The notes under the pieces were generated by a model. That model did no database searches and had not been told where the DNA came from. It saw nothing but the letters and a program-made list of their open reading frames with translations. A program made the translations under genes and the position numbers. Shown one piece after another: positions 1 through 64,000 of a stretch of 64,000 nt of DNA. The stretch covers positions 564,001 to 628,000 of the forward strand of contig NZ_JAYKGJ010000002.1 in NCBI RefSeq assembly GCF_036860695.1, given 5' to 3'. This stretch comes from Rosettibacter firmus (GTDB taxonomy: Bacteria; Bacteroidota; Ignavibacteria; Ignavibacteriales; Melioribacteraceae). Within the stretch, counting starts at the first letter, position 1; each line of letters opens with the position of its first letter.

Positions 1-244
1 CTTCGTTATCTTTTTCGGCTAATTCGATAAAAGATTTTTGAAAACTTTCTAATTTATCTTTAATTGATTTGAGTTCATCTTCGACATCAGCATATTTCTT
101 TTTGCCAATAGTAAGATTGCAAACCATCATTCCTAAGCTTGAAGAAAGTGCACCACAAAATGCAGCTACATTGCCACCACCAGGTGTAGGAGAACTTGAT
201 GATAATTCAGTTAGATATTCAGAAATTGTTTTGGAAATATTCAT
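1..244 (-). CDS. Formimidoyl-tetrahydrofolate cyclodeaminase / cyclohydrolase family protein, 3' part cut by window edge
   Basis: Reading the minus strand from the ATG at 242-244 gives a protein beginning MNISKTISEYLTELSSSSPT, followed by PGGGNVAAFCGALSSSLGMM and NLTIGKKKY. The PTPGGGxVAA...NLTIGKKKY pattern is the N-terminal signature of the FTCD_C (cyclodeaminase/cyclohydrolase) family, which converts 5-formimino-THF to 5,10-methenyl-THF and ammonia. About 81 codons are present; the rest lies left of the window. An AGGAG Shine-Dalgarno sits 8 bases before the ATG. It follows ftcD by 17 bp in the same direction, so it is the next step of histidine breakdown, encoded separately rather than as the C-terminal half of a bifunctional FTCD. 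Confidence 0.85.
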   Translation of the reverse strand, partial: MNISKTISEYLTELSSSSPTPGGGNVAAFCGALSSSLGMMVCNLTIGKKKYADVEDELKSIKDKLESFQKSFIELAEKDNE

Positions 245-261
245 TTTAAGCTCCTGTGAAT

Positions 262-1281
262 TTATTTAATCATATATTCAATAATTTTTTCTTCTGGTAT
301 AAACTTGTTGAGTGAATTCAGTCCTAAATTTTCTATTGCTGCTTCTACTAACTTTGTTTCATTATTCTCTTTATAATTTGTATAAAATTTTCCTGCATTC
401 AAAATTGCTTGGAGTGGTACTAAACCAACTATTTCACTTCCATATACTTCAACTCCAAGTCTATTTGCTTCTTTCTTGACTTCTTCAAAAGCAAGATGAA
501 TAGGCGTTACATTATAATTCGTTAAATTCATTGACACCTGAGTAATGTTATATTTTTCTAAAAATACTCCCATTGCTTTTACTTCTTTTAATCTTCCTGG
601 AACTCTTACAGTTTTACCATCAATTTTTATGATATTGCCATTCTGATCTCGTTTTGGATAACCACTTTCACGAAGTACTTCACTTATTTCTTTAGCAAAT
701 TTAATATCATTCGATTTAATGTTTACATTATATGCAATTAAAAAAAATCTTGCACCAGTTACAATAGCACCAAGTTTAGGATTGAAGATTGGTTCTCCAA
801 AGTCGGGCATCCATTCTGGATCTTTTAATTTTTCTTGAAGTCCTTCATATTCTCCCTGACGAATATTAGAAAGACTTTTTCTTTCTGGTTTGCGAGCAGA
901 GTATTCATATAAATAAACAGGGACATTTAATTCCTTAGATATAATTTCTGCGAATTGTTCAGATATTTTTACACAATCTTCCATTGTAACATTTGAAACT
1001 GGGACAAAAGGAACAACATCAATTGCACCAATTCTTGGATGCTCTCCTTTGTGATATCGCATATCAATATTATTTGCTGCAGCTTTGCAGGCATTTATAG
1101 CTCCATTTAGAATTCCTTCTTCATTTCCGACCATTGTTACAACTACTCGATTATAATCTGCATCAGGTTCAAGATTTAAAAGTTTTACATTGGGAGTTTC
1201 AGCAATTGCTGTTCGGATTTCTTCAAATGTTTTTTCGTTTTTACCTTCACTGAAGTTTGGTACACATTCTATAATTTTCAT
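262..1281 (-). CDS. ftcD: Glutamate formimidoyltransferase (FTCD N-terminal type)
   Basis: 339 residues. Transfers the formimino group of N-formimino-L-glutamate to tetrahydrofolate, the last step to glutamate in histidine degradation; cytosolic. The protein opens with KIIECVPNFSEGKN, the family's N-terminal signature, and carries GEHPRIGAIDVVPFVP near residue 78, which includes the catalytic His. The length matches the stand-alone transferase domain; the cyclodeaminase domain is the next gene. It lies 9 bp after hutI on the same strand, so the two are almost certainly co-transcribed. Recognition is firm from the motifs; substrate (formiminoglutamate) follows from the hutI neighbour. Confidence 0.93.
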   Translation of the reverse strand: MKIIECVPNFSEGKNEKTFEEIRTAIAETPNVKLLNLEPDADYNRVVVTMVGNEEGILNGAINACKAAANNIDMRYHKGEHPRIGAIDVVPFVPVSNVTMEDCVKISEQFAEIISKELNVPVYLYEYSARKPERKSLSNIRQGEYEGLQEKLKDPEWMPDFGEPIFNPKLGAIVTGARFFLIAYNVNIKSNDIKFAKEISEVLRESGYPKRDQNGNIIKIDGKTVRVPGRLKEVKAMGVFLEKYNITQVSMNLTNYNVTPIHLAFEEVKKEANRLGVEVYGSEIVGLVPLQAILNAGKFYTNYKENNETKLVEAAIENLGLNSLNKFIPEEKIIEYMIK

Positions 1282-1290
1282 TTTTTTTCT

Positions 1291-2535
1291 CTATAATTTC
1301 TTGTAAATGATTTCACCTTTTTTAATTGTCATTAAATTTAAGTTTTGTCCAATATTATAAATTATGTCTCGATAGTCTTTAGTGTCAAAAATAGCAAAAT
1401 CAGCTTGTTTGCCTGTTTCTATACTTCCAGTAATATTACTTATATCTAATGCTTTTGCAGCATTTATAGTTACTGCTGATATAATTTCTTCGGGACTCAT
1501 ATTCATATTTATAGCTGCGAGACTCATTATTAAATGTAAATTAATAATGTTTGATGTTCCTGGATTATAGTCTGTAGATAAAGCAACAATAGCATTGTTA
1601 TCAATTAATTTTCTTGCTGGTGCATAATCAGTTTTAGAAAAAAATGATACTCCAGGTAATAACACTGCTACTGTATCACTTTTTGAAATTTCTAATATTT
1701 CGTTTTCTGTAATAACTTCTAAATGGTCAACTGAAAGAGCCTTAAATTTAATTGCAAGCTGAATGCCACCAATACTATTAAATTGATTTGTATGAAGACG
1801 GATTTTATAATTAAGTTTTTGTGCTTTTGATAAGATTAATTCTGTTTCTTCGATATTAAAAGCAGATTTTTCACAATATACATCAACAAATTCCGATAAA
1901 TTATTTTTTTTAATGTAAGGCAGTAATTCATCAATAATTAATTTCAGATAGCCTGAATGATCGTTTTTATATTCTAAGGGGAATACGTGAGCTCCAAGAA
2001 ATGTTGAAATAATATCTATTTTTGAATTTTTTTTGAAGAAATCTATAACTTGCAATAATTTAATTTCGTCGTAATAACTAAGACCATAACCACTTTTAAT
2101 TTCGAGTGTTGTAATTCCTTGAGTAATAAAGTGATCGATTTTAGGTTTTAAAATGCTTATCAATTCATCATAAGAAGAATTTCTTACAGCATTAACTGTT
2201 GAGATTATTCCACCACCGTTGTTTAATATTTGCTCGTAGCTCATTCCATTTAATCTTTGTATAAATTCATTTGCTCTGCTTCCAACAAAAGCAGCATGTG
2301 TATGACATTCTATAAGTCCAGGTAAAACTATTTTATCTTTAATATCAATTACTTCATCCACATGAATTTTATTTAATGATGTGTTTGGAATTATGTCTTT
2401 AATAAATCCATCTTCAATCAAAATAGAATGATCAGTAACGGGGGAAATATCATTTAATTCTTTGCCTCTTTTAAGATTTTTTCCATTAGTATTCACTGTT
2501 ATTATTAGAGATGGGAATTTTATTAATTTTTTCAT
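1291..2535 (-). CDS. hutI: Imidazolonepropionase
   Basis: 414 residues from the chosen ATG. Hydrolyses 4-imidazolone-5-propionate to N-formiminoglutamate, third step of the Hut pathway. Amidohydrolase features: the metal-binding HTH in GLIECHTHAAFVGSRANEF, then QGITTLEIKSGYGL, RLHTNQFNSIGG with its metal His, and STDYNPGTSN containing the conserved Asp. The frame stays open to an ATG at 2574, adding 13 residues (MSIFNILIRKNYV); I prefer 2535 because family members begin with the MKKLIKxPSL-type segment and neither start has a clear Shine-Dalgarno. First gene of the leftward hut operon; the 120-bp gap to divergent glgA must hold both promoters. hutH and hutU are not in the window. Confidence 0.93.
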   Translation of the reverse strand: MKKLIKFPSLIITVNTNGKNLKRGKELNDISPVTDHSILIEDGFIKDIIPNTSLNKIHVDEVIDIKDKIVLPGLIECHTHAAFVGSRANEFIQRLNGMSYEQILNNGGGIISTVNAVRNSSYDELISILKPKIDHFITQGITTLEIKSGYGLSYYDEIKLLQVIDFFKKNSKIDIISTFLGAHVFPLEYKNDHSGYLKLIIDELLPYIKKNNLSEFVDVYCEKSAFNIEETELILSKAQKLNYKIRLHTNQFNSIGGIQLAIKFKALSVDHLEVITENEILEISKSDTVAVLLPGVSFFSKTDYAPARKLIDNNAIVALSTDYNPGTSNIINLHLIMSLAAINMNMSPEEIISAVTINAAKALDISNITGSIETGKQADFAIFDTKDYRDIIYNIGQNLNLMTIKKGEIIYKKL

Positions 2536-2659
2536 AACATAATTTTTTCTAATTAATATATTAAAAATAGACAATTCGAAACCTTAATTTCTAATCTTTT
2601 TGTTAAGAGACCTATAATTTCGTATTTTTCGATATTAAAAATGCAAGGATTATCAAAAA

Positions 2660-4153
2660 ATGCCATCAAAATTAAAAATTCTTTTTGCTACCTCCGAAGT
2701 TGTTCCTTTCATAAAAACTGGCGGATTAGCTGATGTATCTTCTGCATTACCGCAAAAATTATACGAATTGGGGCATGATGTTAGACTTATTGTACCAAAA
2801 TATGGAGCGATTGACGAAAGGAAATTCAAAATTCATGAAGTAGTAAGATTAAAGGATATTAAAATCAATATTGGCGAAAAAGAAGTAATTTTTTCTTTAA
2901 GATCTTCCTTTTTAATTGGAGAAAAAGTACGTGTACAAATTTACTTCTTGGATAATCCAGAATATTTTGGGAGTCGTCATAGTTTATATGCTGATCCATT
3001 AACAGGAGAAGATTATCCCGATAACGACGAAAGATTTATTTTATTTTCACGAGCTGTATTTGAATTAATTACTAAATTGGGCTGGACTCCAGATGTAATT
3101 CATTGTAATGATTGGCAATGTGGATTAATACCTGCATATTTAAAAACTATGTATAAAGATGATCCCCAATATGCTTCTGTTAAAACTCTTTTTACAATTC
3201 ATAATATTACATATCAGGGAATTTTTCCAAAAGAATCTTTTGCTAAAACTTCATTACCACAGCAATTAGCGAGCGAAAAAGGAGTCTTCCATAATGGTAA
3301 ATTAAATTTTTTGAAAAGTGGTTTGGTCTTTGCTGATATGATTAATACAGTAAGCGAAACTTATGCAAAAGAATTGTGTGAGAATAAAGAATTTGGTGCA
3401 GGTTTACACGAGATTTTATCCAAACGTAAAAAAGATATTTTTGGTGTTGTAAATGGAATAGATACTTCCATCTGGAATCCACAATTAGATAAAAAAATTC
3501 CAAAACAATATTCTTTAAGAAATATTGATGCAAAAAAAGATAATAAAAAAGCACTGGCAGATAACTTTAATTTTCAATACGATGAAAATATTCCTGTTAT
3601 TGGAATAATTTCAAGATTAACAGAAGAGAAAGGAATGGATCTTTTAGAAGAATCTTTCAAGCAATTAATGGAACTGGATATGCATTTAGTTTTGTTAGGA
3701 ACAGGTGATAAAAAGTATAACAAATTCTTTACAAGTATGTCAACAAAGTATTCAAATAAATTTTCTTGCTTTATTGGATTTGATGACGATTTAGCTCATT
3801 TGATAGAAGCAGGTAGCGATATGTTTTTGATTCCATCAAAATATGAACCGTGTGGTTTAAATCAAATGTATAGTCTTGTGTATGGAACAGTTCCAATTGT
3901 TCATAAAACTGGTGGACTGGCAGACACAATAATTCCGTACAACGAGAAAAATGGTTCTGGTAATGGATTTGTTTTTGAAAAGTATACTGTTTCTGCAATG
4001 ATTTCTGAAATTAAAAAAGCTATAAAGATATTTACAAACGATAAAGATACCTGGCGAACTTTGATGAAAAATGGAATGAAATCAGATTTCTCCTGGCTTA
4101 ACTCTGCTAAGAAGTATATTGAATTTTATAAAAAACTTACTGAAAAAAATTAA
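2660..4153 (+). CDS. glgA: Glycogen (starch) synthase, GT5
   Basis: 497 residues, the normal size for bacterial GlgA. Adds glucose from ADP-glucose to alpha-1,4-glucan ends; cytosolic, retaining GT-B fold. The N-terminus shows KILFATSEVVPFIKTGGLAD with the KTGGL nucleotide-sugar loop; the C-terminal half has GIISRLTEEKGMDL and the EPCGLNQMYSLVYGTVP motif (Glu of the E-x7-E signature), followed by a second KTGGLADT. A TATAAT at 2613-2618 lies about 40 bp before the ATG and could be the -10 box, though the -35 is poor. The stop overlaps the next ATG by one base (TAATG), implying translational coupling to the gmhB-like gene. UDP-glucose use cannot be excluded from sequence. Confidence 0.94.
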   Translation: MPSKLKILFATSEVVPFIKTGGLADVSSALPQKLYELGHDVRLIVPKYGAIDERKFKIHEVVRLKDIKINIGEKEVIFSLRSSFLIGEKVRVQIYFLDNPEYFGSRHSLYADPLTGEDYPDNDERFILFSRAVFELITKLGWTPDVIHCNDWQCGLIPAYLKTMYKDDPQYASVKTLFTIHNITYQGIFPKESFAKTSLPQQLASEKGVFHNGKLNFLKSGLVFADMINTVSETYAKELCENKEFGAGLHEILSKRKKDIFGVVNGIDTSIWNPQLDKKIPKQYSLRNIDAKKDNKKALADNFNFQYDENIPVIGIISRLTEEKGMDLLEESFKQLMELDMHLVLLGTGDKKYNKFFTSMSTKYSNKFSCFIGFDDDLAHLIEAGSDMFLIPSKYEPCGLNQMYSLVYGTVPIVHKTGGLADTIIPYNEKNGSGNGFVFEKYTVSAMISEIKKAIKIFTNDKDTWRTLMKNGMKSDFSWLNSAKKYIEFYKKLTEKN

Positions 4154-4728
4154 TGTTATATCCTGCATTATTTTTAGATAGAGATGGTACAATTAATCAC
4201 GACACAGGTTATATAAAAGAACCTGCGTCTGTGACTTTAATAAATGGAGTTGCTACAAATCTTAAAAAGTTAAAAGAACAATTTGGATTCAAACTAATTG
4301 TTGTATCGAATCAGGCAGGTGTTTCAAAGGGATTAATGACAATTCAAGATGTTGAAGCTGTTAATAATCGCATAATAGAATTATTGAAAAATGAAGGTGT
4401 TGAAATTGATGCAATTTATTATTGTCCATACCATCCTGATTTTGATCCACCAGAAAAAACAAATTGTCGGAAACCTTCTCCATTAATGATTTTAAAAGCA
4501 GCTGAAGAACACAATATTGATTTATCAAAATCTTTTATGATTGGAGATCGAGGAAGTGATATTGAAGCTGGTATTAATGCAAACGTAAAAACAATTTTAT
4601 TAAGAACAACTTTAAGTGATGAAGAAATTTCTAACTTGATAAATCAAGGTAAAAAGCCCAATTTTGTAGCTAACAGTTTTGATGATATTTATAATTTTAT
4701 AACTCAGTGCTTAGCGGAGGAAAATTAA
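4153..4728 (+). CDS. gmhB: D-glycero-D-manno-heptose 1,7-bisphosphate 7-phosphatase-like HAD hydrolase
   Basis: 191 residues. HAD-superfamily histidinol-phosphatase/GmhB type. Motif I is LFLDRDGTIN with the nucleophile Asp near residue 9; motif II is VVSNQAGV; motif III/IV is MIGDRGSDIEAGINA. The zinc-loop YYCPYHPDF...NCRKP has the Cys-x-His...Cys arrangement typical of GmhB. The enzyme removes the 7-phosphate during ADP-heptose synthesis for lipopolysaccharide, but related members act on histidinol phosphate or glycero-manno-heptose 1-alpha forms; no other heptose gene is nearby, so the exact substrate is inferred. It overlaps glgA by one base and is followed immediately by the lipoprotein gene, whose Shine-Dalgarno lies inside its last codons. 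Confidence 0.82.
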   Translation: MLYPALFLDRDGTINHDTGYIKEPASVTLINGVATNLKKLKEQFGFKLIVVSNQAGVSKGLMTIQDVEAVNNRIIELLKNEGVEIDAIYYCPYHPDFDPPEKTNCRKPSPLMILKAAEEHNIDLSKSFMIGDRGSDIEAGINANVKTILLRTTLSDEEISNLINQGKKPNFVANSFDDIYNFITQCLAEEN

Positions 4729-5925
4729 TTGAATAATTTATTGAAATGTTTGAAGCTCTGTTTATTTAACTTTTTTTTGATATTATTAATCTCTGGTTGT
4801 AATAGCGATCCCACATCTGTTGGATATAATCTTCTGGAAGATGTAAATAAAATAAAGTTAAATGAATTTGATACAAACGTAAAAAATGTTAAAACAAATT
4901 CTTACACATATAAAAAAACAATTTCACTTGGAGTAGCAGATAAATTATTGCTTGGTAAAAATTCATTTGTAGAATCTTCTTTTCTATTGCGTTTTAGTAT
5001 TTACTTAGCAGATTCTATTGTTAATAAAATAAAGGAAAATAAGCTTCAAATTGTTGAAACCTGGATGGATATGAAAGTTAAATATTCACTTGGTGATAAA
5101 TCGTTACCATTTGATTTCACTGTACATCAAGTTAGAAACGATTGGAGTTCAGAAGGATTTAACTACGATAGTCTTAAAGTTTTAAATTATGATGCTACTG
5201 ATGTTTCATATCAAAAAAGTATTACAGATACACTCGTTAAATTTAATTTGAATCAGAATGCAATTTTTGAATGGTTAAAATATTCTGTCGATTCAACATC
5301 AGCTCCCAAAAATTATGGTTTATTATTTAAACCAACACCAAATACTCAACGTTTCTTGGGATTTCAAGCTTATCAATTAACAAGCGATGTAGATGTACCA
5401 ACTTTATATATCGTATTTGAACAACCATCTGTTTTTAAAGATACAATATTAGTTTCTCCTTATATGGATATTAGTGTTGTGAATGGTACAGAAATTAATT
5501 CACCTAACGACATTGTTCTTCAGGGAAGTCTTGGATATAAAGGATATTTATATTTTGATATTAGTGATTTACCTAAGAATATTATCATAAGTAAAGCAAC
5601 TTTAGAATTAAGTGTCGATACTTTAAAAACTATTGATGGTAGTCCTTCTTCAAATTCAATTTTAGTAAAAATCTTAGAAGATAGTACAAATAAAACTTAT
5701 ACTTCAGATAGCTCTTATTATTCAACATTAAGCAGGACAGGGAATTTATATAGTGGAGATATTTCGTGGATGGTTCAAAAATGGATTAGCAATGAAGTAG
5801 AAAATCAAGGCTTGGAATTATACCTTGCAGACGAAGTTTCTTCTGTTGCACGTATCTGGCTTTATGGTAGTAAGAATTCTGAAGCTTTGCGTCCAAGATT
5901 AAAAATTTATTACTTACAAAAATAA
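4729..5925 (+). CDS. Exported lipoprotein, DUF4270/DNRLRE-like
   Basis: 398 residues. The TTG start directly after the gmhB stop is supported by GCGGAGG at 4714-4720, 8 bases upstream. The N-terminus has a lysine, a hydrophobic run and the lipobox LISGC near residue 24, so it should be a lipoprotein. The mature start NSDPTSVGYNLL resembles the DPxxxGxxLL opening of DUF4270 proteins, and the C-terminal part (ATLELSVD..., WISNEVENQGLELYL, RPRLKIYYL) looks like a DNRLRE beta-sandwich. In Bacteroidota DUF4270 genes often sit by glgA, which this context repeats. Function unknown; probably cell-surface or outer-membrane-associated. Confidence 0.75.
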   Translation: MNNLLKCLKLCLFNFFLILLISGCNSDPTSVGYNLLEDVNKIKLNEFDTNVKNVKTNSYTYKKTISLGVADKLLLGKNSFVESSFLLRFSIYLADSIVNKIKENKLQIVETWMDMKVKYSLGDKSLPFDFTVHQVRNDWSSEGFNYDSLKVLNYDATDVSYQKSITDTLVKFNLNQNAIFEWLKYSVDSTSAPKNYGLLFKPTPNTQRFLGFQAYQLTSDVDVPTLYIVFEQPSVFKDTILVSPYMDISVVNGTEINSPNDIVLQGSLGYKGYLYFDISDLPKNIIISKATLELSVDTLKTIDGSPSSNSILVKILEDSTNKTYTSDSSYYSTLSRTGNLYSGDISWMVQKWISNEVENQGLELYLADEVSSVARIWLYGSKNSEALRPRLKIYYLQK

Positions 5926-5930
5926 ATTAT

Positions 5931-7178
5931 ATGAAAACAAATTTTAGAATATACATAATTGCATTATTTATAATGCCCAGTTTAATTTTTGCATCAGGTG
6001 GATCTATTTATTCAAGATTTGGTCTTGGAGATTTTTATCAATCATTTTCTTCGAGAAGAATGGCAATAGGTGAACTTGGTATTGCAATAAATGATTATGA
6101 CTATCTTAATAATCTTAATCCTGCAAGCTGGTCTAAACTTAGATTAACTCGTATTGAAACTGGAATAATTTATCACGGGAATAATATTTCTTCAAATTCT
6201 TCTTCTGTTTATTATTCACAAACAATATTTACTGGATTTATGCTTGGTTTTCCTATTGATCACGACTATGGAATAAGTTTAACCGCAGGATTGTTACCAT
6301 TTTCAAATGTAGATTATGATGTAACAACAATTGAGAATAGTGAGTTAACAGAATCATATGAATTAACACACAGTGGAAAAGGTGGTCTATCAAAATCGTT
6401 TATTGGAATATCTTATAAGCTACCTTTTAATTTTTCAATTGGTGCATCGTTTGATTATTATCTTGGAAAAATTACTAATCAATCTTTTATAAACTTTTCT
6501 GATAGCTCGCAATTTCGTGATGGTTCTTTTCTTGATGAATATAGCTATAATGGTATTGGATTTTCGGTTGGATTGATTTCGAGTAATTTTGCACCAATAT
6601 TAAAGCTTAGCAATATTAAAGATTTAAGAGTAGGCTTAATTTATTCAAATAATGTTACATTAAAGGCTGATACAGTTAATAAATCAACAACCATACTTGG
6701 AACTATAACTAACTCATCAGGGAGAATCAAAACAAATCTTCCATACAAAGTTGGTATCGGAATTTCACTCAACTGGAAAGGTGATTATCTTTTTGTATTT
6801 GATTATTTATATCAACCATTTAATAAATTTAAGATAGATAATCGCAACATAAAAGAATTAAGGAATTTTCAAAAACTTAGCATTGGTTTCGAATATCGTA
6901 AAGCTGATATAAGGTCACAATCTTTCTGGGAACAGGTAAAATTTCGAGGAGGTTTAAGTTACGAAAAGACTCAATACTATTTGAATAATACAGGCATTGA
7001 TATGTATGCTGTCTATACAGGACTATCGTTACCATTAGGATTTGAAAGTACACTGGATTTAGCATTTCAATTTGGAAAAAGGGGAACTACCGAAAATAAT
7101 TTATTAAAAGAAAATATTTATAAGTTTTCGGTTACATTAAGTCTTGGAGAACTCTGGTTCCTTAGACAAGAAAGGTAA
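5931..7178 (+). CDS. Outer-membrane beta-barrel protein, FadL/PorV-like
   Basis: 415 residues with a signal peptide (MKTNFRIYIIALFIMPSLIFA) and cleavage expected near ASG. After the leader come GGSIYSRFGLGDF and a NLNPASWS motif, as in outer-membrane proteins of the PorV/UPF0164/FadL-like group of Bacteroidota and Ignavibacteria, followed by alternating hydrophobic strands and aromatic-rich turns. It ends with FSVTLSLGELWFLRQER rather than a canonical terminal Phe. It starts 5 bp after the lipoprotein gene in the same transcription unit, suggesting a shared envelope role. The specific function is not evident. Confidence 0.75.
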   Translation: MKTNFRIYIIALFIMPSLIFASGGSIYSRFGLGDFYQSFSSRRMAIGELGIAINDYDYLNNLNPASWSKLRLTRIETGIIYHGNNISSNSSSVYYSQTIFTGFMLGFPIDHDYGISLTAGLLPFSNVDYDVTTIENSELTESYELTHSGKGGLSKSFIGISYKLPFNFSIGASFDYYLGKITNQSFINFSDSSQFRDGSFLDEYSYNGIGFSVGLISSNFAPILKLSNIKDLRVGLIYSNNVTLKADTVNKSTTILGTITNSSGRIKTNLPYKVGIGISLNWKGDYLFVFDYLYQPFNKFKIDNRNIKELRNFQKLSIGFEYRKADIRSQSFWEQVKFRGGLSYEKTQYYLNNTGIDMYAVYTGLSLPLGFESTLDLAFQFGKRGTTENNLLKENIYKFSVTLSLGELWFLRQER

Positions 7179-7200
7179 AACAATTAAAGGAGAATAAAAA

Positions 7201-8433
7201 TTGAAAGTAGTAAAATATTTATTAGCAATTATATTTATTAATATTACTTCGTTACTGGCACAAAGCGATATAATGGCAAATTTTTCACTTTTTTATGAAT
7301 ATCATAAGAACAAAGACTATGTAAGTGCAGAACCTTATGGTTGGAAAGTTATCAATAGTGACCCGACTAATTTTATAAAGTTTAAGCTGTTCCCTAAAAT
7401 GGAAGAGACTTTATGGTATCTTCATGATAGTACAAATGCTTCTGAAGATGCAATAAAAAAATTAAATGATACAATCCTTTATTTTTATGACAAAGCAATA
7501 CAATATGAACCACAGTTGGCAGGCTACTACACTGCACGTAAAGCTTATGTAAAAGAAGTATGGAGAAAAGATAAACCAGAAGAGATAATCCCAATTTACG
7601 AAAAGGCAATTGAGTTGGATCCAAATTTACCAGCATTTTATAAAGATCGATTGGGAATTTTATACATTGCAAATGCTTCTGACTTGAATGATTATAAACT
7701 CAGAGCACTTGATTTATATTCAAAATTATCTGAAGCTGAACCTAATAATCCAATCTGGATACAAAAACTTGAATCGATAGCAGAAAATATTAATGAACTT
7801 GTAGAGATAACAAAAAAGTCATGGGATCTCGATAAAGAAAATTTAGAAAAAGCATGGAAATATGCAGCAACATGTATTCGAGCTCAGGAATATGAAAAAG
7901 CACGTGAACCTTTAGAATTTTTAACTACTAAAGCACCAGATGTAATTAATTACTGGAAACAACTTGCAAGTGTATATGATAAATTAGATCAAAACGATAA
8001 AGCAATTAGAGCTTATAGAAAATTAATTGAACTTCAACCTGATGGAAAAGAAAATTATGTTAATTTAGCATTAGTTTATAAAAGATTAGATCAACTTTCT
8101 GTTGCAAGATCATTTTTACAAAAGGCAATGAATATTGACCCCAATTGGGATTACCCTGTATTTATCGAAGCTCAATTATATGAACAGGCTGCTCGAGGTT
8201 GTGAATTTGATTTTATGGCAAAGTGTGTTTATTTACTTGCAGTAAATACATATAGAAAAGCTGCATCAATGAATGGTCAATTTTCAAGTCTTGCAGCCGA
8301 AAGAGTTAAAGCACTTCAAAATTCAATTCCAACAAAAGAAGATTATTTCTTTAGAAAATTGAAAAGTGGAGATACTATAAAAATCGAAGGTGAATGTTAT
8401 TCATGGATTGGTAAAAGCGTTCAAGTACCATAA
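7201..8433 (+). CDS. Exported tetratricopeptide-repeat protein
   Basis: 410 residues from a TTG start preceded by TTAAAGGAG at 7184-7192. The leader MKVVKYLLAIIFINITSLLA ends at a plausible signal-peptidase site before QSD. The middle and C-terminal parts are helical repeats with TPR-like signatures such as PIYEKAIELDPNLPAFYKDR, LASVYDKLDQNDKAIRAYRK and LALVYKRLDQLSVARSFLQK, about six to eight repeats. TPR proteins act as scaffolds for protein complexes; this one would lie in the periplasm. It follows the outer-membrane protein gene by 22 bp, so the lipoprotein, barrel and TPR protein probably belong to one envelope complex. Partner and function are not visible. Confidence 0.82.
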   Translation: MKVVKYLLAIIFINITSLLAQSDIMANFSLFYEYHKNKDYVSAEPYGWKVINSDPTNFIKFKLFPKMEETLWYLHDSTNASEDAIKKLNDTILYFYDKAIQYEPQLAGYYTARKAYVKEVWRKDKPEEIIPIYEKAIELDPNLPAFYKDRLGILYIANASDLNDYKLRALDLYSKLSEAEPNNPIWIQKLESIAENINELVEITKKSWDLDKENLEKAWKYAATCIRAQEYEKAREPLEFLTTKAPDVINYWKQLASVYDKLDQNDKAIRAYRKLIELQPDGKENYVNLALVYKRLDQLSVARSFLQKAMNIDPNWDYPVFIEAQLYEQAARGCEFDFMAKCVYLLAVNTYRKAASMNGQFSSLAAERVKALQNSIPTKEDYFFRKLKSGDTIKIEGECYSWIGKSVQVP

Positions 8434-8457
8434 TTTTTTAATAAAATAAGAGAATTT

Positions 8458-9759
8458 ATGTTACAATATTTAAATCAAGATCCAGAAATATTAAACATTG
8501 TTAAACTGGAAATTAATAGACAGGCTTATAATTTAGAATTAATTGCATCAGAAAATTTTGTGAGTCTTGCAGTTTTAAGTGCAGCAGGTTCGGTTCTTAC
8601 AAATAAATACGCAGAAGGTTATCCAGGTAAAAGATATTATGGCGGTTGTGAATATGTTGATATGGCAGAAAATCTTGCACGTGAAAGACTTAAAAAATTA
8701 TTTGGAGCAGAATACGTAAATGTTCAACCCCATAGTGGTTCTCAAGCAAATATGGCTGTTTATATGGCTTTACTTAAACCTGGTGATAAAATTTTAGGTT
8801 TAAGCTTAGATCATGGTGGACATTTAACTCATGGTTCTCTTGTTAATTTTTCTGGACAAATTTATCAATCTGTACCTTATACACTAAATCGTGAAACTAA
8901 GTTACTTGATTATAATTTAATAGAAGATATTGCAAAAAAAGAAAAACCAAAGTTAATAATAACAGGAGCAAGTGCTTACTCTCGTGATTGGGATTATAAA
9001 AAATTTAGAGAGATTGCAGATAAAGTCGGTGCATTTTTAATGTGCGATATGGCTCATCCTGCAGGTTTAATTGCAAAAGGTTTATTGAATAATCCTTTAC
9101 CTTACTGCGATATAGTTACATCTACAACACATAAAACTTTGAGAGGACCTCGTGGTGGTGTAATTCTTATTGGGAAAGATAAAGAAAATCCTCTTGGAAT
9201 TAAAACTCCAAAAGGAGATCGTCTGAAAATGATGTCTGAAGTAATTGATAGTATAGTTATGCCTGGAATTCAAGGTGGACCTTTAATGCATATTATTATG
9301 GCAAAAGCAGTTGCTTTTGGAGAAGCATTGCAGGGATCTTTTACTGATTATGCAAAACAAATAATCAAAAATGCAAAAACATTAGCAGAAGAATTGACAA
9401 AACTTGGTTATGAAATTGTATCTGGAGGTACAGATAATCATCTTATGTTGATTGATTTAACAAATAAAGATTTAAGTGGAAAAAAAGTTGAAACTGCTCT
9501 TGGTATTGCAGGAATTACTGTTAATAAAAACATGATTCCATTTGATTCAAAAAGTCCATTTATTACAAGTGGAATAAGAATAGGCACACCTGCTGTTACT
9601 ACTCGTGGTATGAAAGAGAATGAGATGAGATTAATTGCATCATTTATTGATAGAGCAATTAAAAATGTTGATAATGAAGAAGAGTTAAAGTCAATAAGAA
9701 AAGATGTAACAGAACTTTGTTCAAAGTTTCCTTTATATCCTGAATTACAATTAAATTAA
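8458..9759 (+). CDS. glyA: Serine hydroxymethyltransferase
   Basis: 433 residues, cytosolic PLP enzyme interconverting serine and glycine with tetrahydrofolate as one-carbon carrier. The substrate-binding segment [12 protein letters not shown] is at the N-terminus, followed by [20 protein letters not shown]; the PLP lysine lies in [31 protein letters not shown] near the end is the conserved C-terminal signature. It begins 25 bp after the TPR gene. The start ATG is supported by AAAATAAGAGAATTT just upstream and by the usual family N-terminus. No anomalies seen. Confidence 0.97.
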
Positions 9760-9766
9760 GCTGATT

Positions 9767-10522
9767 GTGAAAGAAGAGGAAAAACTGCTTGCCGAAGAGA
9801 ATAATTCTGAAGAAGTGGAAATGACTTTCCTCGAACATCTCGAGGAATTAAGATGGAGAATTATTTATTCTTTGATAGGAATTTTAATTGGTACTATAAT
9901 CGCATGGATTTTTATAGATTTTATAATTAACGAAATATTATTACTACCTGCTAAACAGGCTAATCTTAAACTCCAGAACCTAAAACCATTCGGTCAACTT
10001 TTTCTTTATTTCGAAGTTGCAATTATAATTGGCTTGATTTTAAGTTTTCCAAATGTTGTCTACCAGATCTGGAAGTTTATTGCACCTGCACTCAAAGAAA
10101 AAGAAAAAAAATATATAACTTCAATTGTTTTGTTTACAACTTTTTGTTTTTTATGTGGAGTAATATTTGCATATTTTGTAATGCTTCCTCTCACATTAAA
10201 ATTCGCTGCACAGTTTGGTTCTCCAGCTATTGAGAATAATATTGCTGTTGATGAATATTTCTCAATTATTTTAAGTGTTATAATTGGAGCTGGATTGGTT
10301 TTTGAATTACCAATGTTATCTTTCTTTCTATCCAGGATTGGTATTTTGACACCAAAGTTTATGAGGAAATATCGAAGACATGCTATAGTTATCATTTTAA
10401 TTCTGGCAGCAATTCTTACACCAGGAACAGATCCAGTATCACAAGTCGTACTTGCTGTACCATTGGTTTTCTTATATGAAATAAGTATTTTAGTTTCAAA
10501 AATTTTCCAGAAGAAAACTTGA
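9767..10522 (+). CDS. tatC: Sec-independent protein translocase subunit TatC
   Basis: 251 residues, six predicted membrane helices. TatC binds twin-arginine signal peptides and forms the translocase with TatA/B proteins. The conserved N-terminal EMTFLEHLEELRWRIIYSL and the loop FPNVVYQIWKFIAPALKEKEKKY are present, and the end of the protein contains LTPGTDPVSQ. The GTG at 9767 gives an acidic 18-residue extension before MTFLEHL; an ATG at 9821 is an alternative. tatA/tatB are not in the window. Its presence fits the Tat-type leader of ActB encoded 2 kb downstream. The stop overlaps the TTG start of the next gene by four bases. Confidence 0.94.
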   Translation: MKEEEKLLAEENNSEEVEMTFLEHLEELRWRIIYSLIGILIGTIIAWIFIDFIINEILLLPAKQANLKLQNLKPFGQLFLYFEVAIIIGLILSFPNVVYQIWKFIAPALKEKEKKYITSIVLFTTFCFLCGVIFAYFVMLPLTLKFAAQFGSPAIENNIAVDEYFSIILSVIIGAGLVFELPMLSFFLSRIGILTPKFMRKYRRHAIVIILILAAILTPGTDPVSQVVLAVPLVFLYEISILVSKIFQKKT

Positions 10523-11493
10523 ATAATCTTAATAAAATTACTCATATAATTGAATCTGAGTTAGAAGAGTTTAATAAAATATTTCGCCAATCCATTAAAT
10601 CAAAAATTGGAATTGTTGATTTAATAACACGTTATTTACTTAAGCAAAAAGGGAAAAAGATAAGACCAATTCTTGTTTTGCTTTCAAGTAAAATTTCAGG
10701 TGGCATTAATGAGAGAAGTTATAGAGGAGCTGGTTTAGTAGAATTACTTCATACTGCTACACTTGTTCACGATGATGTAGTTGATAATGCAGAAACAAGA
10801 AGATACTTCCCATCGATTAATGCTATTTGGAAAAATAAAGTTGCTGTATTAATGGGAGATTATTTATTAGCACGTGGATTAATGCTTGCAGTGGATAATA
10901 AAGATTATGATTTTCTGGAAGTTATTACTCAAACTGTAAAAAGAATGTCAGAAGGAGAATTGCTTCAGATTAATAAAACAAGAAAACTTGATAATGATGA
11001 AGAAACATATTTTAAAATAATATCTGATAAAACCGCATCTTTAATCTCAACTTGTTGTGAAATAGGAGCAAGAGCATCGACTGATGATAATAAAAAAATA
11101 GAAGCATTAAAAAATTTTGGTGAAAATCTTGGAATTGCATTTCAAATTCGTGATGATATTCTTGATTTTGTAGGTAAGATAAAAATTATTGGTAAACCTC
11201 TTGGTGGCGACATTCGAGAAAAAAAATTAACCCTCCCAATTATTCATGCACTTAGAAATTCAAATAATGCAGAAGCAGAAAAAATTTTGAAATCAATTAA
11301 AAGTGGTGGAAAAAAATTAATAATTAAAGACGTAATTGAATTTGTAAAAAAATATGAAGGAATAACATATTCTGAAGAAGTAGCAAAAAATTATGCACAA
11401 AAAGCAATCCAATCCCTCGATATATTTAATCCATCCGAAGCAAAAGATTCTTTAATTCACCTGGTAGAATTTGTAATTAATAGAAAGAATTAG
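10519..11493 (+). CDS. Long-chain all-trans polyprenyl diphosphate synthase
   Basis: 324 residues, TTG start overlapping the tatC stop (TTGA). The first Asp-rich motif is LVHDDVVDNAETRR and the second is FQIRDDILDFVG; GGDIREKKLTLPIIHAL follows. These identify an isoprenyl diphosphate synthase of the IspB/HepT-like class that builds the side chain of respiratory quinones; the residues before the first motif (LLHTATLV) are small, consistent with long products. In this organism the product would most likely serve menaquinone, the expected donor of the ACIII complex encoded immediately downstream, though product length cannot be read from sequence. Confidence 0.92.
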   Translation: MNNLNKITHIIESELEEFNKIFRQSIKSKIGIVDLITRYLLKQKGKKIRPILVLLSSKISGGINERSYRGAGLVELLHTATLVHDDVVDNAETRRYFPSINAIWKNKVAVLMGDYLLARGLMLAVDNKDYDFLEVITQTVKRMSEGELLQINKTRKLDNDEETYFKIISDKTASLISTCCEIGARASTDDNKKIEALKNFGENLGIAFQIRDDILDFVGKIKIIGKPLGGDIREKKLTLPIIHALRNSNNAEAEKILKSIKSGGKKLIIKDVIEFVKKYEGITYSEEVAKNYAQKAIQSLDIFNPSEAKDSLIHLVEFVINRKN

Positions 11494-11562
11494 CAAAAAC
11501 ATACCTTTACAAAAAATTTTTTTTCTAATTGAACTTTTGTAATTAAAAAATGATTTAATATT

Positions 11563-11591
11563 TTGTGTAACTGAATTATAAAAATTATACA
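11563..11591 (+). promoter_or_regulatory. Candidate sigma70-type promoter of the respiratory operon
   Basis: TTGTGT at 11563-11568 and TATACA at 11586-11591 are separated by 17 bp, placing a start site about 25 bp before the actA ATG. It lies in the 129-bp gap after the polyprenyl synthase gene, the only sizeable gap before the operon. Prediction by eye only; the region is very AT-rich so chance matches are possible. Confidence 0.45.
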
Positions 11592-11622
11592 ATGTATCCT
11601 TTTTAACAAATTCTGTTATTAA

Positions 11623-12192
11623 ATGAAAAGAACCATACTTGATTATACTCTTAAAATTCGCTTACCTTTAACATTATTTGTAATAGCAATTACTTACGTA
11701 ATTACATATTATGTATCAAGACCCGAAAGGGATGGTCTTGGATATTCTCCAGAGCAACCAATAAATTTTTCTCATAAGCTTCATGCTGGAGATATGGCAA
11801 TTGATTGTCAGTATTGCCACATTGGAGTTGAAAAAGTTCGAAATGCATTAATCCCTTCGACAAACATTTGTATGAATTGTCATACAATTGCAAGAAAAGA
11901 CAGACCTGAAATCATCAAGCTAAACAAATATTATCAAGAAGGGAAACCAATACCCTGGAGAAGAATTCATAGAGTTCCAGATTATGCTTATTTCAATCAT
12001 AGTGTGCATGTAAATAAAGGAATTAAATGTGAAAGCTGTCATGGAGATGTAAAGCATATGGAAAAAATTTCTCAAGTGCGACAGTTTACAATGGCAGCAT
12101 GCTTGGATTGTCATCGTAATCCACATGAAAATTTAAAATATCTTAAAAATTTTAAAACCGGTCCTGAAAATTGTTTTGCCTGTCATAGATGA
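11623..12192 (+). CDS. actA: Alternative complex III pentahaem cytochrome subunit ActA
   Basis: 189 residues with an N-terminal membrane anchor (about residues 14-31) and five CxxCH haem sites: CQYCH 62-66, CMNCH 83-87, CESCH 136-140, CLDCH 160-164 and CFACH 184-188. The segments INFSHKLHAG and YFNHSVHVNKG supply the extra His ligands typical of class III multihaem cytochromes. This is the architecture of ActA, the periplasmic electron-output subunit of ACIII. It heads the operon followed by actB, actC, actDE and actF, which confirms the assignment. The last haem motif is two residues from the C-terminus, as in other short ActA proteins. Confidence 0.93.
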   Translation: MKRTILDYTLKIRLPLTLFVIAITYVITYYVSRPERDGLGYSPEQPINFSHKLHAGDMAIDCQYCHIGVEKVRNALIPSTNICMNCHTIARKDRPEIIKLNKYYQEGKPIPWRRIHRVPDYAYFNHSVHVNKGIKCESCHGDVKHMEKISQVRQFTMAACLDCHRNPHENLKYLKNFKTGPENCFACHR

Positions 12193-12204
12193 GCGGGAGT
12201 TATT

Positions 12205-12375
12205 ATGAAAAATGTAACCAGTAGAAAAAACTTTATTAATAAAATTATTCTAAGTGTAGTTGCAATTATTATTGGTTCATTTTCTTTTATGAAATTTAAT
12301 ATCAAAAAAATTGCCCGAAAAAATATTAAAGTAAAAATAAATCCTCTTTCTGTTAAAAGAGTAAATAAGGTATAG
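12205..12375 (+). CDS. 56-residue Tat-like membrane peptide between actA and actB
   Basis: ATG at 12205 preceded by CGGGAG (12194-12199) and closed by TAG at 12373-12375, two bases before the actB ATG. The product begins MKNVTSRKNFINKIILSVVA, runs on through a single hydrophobic segment to about residue 29, then has a strongly basic tail (FNIKKIARKN...INPLSVKRVNKV). SRKNFINK resembles a Tat motif (S-R-R/K-x-F-x-K). It has its own ribosome site and fits exactly between two subunit genes, so it is probably real. Small Tat-leader proteins accompany some molybdopterin/FeS oxidoreductases (for example formate dehydrogenase); a similar assembly or anchoring role for ActB is inference. No known family recognised. 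Confidence 0.6.
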   Translation: MKNVTSRKNFINKIILSVVAIIIGSFSFMKFNIKKIARKNIKVKINPLSVKRVNKV

Positions 12376-12377
12376 GT

Positions 12378-15300
12378 ATGAACGAAGAACTCTTAAATTC
12401 TGAAGAAGAAAAGAGAAATCAAAATCTTAATTCAGATCATCAAATTAATTATGATGAATTTTTAGAAAGCGTTACAAATGATTTTGATATAACTAAGTTA
12501 TCAAAAATATCAAGAAGAAAATTTTTTGCATTGCTTTCTGCTTCGGCTGCTTTTGTAACTACATCATGCACAGGATATCGAGATAAAGGGGAAATAGTTG
12601 CATATAATAAACGACCAGAAGAAATATTACCCGGCGAAGCTAATTATTATGCTTCAACATGTGCTGGTTGCTCAAATTCATGTGGAATTCTGATTAAAAC
12701 AAGAGAAGGTCGCCCTATCAAAATTGATGGTAATCCAGAACATCCAATTAATGAAGGAAAAATTTGTAGTAAAGGACAGGCAAGCATTCTTAATTTGTAT
12801 GACCCAGAAAGATTAAAAGAGCCTTTAAAAAACAACAAAGAATCTGATTGGGAAAATATAAATAATGAAATACTTTCAGCTCTCAAGAATGCAACAAAGA
12901 ATGATAAAAAAATTCTTTTAGTTACAAATACTATTGTATCTCCAACAGTAAAAAAATTATTTGATGATTTTAAAATAAAATTCCCTACAACAGAAGTTAT
13001 ATCTTATGAATTAATTAATGATGATGTAAGAAGAAGTGCATGGTTTAAATGTTATAATACCTATGAGTATCCAGCTATTAAGTGGAACGAAGCAGATGTA
13101 ATACTTGCACTTGATTCAGATTTTTTAGGTAACGAAGATAATTTCATTGAAAATACAATAAAGTTTACATCAAAACGAGAAGCAATTAAAAATGTAAATT
13201 TCAACAGGCTTTATGTTGCAGAAAGTAGAATGTCTATTACCGGTATGATGGCAGATTACAGGTTGCGTGTGTCACCACATCTTCAGTTTAAGTTTGTAAT
13301 GGGATTAATAAATGAAATTATTAAAAAAGGCTCTTCTATTAAATTAGATTCATATGCACTTTCTATAATTAATAAATTCAACCTTGATGAATTTAAAATT
13401 ATAAACAAAGAAAAAATAGATTATCTAATAAAGGATTTAAATGATAATCGAGGTAAATCTATTGTTTATGCAGGCAATACACTTTCTGAAAGTGTGCATA
13501 TTGCTGTTAATCTTCTCAACGAAATTTTAGGTAACACAAATTTATATGATTACTCAAAAGCATATAAACAGTACATTAAAAATTCTACTCAATCAGAAAT
13601 TCTCAATATAATCGATTCAATGAATAAAGGTGAAGTTGAAGCTGTAATTCATTTTGATAGTAATCCAGCATTTCATTTCCCCGAAGATTATGGTTACGTT
13701 AATGCATTGAAAAAAGTAAATACAGTTGTAACACTTACTGAAAGTAAAACAGAAACATCTGCATTGAGTAAATATGTTCTTCCAATAAATAATCAACTTG
13801 AAAGCTGGGGCGATGCATTTATTCGTAGAGGTGTTTATAGTTTAATGCAACCAGTAATTGAACCAATTTTCAATACAAGACAAAAAGAAGCAATTCTTCT
13901 TACATGGATAAATGATAATAAGTATGATGAAAAAATTTATCATAATTATTTAAAAAACAATTTTCAAAAAGAAATTTATGCTAAAACAAATTCTTCGGTT
14001 GAATTTGATATCTATTGGTTTTCTGCACTTCATGATGGAGTTGTTAATATTAAAGAAAGTTTTACTATCCCACAATTAAATTTATCTTTAATTCAAAACT
14101 TCTTAAATGATGTTGGTGAAGTATCATATAATCAAAATGATGATTATGTAATACATCTTACAAATAATTACTTTATTGATAATGGTAAGTTTGCAAATAA
14201 TGGCTGGTTACAGGAAATTCCACATCCTGTAACAAAAGTAGCATGGGATAATTATGCTGCTATATCTGTTAAGACTGCAGAAAAATTAAAAGTAGAAATG
14301 AATGATTTAATTGAAGTAAAAGTTGAAAATAGAAAATTGACTTTGCCAGTTGTAATTCAACCTGGAATGACAGACGATACAATAAATATTGAACTGGGCT
14401 ATGGAAGAAAAGTTGTTGGAGAAGTAGGAAAGGGAGTTGGTTTCAATGCGATAATGTTAATGTCGAGAAATTATTCTTTATCTCCATATATTTTAAAGAA
14501 TGCTTCTGTTAAAAAAGTTGATGGTAAATATGAATTAGCTACTACACAGGAACATCATCTTTTAACAGATAAATTTGTTAAGGATTTTCATCGTATAAGA
14601 AAAATAATTCAAGAAGGGACATTAAAAAAATATCAAAAGGATTCTCACTTCCTTCATAAAGAAAAACATGAATTATTTAGTATAACACGAGAGCATAAAT
14701 TCGAAGGTGTAAAATGGGCAATGGCTATTGATTTGAATAAATGTACAGGTTGTAGTGCGTGTGTTGCTGCCTGCAATGTTGAAAATAATATTCCTGTAGT
14801 AGGAAAAGATCAGGTTTATTTAGGAAGAGAAATGCAGTGGATTAGAATAGATAGATATTATTCAGGTACTGATGATGATCCTGTTGTGAGTAATCAACCA
14901 ATGCTCTGTCAACATTGTGATAATGCTCCCTGTGAAAATGTTTGTCCAGTTAATGCGACAAATCATAGTCCAGATGGCTTAAATCAGATGGTTTATAATC
15001 GTTGTGTTGGAACAAGATATTGTTCAAATAACTGTCCTTACAAAGTAAGAAGATTCAATTTTTATAATTTCCGTGATCATTTCGAAAATGCATATTATGA
15101 TAACGAATTAACATCGCTTGTTCATAATCCAGAAGTTACTGTTCGTTCAAGAGGTGTAATGGAAAAATGTACATTCTGCATTCAAAGAATAATGGAAGCT
15201 CGTTCACTGGCAATAAGAGAAGGTAGAGAATTAAAAGGTAGTGATGTAAAAACTGCATGCCAGCAAGCATGTCCTTCTAATGCTATAATTTTTGGGGATA

Positions 15301-15437
15301 TGCACGACGTTAATTCTGAAATATCAAAACTTCGTAATCATAATCTCTCTTATCATGTTCTTGAAGAACTCAATGTAAAACCTAATGTAACATACATAGC
15401 TAAATTAAGAAATACACATTCGGAGGAAATTGAGTGA
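12378..15437 (+). CDS. actB: Alternative complex III iron-sulfur subunit ActB (molybdopterin-like plus ferredoxin-like fusion)
   Basis: 1,019 residues. A Tat-type leader lies near residue 50: [20 protein letters not shown], with a lipobox-like Cys after it. The first ~750 residues form a degenerate molybdopterin-oxidoreductase domain starting with [19 protein letters not shown] and CSKGQAS, a cluster-type Cys set. The C-terminal ~230 residues carry four cluster motifs: [47 protein letters not shown] and CTFCIQRI...[10 protein letters not shown]. This is the usual ActB architecture, carrying electrons between the quinol site of the membrane subunits and the haem subunits. ActB proteins are known to lack the molybdenum cofactor. 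The stop overlaps the actC GTG. Confidence 0.93.
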
Positions 15438-16798
15438 GTGCTATTGAATATTCAAAGGAAATATCTGTTATTGAAGGTAAACCTTCACTAAGGTCTCTTG
15501 ATGAATTAATTTCAAAACCATTAGATACAAAACCAGATAAAAAATTTTTTATAGCGTTATCAATAACATTATCGATGCTCGCTTTATTTGTAATAGGATT
15601 AGCATTGACGTTAATGTATGGTATAGGGACGTGGGGAAATAATAATCCTGTTGGTTGGGGTTTTGGTATTGTTAATTTTGTTTTCTGGGTAGGAATTGGT
15701 CATGCAGGTACTTTGATATCTGCAATCTTATTTTTATTCAGACAGAAATGGAGAACTGGAATTGCACGATTTGCAGAAGGGATGACAATCTTTGCTGTTA
15801 TGACAGCTGCTTTATTTCCAGTGATTCACACTGGTAGACCCTGGTTAGCTGGTTATTTATTCCCTTATCCAAATCAACATTCTATATGGGTCAATTTTAC
15901 ATCCCCACTCTTGTGGGATGTATTTGCTGTATCAACATATTTTACAGTATCACTAATATTCTGGTATGTTGGATTAATACCAGATTTAGCTACACTAAGA
16001 GAAAGAACTACAAATAAAATTAAGAAAGTTATTTATTCAATTTTAAGTCTTGGCTGGCGATTTTCAAATAGACACTGGCAACATTATGAAATGGTTTATT
16101 TAATTCTTGCAGGATTTGCTACACCATTAGTGTTATCAGTTCATACAATAGTTAGTTTTGATTTTGCAGTTTCAATAATACCTGGCTGGCATGCAACAAT
16201 TTTTCCACCTTACTTTGTCGCCGGTGCTGTATTCTCTGGATTCGCTATGGTTCAAAATGTTCTGATATTTATAAGAAAAATTTTTAACTATGAGCATATT
16301 ATAACTGTAGATACTCTTGAAAAAATGAACAAAATAATTCTTGTTACAGGTATGATGGTGGGATATGCATATGGTATGGAATTTTTTATTGCATGGTATA
16401 GTGGAATACAAATTGAACAATTTACATTTATTAATCGTGCATTAGGTCCTTATGCATGGGCATACTGGATTATGGTAACCTGCAATGTTGTTTCACCTCA
16501 ATTATTCTGGATAAAAAAAATTAGAAGGTCTATACCGATAATGTTTGTAATTGGTGTATTTGTAAATATAGGTATGTGGTTTGAAAGATTTGTTATTGTA
16601 GTTACATCAATATCTCGTGATTTCTTACCTTCAAGCTGGGGATATTTCAAACCGACAATTGTTGATATAATGATTTTGATTGGTAGCTTTGGATTTTTCT
16701 TTACCTGGATTTTATTATTTACAAAATCATTACCAGTTGTATCAATAGCAGAAGTAAAATCTGTTGTTGAAGGTTCACAACCTTCACATAAACACTGA
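15434..16798 (+). CDS. actC: Alternative complex III membrane subunit ActC (NrfD-like)
   Basis: 454 residues, about ten membrane helices, NrfD/PsrC family. GTG start overlapping the actB stop (GTGA), with GGAGG at 15422-15426. Conserved segments include [33 protein letters not shown] and [25 protein letters not shown], matching the quinone-binding membrane subunit of ACIII. ActC and ActF are the paired integral subunits of the complex; this one adjoins the FeS subunit, as in characterised complexes. The C-terminus is cytoplasmic and short. Position and motifs make the assignment firm. Confidence 0.94.
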
Positions 16799-16816
16799 TT
16801 AATATAGAGGAATAGA

Positions 16817-17956
16817 ATGATAGAGAAAAGATTATACGGTTACGCAGCAATATTTGATACTCCTGATGAAATTATAAAAGCAGCAGAAGAAGTACGTAAT
16901 GAAGGCTATAAAAAATTTGATGTTCATTCACCATATCCAATTCATGGCATGCCAAAAGCTATGAATTTACCTCCTTCTAAATTAGGTTATGCAGCTTTAA
17001 TATTTGGTTTAACCGGTGCAATTACTGCTTTGCTTATTACTTTCTGGATTTCAGCTGTTGATTATCCATTAATTATTGGAGGTAAACCTTTTTTCTCTTT
17101 CCCGGCTTACGTACCAGTTATTTTTGAAGTAACTGTACTTTCTGCTTCAATTGCAACAGTGGTTACAATGCTCTTTATAATTTTTAAATTCCCAAATAAT
17201 TCTCATCCTTTGAATGATACTGAATATATGAAGAAAGTATCCTCTGATAAGTATGGAATAGTAATTCAAGCAAATGATGATATTTTTGATGATTCAAAGG
17301 TTGTAAGGTTATTTGAAAAATTAGGCTCGAAGGAAATAATTCCAATTTATTTTGATAATAATGAAATCAATAAAAGCATTCAACTTCTTGAACCAAAATT
17401 TTTATTATTTCTTGTATTAGTTTCTGCCGTTACTTCTGGATTAACATATTTTACCTTGAATAAATTACTTTATATGCCACCGTTTAGCTGGATGATGGAA
17501 CAGTCTAAGTTAAATCCTCAACACACTTCAAATATCTTTAAAGATAGGTTTGGAATGCGTACTCCAGTTGAAGGAACAGTTGCAAGAGGACATATGCCTT
17601 TTATGTTCAAAGATAAACCTGAAGAAGCTGGAAAATATCTTGTTAATCCTTTGCCAGTTTCTAAATCTGTTCTACAATTGGGTCAAAAAAAATATGATAT
17701 TTATTGTAGTCCATGTCATGGCTATTATGGTGAAGGTGATAGCAGGCTAAGAGGACAATTTCCTAATCCACCAAGTCTTCATACAGAAAAACTTAAAACC
17801 TGGAGTGATGGAAGATTTTTTTATGTTATTACAGAAGGACAAAATATTATGCCCTCTTATTCAACACAACTTACTGCAGATGAAAGATGGGCTATTGTAC
17901 ATTATATAAGAGTATTACAAAGGTCATTAAATGCCAGGGAGACTGACTTACAATGA
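16817..17956 (+). CDS. Fused alternative complex III subunits ActD (DUF3341) and ActE (monohaem cytochrome c)
   Basis: 379 residues in one uninterrupted frame. Residues 1 to ~185 are ActD/DUF3341: LYGYAAIFDTPDEIIKAAEE, HSPYPIHGMPKAM, then two membrane helices. Residues ~195-379 are ActE-like: a third membrane helix (FLLFLVLVSAVTSGLTYFTL) replaces the usual leader, then MPPFSW, GTVARG, and the haem site CSPCHGYYGEGD at 297-301 with an axial Met in NIMPSYS. In many ACIII operons these are two separate genes. ATG has a GAGGAATAG before it; the stop overlaps actF by four bases. There is no internal stop or ribosome-site pattern suggesting a sequencing artefact, so I read this as a genuine fusion. 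Confidence 0.9.
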   Translation: MIEKRLYGYAAIFDTPDEIIKAAEEVRNEGYKKFDVHSPYPIHGMPKAMNLPPSKLGYAALIFGLTGAITALLITFWISAVDYPLIIGGKPFFSFPAYVPVIFEVTVLSASIATVVTMLFIIFKFPNNSHPLNDTEYMKKVSSDKYGIVIQANDDIFDDSKVVRLFEKLGSKEIIPIYFDNNEINKSIQLLEPKFLLFLVLVSAVTSGLTYFTLNKLLYMPPFSWMMEQSKLNPQHTSNIFKDRFGMRTPVEGTVARGHMPFMFKDKPEEAGKYLVNPLPVSKSVLQLGQKKYDIYCSPCHGYYGEGDSRLRGQFPNPPSLHTEKLKTWSDGRFFYVITEGQNIMPSYSTQLTADERWAIVHYIRVLQRSLNARETDLQ

Positions 17957-19140
17957 GCAACTTTATTGAAACTAATTACACAAAAAAAGAAATTCCAGAA
18001 AAATTTAAATCAACAGGTATTATTTTACTTTTATTGGGTTTAATTGGAATAGCATTAAGTTATTATTTCAACCCTATAAGAGCTTCGTATAATAATATTA
18101 TAATACTTTTATTTTTAATTAGCATTGGATTAGGTTCGATGTTTTTGATAAGTATAGAATATCTTTCTGGAGCAGTCTGGAGTGTTCCTTTTAGAAGAAT
18201 TCCTGAATTTCTTTCTGGTGTTGTTCTTTTACTTCCTGTTATTGTTCTACCTTTACTATTTAATATGAAAAATATTTTTGAGTGGCTTCATCCAGAAATT
18301 TTGAAAGTTGATCCCTTATTACAAAATAAAGCTCCTTATCTAAATTCTGATTTTTTTATAGTAAGAGTTATAATCTTTATTTCAATCTGGATTTTATTCT
18401 TTTATTTATTTACAAAGAATTCTTTCAAACAGGATCTTACAGGAGAACAGTTATTCACAAAAAAGAATATTAAATATTCAGCTTTGTTTTTACCATTGTT
18501 TGCCATAACAATTACATTTACTGCTATAGATTGGTTAATGAGTTTAGAACCACACTGGTTTTCTACTATTTTTGGCGTCTATTATTTTTCTGGAACTGTT
18601 GTATCATCTATAGCTGCATCCACAATTACAATTATATTACTGAATGAAAGAGGATATTTAGTTAAAGGATTATCAGGAGATCATTATTATAGTTTAGGAG
18701 CTTTATTATTTGCTTTCATTAATTTCTGGGCATACATAGCATTTTCGCAGTACTTATTAATCTGGTATGCAAATCTTCCTGAAGAAACAATCTGGTTTTT
18801 AAATAGATGGCAGGGTAACTGGAAATATGTAAGCATAGGATTAATTATAATACATTTTGTCGTTCCATATTTTGGTTTGTTATCTCAACCATCGAAAATG
18901 AATCCTAAAAGATTATTAATAATGTCATCAATCATATTATTTGCACATTATTATGATTTATACTGGATGGCAATGCCAAATTTCAGTAAGAACAATTTTA
19001 TCTTTAGCTGGAGTGAAATTTCATTCATATTATTTACTGTTGGTACAATTATATTAATTTTTTATTCATTCACTAAAAAGTATAATTTAATTCCAATTGG
19101 AGATCCAAAATTAAAAAGAGGAATAGAATTCAAATTATAG
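17953..19140 (+). CDS. actF: Alternative complex III membrane subunit ActF (NrfD-like)
   Basis: 395 residues, about ten membrane helices. Characteristic segments are SIEYLSGAVWSVPFRRIPEF, TAIDWLMSLEPHWFSTIFG and VYYFSGTVVSSIA, all typical of ActF, with LRRNRWWDG-like motifs represented by FLNRWQGNWK. ActF pairs with ActC in the membrane arm and contacts ActB and ActE. The ATG overlaps the actDE stop (ATGA), so translation is coupled. The gene is followed within 4 bp by a monohaem cytochrome gene. The DLYWMAMPNF segment near the end is also conserved in the family. Confidence 0.93.
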   Translation: MSNFIETNYTKKEIPEKFKSTGIILLLLGLIGIALSYYFNPIRASYNNIIILLFLISIGLGSMFLISIEYLSGAVWSVPFRRIPEFLSGVVLLLPVIVLPLLFNMKNIFEWLHPEILKVDPLLQNKAPYLNSDFFIVRVIIFISIWILFFYLFTKNSFKQDLTGEQLFTKKNIKYSALFLPLFAITITFTAIDWLMSLEPHWFSTIFGVYYFSGTVVSSIAASTITIILLNERGYLVKGLSGDHYYSLGALLFAFINFWAYIAFSQYLLIWYANLPEETIWFLNRWQGNWKYVSIGLIIIHFVVPYFGLLSQPSKMNPKRLLIMSSIILFAHYYDLYWMAMPNFSKNNFIFSWSEISFILFTVGTIILIFYSFTKKYNLIPIGDPKLKRGIEFKL

Positions 19141-19143
19141 CTT

Positions 19144-20064
19144 ATGGAAACAAATAAAAATTTTCTTGATGAAATCAATTTCAAAAGTATTTTCCAGAAG
19201 CCACTAAAATTATTTGGCTGGTTTTTTCCATTCTTTTTTATTTTAATTTTAGTACTGGGAATTTATTTTGCACAGAATCTGAATCAAATTTCATTTAATG
19301 AATTAAATCCCGGTCTAAATGATACAACAAATATTAAAAAAGAAATAGTAGAAAAAAGAGGAATTGTAATACCCCCGATTAATTTTGAGGAGATTAAAAA
19401 TCCAACTAAAGAAATAATATTGAAAGGGAAAGAACTCTTTGATTCAAATTGTAAATCCTGTCACGGTGAGAATGGTTTAGGGGATGGAATAGCAGGAGCG
19501 AATTTAAATCCTAAGCCACGTAATTTCCATTTAAAGGAAGGATGGACAAATGGTCGTACGATTGATGCTATGTATAAAACACTTCAAGAAGGAATTCCCA
19601 AAAACGGAATGCCTTCTTATGACTTCTTAAGTCCAATTGATAGATTTAGTATAATTTTGTACATAAGAACATTAGCTGATTTTCCATCAATAACTGATGA
19701 TCAATTAAAAAATATAGATAATCAGTATAACATTAGTAAAGGGAAAAGTACTCCAAATCAAATTCCAGTGGAAAAAGCGATTAATATCTTGGTAAAAGAA
19801 AATTCTTTAATTAGTGAGAAAATAAAATCTTCAAAAAATATGATTCTGACTTCAAATGATGTGGGAGCAAGATTAATAGTTGAAAATGCTAATGACATTG
19901 AAAAAATAATCACAACATTTTTATCAAATGAAAATATATCTTTTCCAGATTTTAAGCAGGTTATTAAAGTTTCACAAAATATGGGTTTCAAGCCTTCTAT
20001 TTGTAGATTGAATGATTCTGAATTAGAACTTGTTTATAAATATCTGAGAGAGAATATTAAATAA
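19144..20064 (+). CDS. Membrane-anchored monohaem cytochrome c with extra C-terminal region
   Basis: 306 residues. One N-terminal membrane helix (about residues 25-44) anchors a periplasmic cytochrome c domain with CKSCHGENGLGDG at 103-108 and an axial Met in KNGMPSYD; PKPRNFHLKEGW resembles ActE-type monohaem domains. After the haem domain (about residue 190) a further ~115 residues contain no haem motif; they look soluble, lysine-rich and alpha/beta, and I do not recognise them. Located 3 bp after actF and directly before the oxidase genes, it is the natural candidate for electron carrier between ACIII and the oxidase, particularly as subunit II lacks a fused cytochrome c domain. Confidence 0.85.
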   Translation: METNKNFLDEINFKSIFQKPLKLFGWFFPFFFILILVLGIYFAQNLNQISFNELNPGLNDTTNIKKEIVEKRGIVIPPINFEEIKNPTKEIILKGKELFDSNCKSCHGENGLGDGIAGANLNPKPRNFHLKEGWTNGRTIDAMYKTLQEGIPKNGMPSYDFLSPIDRFSIILYIRTLADFPSITDDQLKNIDNQYNISKGKSTPNQIPVEKAINILVKENSLISEKIKSSKNMILTSNDVGARLIVENANDIEKIITTFLSNENISFPDFKQVIKVSQNMGFKPSICRLNDSELELVYKYLRENIK

Positions 20065-20074
20065 CATATATACT

Positions 20075-20857
20075 ATGAAAAAAATAAATATAATTTTATT
20101 AACAATTTTATTTACAATAAGTTATAAAAATCATTTAAGTAAAAATATAACGCAAACTAATTATGTTGGAATAGATGAACAACTCGGCAAAAAACTCCCC
20201 TTAAACTTAAGTTTTGTTACTTCAGAAAATGATACAATTCAATTAAATAAATTGGTTGATAAACCAATACTATTAGCTTTTATTTACTATGAATGCCCGG
20301 GTATTTGCAGTCCAATGCTCCACGATGTAGCATGGTTAATAGATAAAATTGATTTAGAGTTAGGTGTAGATTATAAAATAATTTCTTTAAGTATTGATTC
20401 AAGAGAAAAACCAGAAATTGCAAATAGATGGAAAAGAAATTATTTACAACTAATTAAAAAGAAAATAAATAAAGATGACTGGATTTTTTTAACAGGCGAT
20501 AGTTCTAATATCTATAAAATTACAAAAGAAGCAGGATATTTTTTTGAGAAGAATAAAGCAGGACAGATAATACATCCTGCAGTTTTAATTACATTATCTC
20601 CGGATGGTAAGATAGTACGTTATATTTTAGGACCAACATTTAATCCTTTTGATGTAAAAATGGCTTTAATTGAAGCAAAAGCAGGAATTAGTAGACCTAC
20701 TGTTACAAAAGTTTTAGAGTTGTGTTATAGTTACGACCCGGAAGGGAAAAAGTATGCTTTTAATTTTTTAAGAGTAAGTGGGATAATTATTCTTTTCTTT
20801 ATAGGAATTTTTTTACTGATTTTATTGTTAAAAAGTAAAAAGAAAATGGAGCAATAG
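20075..20857 (+). CDS. SCO1/SenC-family copper chaperone for the oxidase CuA site
   Basis: 260 residues. Thioredoxin-like SCO protein: the copper-binding CPGIC is at 74-78 in FIYYECPGICSPMLHDVA and the distal His is in QIIHPAVLITLSPDG. It has a short N-terminal leader/anchor and a second hydrophobic segment at the C-terminus (IIILFFIGIFLLILLL), so it may be anchored at both ends, an arrangement seen in Bacteroidota-type SCO proteins. SCO proteins deliver copper to, or reduce, the CuA cysteines of subunit II. It lies 6 bp before subunit I in the same operon, supporting that role. Confidence 0.9.
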   Translation: MKKINIILLTILFTISYKNHLSKNITQTNYVGIDEQLGKKLPLNLSFVTSENDTIQLNKLVDKPILLAFIYYECPGICSPMLHDVAWLIDKIDLELGVDYKIISLSIDSREKPEIANRWKRNYLQLIKKKINKDDWIFLTGDSSNIYKITKEAGYFFEKNKAGQIIHPAVLITLSPDGKIVRYILGPTFNPFDVKMALIEAKAGISRPTVTKVLELCYSYDPEGKKYAFNFLRVSGIIILFFIGIFLLILLLKSKKKMEQ

Positions 20858-20863
20858 AAAAAG

Positions 20864-22501
20864 ATGTCAAATGGTACAATAGCAGTAAATGAAAGAGACT
20901 TTTATAACACAAGCACAAATAGATTTTCTGGTATTCTTTCATGGTTATTAACAACAGACCATAAAAGAATTGGTTTGATGTATCTCGTTTCGATATTGTT
21001 TTTCTTTTTAGTTGGTGTAATACTTGGTGTTCTAATGAGACTTGAACTTATGACACCAGGTAGAACTATTATGAGTGCACAAGAATATAATGCATTGTTT
21101 ACGCTACATGGTGTCATAATGATTTTTCTTTTTATAATTCCAGGGCTACCAGCTATATTTGGCAATTTCTTTCTTCCGATTCAAATTGGAGCAAGAGATG
21201 TTGCTTTTCCAAGATTAAATTTATTATCGTATTACATTTATGTTGTTGGTGCAATACTTGCTCTTATTTCATTATTTAGACCTGGCGGACCAATAGATAC
21301 CGGATGGACATTTTATATTCCTTATAGTGTTAGAACAACATCAAATGTTTCTTTAGCAATTTTTGCTGCATTTGTTTTAGGCTTTTCATCTATTCTTACT
21401 GGAATAAATTTTATAACCACAGTTCATCGATTAAGAGCACCGGGCATGACCTTTTTCAGAATGCCATTATTTGTCTGGGCAACTTATGCAACTGCCTGGA
21501 TACAGGTTATAGCAACTCCAGTTGTTGGAATTACAATTTTACTTGTTATAATTGAAAGATCTTTTAATGTAGGAATATTTGATCCTGCACTTGGAGGTGA
21601 TCCTTTATTGTTTCAACATTTGTTCTGGATCTACTCACATCCAGCAGTTTATATTATGATTTTACCAGCTATGGGTGTTGTATCGGAAATTATTCCAACA
21701 TTTTCAAGAAGAACAATATTTGGTTATAAAGCAATAGCTATGTCAAGTCTTGCAATTGCATTTATAGGTTATCTTGTATGGGCACATCATATGTTTACCA
21801 GTGGAATGAGTGATACTGCAAGATGGATTTTTTCATTACTTACATTTTTAGTAGCAGTTCCAAGTGGTGTTAAGATTTTTAATTGGGTTGCAACTATGTA
21901 CAAGGGTTCAATTGATATTCAACCACCATTTTTGTGGGTAATGACTTTTATATTTTTATTTTCGATTGGTGGATTAACTGGATTGGTTTTAGGTTCTCTG
22001 GCAACAGATATACATCTTCACGATACATATTTTGTTGTGGCACATTTTCATTATGTGATGTTTGGTGGTACAGGAACAATTTTCTTCGCAGCTCTACATT
22101 ACTGGTTTCCTAAAATGTTTGGTCGAATGTATAATAAAAAATTAGCTTATATAACAGTCCCATTTTTCTTTATTGGTTTCAATATGTTATACTTTACAAA
22201 ATTTATTATGGGCTATATGGGAATGCCAAGAAGATATTATGATTATTTACCAGAATTTGCAAAGTTGCAATTAATTTCAACAATAGGCTCATGGATTTTA
22301 GCTGGTTCTATATTTTTTATGGTTGGTTATTTATTGTATGCACTGTTTAAAGGTCCAAAAGCAGATTCAAATCCCTGGGGAGGAGCTACTCTGGAATGGC
22401 AAATTCCTTCACCACCACCACTTGAGAACTTTAAGACGATCCCTGTGATTAATCATGACCCATATGATTTTACTCAGCTTAAGGAGAAAACAGATGAATG
22501 A
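20864..22501 (+). CDS. ctaD: Cytochrome c oxidase subunit I, A2-type haem-copper oxidase
   Basis: 545 residues, twelve membrane helices. Haem and CuB ligands appear in FTLHGVIMIF, YSHPAVY, WAHHMFTSG and HDTYFVVAHFHYVMFGG. D-channel residues are in NFFLPIQIGARD and PRLN; the K-channel Lys is in PSGVKIFNW. The helix VI Glu of A1 oxidases (HPEVY) is replaced by Ala and the helix instead carries Tyr-Ser just before the CuB His (WIYSHPAVYIM), the defining mark of A2-type enzymes such as Rhodothermus caa3. It reduces O2 and pumps protons. The gene overlaps subunit III by eight bases. Confidence 0.96.
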   Translation: MSNGTIAVNERDFYNTSTNRFSGILSWLLTTDHKRIGLMYLVSILFFFLVGVILGVLMRLELMTPGRTIMSAQEYNALFTLHGVIMIFLFIIPGLPAIFGNFFLPIQIGARDVAFPRLNLLSYYIYVVGAILALISLFRPGGPIDTGWTFYIPYSVRTTSNVSLAIFAAFVLGFSSILTGINFITTVHRLRAPGMTFFRMPLFVWATYATAWIQVIATPVVGITILLVIIERSFNVGIFDPALGGDPLLFQHLFWIYSHPAVYIMILPAMGVVSEIIPTFSRRTIFGYKAIAMSSLAIAFIGYLVWAHHMFTSGMSDTARWIFSLLTFLVAVPSGVKIFNWVATMYKGSIDIQPPFLWVMTFIFLFSIGGLTGLVLGSLATDIHLHDTYFVVAHFHYVMFGGTGTIFFAALHYWFPKMFGRMYNKKLAYITVPFFFIGFNMLYFTKFIMGYMGMPRRYYDYLPEFAKLQLISTIGSWILAGSIFFMVGYLLYALFKGPKADSNPWGGATLEWQIPSPPPLENFKTIPVINHDPYDFTQLKEKTDE

Positions 22502-23126
22502 AAATCTTAATACAGTAACTATGTCGCACGAACATTCTCATATCGATAAGATTGGTGCTAAAATGGGAATGTGGCTTTTTTTGTTTACTGAAGTTTTATT
22601 ATTTGGTGGATTGTTCTTAGCATATGCTTTATATCGATATCAATATAGTATTGATTTTCATATTGCTGGAATGGAATTAAATACATTGATTGGAACATTC
22701 AATACTATCATACTATTAACCAGTAGTTTGACAATGGCTCTTTCTATTGCTTTCATCCAGAAAGGGAATAAGTTATTATCTATACTTTTTTTAATCTCAA
22801 CAATATTACTTGCTTTAATATTCCTTGTTAATAAATATTTTGAATGGACAGCTAAATTTGAACATGGAATTTACCCAGGCTCTAATGAGTTATTAAATAG
22901 ACCAAACGGACAAATATTATTTTTTGGATTGTATTATGTTATGACAGGCTTACATGCACTTCATGTTATAATTGGCATCATAATTTTATCATTCATGTTA
23001 TTCTTTTTGATAAGAAATAAAATTACCAAAGACAATAATATAAAACTTGAAAATTCTGGTTTATACTGGCATCTTGTCGATTTAATCTGGATTTTTTTAT
23101 TCCCATTATTTTATCTAATTCAGTGA
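22494..23126 (+). CDS. ctaE: Cytochrome c oxidase subunit III
   Basis: 210 residues from the ATG at 22494, chosen because AAGGAG at 22481-22486 is seven bases upstream; a longer in-frame reading from 22455 would overlap ctaD by 47 bases and adds an unlikely basic leader (MTHMILLSLRRKQ). Five membrane helices; conserved features are KMGMWLFLFTEVLLFGGLF, NTIILLTSSLTMALS and YYVMTGLHALHVIIG, ending GLYWHLVDLIWIFLFPLFYL. Subunit III stabilises the D-channel of subunit I. Five-helix forms are usual for caa3/A2-type oxidases. Translationally coupled to ctaD and followed 6 bp later by subunit IV. Confidence 0.94.
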   Translation: MNENLNTVTMSHEHSHIDKIGAKMGMWLFLFTEVLLFGGLFLAYALYRYQYSIDFHIAGMELNTLIGTFNTIILLTSSLTMALSIAFIQKGNKLLSILFLISTILLALIFLVNKYFEWTAKFEHGIYPGSNELLNRPNGQILFFGLYYVMTGLHALHVIIGIIILSFMLFFLIRNKITKDNNIKLENSGLYWHLVDLIWIFLFPLFYLIQ

Positions 23127-23132
23127 GGCAAA

Positions 23133-23414
23133 ATGAAAAATCATAATAATCATATAAGTATTCTAACTTATGTTATTGTTTGGATATCTTTGCTTGCTCT
23201 CACATCAATTACTGTTACAGTAGCAGGTCTAAATCTCGAAAAATATACTTTGTTTATTGCTCTGATTATAGCATCAATAAAGTCTGCTCTTGTGATAAAT
23301 ATATTTATGCATATCAAATTTGATGAGCCAATATTTAAGGTATTTCTGGCTCTCAGCGGAACAACTTTAATAATATTATTCGTTCTAACATTTTTCGATA
23401 TTATTTATAGATGA
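23133..23414 (+). CDS. Cytochrome c oxidase subunit IV (caa3-type small subunit)
   Basis: 93 residues with three hydrophobic helices. LTSITVTVAGLNL, followed by IALIIASIKSALVINIFMHIKFD and a last helix ending FFDI, is the bacterial prokaryotic COX4 pattern (K-A-x-L-V-x-x-x-F-M-H motif). This small subunit assists assembly or stability of the oxidase and is normally next to subunit III, as here. A GTGAGGC run lies 4-10 bases before the ATG. Confidence 0.9.
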   Translation: MKNHNNHISILTYVIVWISLLALTSITVTVAGLNLEKYTLFIALIIASIKSALVINIFMHIKFDEPIFKVFLALSGTTLIILFVLTFFDIIYR

Positions 23415-23423
23415 GGTAAATAA

Positions 23424-24026
23424 ATGTCGTCTGCACCATCTTTACATACTGAAACTGTAGATTTTGTAATGTTATATATAGTAAGTATAGCTGTTATACT
23501 TTTACTTGGTGTTACTATAACTATGATTTACTTTGTAATTAAGTATAACAGAAACAAAGGTCACAAACCAGTTGATGTACATGGAAATATCTGGCTGGAA
23601 ATTACATGGGTTATCATTCCAACGATAATAGCATTGTCGATGTTTTATTTTGGTTATACTGGATTCAAGAAAATCAGGTATATCCCGAAAGATGCATTTG
23701 TGATTAAAGTTACTGCAAAAATGTGGCAATGGGAATTTAAATATCCAAATAATAAAGTTACTGATACTTTATATGTACCTGTTAACAAACCAATTAAATT
23801 AGAGATGACTTCTTCTGATGTTAATCATTCATTTTATATACCAGCTTTTAGAATTAAAGAAGATGCAATATATGGCAGGACAACTTATTTAGCTTTTACA
23901 CCCAGTAAAATTGGTGATTATGATGTTGCATGTGCAGAATATTGTGGCTTGGGACATTCAATGATGTATACCAAGGTAAAAGTTTTATCAAAAGAAGATT
24001 TTGATTTTTGGTTAAATAAGAATTAA
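23424..24026 (+). CDS. ctaC: Cytochrome c oxidase subunit II (CuA subunit)
   Basis: 200 residues: two N-terminal helices (about 13-35 and 60-80) then a cupredoxin domain. The CuA ligands are visible: His in SSDVNHSFYIPAFRIKED, then CAEYCGLGHSMM giving two Cys, His and Met. The sequence stops soon after, so there is no fused cytochrome c domain of the kind that defines caa3 enzymes; an external cytochrome must donate electrons. There is no obvious lipobox leader. Subunit II is encoded last of the four structural genes, unlike the common II-I-III order. GATGAGGTAA upstream provides the ribosome site. Confidence 0.94.
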   Translation: MSSAPSLHTETVDFVMLYIVSIAVILLLGVTITMIYFVIKYNRNKGHKPVDVHGNIWLEITWVIIPTIIALSMFYFGYTGFKKIRYIPKDAFVIKVTAKMWQWEFKYPNNKVTDTLYVPVNKPIKLEMTSSDVNHSFYIPAFRIKEDAIYGRTTYLAFTPSKIGDYDVACAEYCGLGHSMMYTKVKVLSKEDFDFWLNKN

Positions 24027-24028
24027 TA

Positions 24029-24913
24029 ATGATAAAAAAAATTTTAAACTATATTAAGTTACTTCTTGAGTTATGCAAATTTAAAATTACTTCTTTCGTA
24101 GCTCTTTCTACTTTTGTTGGATATATTCTTTATTCCAAAGAATTATCCATAAATATGATATTACCAGTAATTGGAGTTTTTATTTTAGCTTGTGGTTCTT
24201 CATCTTTAAATCATTATCAGGAAAGATTTACAGATGCTTTAATGAGTAGAACATGCAAAAGACCAATCCCTTCAGGTAGAATAAGTGCTAATCATGCTTT
24301 AATTTTATCTATTGCTATTATAATTATTTCCTTAACAATAATTTACTTTACAACAAATATTGTTTCGTTAATTTTAAGTTTACTGGCACTTATCTGGTAT
24401 AATTTCTTTTACACACCACTTAAGAAAAAAATTGCAATGGCAGTAGTACCTGGTTCATTAATTGGTGCTTTACCACCAATGATTGGTTATACATCAGCAG
24501 GAGGGTCACCATTTGATTATCAAATTCTGGCTTTAGCTTTATTTTTCTTTATCTGGCAAATTCCACATTTCTGGTTATTACTTCTAATCTTTAATAATGA
24601 TTATCAGAAAGCAAATTTCCCGACTTTAACTAAAATATTTTCTAATGAGCAATTATCGAGAATTACTTTTATATGGATTGTCTCTCTTTCAGTTTGTAGC
24701 TATTTTATTTTTTTACTTGATTATTCGTTCAAGATCTATTCCGTTATTGCTCTAATTGTTTTATCAATCTGGCTTATAATAGAATCAAGTAGACTATTAT
24801 TAAAATATTCAGAAAAAAGTTTTTTAAAAGAAACTTTCCTTCGTATTAATTTATATGTCCTTGCTGTAATTACAGTTATATCAATTGATAGATTATTATT
24901 TAAAGAAATATAA
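24029..24913 (+). CDS. ctaB: Protohaem IX farnesyltransferase (haem O synthase)
   Basis: 294 residues, about nine membrane helices, UbiA superfamily. The Asp-rich prenyl-diphosphate site appears as NHYQERFTDALMSRTCKRPIP, equivalent to NxxxDxxxD...R-T-x-x-R-P in CyoE/CtaB, and the second conserved region is WYNFFYTPLKKK. It attaches farnesyl to haem b, producing haem O for the oxidase encoded immediately upstream. The first Asp of the motif is replaced by Glu (QERFTD), a conservative change. No ctaA (haem A synthase) is in the window, so whether the enzyme uses haem A or O cannot be settled here. Confidence 0.93.
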   Translation: MIKKILNYIKLLLELCKFKITSFVALSTFVGYILYSKELSINMILPVIGVFILACGSSSLNHYQERFTDALMSRTCKRPIPSGRISANHALILSIAIIIISLTIIYFTTNIVSLILSLLALIWYNFFYTPLKKKIAMAVVPGSLIGALPPMIGYTSAGGSPFDYQILALALFFFIWQIPHFWLLLLIFNNDYQKANFPTLTKIFSNEQLSRITFIWIVSLSVCSYFIFLLDYSFKIYSVIALIVLSIWLIIESSRLLLKYSEKSFLKETFLRINLYVLAVITVISIDRLLFKEI

Positions 24914-24924
24914 CGGGAAGAAAT

Positions 24925-26253
24925 ATGGAGCTTATCGATAAAATTATTTTACCACAATCTGCACAACATTTATTGTTACTCAAATATATTCTTGTTCTGA
25001 CATTTATATTGTTTATTTCTTATGCAAGTTTGTTATTTGGCTCGTTTATTTTATCAATTATATTTGAACAAAAGAGTAAAAAGCAAAATAATCTTACATA
25101 TAAAAAAGTTTCTATTGAATTAATTGATCTTATTACTTTTAATAAAGGAATAGCTTTCTCATTGGGTATCATACCATTATTGAGTTCAGCTTTTTGCTAT
25201 GCACAATTGCTTCATTTATCTGGTTTAATTGTTACAGAAGCAATATTTATTTCAACTTTTTTATTTTTCTTGGCATTGATATCTATATACACATACAAGC
25301 ATGCAATTCATATAAAAAATGCTTTAGATGTTGTAAAAGATTATAATCCCGATGGAAGTGAATCTGATGTTAGAAATTATCTTCTTAAATCAAGCAAGAT
25401 TATAAATGCAAGTAAAATTCTGGGATTAATATTTATTTTATTATCAACATATTTATTTATAGCTTCTGTTGAGTTTACACAAAATCCTGAAAAGTGGACT
25501 AATTCGAATAATTATTCTGGTGTAATTTTTTCCTTTAATGCTTTCATCAACTATATTCAATTCATTCTTATATCACTTGGTTTTACTTCTTTAATTATAC
25601 TTACAAAAAATAGACAGGCAATAGAACAGGAAGAAAGTTATAAAAATTTTATTCATAATTTTTCACTTAAGCTGGGTTTGATAAGCACAATAACTTTACC
25701 TGTCATTATAACTATTACTGTAATTACTAAATCAAAATATTCTCTATCGTATAATTTGTTTAGCTTTACACTTATAGCACTGATTTTAATTCTTTTTGTT
25801 AGCATACTATTGTATGTAATGCTTAAGCAGGGGAAAATAAATTATAATTTTATTTCAATCCTTTTATTTGTATTGATAATTGCATTTTTAATTATTAAAG
25901 ATCAGTATGCATTTAATATAGCTGCAAAAAAACAATTTGTACAATTAGCTGCTAATTATGAATCGTATCAAAAAAAATTATTAGAAGAAACTGGTTTATT
26001 GAAAGAGACAATCAGTGGCGAAGAAATATTTAACAGTAAATGTATAGCATGCCATCAATTTGATAAGAAAGTTGTTGGACCACCTTATAATGAGGTACTT
26101 CCCAAATATGAAGGTAAAATGGATGAACTCATTAATTTTATTTTAAATCCAGTTAAAGTAAATCCAGATTATCCATCAATGCCAAATCAAGGATTAAAAC
26201 CAAAAGAAGCTGAGGCAGTTGCGAATTATATTATGAATACTTATAAGAAATAA
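24925..26253 (+). CDS. Polytopic membrane protein with C-terminal cytochrome c domain
   Basis: 442 residues. About eight hydrophobic helices occupy residues ~15-325, including KGIAFSLGIIPLLSSAFCYA and FNAFINYIQFILISLGF. A cytochrome c domain follows: GEEIFNSKCIACHQFDKKVV with the haem site at 373-377 and a probable Met ligand in YPSMPNQGLKP. I do not recognise the membrane domain; it contains few His residues in the helices, so a haem b site is not obvious. As the last gene of the operon, 11 bp after ctaB, it probably moves electrons to or from the ACIII-oxidase system. An ATAACGGGAAGAAAT run provides the ribosome site. Confidence 0.8.
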   Translation: MELIDKIILPQSAQHLLLLKYILVLTFILFISYASLLFGSFILSIIFEQKSKKQNNLTYKKVSIELIDLITFNKGIAFSLGIIPLLSSAFCYAQLLHLSGLIVTEAIFISTFLFFLALISIYTYKHAIHIKNALDVVKDYNPDGSESDVRNYLLKSSKIINASKILGLIFILLSTYLFIASVEFTQNPEKWTNSNNYSGVIFSFNAFINYIQFILISLGFTSLIILTKNRQAIEQEESYKNFIHNFSLKLGLISTITLPVIITITVITKSKYSLSYNLFSFTLIALILILFVSILLYVMLKQGKINYNFISILLFVLIIAFLIIKDQYAFNIAAKKQFVQLAANYESYQKKLLEETGLLKETISGEEIFNSKCIACHQFDKKVVGPPYNEVLPKYEGKMDELINFILNPVKVNPDYPSMPNQGLKPKEAEAVANYIMNTYKK

Positions 26254-26259
26254 TTTGTA

Positions 26260-26275
26260 AAGTATTAACATACTT
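26260..26275 (+). terminator. Candidate weak terminator after the respiratory operon
   Basis: AAGTAT (26260-26265), a four-base TAAC loop and ATACTT (26270-26275) form a perfect 6-bp hairpin 7 bases after the stop of the last operon gene, followed by CCTTCTATTTTGTT, which is T-rich but not a clean T tract. It is the only hairpin I see in the 69-bp gap before prmC. AT-rich and short, so termination is only suggested. Confidence 0.3.
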
Positions 26276-26322
26276 CCTTCTATTTTGTTATCTTTAATTG
26301 CTTCTTAAATACTTTTTAATTT

Positions 26323-27177
26323 ATGATTACTGTATTAGATTCTATAAAATTATCAACTGAATACTTAGAGAAAAAAGGGGTTGAATCTCCAAGATTGAAT
26401 GCAGAGTTGTTATTGGCAGATATTCTTAATTGCAAAAGGCTCGATTTATATTTGAAATATGATCAACCATTATCCGAAGATGAAATTAATAAGTACAGAG
26501 AATATATTTCCAGACGAGCTAAAAGAGAACCACTTCAATATATAATTGGAAAAGTCGATTTTTTTGGATTGGAACTGAAGATAAATAAGTCTGTGCTAAT
26601 TCCACGACCTGAAACCGAAATTTTAGTTGAAACAATCATTAATAGAGAAAAAGATAAAAATTCATTACTGATACTGGATATTGGAACAGGTAGTGGTAAT
26701 ATTGCTATTGCTCTTGCAAAAAGTCTTTCTCAAAGCAAAATTGTTGCTGTTGATATATCGAACGAAGCATTGAAGGTTGCTGAAGAAAATGTTAATAAAC
26801 ATAATGTTATAAATCAAATAGAATTAGTAAGAAAAAATATTTTAGAAGACACTAATTTCTATAATCTAAAGTTTGATATTATAGTTTCCAACCCACCTTA
26901 TGTAAGTATTAATGAATATCAATCACTGCAGGAAGAAATAATTCTTTATGAACCACAAATTGCTGTCACAGATAATGATGATGGATTAAAATTTTATAGA
27001 AAAATTTCTGAGATTGCAGATAAAAATTTAAAAACAGGTGGAAGAATATATCTTGAAATTGGAGCAGGTAGAAGTGAACAAATTGAAAATATTCTGACTA
27101 CTACTGGATTTAGCAATATTCAATTTGTAAAAGATTATCAACAAATAAATAGAATTGTTTACGGGATAAAAATATGA
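26323..27177 (+). CDS. prmC: Peptide chain release factor glutamine methyltransferase
   Basis: 284 residues. Methylates the Gln of the GGQ motif of release factors RF1/RF2 using S-adenosylmethionine. The N-terminal helical domain (SPRLNAELLLADILNCKRLDLY) is followed by LIPRPETEILVE, the SAM loop LDIGTGSGNIAIALAK and the catalytic NPPYVS near residue 190. Length is typical. The stop overlaps dtd by four bases (ATGA), so the two housekeeping genes are translationally coupled. No release factor gene is adjacent, unlike the common prfA-prmC pair. Confidence 0.95.
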   Translation: MITVLDSIKLSTEYLEKKGVESPRLNAELLLADILNCKRLDLYLKYDQPLSEDEINKYREYISRRAKREPLQYIIGKVDFFGLELKINKSVLIPRPETEILVETIINREKDKNSLLILDIGTGSGNIAIALAKSLSQSKIVAVDISNEALKVAEENVNKHNVINQIELVRKNILEDTNFYNLKFDIIVSNPPYVSINEYQSLQEEIILYEPQIAVTDNDDGLKFYRKISEIADKNLKTGGRIYLEIGAGRSEQIENILTTTGFSNIQFVKDYQQINRIVYGIKI

Positions 27178-27623
27178 GAGCACTTGTACAGAGAGTTACA
27201 GAAGGTTCTGTAGAAATTAAAGAAGCAAATTATTATGCATCAATAGGAAAAGGTATGGTTATTCTTCTCGGTGTTAAAGAAGGAGATACTGATGAAGATA
27301 TGATTTTTGTTGCTGATAAGTGTTCGAATTTAAGAATATTCGAAGATGAAAATGGTAAAATGAATTTATCTTTGAAAGATATCAATGGTGAAGTTCTTGT
27401 TATCTCTCAATTTACACTTTATGGCGATGCAAGACGTGGTAATCGTCCCAGTTTTTCTGATGCAGCTAAACCTGAAATTGCAGAACAGCTTTATAATAAA
27501 TTTATTGAAAGAATGAAACATAATTTAGGCGATGATAAAGTTAAAAGTGGAATTTTTGCTGCAATGATGCTTGTAAAAATTTTTAATGATGGACCAGTAA
27601 CAATTTTAGTTGAATCAAAATAA
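27174..27623 (+). CDS. dtd: D-aminoacyl-tRNA deacylase
   Basis: 149 residues, full length. Removes D-amino acids mischarged on tRNA. The protein starts MRALVQRVTEGSVEI, contains the active-site SQFTLYGDARRGNRPSF and ends with NDGPVTILVE, the GxPxT-type cross-subunit motif, here G-P-V-T. These are diagnostic for the DTD family. The ATG overlaps the prmC stop. Cytosolic homodimer. No anomalies. Confidence 0.96.
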   Translation: MRALVQRVTEGSVEIKEANYYASIGKGMVILLGVKEGDTDEDMIFVADKCSNLRIFEDENGKMNLSLKDINGEVLVISQFTLYGDARRGNRPSFSDAAKPEIAEQLYNKFIERMKHNLGDDKVKSGIFAAMMLVKIFNDGPVTILVESK

Positions 27624-27624
27624 T

Positions 27625-28527
27625 ATGCACTCAACTTTAATGATATTCATTGATGGTGTTGGTATTGGTAAAAAAGATTATCAATACAATCCTTTCTTTA
27701 AGTACCAGTTTAAAATGTTTACAGAAACAATTGGTGAAATTCCCCATCTTGAAAAACCAGAAATATCTGTTAATGGAATAAATGTGTTCCCAGTTGATGC
27801 TTTACTTGGTGTTCCTGATATACCATTAAGTGGAACAGGACAAACATCAATATTTTGTGGAATTAATGCTCAAAAAATATTAAGTAAACATTTTGGTCCA
27901 TATCCCCATTCATCATTAATTCCGTTGATTAAAGAAAAAAATATCTTTAAAGAATTCTTAAAAAGAAAAAAGAAAGTAACTTTTGTTAATGCATATCCAA
28001 AAGTATTCTTTGATTATGTGAAAAAAGGGAATAGAATTTTAAGTACAACAACTTTAAGTTGTCTTTTGAGTAATATTAGATTAAATAAGATAAAAGATAT
28101 TCACGATGGAAAGGCTTTAAGTGCAGATATTGAAAATTATAGATTAATAAGTAAAATGAATTATAAACTTCCATTATATACTCCTGAAAAAGCAGCAAAA
28201 CGGTTATTAAGAATTGCTGGTGAAAATCACTTTACTCTTTTTGAATATTTTTATACAGATCATCTTGGTCACGGAAGAAATTTAGAATTGTTCGATAGAA
28301 CAATTAATGTTCTGGACAATTTCATTTTATACATATTGAAAAATCTTCCTTTAAATATGACTTTAATCATCTGTTCAGATCACGGTAACTTTGAAGATTT
28401 ATCGATTAAAGCTCACACACTTAATCCAGCATTGGGACTTACAGCTGGCAAATATGCAAATGAATTATCAAAAAAAATTAAAAAACTTTATCACATTAAA
28501 CCAGCAATTCTGGAGCTTTATGAGTGA
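27625..28527 (+). CDS. Alkaline-phosphatase-superfamily metalloenzyme
   Basis: 300 residues from ATG 27625, one base after the dtd stop; the frame extends upstream to 27610 inside dtd, but the extra MNQNN segment is unlikely. Motifs are those of the alkaline phosphatase/phosphoglycerate-mutase superfamily: MIFIDGVGIGKKD (first metal Asp), LSGTGQTSIFCGIN with the nucleophile Thr or Ser, EYFYTDHLGHGRNLELFD (metal Asp and His) and LIICSDHGNFEDLS. The substrate is unknown; the layout is reminiscent of phosphopentomutase and iPGM. Neighbours give no pathway clue. The stop overlaps the comEC start (GTGA). Confidence 0.8.
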   Translation: MHSTLMIFIDGVGIGKKDYQYNPFFKYQFKMFTETIGEIPHLEKPEISVNGINVFPVDALLGVPDIPLSGTGQTSIFCGINAQKILSKHFGPYPHSSLIPLIKEKNIFKEFLKRKKKVTFVNAYPKVFFDYVKKGNRILSTTTLSCLLSNIRLNKIKDIHDGKALSADIENYRLISKMNYKLPLYTPEKAAKRLLRIAGENHFTLFEYFYTDHLGHGRNLELFDRTINVLDNFILYILKNLPLNMTLIICSDHGNFEDLSIKAHTLNPALGLTAGKYANELSKKIKKLYHIKPAILELYE

Positions 28528-30938
28528 CTAATTATCCGCTAATAAAATTTGTCTTGTTTTTTATTTGCGGTTATTTACTTCAGGCAATCTTTAATCTTAA
28601 TCAGGATATTCTTTTCTACCTGTCAATTATATCTTTAGCAATTCTATTTGTTTTTCAATTATTAAGTAATGAATCTATATCGTTCATAAAACAGTTATTT
28701 ATTCTGATAACAATTGTTATTGTAAGTGGATTTTACTATTCAATTCTTCATAAGCAAAAAGTTTCTTATCCATTTTCACTTCCCAGATATTCAAATGTTA
28801 TTGCAATAGGCGAAATAAAAAATATAGAGTTGATAAAAAATGAAAGAGTTTCATTTTCATTAAGAGCAGATACAATAATCATAAATGATAATATTATCAA
28901 AAAACAAATTAATCTTTTATGTTCATTAAATGATAGTGAAGAAAAACTGAGAAAAAAATATGATTCAATTAAAATAGGCAATTATGTTATAATAACTGGT
29001 AATATTATTAAGCCTCGAGATAAAAGAAATATCGGTGAATTTGATTATGAAAATTATTTGAATAACAGACAAATACACGCATTGTTGAATGTTTATGGTA
29101 CTCATAATTTGAAAATAATATCTTACAAACAAAAACCTTTAGCAAATTTAATTTTTGATATTAGGAAAAATATTGATGATGTATTAACTAAGTACCATAA
29201 CAAAAATACATTGGCTTTATTAAGGGGATTATTGCTCGCTGATAGGAGTCTTATTAATTATGACATTAAAAATGAATTTATTAATACTGGTGTGATACAT
29301 GTACTTGCAGTATCAGGTTTACATGTAGGCTTTATTTCTTTGATATTTATCATTTTATTTCAAAGGTTAAATCCTTATTTGAAATATTCATTTACAATTT
29401 TCGGATTGATTTTATTTATGATAATTACTGGTGCACCAGCATCGGTGACTCGTGCAACTATAATGGCTATTGTCATAATTATAAGTTTGATGACTGGCAG
29501 GAGATATAACAGTTTTAATGCAATTGCTCTTTCAGCTTTTATAATTTTACTTATTAATCCAGATGAACTTTTTAATTCAGGATTTCAATTATCTTTTGCG
29601 GCGGTAATTTCTATACTTGTTTTTTATCCAATTTTAAATAAGCTAATAGCCAATTCAAAAATTAACTCGAAGATTTTAAAAAATATTCTTTTATACATTG
29701 CGGTTTCTTTAGCAGCACAAATTGGAACAATTCCTTTAGTTCTCAGCTACTTTAATAAATTATCCATTGTTTCATTGATTGCAAATCTTATAATAATACC
29801 ATTAATTGGTTTTACAATTGGATTAGGTTTAGTAACGATACTCGTTGCATTTATTATTCCTGCAATTGCTAATTATTATGCATCCGCAAATGAATTAGTA
29901 ACTTATTTTATATTATTTAGCATAAATAAATTGAATAACTTTCCGTATGCATATATAACTGTAAATCAATTCAAACTTTTTGATTCAGTTATTTTTTACT
30001 CGTGTTTATTGTACACTACAATTTTCTTAAAGAAAGTACATTCAATATACCTGAAGCTAATTGTAATATTCCTGATTTTTTGTAATCTATATTTATGGTC
30101 TAAAATTAATGATGTAAATTTTTTACCTGATAATTATTTATCCATAATGGCTATTGATGTAGGACAGGGAGATTCTTTTCTAATAAAATTTCCGAATGGT
30201 AAAACTGCATTGATTGATGCTGGAAATGCAAATAAATATTTTGATTCTGGTAAAAATATAATTTTGCCTTTACTTGAAAGACTTGGTATCAATTGTATTG
30301 ATTATGGTTTTGTAAGTCATATTGATGCAGACCATTGTAAAGGATTTTATTCTTTAATCAAGATGAAAAAAATAAGAACCATTTATAAACCTGCAATAGA
30401 TTCATCTGATAGAGATGATGTTAATTTTGAGAAATATTTAAGAAATCATTCAATCCCTTATAAATATTATAATGGAAATGTTATAAAATTTAAAGAAGCT
30501 CGTATCTACATTTTAAGTGATTCAAACATTATGAAAAATAGTATAGTTAGTTCAAATGAAAGAAGTGGAGTAATAAAATTAGTCTATGGAAATACATCAT
30601 TTTTGTTTACTGGTGATATCAATTCAAAAGTAGAAAGATTATTTGTTATTAAATATCAAGATTTCATTAAATCAAATGTGTTGAAAGTTAGTCATCATGG
30701 AAGTAGAACAGGAACAAGTGAAATCTTTCTGAATTATGTGAAACCAGATTATGCTATAATTTCAGCTGGAGTTGCAAATAGATTTTATCATCCTCATATT
30801 GAAGTACTTGATAGATTAAAGAAAAGAAATATAAAAATTCATCGAACAGATAAAGAAGGTGCTATATTAATGCGTTCAGATGGTTCGAAAGTTAACTATG
30901 TTAATTGGAAAAAGCTTGATAACAGCTTTATATTTTGA
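28524..30938 (+). CDS. comEC: ComEC/Rec2-family DNA internalisation channel
   Basis: 804 residues, GTG start with TGGAGC upstream. Three parts: two N-terminal helices and a DUF4131-type domain (to ~200); the polytopic competence domain (about 215-490) with VLAVSGLHVGFISLI; and a C-terminal metallo-beta-lactamase-like domain with MAIDVGQGDSFLIKFPNGKT, SHIDADHCKG and VLKVSHHGSRTGTSE. In Gram-negatives it passes single-stranded DNA through the inner membrane during transformation, the C-terminal domain probably degrading the other strand. Catalytic metal residues are retained (HIDADH instead of HxHxDH, with Ile-Asp replacing the first His pair). No other competence gene is in the window. Confidence 0.92.
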   Translation: MTNYPLIKFVLFFICGYLLQAIFNLNQDILFYLSIISLAILFVFQLLSNESISFIKQLFILITIVIVSGFYYSILHKQKVSYPFSLPRYSNVIAIGEIKNIELIKNERVSFSLRADTIIINDNIIKKQINLLCSLNDSEEKLRKKYDSIKIGNYVIITGNIIKPRDKRNIGEFDYENYLNNRQIHALLNVYGTHNLKIISYKQKPLANLIFDIRKNIDDVLTKYHNKNTLALLRGLLLADRSLINYDIKNEFINTGVIHVLAVSGLHVGFISLIFIILFQRLNPYLKYSFTIFGLILFMIITGAPASVTRATIMAIVIIISLMTGRRYNSFNAIALSAFIILLINPDELFNSGFQLSFAAVISILVFYPILNKLIANSKINSKILKNILLYIAVSLAAQIGTIPLVLSYFNKLSIVSLIANLIIIPLIGFTIGLGLVTILVAFIIPAIANYYASANELVTYFILFSINKLNNFPYAYITVNQFKLFDSVIFYSCLLYTTIFLKKVHSIYLKLIVIFLIFCNLYLWSKINDVNFLPDNYLSIMAIDVGQGDSFLIKFPNGKTALIDAGNANKYFDSGKNIILPLLERLGINCIDYGFVSHIDADHCKGFYSLIKMKKIRTIYKPAIDSSDRDDVNFEKYLRNHSIPYKYYNGNVIKFKEARIYILSDSNIMKNSIVSSNERSGVIKLVYGNTSFLFTGDINSKVERLFVIKYQDFIKSNVLKVSHHGSRTGTSEIFLNYVKPDYAIISAGVANRFYHPHIEVLDRLKKRNIKIHRTDKEGAILMRSDGSKVNYVNWKKLDNSFIF

Positions 30939-31025
30939 AACCAAAAATTAATTGTTAATTATTAATGACAATAATTACTAAAAAATCATATTCAGATCCT
31001 TCCAAAAAACTCTGCGAGATATTTC

Positions 31026-32036
31026 ATGAATGTGTATAAAGATTATTCCTTAAAACATTTCAATACATTTAATCTTGATGTAAAAACAAAATATTATTAT
31101 GAAGTATTTGATGAGAACGAATTAAAAGATATAATAAAAGTAATTCAAGGTGCTAACAATTTTCTTATTCTTGGATCAGGTAGCAATATTTTATTCACAA
31201 AAGACTTTGATGGCATTGTCATAAAATATAAGAGAAATGATATTGAAATATTACATGAATCTGAAAATGATGTTCTTATTTCAGCAGATGCAAATGTTAT
31301 ATGGGATGATTTAGTGAATTATGCTGTTAATAAAAATTATTATGGTTTGGAGAATCTTTCACTAATACCTGGAACTGTAGGAGCTGCTCCAGTTCAAAAT
31401 ATTGGAGCTTATGGTGTTGAAGTTAGTAATGTTATTGAATTTGTTGAAGGTTATAAAATAAGTAGCGGAGAGAAAAAGATTTTATATAAAGAAGATTGTG
31501 CCTTTGCATATCGAGATAGCATTTTCAAAAATGAATTTAAAAATAATTTTATTATTACCAGAGTGACTTTTAGACTCAGTAAAGAAAAGAAAATAAATGT
31601 TAGTTATCGTGATCTTCAAAATTATTTTAAGGATGTTAGTATTAATCTAATTACTGCAAGCGATATTAGAGAAGCAGTAATAAAAATTAGAAAAAGTAAA
31701 CTCCCAGATTTAGCTTTATTCGGAAATGCAGGTAGTTTCTTTAAAAATCCAGAAGTGCCTATTACTACGCTTGAGTTGATAAGAAAAGATTATACCGATT
31801 TACCTTTTCATAAAATTAATGATAAATACAAAATACCTGCTGCATGGTTAATTGAAAAATGTGGCTTTAAAGGGAAACGAATTGGTAATGTAGGTACATA
31901 CGAAAAACAGGCTCTTGTTATAATCAATTATGGGAATGCAACAGGTGAAGAAATTAAAAATTTCGCTGATGAAATAAAGAAAGCAGTGTATAATAAATTT
32001 AATATCAATCTGGAATATGAAGTAATGATTATTTAA
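31026..32036 (+). CDS. murB: UDP-N-acetylenolpyruvoylglucosamine reductase
   Basis: 336 residues, FAD enzyme reducing UDP-GlcNAc-enolpyruvate to UDP-MurNAc in peptidoglycan synthesis. Motifs: NTFNLDVKTKYY at the start, LGSGSNILF, the FAD-binding LIPGTVGAAPVQNIGAYG, YRDSIFK and the active-site GNAGSFFKNP with its catalytic Ser; the C-terminal AAWLIEKCGFKGKRIGNVG closes the domain. The length and the presence of the extra substrate-loop region around residues 240-270 suggest type I. It stands alone, 87 bp after comEC, away from other mur genes. Confidence 0.95.
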   Translation: MNVYKDYSLKHFNTFNLDVKTKYYYEVFDENELKDIIKVIQGANNFLILGSGSNILFTKDFDGIVIKYKRNDIEILHESENDVLISADANVIWDDLVNYAVNKNYYGLENLSLIPGTVGAAPVQNIGAYGVEVSNVIEFVEGYKISSGEKKILYKEDCAFAYRDSIFKNEFKNNFIITRVTFRLSKEKKINVSYRDLQNYFKDVSINLITASDIREAVIKIRKSKLPDLALFGNAGSFFKNPEVPITTLELIRKDYTDLPFHKINDKYKIPAAWLIEKCGFKGKRIGNVGTYEKQALVIINYGNATGEEIKNFADEIKKAVYNKFNINLEYEVMII

Positions 32037-32066
32037 TAAATCACTAATACAATTTCGAGGATTAAA

Positions 32067-33455
32067 ATGAAATCGTCTAATTCAGAAAATATTCTAAAGA
32101 AAACTATTAATGAAATAACACAACCATTTAAGGATTTATTTCATACATCCAGAGCATTACTTGGTGTAAATCTTTCTTATGTGCTCGAAGGCTTAACATA
32201 TTTTGGTGTAGTTGGATTACTTGCTATTTACTTTAATGAATATATCAAACTTGATGATATACGTGCTGGAAATATGGTTGGTTTTTTAACTGCTGGAATA
32301 ACTTTGAGCATGCTTTTTCTTGGTGCAACTGTAGATTGGATTGGTTTGCGTAAATCACTTCTAATTGCATTATCATTTATGCTTATAGGAAGAATTTTAA
32401 TAACAATAGCACCTAATATTGGAATGCCAGGTTTATGGAATTCAGCACATATAATTTCAATGCTTGGAATTTTAGGAATAATACTTGGATATGGAATTTA
32501 TCAACCTGCCTGTTATGCTGGTGTAAAAAAATTAACAACTGAAAAAACAGCAGCAATGGGATATGCAATGTTATATGCATTAATGAATCTCGGTGGATTT
32601 CTTCCAGGATTAATTTCGCCACCAGTAAGAAAAGCATATTCTATTCTTGGTGTTTTCTGGGTTTATGTTGCTTTGACTGTAGTTGGTATCTTAATAGTTT
32701 ATTTTGTTATTACGAAAAAAGCATATGAAACAGCAATTCAAGAAGTTGCAAAAGATTCTTCTAATAAAGTAGAAGACGACGATAGTTTAAATAAAATGAC
32801 CTTGAAAGAAAAAGTACAATTTTACATAAAAAATTTCCCATTAAAAGATAAAAGATTTTTATACTTCATTTTTATATTGATTCCAGTTCAAACATTATTT
32901 GCTCATAACTGGCTTACGCTTCCACAGTATACAAGTCGTGCATTTGAAGGATTTGTTCAGGATAATTTTGAATTTTTTGTCAATCTTAATCCAATTCTAA
33001 TTTTCATTTTAACTCCAATGGTTGCAGCATTTACATCAAATAAAAATACTTATAATATGATGATAATTGGAACATTTGTAATGGCTACACCAACTTTTAT
33101 ACTTGCTTTAGGCCCAAGCATAAATACATTGATGGCATATTTGATTTTAATGACAATTGGTGAAGCAATGTGGCAACCAAGATTTTTGCAATGGGTAGCA
33201 GAAATAGCTCCAAAAAATATGACTGGTATTTATATGGGAATTGGACAATTTCCATGGTTCTTAACTAAAATTATAACAAGTCTTTATTCTGGATGGTTTT
33301 TAATGAAATTTTGTCCTGCTGGAGTACCACCATCACAAATGAATACAGAGTTAATGTGGTTTATTTATGGTCTTATTGCAATTATTTCTCCTCTTGGATT
33401 ATTTATTGCTCGTAAATGGATGTTGAAAGGATTTAAAACAAAATATGGTGAATAA
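32067..33455 (+). CDS. MFS transporter, peptide/POT-like
   Basis: 462 residues, about twelve to fourteen membrane helices. The N-terminal helix YVLEGLTYFGVVGLLAIYF recalls the ExxERFxYYG motif of the proton-dependent oligopeptide transporter (POT) family, and GATVDWIGLRKSLLIAL matches the MFS loop 2-3 motif. A GGFLPGLISP segment lies in helix 5. The substrate may be peptides or other small solutes; I cannot choose. CGAGGATTAAA precedes the ATG. The next gene, another permease, starts right after its stop codon with a TTG, so the two are co-expressed. Confidence 0.8.
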   Translation: MKSSNSENILKKTINEITQPFKDLFHTSRALLGVNLSYVLEGLTYFGVVGLLAIYFNEYIKLDDIRAGNMVGFLTAGITLSMLFLGATVDWIGLRKSLLIALSFMLIGRILITIAPNIGMPGLWNSAHIISMLGILGIILGYGIYQPACYAGVKKLTTEKTAAMGYAMLYALMNLGGFLPGLISPPVRKAYSILGVFWVYVALTVVGILIVYFVITKKAYETAIQEVAKDSSNKVEDDDSLNKMTLKEKVQFYIKNFPLKDKRFLYFIFILIPVQTLFAHNWLTLPQYTSRAFEGFVQDNFEFFVNLNPILIFILTPMVAAFTSNKNTYNMMIIGTFVMATPTFILALGPSINTLMAYLILMTIGEAMWQPRFLQWVAEIAPKNMTGIYMGIGQFPWFLTKIITSLYSGWFLMKFCPAGVPPSQMNTELMWFIYGLIAIISPLGLFIARKWMLKGFKTKYGE

Positions 33456-34682
33456 TTGAATTTTCCTCTCTACATACATTTTGCTTTAATATTATTAACA
33501 TTGTATGGAATTGCTGTAGGAAGTTTTCCACAATTTAGAATGAATCGTGCTACAATTGCACTTGTGGGAGCTACGTGTTTAATATTTACTAATGCTATAT
33601 CTCTTAGTCAAGCATATGATGCTATTGATATGGATACAATTCTTTTACTTTTTGCAATGATGGTAATTAATGGAAATTTAAGAATCGCTGGATTTTTTAA
33701 GTTAATTACTTTGAAAATTATTAACCTTGCAAAAACTCCATTTCATTTATTAATATTAATAACATTTTCATCAGGCTTATTATCTGCATTCTTCTTAAAT
33801 GATACAATTGTAATAGTTTTTACTCCACTAATTATTGAAATCACAAAAACCTTAAAGAGAAATGCCATTCCATATTTAATTGCACTTGTAACATCAGCTA
33901 ACATTGGCTCATCTGCAACTATAATTGGTAATCCACAAAATATGATTATTGGAATATCTTCAAAAATACCTTTCTTAAAATATGCAATTTATGAATCCGT
34001 ACCTTCTTTAGCTGGATTGATAATAGTAATCTTTGTTATATCAATTATTTACAAAAGCGAGTTTAAAAAAATTTACTTCAATAAGATTGAAATAGAAGAA
34101 ATAAAACCTTACAGACCTTTATTGATAAAGAGCATTTTATCATCAACTCTAATGATTATAGCTTTCATTTCAGGAATGTCGATTTCATTAGCTGCTCTGG
34201 GTGGTGCGAGTTTACTTTTAATTACAAGAAGATTAAAACCAGAACGTGTTTTTAGAGAAATAGATTGGTCATTATTAATATTTTTTTCGTCATTGTTTGT
34301 GGTTACTAAGTCTATTGATACTTCTGGAATTGGGGAATATTTAAAATTAACAATTCAACCATATTTAACTAAGTCAGTAATGTCATTAGCAATATCAGCA
34401 ACATTCTTAAGCAACCTCGTCTCGAATGTTCCAGCAGTTCTTCTTCTAAAACCAGTTATTGAAGTTATGGAAAATAGAGAACAGGCATGGTTGGTACTGG
34501 GAATGGCTTCTACATTTGCTGGAAATCTTACACTAATTGGTTCAGTAGCAAATTTAATTGTGGTAGAATCAGCAAGAAAGCAATTTATTAATATTACCTT
34601 TCTTAATTATTTGAAAGCAGGTCTTGTTATTACAATACTCTCATTAACAATTGGAATTTTATGGTTTGATTTTGTTTTTTGA
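33456..34682 (+). CDS. SLC13/ArsB-type anion permease
   Basis: 408 residues, ten or more helices, ion-transporter (IT) superfamily. TTG start directly abutting the preceding stop. Repeat-type motifs LLSAFFLNDTIVIVFTPLII and NIGSSATIIGNPQNMIIG, with a second half copy FLSNLVSNVPAVLLLKP and AGNLTLIGSVANLIVVE, are the paired hairpin signatures of CitMHS/ArsB/SLC13 transporters. Typical substrates are arsenite, sulfate, dicarboxylates or Na+; none is indicated here. GGTGAATAATTG provides only a weak ribosome site. Confidence 0.85.
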   Translation: MNFPLYIHFALILLTLYGIAVGSFPQFRMNRATIALVGATCLIFTNAISLSQAYDAIDMDTILLLFAMMVINGNLRIAGFFKLITLKIINLAKTPFHLLILITFSSGLLSAFFLNDTIVIVFTPLIIEITKTLKRNAIPYLIALVTSANIGSSATIIGNPQNMIIGISSKIPFLKYAIYESVPSLAGLIIVIFVISIIYKSEFKKIYFNKIEIEEIKPYRPLLIKSILSSTLMIIAFISGMSISLAALGGASLLLITRRLKPERVFREIDWSLLIFFSSLFVVTKSIDTSGIGEYLKLTIQPYLTKSVMSLAISATFLSNLVSNVPAVLLLKPVIEVMENREQAWLVLGMASTFAGNLTLIGSVANLIVVESARKQFINITFLNYLKAGLVITILSLTIGILWFDFVF

Positions 34683-34762
34683 TTATTCTATTGAAACTTC
34701 TTTTTTACATTTTAGTTTATGAGTAGATAAAATGGATTATTGTATTATGATACATTAAAACA

Positions 34763-34820
34763 GAAGCGATCTGTTGTACATCGTTAGGCTAAACAACCTA
34801 ACTTCACAACAGACCGCTTC
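34763..34820. repeat. Compound inverted repeat / strong hairpin
   Basis: GAAGCGATCTGTTGT (34763-34777) pairs with ACAACAGACCGCTTC (34806-34820) over 15 positions with one mismatch, and inside it GTTAGG (34783-34788) pairs with CCTAAC (34797-34802) around an 8-base loop. GC content is visibly above the surroundings. There is no T tract on the plus side (AAAATTTATA follows); on the minus side TGTTTTAATG follows. It could be a bidirectional terminator, an RNA element, or a MITE/REP-like unit. Confidence 0.8.
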
Positions 34821-34861
34821 AAAATTTATATGTAAGTTAAGAACTTAGAGAAAATTTCCCA

Positions 34862-34877
34862 AGCTTTAATTAAAGCT
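34862..34877. repeat. Perfect 16-bp palindrome
   Basis: AGCTTTAATTAAAGCT reads identically on both strands. It lies 42 bp after the compound hairpin. It might be a regulator site or a stem without loop; function unknown. Confidence 0.6.
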
Positions 34878-35249
34878 CACCAATCGAGCATATAAGTCCT
34901 TTGAAACTGAATAGGAATTAATTTCAATTTAATAAAGCAATTATTTATAACAATGATTTCAAATTCTTGATTTTGTTATTATATGAGATAATCTTTAAAA
35001 AGATTGAAACTTATGCAAGTTATAAGAAAATATTATGAAAAGATTCGTCCTACAGGCATCTAATAATAAAGTAAATAAGGTTAAGATAAATTGAATATTT
35101 CTTGAATAAAATAGTTTGAAAAGACTTTTAATGATTTATTAAAGTTAATAAAATTAATTTATTCAAAAATTTTTATTAAAAACACTCAATAAATTTTAAA
35201 ATTTTACGAAAATATATATGGGATATTAATAATTATTTAAGGAAATATA

Positions 35250-35567
35250 ATGTCGAGATTAATTTCTGTTGATGAAATTAAAGATGGAATGATTCTGGCA
35301 GAAGCTATTCAAAATCGCTTTGGTCATACGTTGTTAGGAGCTAATGTAAAGTTAGAAGAAAAGCATGTGCGATTTTTAAAATCATGTGGTATTCAAACTA
35401 TTTATATAGTTGATGATAGTGAAAATGGATCAAAAAAAGAATATGATGATCAGGCATTAGAAAAAGCAAAATCAATTTTAAGTCAAAGAATTAACTGGAA
35501 GCCTAAAAATGATTATGAAGAAGAATTGATTGAACTTGCTACTCAACATATTCTCGAAAAAATTTAA
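35250..35567 (+). CDS. Small DUF3391-like protein
   Basis: 105 residues. SRLISVDEIKDGMILAEAIQ, then GHTLLGANVKLEEKHVRFLKSCGIQTIYI resembles the DUF3391-type domain (PGMxLAExVxNxxGxxLLxxGxxLTxxHIxxLKxxGI) that precedes HD-GYP phosphodiesterase domains. Here it stands alone, followed 17 bp later by an HDOD protein, so it may act as a detached partner domain. The C-terminal ~35 residues are helical and charged. AAGGAAATATA gives the ribosome site. Role probably in signalling; exact function unknown. Confidence 0.7.
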   Translation: MSRLISVDEIKDGMILAEAIQNRFGHTLLGANVKLEEKHVRFLKSCGIQTIYIVDDSENGSKKEYDDQALEKAKSILSQRINWKPKNDYEEELIELATQHILEKI

Positions 35568-35584
35568 TTTGTTAAGAGGGTGCA

Positions 35585-36433
35585 ATGGATGTTATTAAAA
35601 AAATAATCGAAGGTGTAAATAACCTGCCAACTTTACCTACAATTTATACCACTCTTTCTGAAGCAATGGAAAATCCAAATACAACAAAAGAAGAATTAGC
35701 AAAAATAATTTCCACTGATCAAGCAGCTTCTTTCAAAATTCTGAAAGTAGCTAATTCTCCTTTTTATGGTTTAAGAGGTAGAGTTGATACAATTACGCAA
35801 GCATTATTATATCTTGGTTTTAATGAAGTAAAAAACATTGTATTTGCTTTGTCCGTAATAAATTCATTTACAAGGAATAAGCTTTTTACAAAGTTTAAAC
35901 CTACAGACTTATGGGCACATTCAATTGGGGTTGGTGTTGCAACAAGAATAATTGGTGCTGCAATTGGAGAAAAAAATCTGGAAAATTATTTCCTTGCAGG
36001 AATCTTCCACGATATAGGGAAATTAATCTTTTTTGAATATGTCCCAAATGAATATTCAAAAGTAATTCATCTTGTTGAATCAAAAAATATCCCAATAAAA
36101 GATGCTGAACTGGAAATACTTGGAATTAATCATGCTCGTGCAGGACAACTTATTGCAGAAAAATGGAAATTACCTCAAACTGTTGTGAACATTGTTAGTG
36201 CACATCATACTGGACTTATTGGTTTTAATATTAATCCATTATTAGCATCTGTACACCTCGGTGATATTATTGCAAGAGCAATGGAATTAGGCTATGGAGG
36301 GGATAATTTTATTCCAGAACCAAATATTAAAATATGGGATGCCATTAAATTACCTAAAGGATTTTTTTCTACAGCAAGGAAAAAAATCAAAGATGATTAT
36401 GAACGTTTAGTAAAAATTATGCTCTCTGATTAA
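35585..36433 (+). CDS. HDOD-domain signalling protein
   Basis: 282 residues almost entirely one HDOD domain: NLPTLPTIYTTLSEAMENPN, ISTDQAASFKILKVANSPFYG, VDTITQALLYLGFNEVKNIV and then an HD-like segment LAGIFHDIGKLIFFE. HDOD proteins are regulators in two-component and c-di-GMP-linked pathways, often lacking catalysis; the presence of the HD pair leaves phosphohydrolase activity open. The gene follows the DUF3391-like gene by 17 bp (TTAAGAGGGTGCA as ribosome site), recreating in two proteins the DUF3391 plus HD arrangement. It is followed by a 122-bp gap with no gene. Confidence 0.88.
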   Translation: MDVIKKIIEGVNNLPTLPTIYTTLSEAMENPNTTKEELAKIISTDQAASFKILKVANSPFYGLRGRVDTITQALLYLGFNEVKNIVFALSVINSFTRNKLFTKFKPTDLWAHSIGVGVATRIIGAAIGEKNLENYFLAGIFHDIGKLIFFEYVPNEYSKVIHLVESKNIPIKDAELEILGINHARAGQLIAEKWKLPQTVVNIVSAHHTGLIGFNINPLLASVHLGDIIARAMELGYGGDNFIPEPNIKIWDAIKLPKGFFSTARKKIKDDYERLVKIMLSD

Positions 36434-36555
36434 AACCAAATTATATTCTGACAAATCTTTATAAACTTCCTTAATTATTTATTTACCACTTTCATTTTTT
36501 CTATATATTTTTAAAATGTGTGTATTAAATGATTATGTAATATGAAAAATATTTA

Positions 36556-37428
36556 ATGGCAAAATTGGATTTTGTTAAACAATACATAGTTCAATGTATT
36601 TCAAATGCTGCTAATAATTTAAGATTGAGTTCTGAAAAAATAGAAACCGTTGCTCTTTTACGTGAAAGGTTAGCGAGCTCAAATAATCTTGAAGAAGAAA
36701 TAAAAAATTTTAAAAGGATTACTGAACTTTCTAAACTTGGAATTAAATTAGGCGAAATATTGAATTACCTTGAAAATAGTAGAATAGACTTTTTAAAACT
36801 TTCAGATAAATTTAAGGAACATAGTTTTTATCTTGTAAAAGAAATTAATTATTTTCTTGATATTGTTACACCACAAACAATGAGAAATATTTTAGATAGG
36901 CTCGATAACAAAACTATTAATGTTGACTTAACCAAACTTGAAAATAAAAAAGTAGAATTTAATGATAATAAAGCGATTAATATTCCTCAACGAACTCGAG
37001 CCGACGAATTGAAAGAAGCAATAATTTTTGATGAACTATCAAAACTTAACGAATTTAGCTTCGAAAAATTTGAAGAAAGGATATTAAGACCTATCAAAGA
37101 TTTGGATTCATTCTTAAATAAAGTTTCTAAGTATGATTATACCGAGAGTGAAATTAATTCATACATAAAGTTAATGAATGAAAACGCTGAACTTTCTCAA
37201 AAAGTTGGTTTTGAAATAATATCCAATATGCATAAAATATTTGCTCAGGGACTTGAAGCTATTCATCAAAAAAAAATTGCTCCAAGTAATTTAGTAATCG
37301 AAGCTTTAAGAGCTTGTTTAATTGTTATTGTTGCTGTTGTAAGAGGGAAAGAAGTTGATATTACAAACTACCTTAATCGTGCAGAAAATTTTGGTAAAAT
37401 GATTTTTCAAACTAAAAGGGTATTCTAA
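36556..37428 (+). CDS. Hypothetical helical cytosolic protein
   Basis: 290 residues, not recognised. No signal peptide; predicted largely alpha-helical with charged amphipathic stretches such as LRERLASSNNLEEEIKNFKR and LDRLDNKTINVDLTKLENKK, and a more hydrophobic C-terminal helix VIEALRACLIVIVAVVRGKE. It ends in TAATG shared with manC, so expression is coupled with the guanylyltransferase. The HDOD gene upstream suggests a regulatory rather than biosynthetic context. A conserved hypothetical of this phylum is likely. Confidence 0.7.
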   Translation: MAKLDFVKQYIVQCISNAANNLRLSSEKIETVALLRERLASSNNLEEEIKNFKRITELSKLGIKLGEILNYLENSRIDFLKLSDKFKEHSFYLVKEINYFLDIVTPQTMRNILDRLDNKTINVDLTKLENKKVEFNDNKAINIPQRTRADELKEAIIFDELSKLNEFSFEKFEERILRPIKDLDSFLNKVSKYDYTESEINSYIKLMNENAELSQKVGFEIISNMHKIFAQGLEAIHQKKIAPSNLVIEALRACLIVIVAVVRGKEVDITNYLNRAENFGKMIFQTKRVF

Positions 37429-38495
37429 TGGAATTATTCATAGTAATTATGGCTGGGGGTGTAGGATCCCGCTTCTGGCCCAGAAGCAAAGAAAGAAAAC
37501 CTAAACAATTAATTCGCATCTTTGGCGAAAATACAATGATTCAAGATACTGTAAAAAGGCTTAATGGTTTAGTAGAAAATAAAAATATTTATGTAATAAC
37601 TAATAGACTTCAAAAGCTCAGAATTAAAGAACAACTTCCAGATATTCCAGAAGAAAATATTATTGATGAACCTTTCGGTAAAAATACCGCTGCTTGTATT
37701 GGTTTAGCATCTATTATTATTAAACAAAAAAATCCCGAAGCTGTAACTATTGTATTACCTTCAGATCATCTTATTAAAAATGAAGAAGAATTTCAAAAAT
37801 GTCTTTTAAATTCTGCAAAGTTTGCTTATGAATCCAGAGGATTAGTTACTATTGGAATTAAACCTACAAGACCTGAAACTGGTTATGGATATATTCAATT
37901 TGATGAGAAGGAGATTGAGAATAATATTCATAAAGTATTGACATTTGCTGAAAAACCTAATTTATCCACTGCTATTAGATTTATAGAAAGTGGTGATTTT
38001 TTGTGGAACTCTGGCATATTCATCTGGAGAGTTGATGTTATTTTAGATGAATTAAAAAAATATTTACCAGAACATTACGAAGGACTTTTGAAAATCGAAT
38101 CTGCAATAAATACAAATGATTTTGAATCTCAGCTTACTCAAGTTTATGGTCAGCTTCGTAGTATTTCAATTGATTATGGAGTTATGGAAAAAGCAGATAA
38201 TGTTTATGTTACAAAAGCAGATTTCTATTGGAATGATGTTGGAAGCTGGGAAGCTGTTTATGAAGTTTCTGAAAAAAATGAAGATGGAAATGTTATTATT
38301 GGTGATGTTTATTCAGAAAAAACTTATAACTCATATATATTTTCTCCAAGAAAATTTACTGCTGTAATTGGAGCGGAAAACTTAATTATAATTAACACAA
38401 ACGATGCATTATTAATATGCAATCGTAATTATGCACAGGATGTGCGTCAGGTAGTTGATTATCTTAAAATGAATAACAGAACAGATTTAATATGA
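37428..38495 (+). CDS. manC: Mannose-1-phosphate guanylyltransferase
   Basis: 355 residues, length of the monofunctional enzyme (no phosphomannose isomerase domain). Forms GDP-mannose for cell-surface glycans. Nucleotidyltransferase signature IVIMAGGVGSRFWPRSKERKPKQ at the N-terminus; FGKNTAACIGLAS, VLPSDHLI, FAEKPNLSTA and DYGVMEKADNVYVTKADFYWNDVGSW are all family motifs. The ATG overlaps the preceding gene by one base and the stop overlaps the RpiB-like gene by four (ATGA), making a tight three-gene unit. Confidence 0.93.
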   Translation: MELFIVIMAGGVGSRFWPRSKERKPKQLIRIFGENTMIQDTVKRLNGLVENKNIYVITNRLQKLRIKEQLPDIPEENIIDEPFGKNTAACIGLASIIIKQKNPEAVTIVLPSDHLIKNEEEFQKCLLNSAKFAYESRGLVTIGIKPTRPETGYGYIQFDEKEIENNIHKVLTFAEKPNLSTAIRFIESGDFLWNSGIFIWRVDVILDELKKYLPEHYEGLLKIESAINTNDFESQLTQVYGQLRSISIDYGVMEKADNVYVTKADFYWNDVGSWEAVYEVSEKNEDGNVIIGDVYSEKTYNSYIFSPRKFTAVIGAENLIIINTNDALLICNRNYAQDVRQVVDYLKMNNRTDLI

Positions 38496-39115
38496 AAAAA
38501 GTTATAACCGAAAATGATATTCTTAATTTAATAAAAGTTGGGGCAGGTGAAATCCATCTTAAAAAAAATCAAATTCTTACTCCCTTAGCTTTAGATAGAA
38601 TAAAATATGCTAACTTGAAAATAGTTTATGATAATGATGAAACTATAAAATCAAAAATTGTTAACAAAATAATAATTGGTTCTGATCATACAGGATTTAA
38701 AGTAAAAAAAATACTTGTTGAATATCTTAAAAATAAAAATTATGATGTAACAGATATTGGCACTTTTACAGAAGATTCAGTTGACTATCCCGATATTGCT
38801 TTAATTGTAGCTCAAAGAGTATCGAATGGAGAATTTGACTGCGGTATTTTATTAGATGCAACTGGAATTCCATCGGCGATAACTGCTAACAAATTACCAA
38901 ATATTAGAGCTGCAACTTGTTATAATGAATTTTCTGCAAAAAGTTCTCGTGAGCATAATGATGCAAATATTATTGCACTTGGTGCAAAATCACTTGGTGA
39001 AGAAACAATCAAATCAATCGTTGATGTCTGGTTAAATTCAACTTTTCTTGGAGACCGTCATCAAAGAAGGCTGGACAAAATTAAAGCTATCGAAGAAAAA
39101 TTTATGAAAAAGTAA
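38492..39115 (+). CDS. RpiB/LacAB-family isomerase-like protein with N-terminal extension and altered active site
   Basis: 207 residues. Residues ~58-203 align with RpiB: IIIGSDHTGFKVKK, TDIGTFTEDSVDYPD, SSREHNDANIIALGAKSLG and DRHQRRLDKI. The catalytic loop differs: RpiB has ICGTGxGxSIAANK, while this protein has LLDATGIPSAITANK, so Asp122 replaces the catalytic Cys and the phosphate-binding glycines are altered. Residues 1-52 form an extra domain, ITENDILNLIKVGAGEIHL...ILTPLALDRIKYANLKI, resembling the short N-terminal domain of EutQ- and PduO-type proteins. Pentose isomerase activity is therefore doubtful; it overlaps manC by four bases, so a role on another sugar phosphate is possible. 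Confidence 0.8.
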   Translation: MKKVITENDILNLIKVGAGEIHLKKNQILTPLALDRIKYANLKIVYDNDETIKSKIVNKIIIGSDHTGFKVKKILVEYLKNKNYDVTDIGTFTEDSVDYPDIALIVAQRVSNGEFDCGILLDATGIPSAITANKLPNIRAATCYNEFSAKSSREHNDANIIALGAKSLGEETIKSIVDVWLNSTFLGDRHQRRLDKIKAIEEKFMKK

Positions 39116-39176
39116 TCTAAATTTTGTCAATTAATTATTCATAAATTAAATTTGCAAAACAATTTGAGAATATTTC

Positions 39177-39935
39177 TTGGTTATCGAAAAAGCTCGTATT
39201 GAATCAATTCAGAAATTATCAAATTATTATTATCTAATTGAAGTTTTTTCTCCTTTAATTGCAAAAGAAATTAAGCCCGGTCAATTTTGCAATATTAAAG
39301 TTACTGATACAAATTATCCATTACTACGAAGACCGTTTAGTATTTGTGATGTGGATGCAAACAAATTAATTTTTGTTTTTGATGTTCATGGAGAAGGAAC
39401 GAAAATATTATCTTCAAAAAAGAAAGGGGATGAATTAGATATTTTAGGTCCTCTGGGCAATGGATTTACTATCGAAGGTAAATATGATTTAGCAATTTTA
39501 ATTGGTGGTGGAATTGGGACTGCACCTTTTCCATATCTTACAAAAAAAATATCTTCTGATGTAGATATAATAAGTTTTATTGGTGGAAGAACAAAAGAAC
39601 ATTTAATTAAATATCAAATGAAAAATATTCATTTAGCAACAGATGATGGCTCAGAAGGATTTCATGGAACTATAATTGATTTATTCAAAATGGAATTAAA
39701 AAATTTTATAAATAAAAAGATTAGAATATTTGCCTGTGGACCCACACCAATGCTAAAAGCTCTACAACAAATTTCACTTGAACAAAATCTTGATTGCCAA
39801 CTTTCAGTTGAATGCGCAATGGCTTGTGGTTTTGGTATTTGTCAGGGTTGCCCAATAGAAAAATCAAATGGAGATGGATATTATTTAGTTTGTAAAGATG
39901 GACCCATTTTCGATGCAGATAAAATATTATTTTAA
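39177..39935 (+). CDS. pyrK: Dihydroorotate dehydrogenase electron-transfer subunit
   Basis: 252 residues from a TTG start (the following codons VIEKARIESIQKL match family N-termini). Flavodoxin-reductase type: FAD motif LLRRPFSICD, NAD motif LIGGGIGTAPFPYL, ACGPTPMLKA and the [2Fe-2S] ligands in CAMACGFGICQGC plus a later Cys in LVCKDGP. It passes electrons from PyrD to NAD+. pyrD follows after 47 bp, so the pair makes a class 1B enzyme. The 61-bp gap before it ends a short unit. Start uncertainty is small. Confidence 0.93.
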   Translation: MVIEKARIESIQKLSNYYYLIEVFSPLIAKEIKPGQFCNIKVTDTNYPLLRRPFSICDVDANKLIFVFDVHGEGTKILSSKKKGDELDILGPLGNGFTIEGKYDLAILIGGGIGTAPFPYLTKKISSDVDIISFIGGRTKEHLIKYQMKNIHLATDDGSEGFHGTIIDLFKMELKNFINKKIRIFACGPTPMLKALQQISLEQNLDCQLSVECAMACGFGICQGCPIEKSNGDGYYLVCKDGPIFDADKILF

Positions 39936-39982
39936 AATTTACTGTAACATTAATAATTCTAAAGAACACAATTAAGTATATC

Positions 39983-40897
39983 ATGGAAATAGATTTTAAA
40001 GTTAAAATTGGTTCACTAACACTAAAGAATCCAATACTCCTTGCATCAGGAACAGTAGGTTATGGAAATGAAATTGCTGAATTTATTGATTTGAGTAAGA
40101 TTGGTGGAATTGTAACAAAGTCTATATCTTTGAAACCACGCAAAGGAAATCCACCACAAAGAATTTGCGAAACCCCTTCTGGTATGTTGAATGCAATTGG
40201 TCTTGCAAATGTAGGAGTAGAAATTTTTTTGAAAGAAAAGATACCATTTCTCAAAAATTTGAATACAACAATAATCTGTAATATTGCAGCGAGTACTATT
40301 GAAGAATATGTGGAGTGTACGAAAATCTTAAATGAAGAAGAATCAATAGCAGCTTTTGAAATTAATGTTTCTTGTCCAAATGTTAAAGAAGGCGGTCTGG
40401 AATTCGGAAATAACCTGGAAGCAGTTGGTAGAATTACTGAAAAAGTAAAATCTGTAACAAACAAACCTGTGATTATAAAATTATCACCTAATGTTTCAAG
40501 AATCTCTGATTTCGCAAAAGTGGTAAAAGATAATGGTGGAGATGCTGTATCTGCAATTAATACTCTTGTTGGAACATCTTTTAATATATGGACAAGAAAA
40601 CCAAAAATAAAAAACATTACTGGAGGCCTCTCGGGTCCAGCAATAAAACCAATTGCACTGGCAAAAGTTTTAGAAATAAGTCGTAATGTTGATATCCCAA
40701 TTATTGGCATCGGTGGAATTATGGATTGGAAAGATGTGGTTGAATTCATGATTGTTGGTGCTTCTGCAGTTCAACTTGGCACGGTTAATTTTGTAAATCC
40801 TTATGCAAGCATTGAAATTTTAGATGGCTTAAAAAATTACTGCGAGAAAATGTCAATTAAAAAAATATCTGATTTAACAGCATCCTATATTTTATAA
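39983..40897 (+). CDS. pyrD: Dihydroorotate dehydrogenase B, catalytic subunit
   Basis: 304 residues, FMN-binding TIM barrel; oxidises dihydroorotate in pyrimidine synthesis, cytosolic with PyrK. Motifs: LTLKNPILLASGTVGYGNE, KSISLKPRKGNPPQRICETP, INVSCPNVKEGG with the active Cys of class 1 enzymes, IKLSPNVSRI and GIGGIMDWKDVVEFMIVGAS. ATG at 39983 follows a weak ribosome site. The stop overlaps folC by one base (TAATG). Confidence 0.95.
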   Translation: MEIDFKVKIGSLTLKNPILLASGTVGYGNEIAEFIDLSKIGGIVTKSISLKPRKGNPPQRICETPSGMLNAIGLANVGVEIFLKEKIPFLKNLNTTIICNIAASTIEEYVECTKILNEEESIAAFEINVSCPNVKEGGLEFGNNLEAVGRITEKVKSVTNKPVIIKLSPNVSRISDFAKVVKDNGGDAVSAINTLVGTSFNIWTRKPKIKNITGGLSGPAIKPIALAKVLEISRNVDIPIIGIGGIMDWKDVVEFMIVGASAVQLGTVNFVNPYASIEILDGLKNYCEKMSIKKISDLTASYIL

Positions 40898-42171
40898 TGA
40901 ATATCGAACCGATTCTAAAAAAACTTTATTCAATGCGCCAATTTCATATTAAGCTTGGTCTTGAGCGCATTGAAAAATTACTGGATGTAATTGATAATCC
41001 ACATAAAAAATTAAAATGTTTTCACATTGCGGGTTCTAATGGAAAGGGAAGTACTGCTTCTTTTCTTGCAAGTATATTAATGGAACAGGGTTATAAAGTT
41101 GGTCTTTATACATCACCCCATTTAATAAAATTTAATGAAAGAATTAGAATTAATGGTCAGGAAATTGAAGATGAATATATTTTTAATTTTTATAATTCAA
41201 TAGAAAAATTAATTAATGAAATTGAACCAACATTTTTTGAAATTACAACAGCACTGGCTTTTCAATATTTTTTTGACAATAAAGTTGATTATGCAATTAT
41301 TGAAACGGGTCTTGGTGGTAGACTTGATGCTACAAATATTATTAATCCACTGGCTTCGATTATAACTTCAATTAGTTTGGAACATACAAACGTGCTTGGA
41401 AATACAATAGAAAAAATTGCACAGGAAAAAGCCGGGATTATTAAGAAAGGAACCCTTGTTATAAGTGGAAATATGCCTTTATTAGCAGAAAATGTTATAC
41501 GTACAAAAGCTAATGAATCAGGTTGCAAATATTTCCCATTGGATAGTTTTGTTGTCCGAAATAAAGATCATGTTGATGTAAATTTAAATAACAAAACATA
41601 TAAAATTTATACAACACCATTGAGAGGATATCATCAATTACTAAATTGTTCTTTAGCTGTAAAATGTTTAAATGAAATTTTAGGTATTGATGATTTCTTA
41701 AAAATAAATAAAGGAATAAAAAATGTAGTTATCAATACCGGTATTAGTGGCAGGTATGAAATAATAAATGATAAACCACGAATAATTTTTGATTCGGCTC
41801 ATAATCCAGAAGGAGTTAAAATATTTTTAGAAGAATTTACAAGAGAATATTATTCCTACTCAAAGAGGGAATTAATTTTTGGCGTAATGAAAGATAAAAA
41901 CATAAAAGAGATGCTAAAATTATTGACTCCTTTTTTCGATAGTATTTATGTAACTTCAATTCAAAATGAAAGAGCGGCTACAATTGATGAAATTGTTAAT
42001 ATTACCGATGAAATTAATATTGACGTTATTCCATTGAAGAATCCAGATGATTATATAAAAAAATTTTTTTTAGAAGATTCTGAGAAATGCCTGGTTGTTC
42101 TCGGTAGTATTTATTTGCTTGGTGAAATAAAATTAAAAATAAAGGAGTTTATGCTTGACAATAAGAAATAA
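40897..42171 (+). CDS. folC: Folylpolyglutamate synthase / dihydrofolate synthase
   Basis: 424 residues, Mur-ligase superfamily. Adds glutamate to folates (and possibly to dihydropteroate). The P-loop is FHIAGSNGKGSTASFLASIL; LYTSPHLIKFNERIRING and IIETGLGGRLDATNIINP follow, with SLEHTNVLG and EKAGIIKKG completing the family set. Length is normal. It overlaps pyrD by one base. A 141-bp gap with no clear structure separates it from rho. The folate link echoes glyA and ftcD elsewhere in the window but they are not in one operon. Confidence 0.95.
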   Translation: MNIEPILKKLYSMRQFHIKLGLERIEKLLDVIDNPHKKLKCFHIAGSNGKGSTASFLASILMEQGYKVGLYTSPHLIKFNERIRINGQEIEDEYIFNFYNSIEKLINEIEPTFFEITTALAFQYFFDNKVDYAIIETGLGGRLDATNIINPLASIITSISLEHTNVLGNTIEKIAQEKAGIIKKGTLVISGNMPLLAENVIRTKANESGCKYFPLDSFVVRNKDHVDVNLNNKTYKIYTTPLRGYHQLLNCSLAVKCLNEILGIDDFLKINKGIKNVVINTGISGRYEIINDKPRIIFDSAHNPEGVKIFLEEFTREYYSYSKRELIFGVMKDKNIKEMLKLLTPFFDSIYVTSIQNERAATIDEIVNITDEINIDVIPLKNPDDYIKKFFLEDSEKCLVVLGSIYLLGEIKLKIKEFMLDNKK

Positions 42172-42312
42172 GAAATATAATTTTCCAGTGAACCTCAGAA
42201 AAACTTCTGCGTTATTTAATAATTAATCCATAAGATCAAATGTCAAATTGATCCCCAGTTTAAAAAAATAAATATTGAGGTATTTAATCACAATTTGTAG
42301 GAAGAGTTAGTT

Positions 42313-43566
42313 ATGCCAATGGACATATCAGAATTACAATCAAAAAAAATCGTTGATTTATACAAAATCGCCAAAGAATTTGGGCTTACAGGTTATAGTG
42401 ACCTTAGAAAACAGGAATTAATTTTCAAAATCCTCGAAGCCCAATCACAAAAAGATGGCCTTACCTTTTCAAAAGGTGTTCTTGAAGTCTTAGCTGACGG
42501 TTATGGATTTTTAAGGTCAGCTGACTATAACTATTTGCCATCTCCAGATGATATTTATGTTTCTCCGTCACAAATTAAAAGATTTAGTTTAAGAACTGGA
42601 GATTTTGTAAGTGGTCAGGTTCGGCCTCCAAAAGAAGGCGAAAGATTTTTTGCTTTACTAAGAGTTGAAGCTGTAAATGGTAAAGACCCAGAAGCAATTA
42701 GAGAACGAACACTTTTTGATAATCTTACCCCTATTTATCCAACTAAAAGATTAAAATTAGAATCGGCACCCGGTGAATATTCAATGCGTATTGTAGATTT
42801 GATTGCACCTATTGGTAAAGGGCAAAGAGGTTTAATAGTTTCTCCTCCTAAAGCTGGCAAAACAATACTCCTACAAAAAATTGCCAATTCAATAACAAGA
42901 AATCACCCCGAAGTAAAAATTATTATGCTTTTAATAGATGAAAGACCCGAAGAAGTTACTGACATGCAACGTTCTGTTCAAGCAGAAGTAATAAGTTCTA
43001 CATTTGATGAACCTGCAGAACGACACGTTCAGGTTGCTAATATGGTTATAGAAAAAGCAAAGAGAATGGTAGAAGCAGGCGATGATGTGGTAATATTACT
43101 TGATAGTATTACAAGATTAGCACGTGCACATAATACTGTAATTCCACATAGTGGTCGTATACTTTCTGGTGGTGTTGATGCTAATGCACTCCACAAACCC
43201 AAAAGATTTTTTGGCTCTGCAAGAAATACAGAAGATGGTGGTAGTTTAACAATTATTGCTACTGCATTAATTGATACTGGTAGTCGTATGGACGAAGTAA
43301 TATTTGAAGAATTTAAAGGTACTGGTAATATGGAACTTGTTCTGGATAGAAATCTTGCAGATAAAAGAATCTTCCCTGCAATTGATATTAATAAATCAGG
43401 TACAAGAAAAGAAGAACTTCTGCTTAAAGAAGATGAACTAAATAAAGTATGGATATTAAGAAAGATTCTTTCTGATATGGATCCAACCGAAGCTATGGAA
43501 TTTTTACTCGATAAAATGAAAGGCACCAAAAATAACAAAGAATTCTTGCAGAGTATGAATAGCTAA
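42313..43566 (+). CDS. rho: Transcription termination factor Rho
   Basis: 417 residues, RNA-dependent hexameric helicase. N-terminal Rho_N-type helices ([18 protein letters not shown]) precede the OB-fold RNA-binding domain [20 protein letters not shown]; the ATPase has [20 protein letters not shown] (Walker A), [16 protein letters not shown] (Walker B) and the R-loop region. There is no long inserted N-terminal region like that in Actinobacteria or many Bacteroidota, so this is the short form. GTAGGAAGAG lies upstream of the ATG. The GWxTD-like gene follows 6 bp after the stop. Confidence 0.97.
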
Positions 43567-43572
43567 TATTAT

Positions 43573-44841
43573 ATGAAATTTACCCTCAGGATTTTTTACT
43601 TTATATATTTTTTCTTATCAATTGTAACTTCACAGGTTCTATGTTTAAATGTAGAACCTGTGAAGGAAAATATTATACTGATTGAAAAAAACATACTCCC
43701 TTCAGAAAATTCTAATCTTCTTTACCTTTCATTTAAGATACCATATTCTAATCTTATCTTTATAAAGAAAAATGAAAATTTTGTTGCTGGTGTTAAACTC
43801 GAATTTGATTTATTCGAATCGGGAAAGTTAATCAATCGTGAATCAATCATTAAAAATATTTATGTAAATGACTATAATAAGACAAAATCAAAAGATCTTT
43901 TTTTAGAGGGAATTACAAAATTTATATTGTTGAACAATGATAATTATACAGTGTTACCAACATTGAGTCTGGAAAATACAACCAACACATTTGTTCTCGA
44001 TTCGATAAAAATTAATTTAAAAAATGAAATTCAAGATTATGTTTTTCCACCATTAATAGTTGAAAAATCACAAGTAAGCTGTGGAGATTCTTTGCTCTTC
44101 AAACTTACTAATTCTCAAAACACTGTACCTTTCTCAAATAGTGATTATTATCTTGTCGTTCCTGTGAAAGATACTTCAATAAAAAAAATAGTTGTAAATA
44201 TTCAACAAAATGCTAATTTGATTTATGAAAAATCAATTACAGAGTTTTTTTATGGTAATTTAATAATAAATAATTGCAATGATTTTATTGGAATTTTTAA
44301 TTCACAACAAAATAAATATAGATATTTCATTATAGATAAATTTAATTATAAATTGCGTGAAGGTTCTACCAAACTAATAATTTTATTGAATGATAAAAAA
44401 GTAGAATTTCAATTACAGGTAAAATGGTTTAATAAACCAGTATCACTTGATAATGTAAACTTTGCAGTAGAAATTCTAAAGACTATAGAAGATAATGATG
44501 TTGTTATGAATATATTCCAGAATTCAAAAAAGAATTTGTATGAATCCTTAATAAATTATTGGGATAAAAAATTACCCAATAGAAAATACGAGTTTAATGA
44601 ATTGATGAATGAATTTTATAAAAGAGTTGATTATGCAAATGAAAATTTTAGTACATTAACAAATAAATTTGGTGCTAAGACCGATAGAGGTAAGATTTAT
44701 ATTAAATATGGTAAGCCAGATAAGATTTTAAGAGATTATTCGGATAATAAAGTAAGAGAAATCTGGATTTATCAAAATATAAATAAAGAATTTACTTTTA
44801 CTGATCATAGTGGACTTGGAAATTTTACACTGGAAGATTAA
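43573..44841 (+). CDS. Exported GWxTD-domain-like protein
   Basis: 422 residues. Leader MKFTLRIFYFIYFFLSIVTS is a signal peptide. The C-terminus contains the GWxTD-type domain: RVDYANENFSTL, then FGAKTDRGKIYIKYGKPDKI and EIWIYQNINKEFTFTDHSGLG. In the family the motif is normally GW-x-TD; here it reads GAKTD, the Trp replaced by Ala. GWxTD proteins are found in the Bacteroidota/Acidobacteriota/Ignavibacteria range, function unknown. A perfect 14-bp inverted repeat lies in the first 30 codons. The next gene, pdxA, starts 2 bp after the stop. Confidence 0.8.
   Translation: MKFTLRIFYFIYFFLSIVTSQVLCLNVEPVKENIILIEKNILPSENSNLLYLSFKIPYSNLIFIKKNENFVAGVKLEFDLFESGKLINRESIIKNIYVNDYNKTKSKDLFLEGITKFILLNNDNYTVLPTLSLENTTNTFVLDSIKINLKNEIQDYVFPPLIVEKSQVSCGDSLLFKLTNSQNTVPFSNSDYYLVVPVKDTSIKKIVVNIQQNANLIYEKSITEFFYGNLIINNCNDFIGIFNSQQNKYRYFIIDKFNYKLREGSTKLIILLNDKKVEFQLQVKWFNKPVSLDNVNFAVEILKTIEDNDVVMNIFQNSKKNLYESLINYWDKKLPNRKYEFNELMNEFYKRVDYANENFSTLTNKFGAKTDRGKIYIKYGKPDKILRDYSDNKVREIWIYQNINKEFTFTDHSGLGNFTLED
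43628..43665 (+). repeat. Perfect 14-bp inverted repeat inside the signal-peptide region
   Basis: CTTCACAGGTTCTA (43628-43641) and TAGAACCTGTGAAG (43652-43665) are exact reverse complements around a 10-base loop TGTTTAAATG. It covers codons ~19-31 of the GWxTD-like gene, at the end of the signal peptide and just after it. GC content is higher than the flanks. Such a stable stem inside a gene, 56 bp after the start, is unusual; it could slow translation or act as an mRNA element. Confidence 0.8.
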
Positions 44842-44843
44842 AA

Positions 44844-45821
44844 ATGGTAAAACTTGCATTTACATGTGGTGATATAAATGGTATTGGTCCCGAAATTATT
44901 ATCAAAACTATTAATCTCATTACTTCCAGAACTCAAAAAGAATTAATTGTTTTTATACCAAAAAAAGTTTTTGAAAATACTATTGATATTGTTAATCCAA
45001 CATTTAATTATGATATAGTTAAAGGTGAAATTAAAAGAAAAACGAACAATGTTTTAATTTATGATATAGGAGATTATAAACAGTCTATCGGTAAGGCTAC
45101 TTCTGAATCTGGCAAAGCTGCCTTTAAATCCATTAATCTTGCTTTTAAATTTGTAAATGATGGACTTGCAGATGCAATAGTAACTGCTCCAATTTCAAAA
45201 TATTCATTTAATAAAGCGGGAATAGATTTTCCAGGACATACTGAATTATTTGCTTCGTTAACAGGTACGAAAAATTTTTTGATGACTTTTTTATCAGACA
45301 AAATGATTTGTGGTTTGGTCACAATTCATTTACCATTAAAAAAAGTTTCAAGAGCAATAACACAAAAAAAACTTTATACATCTCTCCAGATTTTACATAA
45401 CACTCTCAAAATTGATTTAGATAAAAAAGATCCTAAAATTGCAGTTCTTGGATTAAATCCGCATGCTGGAGAAAATGGATTAATTGGGAAAGAAGAAGAT
45501 GAAGTCATAAAGCCTGTAATAAAAAGTTTTAGTAAAAAAAATATACATGGACCATTTGTTTCAGATGCTTTTTTTGGAATGCATCAATATGAAAATTTTG
45601 ATGCAGTACTTGGGATGTATCACGATCAGATATTAATTCCTTTTAAAATGATGAATTTTAATTATGGTGTTAATTATACTGCAGGATTACCAATTATAAG
45701 AACATCTCCTGATCATGGAACTGCTTTTGACATTGCAGGTAAAGGGATTGCAAATCCATCCAGTATGATTGAAGCAGTCAAATGGGCAGAGTTAATAGTA
45801 CGCAATAGAAATAAAAAATGA
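44844..45821 (+). CDS. pdxA: 4-hydroxythreonine-4-phosphate dehydrogenase
   Basis: 325 residues. Oxidises 4-phosphohydroxy-L-threonine in pyridoxal phosphate synthesis. Motifs: FTCGDINGIGPEIIIK, ESGKAAFKSI, TAPISKYSFNKAGIDFPGHTE with the metal His, LGLNPHAGENGLIGKEE and RTSPDHGTAFDIAGKG, all diagnostic. It starts 2 bp after the GWxTD-like gene and overlaps the following methyltransferase by four bases. No other pdx gene is present. Confidence 0.95.
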   Translation: MVKLAFTCGDINGIGPEIIIKTINLITSRTQKELIVFIPKKVFENTIDIVNPTFNYDIVKGEIKRKTNNVLIYDIGDYKQSIGKATSESGKAAFKSINLAFKFVNDGLADAIVTAPISKYSFNKAGIDFPGHTELFASLTGTKNFLMTFLSDKMICGLVTIHLPLKKVSRAITQKKLYTSLQILHNTLKIDLDKKDPKIAVLGLNPHAGENGLIGKEEDEVIKPVIKSFSKKNIHGPFVSDAFFGMHQYENFDAVLGMYHDQILIPFKMMNFNYGVNYTAGLPIIRTSPDHGTAFDIAGKGIANPSSMIEAVKWAELIVRNRNKK

Positions 45822-46549
45822 AACAAAAAATCTATTCTCATCTTGCATCTATTTATACTCACTTGATGCGCTCTATTGATTATGATACCTGGGCAGATTA
45901 TATAATAAAATTAAGCCAACAATTAAATACCAATAAAATAATTGCACTTGAACTTGCAAGTGGTACAGGAAGTTTAGCCGAAAGAGTGAATAAATATTTC
46001 GATTTTTATGTTTGTACAGATTTATCTTTAGAAATGTTAAAGCAATTTTCTAACAATACAATTCCACGTGTTGTATGTGATATGACTTTATTACCATTTA
46101 AAAATAAATTTAATTTTATTTTTTCAGCTTTCGATAGTGTTAATTACTTGACCACAAAAGAAAAATTATTAAAATTATTTAAGGAAGTAGAATTATGTTT
46201 AACAAACGATGGAATATTTACTTTTGATGTAAGTCTTGAAAATAACAGTAAACGATATCAAAGATATTTGAATAGAAAAGGGAAAATTGATGGAATTCGT
46301 TATAAACAAATTAGTAAATATGAAGAAACAAAAAGAATTCATTACAATATTTTTGAAATAGAATTTGAAAATGGTGATAAAATAACTGAAATTCATAAGC
46401 AAAAAATTTATCGTTTTGAAGAGTATTTTCAACTCCTTGACAAATCGAATTTTTATGTTGAGCATTGTTACGATGCATTTACATTTGATGATGCAAATTC
46501 AGAATCGGAAAGAGCACAATTTATATTAAGGAAAAAAAGTAAATGTTGA
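45818..46549 (+). CDS. SAM-dependent methyltransferase
   Basis: 243 residues. Class I fold: LELASGTGSLAERVNKYFDFYVCTD is the SAM-binding glycine loop, followed by DMTLLPFKNKFNFIFSAFDS and NYLTTKEKLLKLFKEVELCL with a motif IV-like segment. This resembles the UbiE/Methyltransf_25 group that also includes lactamase-type and uncharacterised enzymes; the substrate is not apparent. The start ATG overlaps the pdxA stop by four bases; the stop overlaps ftsE by seven bases. Position gives no further clue. Confidence 0.82.
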   Translation: MKQKIYSHLASIYTHLMRSIDYDTWADYIIKLSQQLNTNKIIALELASGTGSLAERVNKYFDFYVCTDLSLEMLKQFSNNTIPRVVCDMTLLPFKNKFNFIFSAFDSVNYLTTKEKLLKLFKEVELCLTNDGIFTFDVSLENNSKRYQRYLNRKGKIDGIRYKQISKYEETKRIHYNIFEIEFENGDKITEIHKQKIYRFEEYFQLLDKSNFYVEHCYDAFTFDDANSESERAQFILRKKSKC

Positions 46550-47208
46550 TATTCAATCATGTAGATTTTAGTTACGATAATCAACCTGTATTTCAGGATT
46601 TGAATTTGCAGATTGATCAAGGAGAATTTGTTTTCTTGATAGGGAAAAGTGGAGTAGGTAAAACAACTTTATTAAAATTAATTTATATGGACTGCTTTCC
46701 ACAATCAGGTTATGTTCAGGTTGGTGATTATTCATCAGAAACAATTACACTAAAAGAAATTCCTTTTTTAAGAAGAAAGCTTGGTATAATCTTTCAGGAT
46801 TTTCAATTGTTAACAGATAGAAGTGTTTATGATAATCTGGCTTTTGTGCTTGAAGTAATTGGTACTCCCAAAAGAGAAATTAAAAAGAAAATATTCTATG
46901 CTCTATCAGAAGTTGGTTTAACTCATAAGCAAAATAATATGCCTGATGAACTTTCAGGTGGAGAGCAACAAAGAGTAGCAATTGCAAGAGCAATAATAAA
47001 CGATCCATTTTTAATATTAGCCGACGAACCAACAGGTAATTTAGATCCAGATACAGCAGATGAAATACTGGGAATATTAAAAAAAATAAATTCGCGTGGC
47101 ACTTCTGTAATTTTTGCCACGCATAATTATGAACTCGTTCGTTCTTTTGATACTAAAATTATTAAACTCGAAAATGGAAAAGCTGTAAAAGTTATTTTAA
47201 AAAGGTAA
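46543..47208 (+). CDS. ftsE: Cell-division ATP-binding protein FtsE
   Basis: 221 residues, ABC ATPase of the FtsEX complex that controls peptidoglycan hydrolases during division. Walker A is [33 protein letters not shown] is a FtsE-type Q-loop stretch; the signature is [16 protein letters not shown] and Walker [15 protein letters not shown]. The length and sequence match FtsE more than LolD. The cognate permease ftsX is not adjacent: the next gene is convergent adk, four bases away. ATG overlaps the methyltransferase by seven bases. Confidence 0.88.
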
Positions 47209-47212
47209 ATAT

Positions 47213-47860
47213 CTAATTAACTTTTAATTTCTCTAAAATATCTTTAGTAACATCTTCAATTGGTTGAGTACCATCTACTTCTATAATTATCGCTTTATCT
47301 TTATAATAATTAAATACTGGTGCAGTTGTTTCGTGATAAACCTGTAATCTTTTCTTTATTACTTCTTCGTCATCATCTTTTCTTTTTACATAACTATTTA
47401 ATTCACCACAAACAGAGCATTTAAAATTATCTGTTACTTCATTTTTATTTAAGATATTTCCACATTTGTTGCATACTAAACGGTTACTCAATCTACTAAT
47501 AATTACATTATCATCTGCATTTAGTTTAATTAGATAAAGTTGTTCGTTGCTAATTTCTAAAAGAATTTTGTTTAAGATTTCTGCTTGATTAATAGTTCTC
47601 GGGAAACCGTCTAATATAAATCCATTTTTGCATCTCTCATCTTTTAATGTTTCTTTTACAATTCCACCAACTATTTCGTCAGGCACAAGACCACCACTTT
47701 GAACTATTTCTTTTGCTTTTAAACCCATTTCAGTTTCATTTTTTATTGCTTCACGAAGTATATCTCCTGTGGAGATATGTGCTAAATTTAATTTTGCTGC
47801 TAATAATTTTGCTTGAGTTCCTTTCCCCACACCGGGAGCTCCAAATATAATGATTTGCAT
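47213..47860 (-). CDS. adk: Adenylate kinase, zinc-LID type
   Basis: 215 residues. Interconverts ATP, AMP and ADP. P-loop IIFGAPGVGKGTQAKLLA, AMP-site HISTGDILREAI and ILDGFPRTINQAEI are present. The LID has LVCNKCGNIL and KCSVCGELN, a four-Cys zinc site found in the long-type enzymes of Gram-positives and several other phyla. It is convergent with ftsE with only four bases between stops. 72 bp separate it from tadA upstream. Confidence 0.96.
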   Translation of the reverse strand: MQIIIFGAPGVGKGTQAKLLAAKLNLAHISTGDILREAIKNETEMGLKAKEIVQSGGLVPDEIVGGIVKETLKDERCKNGFILDGFPRTINQAEILNKILLEISNEQLYLIKLNADDNVIISRLSNRLVCNKCGNILNKNEVTDNFKCSVCGELNSYVKRKDDDEEVIKKRLQVYHETTAPVFNYYKDKAIIIEVDGTQPIEDVTKDILEKLKVN

Positions 47861-47932
47861 AGGCCTTATTATTTATTAGTTTTTAAAAAAATTACTGCAA
47901 AAATAATTAGATAGTTTCGATTGACAAAATTA

Positions 47933-48400
47933 TTAAGTTGAATTGCGTTTAGACTGGAAAAATTTTTCTAATAGATTTTTTGATTCATCAGCATATATTC
48001 CAGAATATACATTTGGTTTGAAATTATATTTATTACTTTCAATTAAATTAAAAAGTGAACCACATGCACCAAACTTAGGTTCATATGTTCCAAAGTAAAT
48101 ATTTTTTATTCTGGAAAGAAGAATTGCACCCGTACACATTATACATGGTTCTGCAGTTACATAGAGATCACATTCATTTAATCTCCAGTTTTGTAAGTAA
48201 TTTGAAGCTGCAGTTATTGCAATCATTTCTGCATGTGCTGTTGCATCTTTTAGTCTTTCAGTTTGATTATAACCTCTGGCAATAATTTTATCTTGATATA
48301 CAATAACCGCTCCGATAGGGACTTCATTTTCGTTGAGAGCTTTTTCTGCTTCTTGAAGAGCAGCAAACATGAATTTATAAGTTTGTTCAGAGAATAGCAT
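47933..48400 (-). CDS. tadA: tRNA-specific adenosine deaminase
   Basis: 155 residues from the ATG at 48398-48400. Deaminates A34 to inosine in tRNA-Arg(ACG). Zinc motifs: ATAHAEMIAI (His and catalytic Glu) and EPCIMCTGAIL (two Cys). The frame remains open upstream to 48445, but that would run into the tRNA-Arg gene and adds RVRILPGVQIHSNC, read from tRNA sequence; I reject it. Only 18 bases separate the tRNA 3' end from this ATG, with no Shine-Dalgarno visible. Confidence 0.93.
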   Translation of the reverse strand: MLFSEQTYKFMFAALQEAEKALNENEVPIGAVIVYQDKIIARGYNQTERLKDATAHAEMIAITAASNYLQNWRLNECDLYVTAEPCIMCTGAILLSRIKNIYFGTYEPKFGACGSLFNLIESNKYNFKPNVYSGIYADESKNLLEKFFQSKRNST

Positions 48401-48418
48401 ACAATTAGAATGAATTTG

Positions 48419-48492
48419 TACGCCCGGAAGGATTCGAACCCTCAACCCTGTGATCCGAAGTCACATGCTCTATCCAGTTGAGCTACGGGCGC
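48419..48492 (-). tRNA. tRNA-Arg (anticodon TCG)
   Basis: 74 bases on the minus strand beginning GCGCCCGTAGCTCAACTGGA. Acceptor stem GCGCCCG/CGGGCGT closes with a G-U first pair; D arm GCTC...GAGC; anticodon stem TGTGA/TCACA with loop CTTCGGA giving anticodon TCG; T arm with GGTTCGAATCC. G37 after a NCG anticodon is as expected for Arg. CCA is not encoded. tadA is directly downstream in the same direction. Confidence 0.95.
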
Positions 48493-48657
48493 ATGGTTAA
48501 TTATAGGTTTTAAAAATTTCTATATGTAAAAATATTGCAGCGATTATAAATTTCCAAAAAATGATAATCGAGTTTTTAAATTCATAAAATAATTTAAATA
48601 TTTTAACTGCAACTTATCTTTTCATTATTTATCTTTGTTCAAACAATCTCTATTCAA

Positions 48658-49389
48658 ATGCAAGAATCTTATCATAAATGGCACTCACAATATCTCAATC
48701 ATAATCTCGAAATGCTTGTATTTGGTTCTTATGGTTATCCCATTATTCTTTTTCCAACTGAGAAAGGGAAATATTATGATTGTAAAAATTTTAGTTTAAT
48801 TACGTCAATTCAACATTTCATAGAAGAAGGTAAAATAAAAATTTATTGTCCAGAAGTTATTGATTCAGAAAGCTGGTATAATTTTGATATTCAACCTGCT
48901 GAACGTGTTAAGAAACATATCATATACGAAAAAGTGATTTTAAATGATGTACTTGAATTTGCTAAGTATGAGACTGAACAAAAATTTGTTGGTGTTGCAG
49001 GTTGTAGTTTTGGTGGCTACCATGCTATCAATTTAGCATTTCGTCATCCAGATAAAATTAGTTCTGTAATCTCTATGGGAGGCTTTTTTGATATCAAACA
49101 ATTTATTTATGGTTATTATGATGATAATTGTTATTTCAATAATCCACCGGATTATATGCCAAATTTAGAAGATGAATGGTATCTTGAAAAAATACGAACA
49201 ATGAAAATATTTATTGGCACTGGTGAATTTGATTTTACAATTAATGAGAATAAAAAATTGAGTGATATATTAACATCAAAAAGTATTAATCATAGTTTTA
49301 ATATCTATAATGCAGGAAAACATGATTGGGAAACATGGAAAATTATGTTTGTAGATTATGTATCAAAAATTCTTGAAAGCAACAAGTAA
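48658..49389 (+). CDS. Esterase D/esterase-like alpha/beta hydrolase
   Basis: 243 residues. Alpha/beta hydrolase of the esterase D (Esterase) family: GVAGCSFGGYHAINLAFRHP carries the nucleophile Ser in GxSxG form (GCSFG), DFTINENKKL holds a likely acid and AGKHDWETW the His. No signal peptide. Members hydrolyse S-formylglutathione, short acyl esters or sugar esters; the substrate here is unknown. A 165-bp gap with AT-rich sequence separates it from the divergent tRNA-Arg. ATG at 48658 is followed by MQESYHKWHS. Confidence 0.85.
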   Translation: MQESYHKWHSQYLNHNLEMLVFGSYGYPIILFPTEKGKYYDCKNFSLITSIQHFIEEGKIKIYCPEVIDSESWYNFDIQPAERVKKHIIYEKVILNDVLEFAKYETEQKFVGVAGCSFGGYHAINLAFRHPDKISSVISMGGFFDIKQFIYGYYDDNCYFNNPPDYMPNLEDEWYLEKIRTMKIFIGTGEFDFTINENKKLSDILTSKSINHSFNIYNAGKHDWETWKIMFVDYVSKILESNK

Positions 49390-49419
49390 CATATTTAAAA
49401 ACAAAAAATGAATTAGCAT

Positions 49420-50760
49420 ATGCAGGGAATTGAAAATTTATTAAATCAAATTAGCAATTTTATATGGGGAATTCCCTTATTAATTCTTCTTTTTGGCACT
49501 CATATTTTTTTAACTATTAGATTAAAGTTTATTCAAAGATATATATTAAAAGCAATTAGAATTTCATTATCAAAAGAAAAAGAAGGCCTGGGAGATATAA
49601 GTCAATTTGGAGCTGTTACAACTGCCCTGGCTGCAACAATTGGAACAGGAAATATTGTTGGTGTATCAACAGCTATTGCTTCTGGTGGTCCGGGTGCTGT
49701 TTTATGGATGTGGCTTACTGGAGTTTTTGGAATAGCAACAAAATATTCAGAAGCATTATTGTCAGTAAAATATAGAATTATTACAGATGATGGTTCTATG
49801 GCTGGTGGTCCAATGTATGTTCTTGAAAGAGGTATGAACAACAAAATACTGGCAATTATTTTTGCAATTTTTACATCAATTACTGCTTTTGGAATTGGAA
49901 ATATGGTACAGGCAAATTCAATATCACAATTAGTAAACGAAACTTTTAATATACCTTTGTGGGTAACAGGTATAATTTTAGCAAGTTTAACTGCACTGGT
50001 TATTATTGGTGGAATAAAATCCATTGCAAAGGTATGTGAGATGTTAGTTCCTTTTATGGCAATTTTTTATGTAGCTGGATGCATAATACTTTTAATAATT
50101 AATTATAGCACAATACCACAATCAATTTTTTTAATAATTAAAAGTGCTTTCACCGGACACGCAGTAGTTGGAGGGTTTTTAGGTGCTGGTGTAAAAGAAG
50201 CTATTAGATTTGGAATCGCACGTGGCTTATTTTCAAATGAGTCTGGATTAGGGAGTGCTCCAATTGTTGCCGCAGCTGCTCAAACAAAAAATTCTGTAAG
50301 ACAGGCACTCGTTTCTTCTACTGGCACTTTCTGGGATACTGTTGTTGTTTGTGCATTTACTGGTCTTGTTGTTGTTAATTCTTATGAATGGACTAAAGGT
50401 TATAATGGAGCAATTCTTACCAAAGTAGCTTTCTCCGATATTTCTTTAATAGGACCAATATTATTAACTGTGGGCTTATTAACTTTTGTCTTTTCAACAA
50501 TTCTTGGCTGGTCATACTATGGAGAAAAAGCAATTGAATATCTATTTGGTAAAAAATTTATTAAAACTTATCGATGGCTTTGGGTAATTTTTGTTTTTAT
50601 TGGAAGTGTTATGACTTTGAATATTGTTTGGTCATTTGCTGATATTACTAATGCTTTAATGGCATTGCCCAATTTAATTGCTCTTATTTTTCTAAATAAA
50701 ATTATAGTTAAAGAGACAAAGAAATTTTTATGGGATGGAAATATTGAAATGAGTGAATAA
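49420..50760 (+). CDS. Sodium:alanine symporter family protein (AGCS)
   Basis: 446 residues, about eleven helices. The AGCS signatures are GAVTTALAATIGTGNIVGVS, ASGGPGAVLWMWLTGVFG, and SMAGGPMYVLERGM, with GLFSNESGLGSAPIVAAAA later. These transporters import alanine or glycine with Na+. ATG is preceded by no strong ribosome site. Thirty bp after the esterase gene; there is no metabolic link to it. Well-conserved, so the family call is firm; the amino acid is inferred. Confidence 0.93.
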   Translation: MQGIENLLNQISNFIWGIPLLILLFGTHIFLTIRLKFIQRYILKAIRISLSKEKEGLGDISQFGAVTTALAATIGTGNIVGVSTAIASGGPGAVLWMWLTGVFGIATKYSEALLSVKYRIITDDGSMAGGPMYVLERGMNNKILAIIFAIFTSITAFGIGNMVQANSISQLVNETFNIPLWVTGIILASLTALVIIGGIKSIAKVCEMLVPFMAIFYVAGCIILLIINYSTIPQSIFLIIKSAFTGHAVVGGFLGAGVKEAIRFGIARGLFSNESGLGSAPIVAAAAQTKNSVRQALVSSTGTFWDTVVVCAFTGLVVVNSYEWTKGYNGAILTKVAFSDISLIGPILLTVGLLTFVFSTILGWSYYGEKAIEYLFGKKFIKTYRWLWVIFVFIGSVMTLNIVWSFADITNALMALPNLIALIFLNKIIVKETKKFLWDGNIEMSE

Positions 50761-50798
50761 TAAAATAATTAAATCAATAAATTGTGTGGAGTTTTATT

Positions 50799-53700
50799 AT
50801 GAATAAAAATTCATTGATATTAAAATTAATTATGCTACTTGTGTTCTTTACTAATTTAGTAGCAAAACAAAATGAAGCTCGACTACTTCGTTTCCCAGCA
50901 ATTCATGGTGATAAAATTGTTTTTACTTATGCAGGTGATTTGTATTCTGTTGATTCAAAAGGAGGAGTAGCACGCAAATTAACTAATGATATTGGTTATG
51001 AAATGTTTGCAAGATTTTCTCCAGATGGTAAACATATAGCTTTTACAGCTCAGTACGATGGAAACACAGAAGTTTATTTAATGCCTTCAGAAGGAGGAAT
51101 ACCAAAAAGATTAACTGTTACTGCTACACTCAATCGAGATGATGTATCGGATCGAATGGGACCAAATAATATTGTAATGTGTTGGAAAGATAATGAGACA
51201 ATTATCTATCGGTCAAGATGGAGAGAGTTTAATGACTTTAAAGGACAGCTTTATGAAGTTTCAATAAATGGTGGCTTATCAAAACAATTACCTTTACCAA
51301 GAGGAGGCTTTTGTTCATTCTCACCTGATAAATCTGAATTAGCTTATAATAGAGTTTTCAGAGAATTTAGAACATGGAAAAGATATCGTGGTGGACAGGC
51401 AGACGATATATGGATTTATAATTTTAAAACCAAGAAAACAATTAATATAACCAATAATCCTGCTCAGGATATTATTCCAATGTGGAAAGATAATTTTATT
51501 TATTTTATTTCTGATAGAGATGGTCGTTTCAATTTGTATTCTTATAACATTAATACAAAAGAAACAAAAAAGCTTACAGATTTTACAGATTATGATATAA
51601 AATTTCCTTCACTGGGAGATAATGCAATAGTATTTGAAAATGGAGGATACATTTATAAATTCGATTTTAAAACTCAAAAGGCAGAAAAAGTTACAATTTA
51701 TTTAAATGAAGATTTTGATATTGGAAGAGGTGGTTTAATTGATGTAAGTAAGAATGTAACAAACTATGAAATTTCTCCTGATGGTAAACGTGCATTATTT
51801 GGTACTCGTGGAGAAATATTCACTGTACCTGCAAAAAATGGTTCTACAAGAAATCTAACAAATACTTCTGGAATTCATGAAAGAAATTCAAAATGGTCTC
51901 CAGATGGTAAATGGATCGCATTTATTTCAGATAAAACAGGTGAAGATGAAATTTATATAATCCCACAAGATGGAAAAGGAGAACCTGTACAACTTACATT
52001 CAACAGTAATAATTATAAATATGAAGTAAAATGGTCTCCAGATAGCAAGAAAATTTTATGGAATGATAGATTACAAAGATTGTTCTATGTAGATATTGAA
52101 ACTAAAAAAGTAACATTGGTTGATAAATCCGATGCATGGGAAATTACAAGTTTTGCCTGGTCACCAGATAGCAGGTGGATTGCATATGCAAAACCTGAAG
52201 ATAGATCTTTTACAAAAATTTATATCTATTCACTTGATGAAAATAAATCATATGAGATTACAGATAGCTGGTACGATTCATATGGACCAGAATTTAGTGA
52301 TGATGGTAAATATTTATATTTTATCTCCGAGAGAACATTTAATCCAAGATATGGACAAACAGAGTTTAATCACATTTATACTGATATGGCAAAAATTTAT
52401 TTTGTAACATTAGCAAAAGATACAAAATCACCATTTGAGCCAAAGAGTGATGAAGTAACAATTAAAGATAATGATAAATCAACTAATGATGTTGATAAGA
52501 ATAAAGAAAAGAAAGAATCTAAAACTACTTTTATAAAAATTGATTTTGATAATATTAAAAATAGAATTGCAGAAGTAACACCAGAAGGTTCAACATATTG
52601 GGGAATAACATCTGCAGGTGAAAAAATTTATTATATGAAACGAAGTTCGACTGATAAAAAATCAAAATTAGCATTATATGATTTAGAAAAGAAAAGTGAA
52701 ATAGAACTGGGTGAAGCTGATGGGTTTGAAATTTCAATGGATAAGAAAAAAATGATTGTTGGAAATCAAAATTCTTATTACATAATTGATCTTCCTAATA
52801 CAAAACTCGAACTAAAAGAAAAACTATCACTTGAGGATCTAAAAATTAATCTTGATCGATATGCAGAATGGCATCAAATATTTAATGAATGCTGGAGACA
52901 AATGCGAGATTTCTTTTTCGATCCAAATATGCATGGTGTTGATTGGGAAAAAGTAAAGAAAAATTATGAACCACTTGTTGATTATGTTAATCATCGTGCA
53001 GATTTAACTTATATAATTGGCGAGATGATAGGTGAATTAAATATTGGTCATACATATGTTGGTGGAGGCGATTATCCAAAACCAGATAAAATTAAATTAG
53101 GCTTACTTGGTGCAGAATTAGAACGCGATAATGCAACAAAATTTTATAAGATTAAAAAAATTCTTAAAGGACAAAACTGGGATAAAAATCTTCGTTCACC
53201 ATTAACAGAAATTGGTGTAAATGTAAAAGAAGGTGAATATATTATTGCAGTCAATGGAAAACTTACTAACCAAATGAATGATATTTATGAATCTTTAATT
53301 AATACAGCCAATAAACAAGTAACATTAACAATAAACTCTCTTCCTAAAATAGAAGGGAGTAGAGAAACCACAGTAGTTCCAATTGATAATGAACAACCAC
53401 TCTATTATTTAAATTGGGTTGAAAATAATATAGAAAAAGTAAATAAAGCTACAAATGGAAGAGTTGGATACATTCATATTCCTGATATGGGCATTAATGG
53501 ATTAAATCAATTTGCAAAACTTTATTATCCACAATTAAAGAAAGAAGCATTAATTATAGATGATAGAGGAAACGGGGGTGGGAATGTATCACCAATGATA
53601 TTAGAAAGATTAAATAGAAAACTACAAATGATAACTATTGCAAGAAATACAAAACCAAATGTAGATCCATCAGGAACACATTATGGACCAAAAGTACTAT

Positions 53701-54065
53701 TGCTGGATGAATATTCAGCATCAGATGGAGATATTTTTCCGTATCGATTCAGACAGGCAAAACTTGGTAAGTTAATTGGAAAGAGGTCCTGGGGTGGAGT
53801 TGTAGGAATTAGAGGAACACTACCACTTCTCGATGGTGGTTTTCTAAATAAACCAGAATTTTCTCGATACGACATTGAAGGAAAAGAATGGATAATGGAA
53901 GGATATGGAGTTGAACCAGATATAATTGTTGATAACGATCCAGCAATGGAATTTGAAGGAATTGATGAGCAATTAAATAAAGCCATAGAAGTAATTATGG
54001 AGGAATTAAAAAACAATCCTCCAAAAATTGCTCCACCACCTCCATATCCTGATAAAAGTAAATAA
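50799..54065 (+). CDS. Tricorn-protease homologue, S41 peptidase
   Basis: 1,088 residues from ATG 50799, supported by GGAG at 50788-50791; a GTG at 50784 would overlap that site. Leader KLIMLLVFFTNLVAK is a signal peptide. The first ~600 residues are a beta-propeller of WD40/TolB-like repeats (SPDGKHIAFTAQYDGNTEVY, SPDGKWIAFISDKTGEDEIY). Then a linker with a charged region, the C1 helices (FNECWRQMRDFFFDPNMHGV), the catalytic His in LNIGHTYVGGGDYP, a PDZ-like domain and the S41 core with RGNGGGNVSPM and YSASDGDIFPY holding the Ser. Tricorn degrades oligopeptides in Archaea; the leader suggests a periplasmic or surface location. Confidence 0.93.
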   Translation: MNKNSLILKLIMLLVFFTNLVAKQNEARLLRFPAIHGDKIVFTYAGDLYSVDSKGGVARKLTNDIGYEMFARFSPDGKHIAFTAQYDGNTEVYLMPSEGGIPKRLTVTATLNRDDVSDRMGPNNIVMCWKDNETIIYRSRWREFNDFKGQLYEVSINGGLSKQLPLPRGGFCSFSPDKSELAYNRVFREFRTWKRYRGGQADDIWIYNFKTKKTINITNNPAQDIIPMWKDNFIYFISDRDGRFNLYSYNINTKETKKLTDFTDYDIKFPSLGDNAIVFENGGYIYKFDFKTQKAEKVTIYLNEDFDIGRGGLIDVSKNVTNYEISPDGKRALFGTRGEIFTVPAKNGSTRNLTNTSGIHERNSKWSPDGKWIAFISDKTGEDEIYIIPQDGKGEPVQLTFNSNNYKYEVKWSPDSKKILWNDRLQRLFYVDIETKKVTLVDKSDAWEITSFAWSPDSRWIAYAKPEDRSFTKIYIYSLDENKSYEITDSWYDSYGPEFSDDGKYLYFISERTFNPRYGQTEFNHIYTDMAKIYFVTLAKDTKSPFEPKSDEVTIKDNDKSTNDVDKNKEKKESKTTFIKIDFDNIKNRIAEVTPEGSTYWGITSAGEKIYYMKRSSTDKKSKLALYDLEKKSEIELGEADGFEISMDKKKMIVGNQNSYYIIDLPNTKLELKEKLSLEDLKINLDRYAEWHQIFNECWRQMRDFFFDPNMHGVDWEKVKKNYEPLVDYVNHRADLTYIIGEMIGELNIGHTYVGGGDYPKPDKIKLGLLGAELERDNATKFYKIKKILKGQNWDKNLRSPLTEIGVNVKEGEYIIAVNGKLTNQMNDIYESLINTANKQVTLTINSLPKIEGSRETTVVPIDNEQPLYYLNWVENNIEKVNKATNGRVGYIHIPDMGINGLNQFAKLYYPQLKKEALIIDDRGNGGGNVSPMILERLNRKLQMITIARNTKPNVDPSGTHYGPKVLLLDEYSASDGDIFPYRFRQAKLGKLIGKRSWGGVVGIRGTLPLLDGGFLNKPEFSRYDIEGKEWIMEGYGVEPDIIVDNDPAMEFEGIDEQLNKAIEVIMEELKNNPPKIAPPPPYPDKSK

Positions 54066-54091
54066 AAGTATAGTTATGATTTATTGAAATC

Positions 54092-54118
54092 TTGCTTATA
54101 TGTGGTATTAAATATAAT
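54092..54118 (+). promoter_or_regulatory. Candidate tRNA-Leu promoter
   Basis: TATAAT at 54113-54118 lies 20 bases before the tRNA; TTGCTT at 54092-54097 is 15 bp upstream, a short spacing. The -10 is perfect but the -35 is poor, so this is only a suggestion. Confidence 0.35.
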
Positions 54119-54137
54119 TTTGCAATGCTTCATTTGT

Positions 54138-54224
54138 GCCGAAGTGGCGGAATTGGTAGACGCGCTGGACTCAAAATCCAGTGGAGCTCAAAACTCCGTG
54201 CCGGTTCGAGTCCGGCCTTCGGTA
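54138..54224 (+). tRNA. tRNA-Leu (anticodon CAA)
   Basis: 87 bases beginning GCCGAAGTGGCGGAATTGGT, with acceptor GCCGAAG/CTTCGGT, anticodon stem CTGGA/TCCAG with loop CTCAAAA (anticodon CAA), a variable arm of leucine type (GGAGCTCAAAACTCC) and T arm GGTTCGAGTCC. The long variable arm confirms a class II tRNA. CCA is not encoded. Reads UUG codons. Confidence 0.95.
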
Positions 54225-54246
54225 CAAGTCTTACAAGTATTTATAC

Positions 54247-54459
54247 ATGTATTATACCTACGCAATAAAAAGTAAAGTACACAATTACATTTATGTTGGT
54301 ATAACTAATAATCTACAAAGAAGAATTTCACAGCATAATAAAGGATATAACCGTTCAACGAAACCACATAGACCTTTTGAATTAATTTATTATGAAGTAT
54401 TCCCTGATAGAGAAAAGGCACATCAAAGAGAGAAATATAAGTCGGGTGTATATAATTAA
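54247..54459 (+). CDS. Short GIY-YIG nuclease-like protein
   Basis: 70 residues from ATG 54247, 22 bases after the tRNA; the frame extends back into the tRNA but I start at MYYTYAIKSK. GIY-YIG core is visible: YYTYAIKS (GIY), NYIYVGITNNLQRRISQHN (YIG and Arg), STKPHRPFELIYYEVF, KAHQREKYKSG. The end KSGVYN stops where family members of about 80-95 residues continue (EKYLKSGxGREFL), so it is slightly short, one residue having been lost in EKY-KSG. Typical of the YhbQ/UPF0213 group; cellular role unknown. It has no ribosome site of note. Confidence 0.7.
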   Translation: MYYTYAIKSKVHNYIYVGITNNLQRRISQHNKGYNRSTKPHRPFELIYYEVFPDREKAHQREKYKSGVYN

Positions 54460-54460
54460 T

Positions 54461-54474
54461 TTCTAATATTAGAA
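54461..54474. repeat. 14-bp palindrome after the GIY-YIG gene
   Basis: TTCTAATATTAGAA is a perfect palindrome two bases after the stop of the short GIY-YIG gene. It is AT-rich and may be incidental or a recognition site. Confidence 0.5.
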
Positions 54475-54591
54475 TCAGATCTCTATGCTATCCATCAACC
54501 GAAAGATAGACTTGTTTATTGATAGGTAAAACTACTTAACAGTATTAAATTCAACACTGACTTCTTGTTATTGAGATAAGATAAATCACAT

Positions 54592-54612
54592 TTTATAATT
54601 TTCAATTATAAA
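54592..54612. repeat. 9-bp hairpin, possible terminator
   Basis: TTTATAATT (54592-54600) pairs exactly with AATTATAAA (54604-54612) around the three-base loop TTC. The stem is all A and T. No T tract follows on the plus strand (GAGTGG); on the minus strand GTGATTTATC follows. Termination is uncertain. Confidence 0.4.
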
Positions 54613-54670
54613 GAGTGGATTCTTACTTTATATTGTTTGGAATAAGGTGAGAATATAATTTTAATTACAA

Positions 54671-54805
54671 TTAATTTTTAATTGATTTTTCATTTAGATA
54701 ATGAAAACCATTCTCATCTTCATAACCATATGGGGATTTCTTTATAACAAGCATTATTCCAACAAAGAATAATATTAAATAACCAATTAAATAATAAATA
54801 ATCAT
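54671..54805 (-). CDS. Possible 44-residue membrane peptide
   Basis: Minus-strand ATG at 54805 preceded by AAAAAGGCAATCCGT gives MIIYYLIGYLILFFVGIMLV, then KKSPYGYEDENGFHYLNEKS and IKN before TAA at 54671-54673. It has one strong membrane helix and a soluble tail with mixed polarity, which looks protein-like rather than random. It is divergent from the lacI-type gene. I recognise no family; possible only, as short AT-rich frames arise by chance. Confidence 0.4.
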   Translation of the reverse strand: MIIYYLIGYLILFFVGIMLVIKKSPYGYEDENGFHYLNEKSIKN

Positions 54806-54913
54806 ACGGATTGCCTTTTTTACTTTATTATCGTAAAGGCTTCAAAAAAGTTTAATATTTTTTTTAGTATTAATAATTTTTAAATAAAAAAATAAAAATG
54901 AATAAAATTCTAC

Positions 54914-54942
54914 TTGACAAAATAAAATAATAAAACTATATT
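54914..54942 (+). promoter_or_regulatory. Sigma70-type promoter of the LacI-family regulator gene
   Basis: TTGACA (54914-54919), 17-bp spacer and TATATT (54937-54942). Both boxes are close to consensus, the best in the window. The -10 box overlaps the operator, so the regulator should repress itself. The start ATG is 28 bp further on. Confidence 0.7.
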
Positions 54943-54957
54943 GCAATCGTTTGCAAT
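54940..54957. promoter_or_regulatory. LacI-type operator before the regulator gene
   Basis: ATTGCAA-TCGT-TTGCAAT, a perfect 7-bp inverted repeat around a central CG-containing tetranucleotide, close to the TGCAAACGTTTGCA type of LacI/GalR-family sites. It overlaps the -10 box. Similar sites lie at 55991 and 63848. Confidence 0.75.
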
Positions 54958-54970
54958 TGGACTATTTTAT

Positions 54971-55975
54971 ATGAGAAATACAACAATTACAGATATTGCA
55001 AAAAAGTTAGGAATATCGGCTTCTACAGTCTCGAGGGCATTGAATAATCATCCTGACATAAGTTTAGAAACAAAAGAAAAAGTAAAAAAAATTGCTAAAG
55101 AATTAAACTATAAACCAAATCCAATTGCACAAAGCCTGAAAAGTAATCGTACTACAACTATAGGTGTTATTGTACCAGAAATAAAACATGACTTTTTCTC
55201 TTCAGCAATTAGTGGAATAGAACAAGTAGCTTACAATTCTGGTTATACAATAATTTTATGTCAATCCAACGAAAGTTTTGAAAGAGAAGTAGTTAATACA
55301 AATCTTTTACTGCATCATAGAGTGGCTGGACTTATCGTATCAATTTCACAAAATACAAAAAAAGGAGACCACTTTAATGATGTTCTTGAAAAGGGTGTTC
55401 CACTTGTTTTTTTTGATAGAACATGTGAAGATGTTGATACTTATAAAGTTGTTATTGATGATATGAAAAGTGCATATAATGCAGTTACTTATTTAATTAA
55501 AAAAGGATATAAAAAAATAGCTCACTTCGCAGGTCCAATTGGATTAGATATTTGTAAAAAAAGAATGGAAGGTTATGTTAATGCTTTAAAAGAGAATGGC
55601 ATTAGTGTAAATAATGAATTGATAAGATACGGTGGATTACATGAACAGGATGGTTATGATTCAATGAATTATTTATTAGAAAAAAAAATTATACCAGATG
55701 CAATTTTTGCTGTAAATGATCCAGTAGCTATTGGAGCTTTTCAAAGAATAAAAGAAGCAAATCTGAAAATTCCAGACGACGTTGCAATTGTTGGTTTCTC
55801 AAATAATAAAATTACAAGTTTGGTTGATCCACCATTGACAACTGTAAATCAACCTTCTTTTGAGATGGGAAAAAAAGCAGCTGAAATACTGATAAACTTA
55901 ATTGAAAATAAAAATGTCGTTGATACAAAAGAAATAGTATTAAATGCAGATTTAATTATTCGGAGATCAACATAA
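54971..55975 (+). CDS. LacI-family transcriptional regulator
   Basis: 334 residues from ATG 54971; a longer frame from 54941 would begin inside the operator. N-terminal helix-turn-helix TITDIAKKLGISASTVSRAL with the hinge NPIAQSLKSNRT, then a periplasmic-binding-like effector domain (IGVIVPEIKHDFFSSAISGI, FFDRTCEDVD, GKKAAEILINLI). LacI-type proteins bind operators and release them on binding a sugar or sugar phosphate. Adjacent operators and the galactose genes suggest galactose or a galactoside as effector. No Shine-Dalgarno of note. Confidence 0.93.
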   Translation: MRNTTITDIAKKLGISASTVSRALNNHPDISLETKEKVKKIAKELNYKPNPIAQSLKSNRTTTIGVIVPEIKHDFFSSAISGIEQVAYNSGYTIILCQSNESFEREVVNTNLLLHHRVAGLIVSISQNTKKGDHFNDVLEKGVPLVFFDRTCEDVDTYKVVIDDMKSAYNAVTYLIKKGYKKIAHFAGPIGLDICKKRMEGYVNALKENGISVNNELIRYGGLHEQDGYDSMNYLLEKKIIPDAIFAVNDPVAIGAFQRIKEANLKIPDDVAIVGFSNNKITSLVDPPLTTVNQPSFEMGKKAAEILINLIENKNVVDTKEIVLNADLIIRRST

Positions 55976-55990
55976 ATTTTTCATAATAAA

Positions 55991-56004
55991 TGCAAACGTT
56001 TGAA
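55991..56004. promoter_or_regulatory. LacI-type operator before the symporter gene
   Basis: TGCAAACGTTTGAA, a near-perfect palindrome around central CG, 31 bp before the transporter ATG. It matches the regulator's own site in TGCAA...TTTG-. The gap from the regulator's stop to the ATG is only 60 bp, so this site should control the transport and catabolic genes. Confidence 0.75.
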
Positions 56005-56035
56005 AAATTCTTAACAATAAATTAAAGGTCAATCT

Positions 56036-57697
56036 ATGCCATCTATTGGTTTAACTTTTATCGATTGGATAATTATCTTTATCTACTTTGCCTTTGTACT
56101 GGGCATAGGAGTTTATCTCCGAAGATTTACAACAAGTGAAGAAGATTTCTTTCTAGCAGGAAGAAAAAATTCTTCATGGGTAGCAGGACTTGCATTTTTA
56201 TCAGCAAATCTTGGTGCTCTCGAATTACTAGGAATGACGGGGAATACATTTAAGTATGGAATGTATGTAGCTCATTTTTACTGGATAGGTGCAATACCAG
56301 CAATGCTGTTTCTGGGTATCTATATGATGCCATTTTACTACAGCAGCAAAATTAAATCTATACCAGGTTATTTAAAGCTTAGGTTTGATGAAAAAACAAG
56401 AGTTCTAAATGGATTTGCATTTGCAGTAATGACATTGCTTGTCTCAGGTATTAATCTTTATGCAATGGCTCTGGTTTTACATACATTCTTAGGCTGGAAC
56501 TGGGATATAAGTATGTGGGCATCTGCAGTAACAGTTGCAGCATATGTTACATTAAGTGGATTAATGTCAGCAATCTTTACAGAGATAATTCAATTTTTCT
56601 TAATCTGGTTTGGATTATTCTTAGTTTCAATTATGGGAATAATTGAAATAGGAAGTATAGACCAGATTCTAAATCGACTACCAGAATCAATGAATACATT
56701 GTGGTCAACATCATCAGATCCAACAAAAAATGGAATGTTAATACACTGGTCTGGTATTGTTTTAGGATTGGGTTTTGTTCTATCGTTTGGTTACTGGACA
56801 ACAGATTTTTTAGTAGTTCAAAGAGCATTTTCAGCAAAAGATTTAAGAGCAGCAAGAATGACACCAATACTTGCATCATTCTTTAAGATGGCTTTACCAT
56901 TTATTGTAATACTTGCTGGCTTAATTGCAATTGCATTGTCAAATGATCCAAATAGTGGATTTAAGTTACTTGAAGATGGAGGACAGATTAATTATGATTC
57001 TGCACTTCCAATGTTAATTAAAAGATATTATCCAAGTGGATTGGTTGGTTTAGGAGTAACAGCATTACTTGCTGGATTTATGGCAGGACAGGCAGGTAAC
57101 ATCAGTGCTTTCAATACAGTATGGACATACGATATATATAAGTCAGTAATTAATAAAAATGCAAGTGATACTCACTTACTCTGGATGGGAAGAGTATCAA
57201 CAGTAGTAGGAGTTTTAATTTCATTAATAACTGCATACTGGGCAAAAAGTTTTCCAAGTATAATGGATTATATGCAGGCAATTTTTTCCTGGGTAAATGC
57301 ACCATTGTTTGCAACAATGTTATTGGGAATGTTCATATGGTGGATAACACCAAATGGTGCATTCTGGGGATTAGTAACAGGGATGCTATCTTCATTTTTA
57401 ATGTATATGGGAGTAAAATTTCATTGGTTTAATGAAAGTATTATAACAATGTCAAGTGTACAAAGTGATATGGCAGCAAATTTCTGGAGAGCATGGTGGG
57501 CATGGTTGATATGTGCTGTGGTTACTGTAGTAATTAGTTTGTTTACAAAAAAGAAACCAAAAGAAGAATTAGTAGGTTTGGTAAAAGGTTTGACAGAAGA
57601 AAAACACGATTCACATCTACCATTTGTAAAGAGACCAGAATTTGTTGCAATAATTTCTTTAATAGTTCTAGTAATATTAAATATAATTTTCTGGTAA
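56036..57697 (+). CDS. Sodium:solute (sugar) symporter, SSS family
   Basis: 553 residues, about fourteen helices. SSS signatures: DWIIIFIYFAFVLGIGVYL, EEDFFLAGRKNSSWVAGLAF and NLGALELLGMTGNTFKYGM; the helix GLGVTALLAGFMAGQAGNIS resembles the SGLT Na+ site. In bacteria such transporters import sugars, here probably galactose, given galK and galT downstream. TTAAAGGTCAAT precedes the ATG. A 71-residue small protein follows 15 bp later. Substrate is inferred. Confidence 0.9.
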   Translation: MPSIGLTFIDWIIIFIYFAFVLGIGVYLRRFTTSEEDFFLAGRKNSSWVAGLAFLSANLGALELLGMTGNTFKYGMYVAHFYWIGAIPAMLFLGIYMMPFYYSSKIKSIPGYLKLRFDEKTRVLNGFAFAVMTLLVSGINLYAMALVLHTFLGWNWDISMWASAVTVAAYVTLSGLMSAIFTEIIQFFLIWFGLFLVSIMGIIEIGSIDQILNRLPESMNTLWSTSSDPTKNGMLIHWSGIVLGLGFVLSFGYWTTDFLVVQRAFSAKDLRAARMTPILASFFKMALPFIVILAGLIAIALSNDPNSGFKLLEDGGQINYDSALPMLIKRYYPSGLVGLGVTALLAGFMAGQAGNISAFNTVWTYDIYKSVINKNASDTHLLWMGRVSTVVGVLISLITAYWAKSFPSIMDYMQAIFSWVNAPLFATMLLGMFIWWITPNGAFWGLVTGMLSSFLMYMGVKFHWFNESIITMSSVQSDMAANFWRAWWAWLICAVVTVVISLFTKKKPKEELVGLVKGLTEEKHDSHLPFVKRPEFVAIISLIVLVILNIIFW

Positions 57698-57712
57698 AAT
57701 GGAGAAATTAAA

Positions 57713-57928
57713 ATGACAGTAAAAGGAATGAAACCAATCTGGTACTTTGTAGGATTAATACTCCTGATAATGGGAGGAATAATATTTCTTACAGGTATTT
57801 ATTATTTGATAAATCCTTCGGCAAGAGTTACAGTTTTAAGTGAAATTCATCCAAACATCTGGTGGGGAGCTGTAATGTTAATTTTTGGAAGCATAATGTA
57901 TTTCAAATTCAAAAAGGAGACTATTTAA
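57713..57928 (+). CDS. 71-residue two-helix membrane protein
   Basis: ATG at 57713 with GGAGA at 57702-57706. Two helices: IWYFVGLILLIMGGIIFLTGIY-type and WWGAVMLIFGSIMYF, with a proline-containing loop NPSARVTVLSEIHPNI between. It ends with FKFKKETI and the galK ATG follows three bases after its stop. Its position suggests a symporter subunit or stabiliser, an arrangement known for other SSS transporters (DUF4212-type small subunits), though the sequence itself I do not assign. Confidence 0.8.
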   Translation: MTVKGMKPIWYFVGLILLIMGGIIFLTGIYYLINPSARVTVLSEIHPNIWWGAVMLIFGSIMYFKFKKETI

Positions 57929-57931
57929 TAG

Positions 57932-59125
57932 ATGGAAATTATGGCTGATCTATATTCGATAGAAAAAAAATTTAAAGAACTATTTAATGAAACACCTCTA
58001 TTGCTTCGTTCACCTGGAAGAATTAATCTAATTGGTGAACATACTGATTATAACATGGGATTTGTTTTGCCTGGTGCTATCGATAGAGCTATTTATTTTG
58101 CTATCACACCTCGAAATGACAAACTATGTAAAATTTATGCTTATGATCTAAATGATAATTATGAATTTTCTGTTAATGAAATTCAACATTCAGAAAAAGG
58201 TTGGCCTAATTATTTAATTGGTATTGTAGATCAATTAAATCAACTTGGCTATAACATTAATGGTTTTAATTTGGTTTTTGGCGGCGATATTCCTATCGGA
58301 GCAGGATTATCTTCATCTGCTGCATTGGAAGCTGGTCTTGCATATGCATTAAACTCAATTTATGACCTGAAAATTTCTAAGTTAGATCTCGTTAAACTTT
58401 CTCAAAAATCTGAGAATGAGTTCGTTGGCGTTAAATGCGGTATTATGGATCAGTACATAAATATTTTTGGTGAACAAAATAAATTACTAAAAATTGACTG
58501 TCGAACTCTTGAATATGAATATGAACCATTTGAATTCAACAACATAGCAATTGTGCTATTTAATACAGGTGTTTCTCATTCACTTGCTTCTTCTGAATAT
58601 AATTTAAGAAGAAAAGAATGTAAAGTAGGTGTCGAGATTGTTCGAAAAGATTTTCCAGAAATTAATAGTCTGCGTGATGTTTCACTTGAGATTTTGAATG
58701 AATATAAAAATAAAATGACAAATAAAATTTTTAATCGATGTAAATATGTGATCGAAGAAAACGATAGATTATTAAAAGCATGTGATGCATTAAAGAAAAA
58801 AGATCTTACTACTTTAGGAAATTTATTGTATCAAACACATGAAGGTTTAAGTAAAGATTATGAAGTTAGTTGCGAAGAACTTGATTACCTTGTTGATCTA
58901 ACAAAAGAACATTCAAGTATTTATGGTGCAAGAATGATGGGTGGTGGATTTGGTGGTTGCACAATTAATCTAATTGAAAAGGATGCTGTTGATTATGTGT
59001 GTAATTTATTTTCTAAAAAATACAAAGAAAAATTTGGCATTGAATTAAAATATTATGTCACTTCAATAAGTAATGGAACAAATTTTCAAAACATTTATGA
59101 AAATGAAAAACTCAGAACTAAATAA
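57932..59125 (+). CDS. galK: Galactokinase
   Basis: 397 residues, GHMP kinase; phosphorylates galactose at C1. The signature LLLRSPGRINLIGEHTDYN is at the N-terminus, GGDIPIGAGLSSSAALE is the ATP motif, and MMGGGFGGCTINLIE is the third GHMP motif. The ATG at 57932 is 12 bases after GGAG (57916-57919); an alternative ATG at 57941 is further from it. The gene lies between the symporter small protein and galT, forming the Leloir branch. Confidence 0.95.
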   Translation: MEIMADLYSIEKKFKELFNETPLLLRSPGRINLIGEHTDYNMGFVLPGAIDRAIYFAITPRNDKLCKIYAYDLNDNYEFSVNEIQHSEKGWPNYLIGIVDQLNQLGYNINGFNLVFGGDIPIGAGLSSSAALEAGLAYALNSIYDLKISKLDLVKLSQKSENEFVGVKCGIMDQYINIFGEQNKLLKIDCRTLEYEYEPFEFNNIAIVLFNTGVSHSLASSEYNLRRKECKVGVEIVRKDFPEINSLRDVSLEILNEYKNKMTNKIFNRCKYVIEENDRLLKACDALKKKDLTTLGNLLYQTHEGLSKDYEVSCEELDYLVDLTKEHSSIYGARMMGGGFGGCTINLIEKDAVDYVCNLFSKKYKEKFGIELKYYVTSISNGTNFQNIYENEKLRTK

Positions 59126-60149
59126 TTATCCACATAGAAGAAAAAATATTTTAACAGGCGAATGGATACTCGTTTCTCCTCATAGAACACAAAGACCATG
59201 GCAGGGAGAAGTATCGAAAGTTGAAAATGAAACTCGACCTCAATACGATCCTGAATGTTATCTGTGTCCAGGTAATAAAAGAGCAAATGGTGAAGTAAAT
59301 CCCAATTATGAAAGTACTTTTGTTTTTACAAATGATTTTTCTGCTCTGCTGGATAATATACCAGAAAATAAAACAAATGGATTACTAACTGCTAAAAGCG
59401 AAAAAGGTATTTGTCGAGTTGTAAATTTTTCACCTCGTCACGATTTGACTTTGGCAGAAATGACAGAACAGGAAATTGAAAAAGTGATTGAAACCTGGAT
59501 TGATGAATTTAAAAATCTGAGCTCTAAACCTTTTATAAAGTACGTTCAGATTTTTGAAAATAAAGGAACAATGATGGGTAATAGTAATCCACATCCACAT
59601 TGTCAAATCTGGGCACAAGAAAATATACCAATGGAACCATCTAAAGAATTAAAAAATTTCAGAAAGTATTACAAGAAATATAAACGAAGTTTGCTTTCAG
59701 ACTATCTGAAATTAGAACTAAAATTGAACGAACGAATTGTTTATGAAAATAATTCTTTTGTTGTACTCGTGCCTTTCTGGGCAGTTTGGCCTTATGAAAC
59801 AATAATTATTTCTCGAAGAAAAATTGCTAACATTACTCAATTAAAAAATGAAGAAAAAAAAGATTTTGCTAATGCATTGAAAATTATAACGACTAAATAT
59901 GATAACTTATTTAAAACAAGTTTCCCATATTCATCAGGTATACATCAAGCACCAACAGATGGTAAGGATTATAAAGAATGGCATTTCCATATGCATTTCT
60001 ATCCACCTTTATTAAGATCTGCAACAATAAGAAAATTTATGGTCGGTTACGAAATGCTTGCAGAACCTCAAAGAGATATTACACCAGAACAGAGTGCTAA
60101 AATTTTAATGGGTTTACCTACTATACATTATAAAGGGGAATTAAAATGA
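59103..60149 (+). CDS. galT: Galactose-1-phosphate uridylyltransferase
   Basis: 348 residues. Exchanges UMP between UDP-glucose and galactose-1-phosphate. PHRRKNILTGEWILVSPHR and the zinc pair CYLCPGN are present, and the active-site His lies in SNPHPHCQIWAQ. I start at ATG 59103 because it puts eleven residues before the RR of the signature, as in E. coli GalT; longer frames begin at 59073 and 59097. The gene overlaps galK by 23 bp. The stop overlaps the GH2 gene by four bases. GalE is absent here. Confidence 0.93.
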   Translation: MKNSELNNYPHRRKNILTGEWILVSPHRTQRPWQGEVSKVENETRPQYDPECYLCPGNKRANGEVNPNYESTFVFTNDFSALLDNIPENKTNGLLTAKSEKGICRVVNFSPRHDLTLAEMTEQEIEKVIETWIDEFKNLSSKPFIKYVQIFENKGTMMGNSNPHPHCQIWAQENIPMEPSKELKNFRKYYKKYKRSLLSDYLKLELKLNERIVYENNSFVVLVPFWAVWPYETIIISRRKIANITQLKNEEKKDFANALKIITTKYDNLFKTSFPYSSGIHQAPTDGKDYKEWHFHMHFYPPLLRSATIRKFMVGYEMLAEPQRDITPEQSAKILMGLPTIHYKGELK

Positions 60150-63100
60150 ATGCAAAAAGAATAATTACTTCATTTTTCATCTTCATGATTTTTGCTTTTA
60201 GTAATATTTATTCTCAATTAGATTTTGATATTAATAGATATATAGAAAATCCAGAAGTCTTTGGAGAAAACAAAGAAGAACCAGCTGCAATTTTAATTCC
60301 TTACCAAAATTTTGAAAAAGCTTTACAAAGAGAAGTTGATAAATCAAGTTATTATTTATCTCTTAATGGAAACTGGAAGTTTGATTGGAAAATTAATCCA
60401 GCACTTGCACCAAAAGATTTTTATAAAAAAGAATTTAATGATAAAACATGGAAGGAAATTCCAGTACCATCTAACTGGCAGATGTTAGGATATGATCATC
60501 AAATGTATCGAAATATACCAATGGAATTTTATCCATACAATCCTCCTTATGTACCTGATGATATAAATCCCACTGGATTTTATAGGAAAAAATTTAAAAT
60601 ACCTTCTAACTGGAAAGAAAGAAAAATCTACATCCACTTTGATGGTGTACAATCAGCAGCATTTGTTTGGTTAAATGGAAAATATATTGGATATCATGAA
60701 GATGGAATGACACCTGCAGAGTTTGATATTACAGATAAAATTGAAAAAGGAGAAAATATACTTGCAGTAATGGTATTAAGATGGTGTGATGGTTCTTATT
60801 TAGAAGATCAGGATATGTTTAGATTCTCGGGTATTTATCGAAATGTTTATCTTTATTCAAAACCGCAAATAATGATAAGAGATTTGTTTATTAAAACAGA
60901 TTTAGATGAAAATTATGTTAATGCAAATTTAATTTTAGATTTTACATTGAAAAATTATACAGGGAAATCAAGTCAAGTAAAAATCAAATACACATTACTG
61001 GATAAAGAAAATAATAAAGTACATTCATATACTTCTGATGTTATTGATGTGAATGATAAAATTAATACATCAATCACACAAAAAATTAATAATCCTCAAA
61101 AATGGTCAGATGAACATCCATATCTTTATAAATTAATTGTTGAATTAATAGATAAGAATGAAAATGTTATTGAAATTATTTCTCAAAGAGTTGGATTTAG
61201 AGAACTTGAAGTGAAAAATGGTATTGCAATGATGAATGGGATGCCAATTTATTTTAGGGGTACCAACCGTCACGAAATTAGTCCAACCGCAGGTAAAACT
61301 CTAACAAAAGAATTAATGATTGAAGATATAAAATTATTAAAGCAATTTAACTTTAATTCTGTTAGAACGAGCCATTATCCAAACGATCCATTATGGTATG
61401 AACTGTGTGATGAATATGGTATTCTACTTCAGGATGAAGTAAATGCTGAATGCCATTATACAGAAAATGAATTTCCTTCACGAAGTGAATACTTTAATGC
61501 TTTTATGGATAGATTTATAAGAATGGTTCAGAGAGATAAAAATCATCCAAGTGTAGTTATGTGGAGTACTGGAAATGAATGTGGACTTGATAAACCGCAT
61601 TATGCAATGGCAGATTATATCAGAAAATTTGATCCAACAAGATTTTTAATGCATCAATCTAACTGGCCAGATGGCGAAGCACCTTATGTTGATATAATTG
61701 GTCCACGTTATCCTACTCCAACAAGATTAAGACAAATTGGATTAACTGCAACAAAACCTGTCGTTATGGGTGAATATGCACATGCAATGGGAAATAGTCT
61801 TGGCAATTTTGATGAATTCTGGGAAATAATTTATTCAATCCCAAAACTTCAGGGTGGATTTGTATGGGATTGGGTTGATCAGGGATTAAAAGTGAAAGCA
61901 AAATTTGTGAAAGATTATTCTAAAAATGATATTCAATGTGCTGTAATGGGGAATCCAGAATTAGTGAAAGGTGTGGAAGATAATGCAATTAAATTAAGTG
62001 GACTTGATGATTGGATAGAAGTTTATGATGACGAACGACTTGATATTAGAGATAAAAATTTATTTATAGAATTAACAGTGTTTCCACAAAAGTTTTATCA
62101 AGAAAATTCTCTAATTACTAAAGGTTATCAGTTTGGTATAAAACAAATTAAAGAAGATTCTTTGAGTTTCTACATCAATTCATATAGAAATAGTTTGAAA
62201 ATTAAATTACCAGATGATTGGTACAATAAATGGCACAAAGTAAAAGCAATTTATGATGGTAAAGAAATGTCAATCATAATTGATGAGAAAGTATTAGGTA
62301 AAAAAGAATATAGTAGAGAAATAAACTCGTTACACTATCCAGTTAATATTGGGAGAGATTCATATCGTAATGATGATCAGCATTTAGGATGGTTGTCAAA
62401 TTATATATTCGATGAAGTAAAATTATCCGATAAAATTAATGGCGAGCCTATCTTGTGGATAAAATTTGATGAGATTAAAGAAGGTCAGGATTACTACACA
62501 TATGGAATAAGTCCTTTCTGTATAAATGGAATGGTTACTGCAGATAGAAAACCACAACCAGAACTTTGGCAGGCTAAACACAGCATGTCACCAGTGAGAT
62601 TTTATTCTGTTAATCTTTCAGAAAGAAAATTCAAAGTTGTAAATAAAAATTCATTTACAAATCTTAATTACTATGACTTTGAATGGCTGTTGTATAAAGA
62701 TGGAGTACTTGAATCATCAGGAAAATTCGACATAAACTTATTACCACAACAAGAAAAAGAAATAACATTGCCCATTCCTAAAAATTTAGATAATAATTCT
62801 GAATATGTTTTAGAAATATCATGTAAGCAGAAATACGACGAACCATTCAAGCCAAAAGGTTTTGAAATTAATTTTGAACAGTTTGTACTTAATAAAAAAG
62901 AGTTACAAGTTCATAACAAAAAAATAGATAATGCAAAAATTATTGAAGAGGATTCAATAGCATATTCTATAAAAATTAATGAAAACACATATCAAATAAA
63001 CAAACGAAGTGGTGACCTGAAATTAATTCGTAAAAATAACCCAATTATTTTGTCGATGACTGCTAATGTATGGCGTCCACCAATATCAAATGAAAAAGTA

Positions 63101-63784
63101 GATTGGGGTAAAGCAGAAGCAGAAGATTGGTATAGAATGGGATTGAATGAAATTAAAAATGAAGTAGAGGAAATCAAAATAGATACGATTAATTCAATGA
63201 TCAAAGTAAAATTAAACACTACTTTTTCTCGAACAAGTGATATTGTTATAAACGAGTTTACTTATAAATTTAACGAAAGAGGAGAAGTAGATGTTAAGCA
63301 CTTAATGATTCCACTTGGATATTTTAATGTAAACTGGTTACCATGTATTGGATTAAAGATACATGTTCCTGATAATTATAAAAATCTTACATGGTATGGA
63401 AGAGGCCCAATAGAAAATTATCCTGATAGAAAAACAGGTGCAAAGTTAGGAATACATAAGATTAATATAGATTCGTTAATGAATCCATATATAGAACCTC
63501 AAGAATATGGAAATTATTCTGATGTAAGATGGTTTGAATTAAAGAATGCTTCAGGTGAAGGAATAAGCATAATAGCTAAAAAGCCTTTGCATTTTTCTGT
63601 AGTTCCTTATTATAATCTTGATAGATCCAGATATACTTTTCAACTAAAGAAAGATGATTATTTAGTAGTTCGACTTAATTATAATATTACAGGTGTTGGA
63701 GATACACCAAATCCAGCAATGCCGCAATATAGGGTTTATCCAGAAATTTATTATAGTTCATTTACTCTAATTCCAATTTATTAA
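60146..63784 (+). CDS. Secreted GH2 beta-galactosidase with inserted LamG-like domain
   Basis: 1,212 residues with leader MNAKRIITSFFIFMIFAFSN ending near YSQ. GH2 order: sugar-binding domain (to ~250), beta-sandwich, TIM barrel with acid/base Glu478 in WSTGNECGLDKP and nucleophile Glu543 in MGEYAHAMGNSLG. After WDWVDQGL (574-581) residues ~590-780 form a concanavalin/LamG-like module (AIKLSGLDDWIEVYDD, KWHKVKAIYDGKEMSIIIDE, HLGWLSNYIFDEVKL), before the barrel resumes with SPFCINGMVTADRKPQ. The C-terminal beta-gal small-chain domain (TWYGRGPIENYPDRKTGAKLG) follows. It hydrolyses beta-galactosides outside the cytoplasm. Length exceeds LacZ by about 190 residues because of the insert. Confidence 0.92.
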   Translation: MNAKRIITSFFIFMIFAFSNIYSQLDFDINRYIENPEVFGENKEEPAAILIPYQNFEKALQREVDKSSYYLSLNGNWKFDWKINPALAPKDFYKKEFNDKTWKEIPVPSNWQMLGYDHQMYRNIPMEFYPYNPPYVPDDINPTGFYRKKFKIPSNWKERKIYIHFDGVQSAAFVWLNGKYIGYHEDGMTPAEFDITDKIEKGENILAVMVLRWCDGSYLEDQDMFRFSGIYRNVYLYSKPQIMIRDLFIKTDLDENYVNANLILDFTLKNYTGKSSQVKIKYTLLDKENNKVHSYTSDVIDVNDKINTSITQKINNPQKWSDEHPYLYKLIVELIDKNENVIEIISQRVGFRELEVKNGIAMMNGMPIYFRGTNRHEISPTAGKTLTKELMIEDIKLLKQFNFNSVRTSHYPNDPLWYELCDEYGILLQDEVNAECHYTENEFPSRSEYFNAFMDRFIRMVQRDKNHPSVVMWSTGNECGLDKPHYAMADYIRKFDPTRFLMHQSNWPDGEAPYVDIIGPRYPTPTRLRQIGLTATKPVVMGEYAHAMGNSLGNFDEFWEIIYSIPKLQGGFVWDWVDQGLKVKAKFVKDYSKNDIQCAVMGNPELVKGVEDNAIKLSGLDDWIEVYDDERLDIRDKNLFIELTVFPQKFYQENSLITKGYQFGIKQIKEDSLSFYINSYRNSLKIKLPDDWYNKWHKVKAIYDGKEMSIIIDEKVLGKKEYSREINSLHYPVNIGRDSYRNDDQHLGWLSNYIFDEVKLSDKINGEPILWIKFDEIKEGQDYYTYGISPFCINGMVTADRKPQPELWQAKHSMSPVRFYSVNLSERKFKVVNKNSFTNLNYYDFEWLLYKDGVLESSGKFDINLLPQQEKEITLPIPKNLDNNSEYVLEISCKQKYDEPFKPKGFEINFEQFVLNKKELQVHNKKIDNAKIIEEDSIAYSIKINENTYQINKRSGDLKLIRKNNPIILSMTANVWRPPISNEKVDWGKAEAEDWYRMGLNEIKNEVEEIKIDTINSMIKVKLNTTFSRTSDIVINEFTYKFNERGEVDVKHLMIPLGYFNVNWLPCIGLKIHVPDNYKNLTWYGRGPIENYPDRKTGAKLGIHKINIDSLMNPYIEPQEYGNYSDVRWFELKNASGEGISIIAKKPLHFSVVPYYNLDRSRYTFQLKKDDYLVVRLNYNITGVGDTPNPAMPQYRVYPEIYYSSFTLIPIY

Positions 63785-63847
63785 GAGATGTTATTTAAAT
63801 GTGTTGCTATTATTAAAAAATTTATACAAATTTACTGAAAAGGTTAC

Positions 63848-63861
63848 CGCAAACGTTTGTA
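63848..63861. promoter_or_regulatory. LacI-type operator before the right-edge gene
   Basis: CGCAAACGTTTGTA, a palindrome-like site (GCAAACGTTTGT) 36 bp before the next ATG, similar to the sites at 54940 and 55991. It lies in the 113-bp gap after the beta-galactosidase gene and indicates that the following exported protein belongs to the same regulon. Confidence 0.7.
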
Positions 63862-63897
63862 AATAGTTAATTTTAGAAATTTTCGAAAAATATTTTT

Positions 63898-64000
63898 ATG
63901 AAAAGTATCTCATATAAAATACTAATTACAAGAATATTAATTACTGTACTTATTTCGCAATTTATTTTTATATGTAATAAAAATATTTATGGCTTTAATG
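63898..64000 (+). CDS. Start of an exported protein, truncated at the right edge
   Basis: ATG at 63898 gives MKSISYKILITRILITVLIS, then QFIFICNKNIYGFN to the window end, 34 codons. The start has a lysine, a long hydrophobic stretch and a possible cleavage region (ICNKNIYGF), so it is exported or lipid-anchored. With an operator just upstream and the galactoside cluster before it, a glycoside hydrolase, sugar-binding or outer-membrane protein is likely. Family cannot be read. Confidence 0.55.
   Translation, partial: MKSISYKILITRILITVLISQFIFICNKNIYGFN

Follow-up and report, generated by a model that had tools for sequence, protein, structure and literature searches.

The window, a stretch of 64,000 nucleotides of the Rosettibacter firmus contig NZ_JAYKGJ010000002.1 (positions 564,001 to 628,000), carries a gene for an RpiB-type protein of 207 residues in which aspartate replaces the catalytic cysteine, referred to here as Asp-RpiB. 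Its start codon overlaps the stop codon of an upstream manC-like gene by four bases (ATGA, 38492-38495), exactly as the original prediction had described. The features of the locus are the following:

37428..38495, + strand: manC-like gene for a mannose-1-phosphate guanylyltransferase, upstream of the Asp-RpiB gene
38492..39115, + strand: Asp-RpiB gene encoding 207 aa, with a microcompartment-type (BMC-type) domain at the N-terminus and an RpiB domain after it
38492..38632, + strand: N-terminal domain, residues 1-47, strand-helix-strand-helix-strand, common to TIGR02536, EutQ and PduM
38666..39103, + strand: RpiB domain, residues 59-204, from profile match and model
38855..38893, + strand: active-site loop DATGIPSAITANK, residues 122-134, aligned to RpiB
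38855-38857, + strand: GAT codon of Asp122, replacing the codon of the catalytic Cys
38954..38959, + strand: His155-Asn156, conserved HN pair

At the level of the catalytic domain, the protein matches PF02502 over residues 60-197 (2.6e-52, 176.9 bits against a curated cut-off of 24.7) and passes the TIGR01120 (rpiB) model with 157 bits against a cut-off of 138.65, and it does not reach TIGR02133, the model of mycobacterial-type RpiB (123.8 bits against a cut-off of 168.2). The phmmer alignment with the RpiB of C. thermocellum turns the loop VICGTGLGISIAANK of the latter into LLDATGIPSAITANK in the window protein, placing Asp122 in the column of the Cys and Ala123 and Pro127 in glycine columns. 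The protein is thus without the catalytic Cys of the CGTG loop by which canonical RpiB is recognised, and the predicted exchange of Cys for Asp is borne out. It retains Asp65-His66, Tyr99, Thr124, His155-Asn156, Arg189 and Arg193, and an AlphaFold2 model built from 50 aligned sequences (mean pLDDT 93.9) lies 0.6 Å from the C. thermocellum structure 3he8 over 146 columns. Hence the RpiB fold is predicted to be intact, in agreement with the earlier statement that the histidine of the HND motif and the overall fold are kept. The C. thermocellum enzyme, 50% identical over the domain (Foldseek), matches Asp-RpiB in the Asp-His, Tyr, His-Asn and Arg positions; the two proteins differ by the Asp in place of Cys, by the loop glycines and by the extra N-terminal domain.

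The exchange at residue 122 characterizes a family. A profile test for the N-terminal domain, applied to the distinct RpiB-type proteins collected, assigned it to 97, of which 95 have Asp at this position, the other two having Glu (L165) and Thr (L113, a degenerate copy); Asp122 is therefore not a chance feature of the window protein. RpiBs without the domain gave Cys in 80 of 83 loops read, Gly in one and Asp in two (L045, a contig fragment, and L181), two further loops being unreadable. Asp is also present in each of eight further copies that were read subsequently in genomes outside the class. In the 50 aligned members D65, H66, H155, R189, H190 and R193 are invariant, and N156 and D122 are conserved in at least 90%. 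A tree computed from 180 RpiB domains, unrooted, built on few columns and with unsettled bootstrap, also contains an Asp group: a branch supported at 100/92 has all 81 canonical sequences, 80 with Cys and one with Gly, on the same side. Two changes of the Asp label are required in this tree, since the degenerate L113 is placed elsewhere. Long-frame RpiBs in four PF03319-negative genomes all have Cys, and no Asp loop was found in the 25 readable of 26 genomes reached via other loci. The sample to which these counts refer leaves the RpiBs of sugar phosphate utilisation (SPU) BMCs of other phyla outside. Asp-RpiB is thus a real and widespread variant of RpiB. The loss of phosphate-loop glycines, predicted together with the exchange, holds for the window protein (Ala123, Pro127) but not for the family at large, where only the change from Cys to Asp is general: some families have a DGAGIGS loop with the glycines kept, whereas the DATGIPS loop, which includes Pro127, is the usual form in the order to which the window belongs.

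Three copies, L113 (G015), L114 (G054) and L188 (G305), keep the long frame and the N-terminal domain and have lost catalytic residues. Several relatives, such as G036, G038, G049 and G050, encode a canonical RpiB with Cys in addition to the Asp copy; the open frame containing this canonical domain measures 560 aa in G036 (L118) and 538 aa in G038 (L126), either a fusion or a frame artefact. In the R. firmus genome itself no second PF02502 gene was found, so that canonical RpiB is lacking, and RpiA is encoded elsewhere.

It had been proposed that the protein is something other than a housekeeping ribose-5-phosphate isomerase. That it is a distinct protein is supported by the Asp group in the tree, by the RpiA encoded elsewhere and by an occurrence that tracks BMC genes, as described below. 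The loss of the Cys, however, does not by itself imply loss of isomerase activity, since the other catalytic residues are kept and the RpiB of M. tuberculosis works with Glu75 as base, a residue that PMC3755991 calls non-conserved. This enzyme (1usl, 2bes) provides the precedent of a carboxylate base in an RpiB fold that is proposed for Asp-RpiB, with the difference that Glu75 does not occupy the Cys column and Asp122 does. It is a weaker structural match to the window model, with 30-31% identity.

The second distinguishing element is the N-terminal domain. Residues 1-47 form a compact alpha/beta domain in the predicted model and match TIGR02536 with an E-value of 5.1e-08, the domain corresponding to positions 162-205 of the 207 of that profile. 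The EutQ and PduM models match other members of the family, and the common domain spans about 45 residues. In a set of 33 N-terminal fragments trimmed to 49 residues, TIGR02536 was matched by 33 of 33, EutQ by 20, PduM by 9 and EutT by 1 at E ≤0.1; among 45 members at E ≤0.01 the corresponding numbers were 43 for TIGR02536, 22 for EutQ and 3 for PduM, all these matches being partial and under the whole-protein cut-offs. TIGR02536, EutQ and PduM, all of them BMC proteins, have this domain in common with Asp-RpiB and differ from it in their partner domains. The EutQ side of the predicted EutQ/PduO-type extension was accordingly recovered, and the profile search gave no PduO match; the link to BMCs had formed no part of that prediction. 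Two Pfam candidates were set aside as too weak: E3_binding, matched by 3 of 33 members with 0.012 at best, and PDU_like, matched at 0.00046 by a single one of the 33. Searches of the PDB by sequence and by fold returned no significant match to the domain, and no other protein of the R. firmus genome was found to carry it, the sole further match having an E-value of 0.9 over 14 positions. In two published deletion studies, the N-terminus of EutQ is required for binding the shell protein EutM (PMC4827028) and PduM mediates core-shell binding (PMC9132943).

The distribution of Asp-RpiB follows that of the BMC vertex genes (PF03319). A genome of the class was called positive when it had an open frame of at least 205 aa with an E-value of 8.1e-38 or better, which gave 110 genomes among the matches listed; the loops were read in 67 of these 110, and for the others the call relies on frame length and E-value. 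In the class sample of 293 genomes, and among the matches listed, 109 genomes have both the protein and PF03319, one has the protein only, 12 have PF03319 only and 171 have neither. PF03319 is therefore present in 109 of 110 protein-positive and in 12 of 183 protein-negative genomes, weaker copies in other genomes of the class possibly escaping the matches listed (Fisher 3e-65, not corrected for kinship). The only protein-only genome, G305, holds the L188 copy without catalytic residues and no PF03319 genes. Among the PF03319-only genomes, four (G053, G111, G138 and G194) were each read as having a single PVM-like locus, as was G042 of the relatives sample; G035 was read as having another BMC locus with one BMC-P; G240 has a vertex pair on a short contig and no recognised Asp-RpiB; G015 and G054 have degenerate Asp-RpiB copies; and the remaining four (G223, G249, G255 and G302) were judged from genus and vertex count alone. 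The association is also seen within one genus, g50, in which G055, G056 and G283 have both and G057 has neither. Outside the class, Asp-RpiB was found in 23 of the 24 PF03319-positive genomes of a sample of 291, and the loop was read in all 23; the matches listed for the 267 PF03319-negative genomes included no recognised copy. The exception, G314, has a vertex pair and no recognised Asp-RpiB, the loops of its RpiBs being unread.

The immediate neighbourhood of the gene was considered as evidence of a BMC role and proved negative apart from one locus, L181: in the loci read, no BMC genes lie beside Asp-RpiB except there, and the neighbours are housekeeping genes. Of the 81 Asp-RpiB loci of the class, 80 have a manC gene upstream and in the same orientation, which counts against a BMC reading; outside the class, manC lies beside Asp-RpiB in 0 of 15 loci. 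In L178, L171, L175, L169, L164 and L163 a gene for an RlpA-like lipoprotein, identified by eye, stands between manC and Asp-RpiB.

L181, in G129, combines in one run an Asp-RpiB without the N-terminal domain, DeoC and BMC-P, and continues with a gene resembling acetaldehyde dehydrogenase, shell genes of EutM-like and CcmP-like type, EutJ, a protein of 133 aa and a second BMC-P. This content fits the SPU loci described by Axen 2014 and by Sutter 2021. The 133-aa protein (L181:11880-12281) carries the N-terminal domain, has a tail weakly similar to EutQ (2.4e-4) and may be a stand-alone linker. The RpiB of SPU BMCs (PF02502 with the DeoC PF01791) is thus represented by Asp-RpiB in one such locus; the R. 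firmus gene and the others read differ in lying away from BMC genes and in having the N-terminal domain. R. firmus does encode the combination that defines an SPU BMC, RpiB-type and DeoC-type enzymes together with shell genes, dispersed over its genome, and only G129 gathers it in a single locus.

The shell genes of R. firmus are themselves scattered. Besides a PVM-like BMC locus, which contains four BMC-P genes, the genome has a pair of BMC-H genes, a BMC-T, a pair of BMC-P genes and one BMC-P standing by itself. The BMC-T adjoins an RnfC/PduS-like gene; the PduS-like protein matches RnfC models best and the BMC-T matches the PduT model under its cut-off. Throughout, PVM-like, PduL, AckA, class-II aldolase and PduS-like are presumed names, given by reading of the loci. 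Distinct from the scattered shell genes, L144 (C2:214000-233500) is a second, compact BMC locus, PVM-like by reading, that contains PduL-like, AldDH, shell, class-II aldolase-like and acetate-kinase-like genes. Between the BMC-P pair and deoB, also on C2, two small overlapping genes of 131 and 103 aa (L145:9572-10275) resemble a toxin-antitoxin pair, the first being PIN-type toxin-like by eye. The several shell-gene sites and the BMC-P triplet reproduce, at the level of genes, the layout of the FRAG BMCs, which in the accessible text of Sutter et al. 2021 (PMC8217296) have scattered shell genes and a BMC-P triplet, count Ignavibacteriae among their hosts and are without an obvious signature enzyme or an assigned function. 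Further sources are PMC4207490, PMC3212906 and PMC12108088. A literature search, with supplements and most subscription papers outside its reach, returned no paper in which FRAG BMCs are linked to DeoC or to an RpiB of the Asp type.

Two further enzymes show links of this kind. Of 58 relatives searched for DeoC, 55 gave a match, and in 40 of the 50 sequences read the N-terminus is prolonged by a conserved extension bearing a GWERNV-like motif (37 recognised by pattern; G022, G049 and G054 added by eye), among them the DeoC of R. firmus (C1:459487-460119). Asp-RpiB is present with 38 of the 40 extended DeoCs, two degenerate copies included, and with none of the 10 unextended ones (Fisher 6e-9, not corrected for kinship); the two extended DeoCs without it belong to G020 (68% complete) and G022 (90%). 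The start of the extension is patterned like encapsulation peptides. This reading amounts to a resemblance of pattern, because the hydrophobic moment does not exceed that of shuffled sequences: 57-91% of the shuffled versions of the R. firmus extension score at least as high as the extension itself, and the best of 12 DeoCs (0.05) is that of G057, which has no extension. The controls gave 0.04 for SPU DeoC, 0.07 for SPU RpiB, 0.08 for the AldDH of R. firmus and 0.52 for the tail of the 133-aa protein. In addition, deoB, encoding phosphopentomutase, lies at most 0.8 kb from the BMC-P pair in 10 of the 14 loci that have such a pair, a count that leaves out PVM-like loci; the pairs with no deoB nearby are L154 (at a contig end), L199, L316 and L318. 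No aldehyde dehydrogenase belonging to the dispersed BMC could be located in this analysis, which counts against such an organelle.

Taken as a whole, and with the co-occurrence with vertex genes weighing most, these observations are best explained, with a probability of about 0.65, by Asp-RpiB being a carboxylate-base variant of RpiB that forms part of a dispersed SPU-like BMC, probably of the FRAG BMCs. The protein would be an aldose-ketose isomerase of sugar phosphates, with Asp122 serving as its general base instead of the catalytic Cys, and the N-terminal domain may dock the protein to the BMC shell or to the enzyme core. The genes for the shell, the DeoC aldolase, the DeoB mutase and Asp-RpiB would serve one organelle from separate sites of the genome. 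DeoB would yield deoxyribose or ribose 5-phosphate, and Asp-RpiB might act on ribose 5-phosphate or on a shorter sugar phosphate. The broader proposal, that the FRAG BMCs of Ignavibacteria and related groups are dispersed deoxyribose/sugar-phosphate organelles whose overlooked signature is a bifunctional docking-domain RpiB, a carboxylate-based isomerase brought into the BMC by the domain it has in common with EutQ and PduM, is one to which we give even odds; it would supply, with Asp-RpiB and the extended DeoC, the signature enzymes that the accessible description of FRAG BMCs does not name.

An unlikely alternative is that Asp-RpiB is a structural linker of the BMC with little or no catalysis, its RpiB fold serving as an oligomeric scaffold and its N-terminal domain connecting core and shell in the manner of PduM. 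Such a role is possible because three copies lack catalytic residues; two of them, those of G015 and G054, maintain a frame of 203-205 aa, the N-terminal domain and the vertex genes in spite of having lost the DH and HN residues. The kinship of the domain with PduM and EutQ, which bind core and shell or EutM in the studies cited above, and the Pro127 that replaces an oxyanion-loop glycine in the window's order, point the same way. Against it, all catalytic residues except the Cys are invariant or nearly so in the 50 aligned members, which is unexpected for a pure scaffold.

That the protein is an ordinary cytosolic ribose-5-phosphate isomerase with an altered base, its link to BMCs being a by-product of shared ancestry, appears quite improbable. 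The TIGR01120 score, the lack of a canonical RpiB in R. firmus and the synteny with housekeeping genes would all fit with it, but R. firmus encodes RpiA, several relatives keep a Cys RpiB alongside the Asp copy, and the matching absences of protein and vertex genes recur in several genera and even within g50, where G057 has neither. Finally, a hexose-phosphate isomerase serving ManC, for instance by providing mannose 6-phosphate for GDP-mannose, agrees with the four-base overlap, with the upstream manC of the in-class loci, a lipoprotein gene intervening in several families, and with the hexose phosphates accepted by LacAB and some RpiBs, but is very improbable since manC is absent from beside the gene outside the class, where the co-occurrence with BMC genes still holds, and since it leaves the BMC-type domain and the SPU locus L181 unaccounted for.

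In the genomes examined, the way Asp-RpiB tracks the vertex genes hints at the role of the scattered BMCs, to which no function has been assigned. If the preferred reading is true, the FRAG pathway would be named by Asp-RpiB together with the extended DeoC and the vertex pair linked to deoB, which would also give a set of testable genes.
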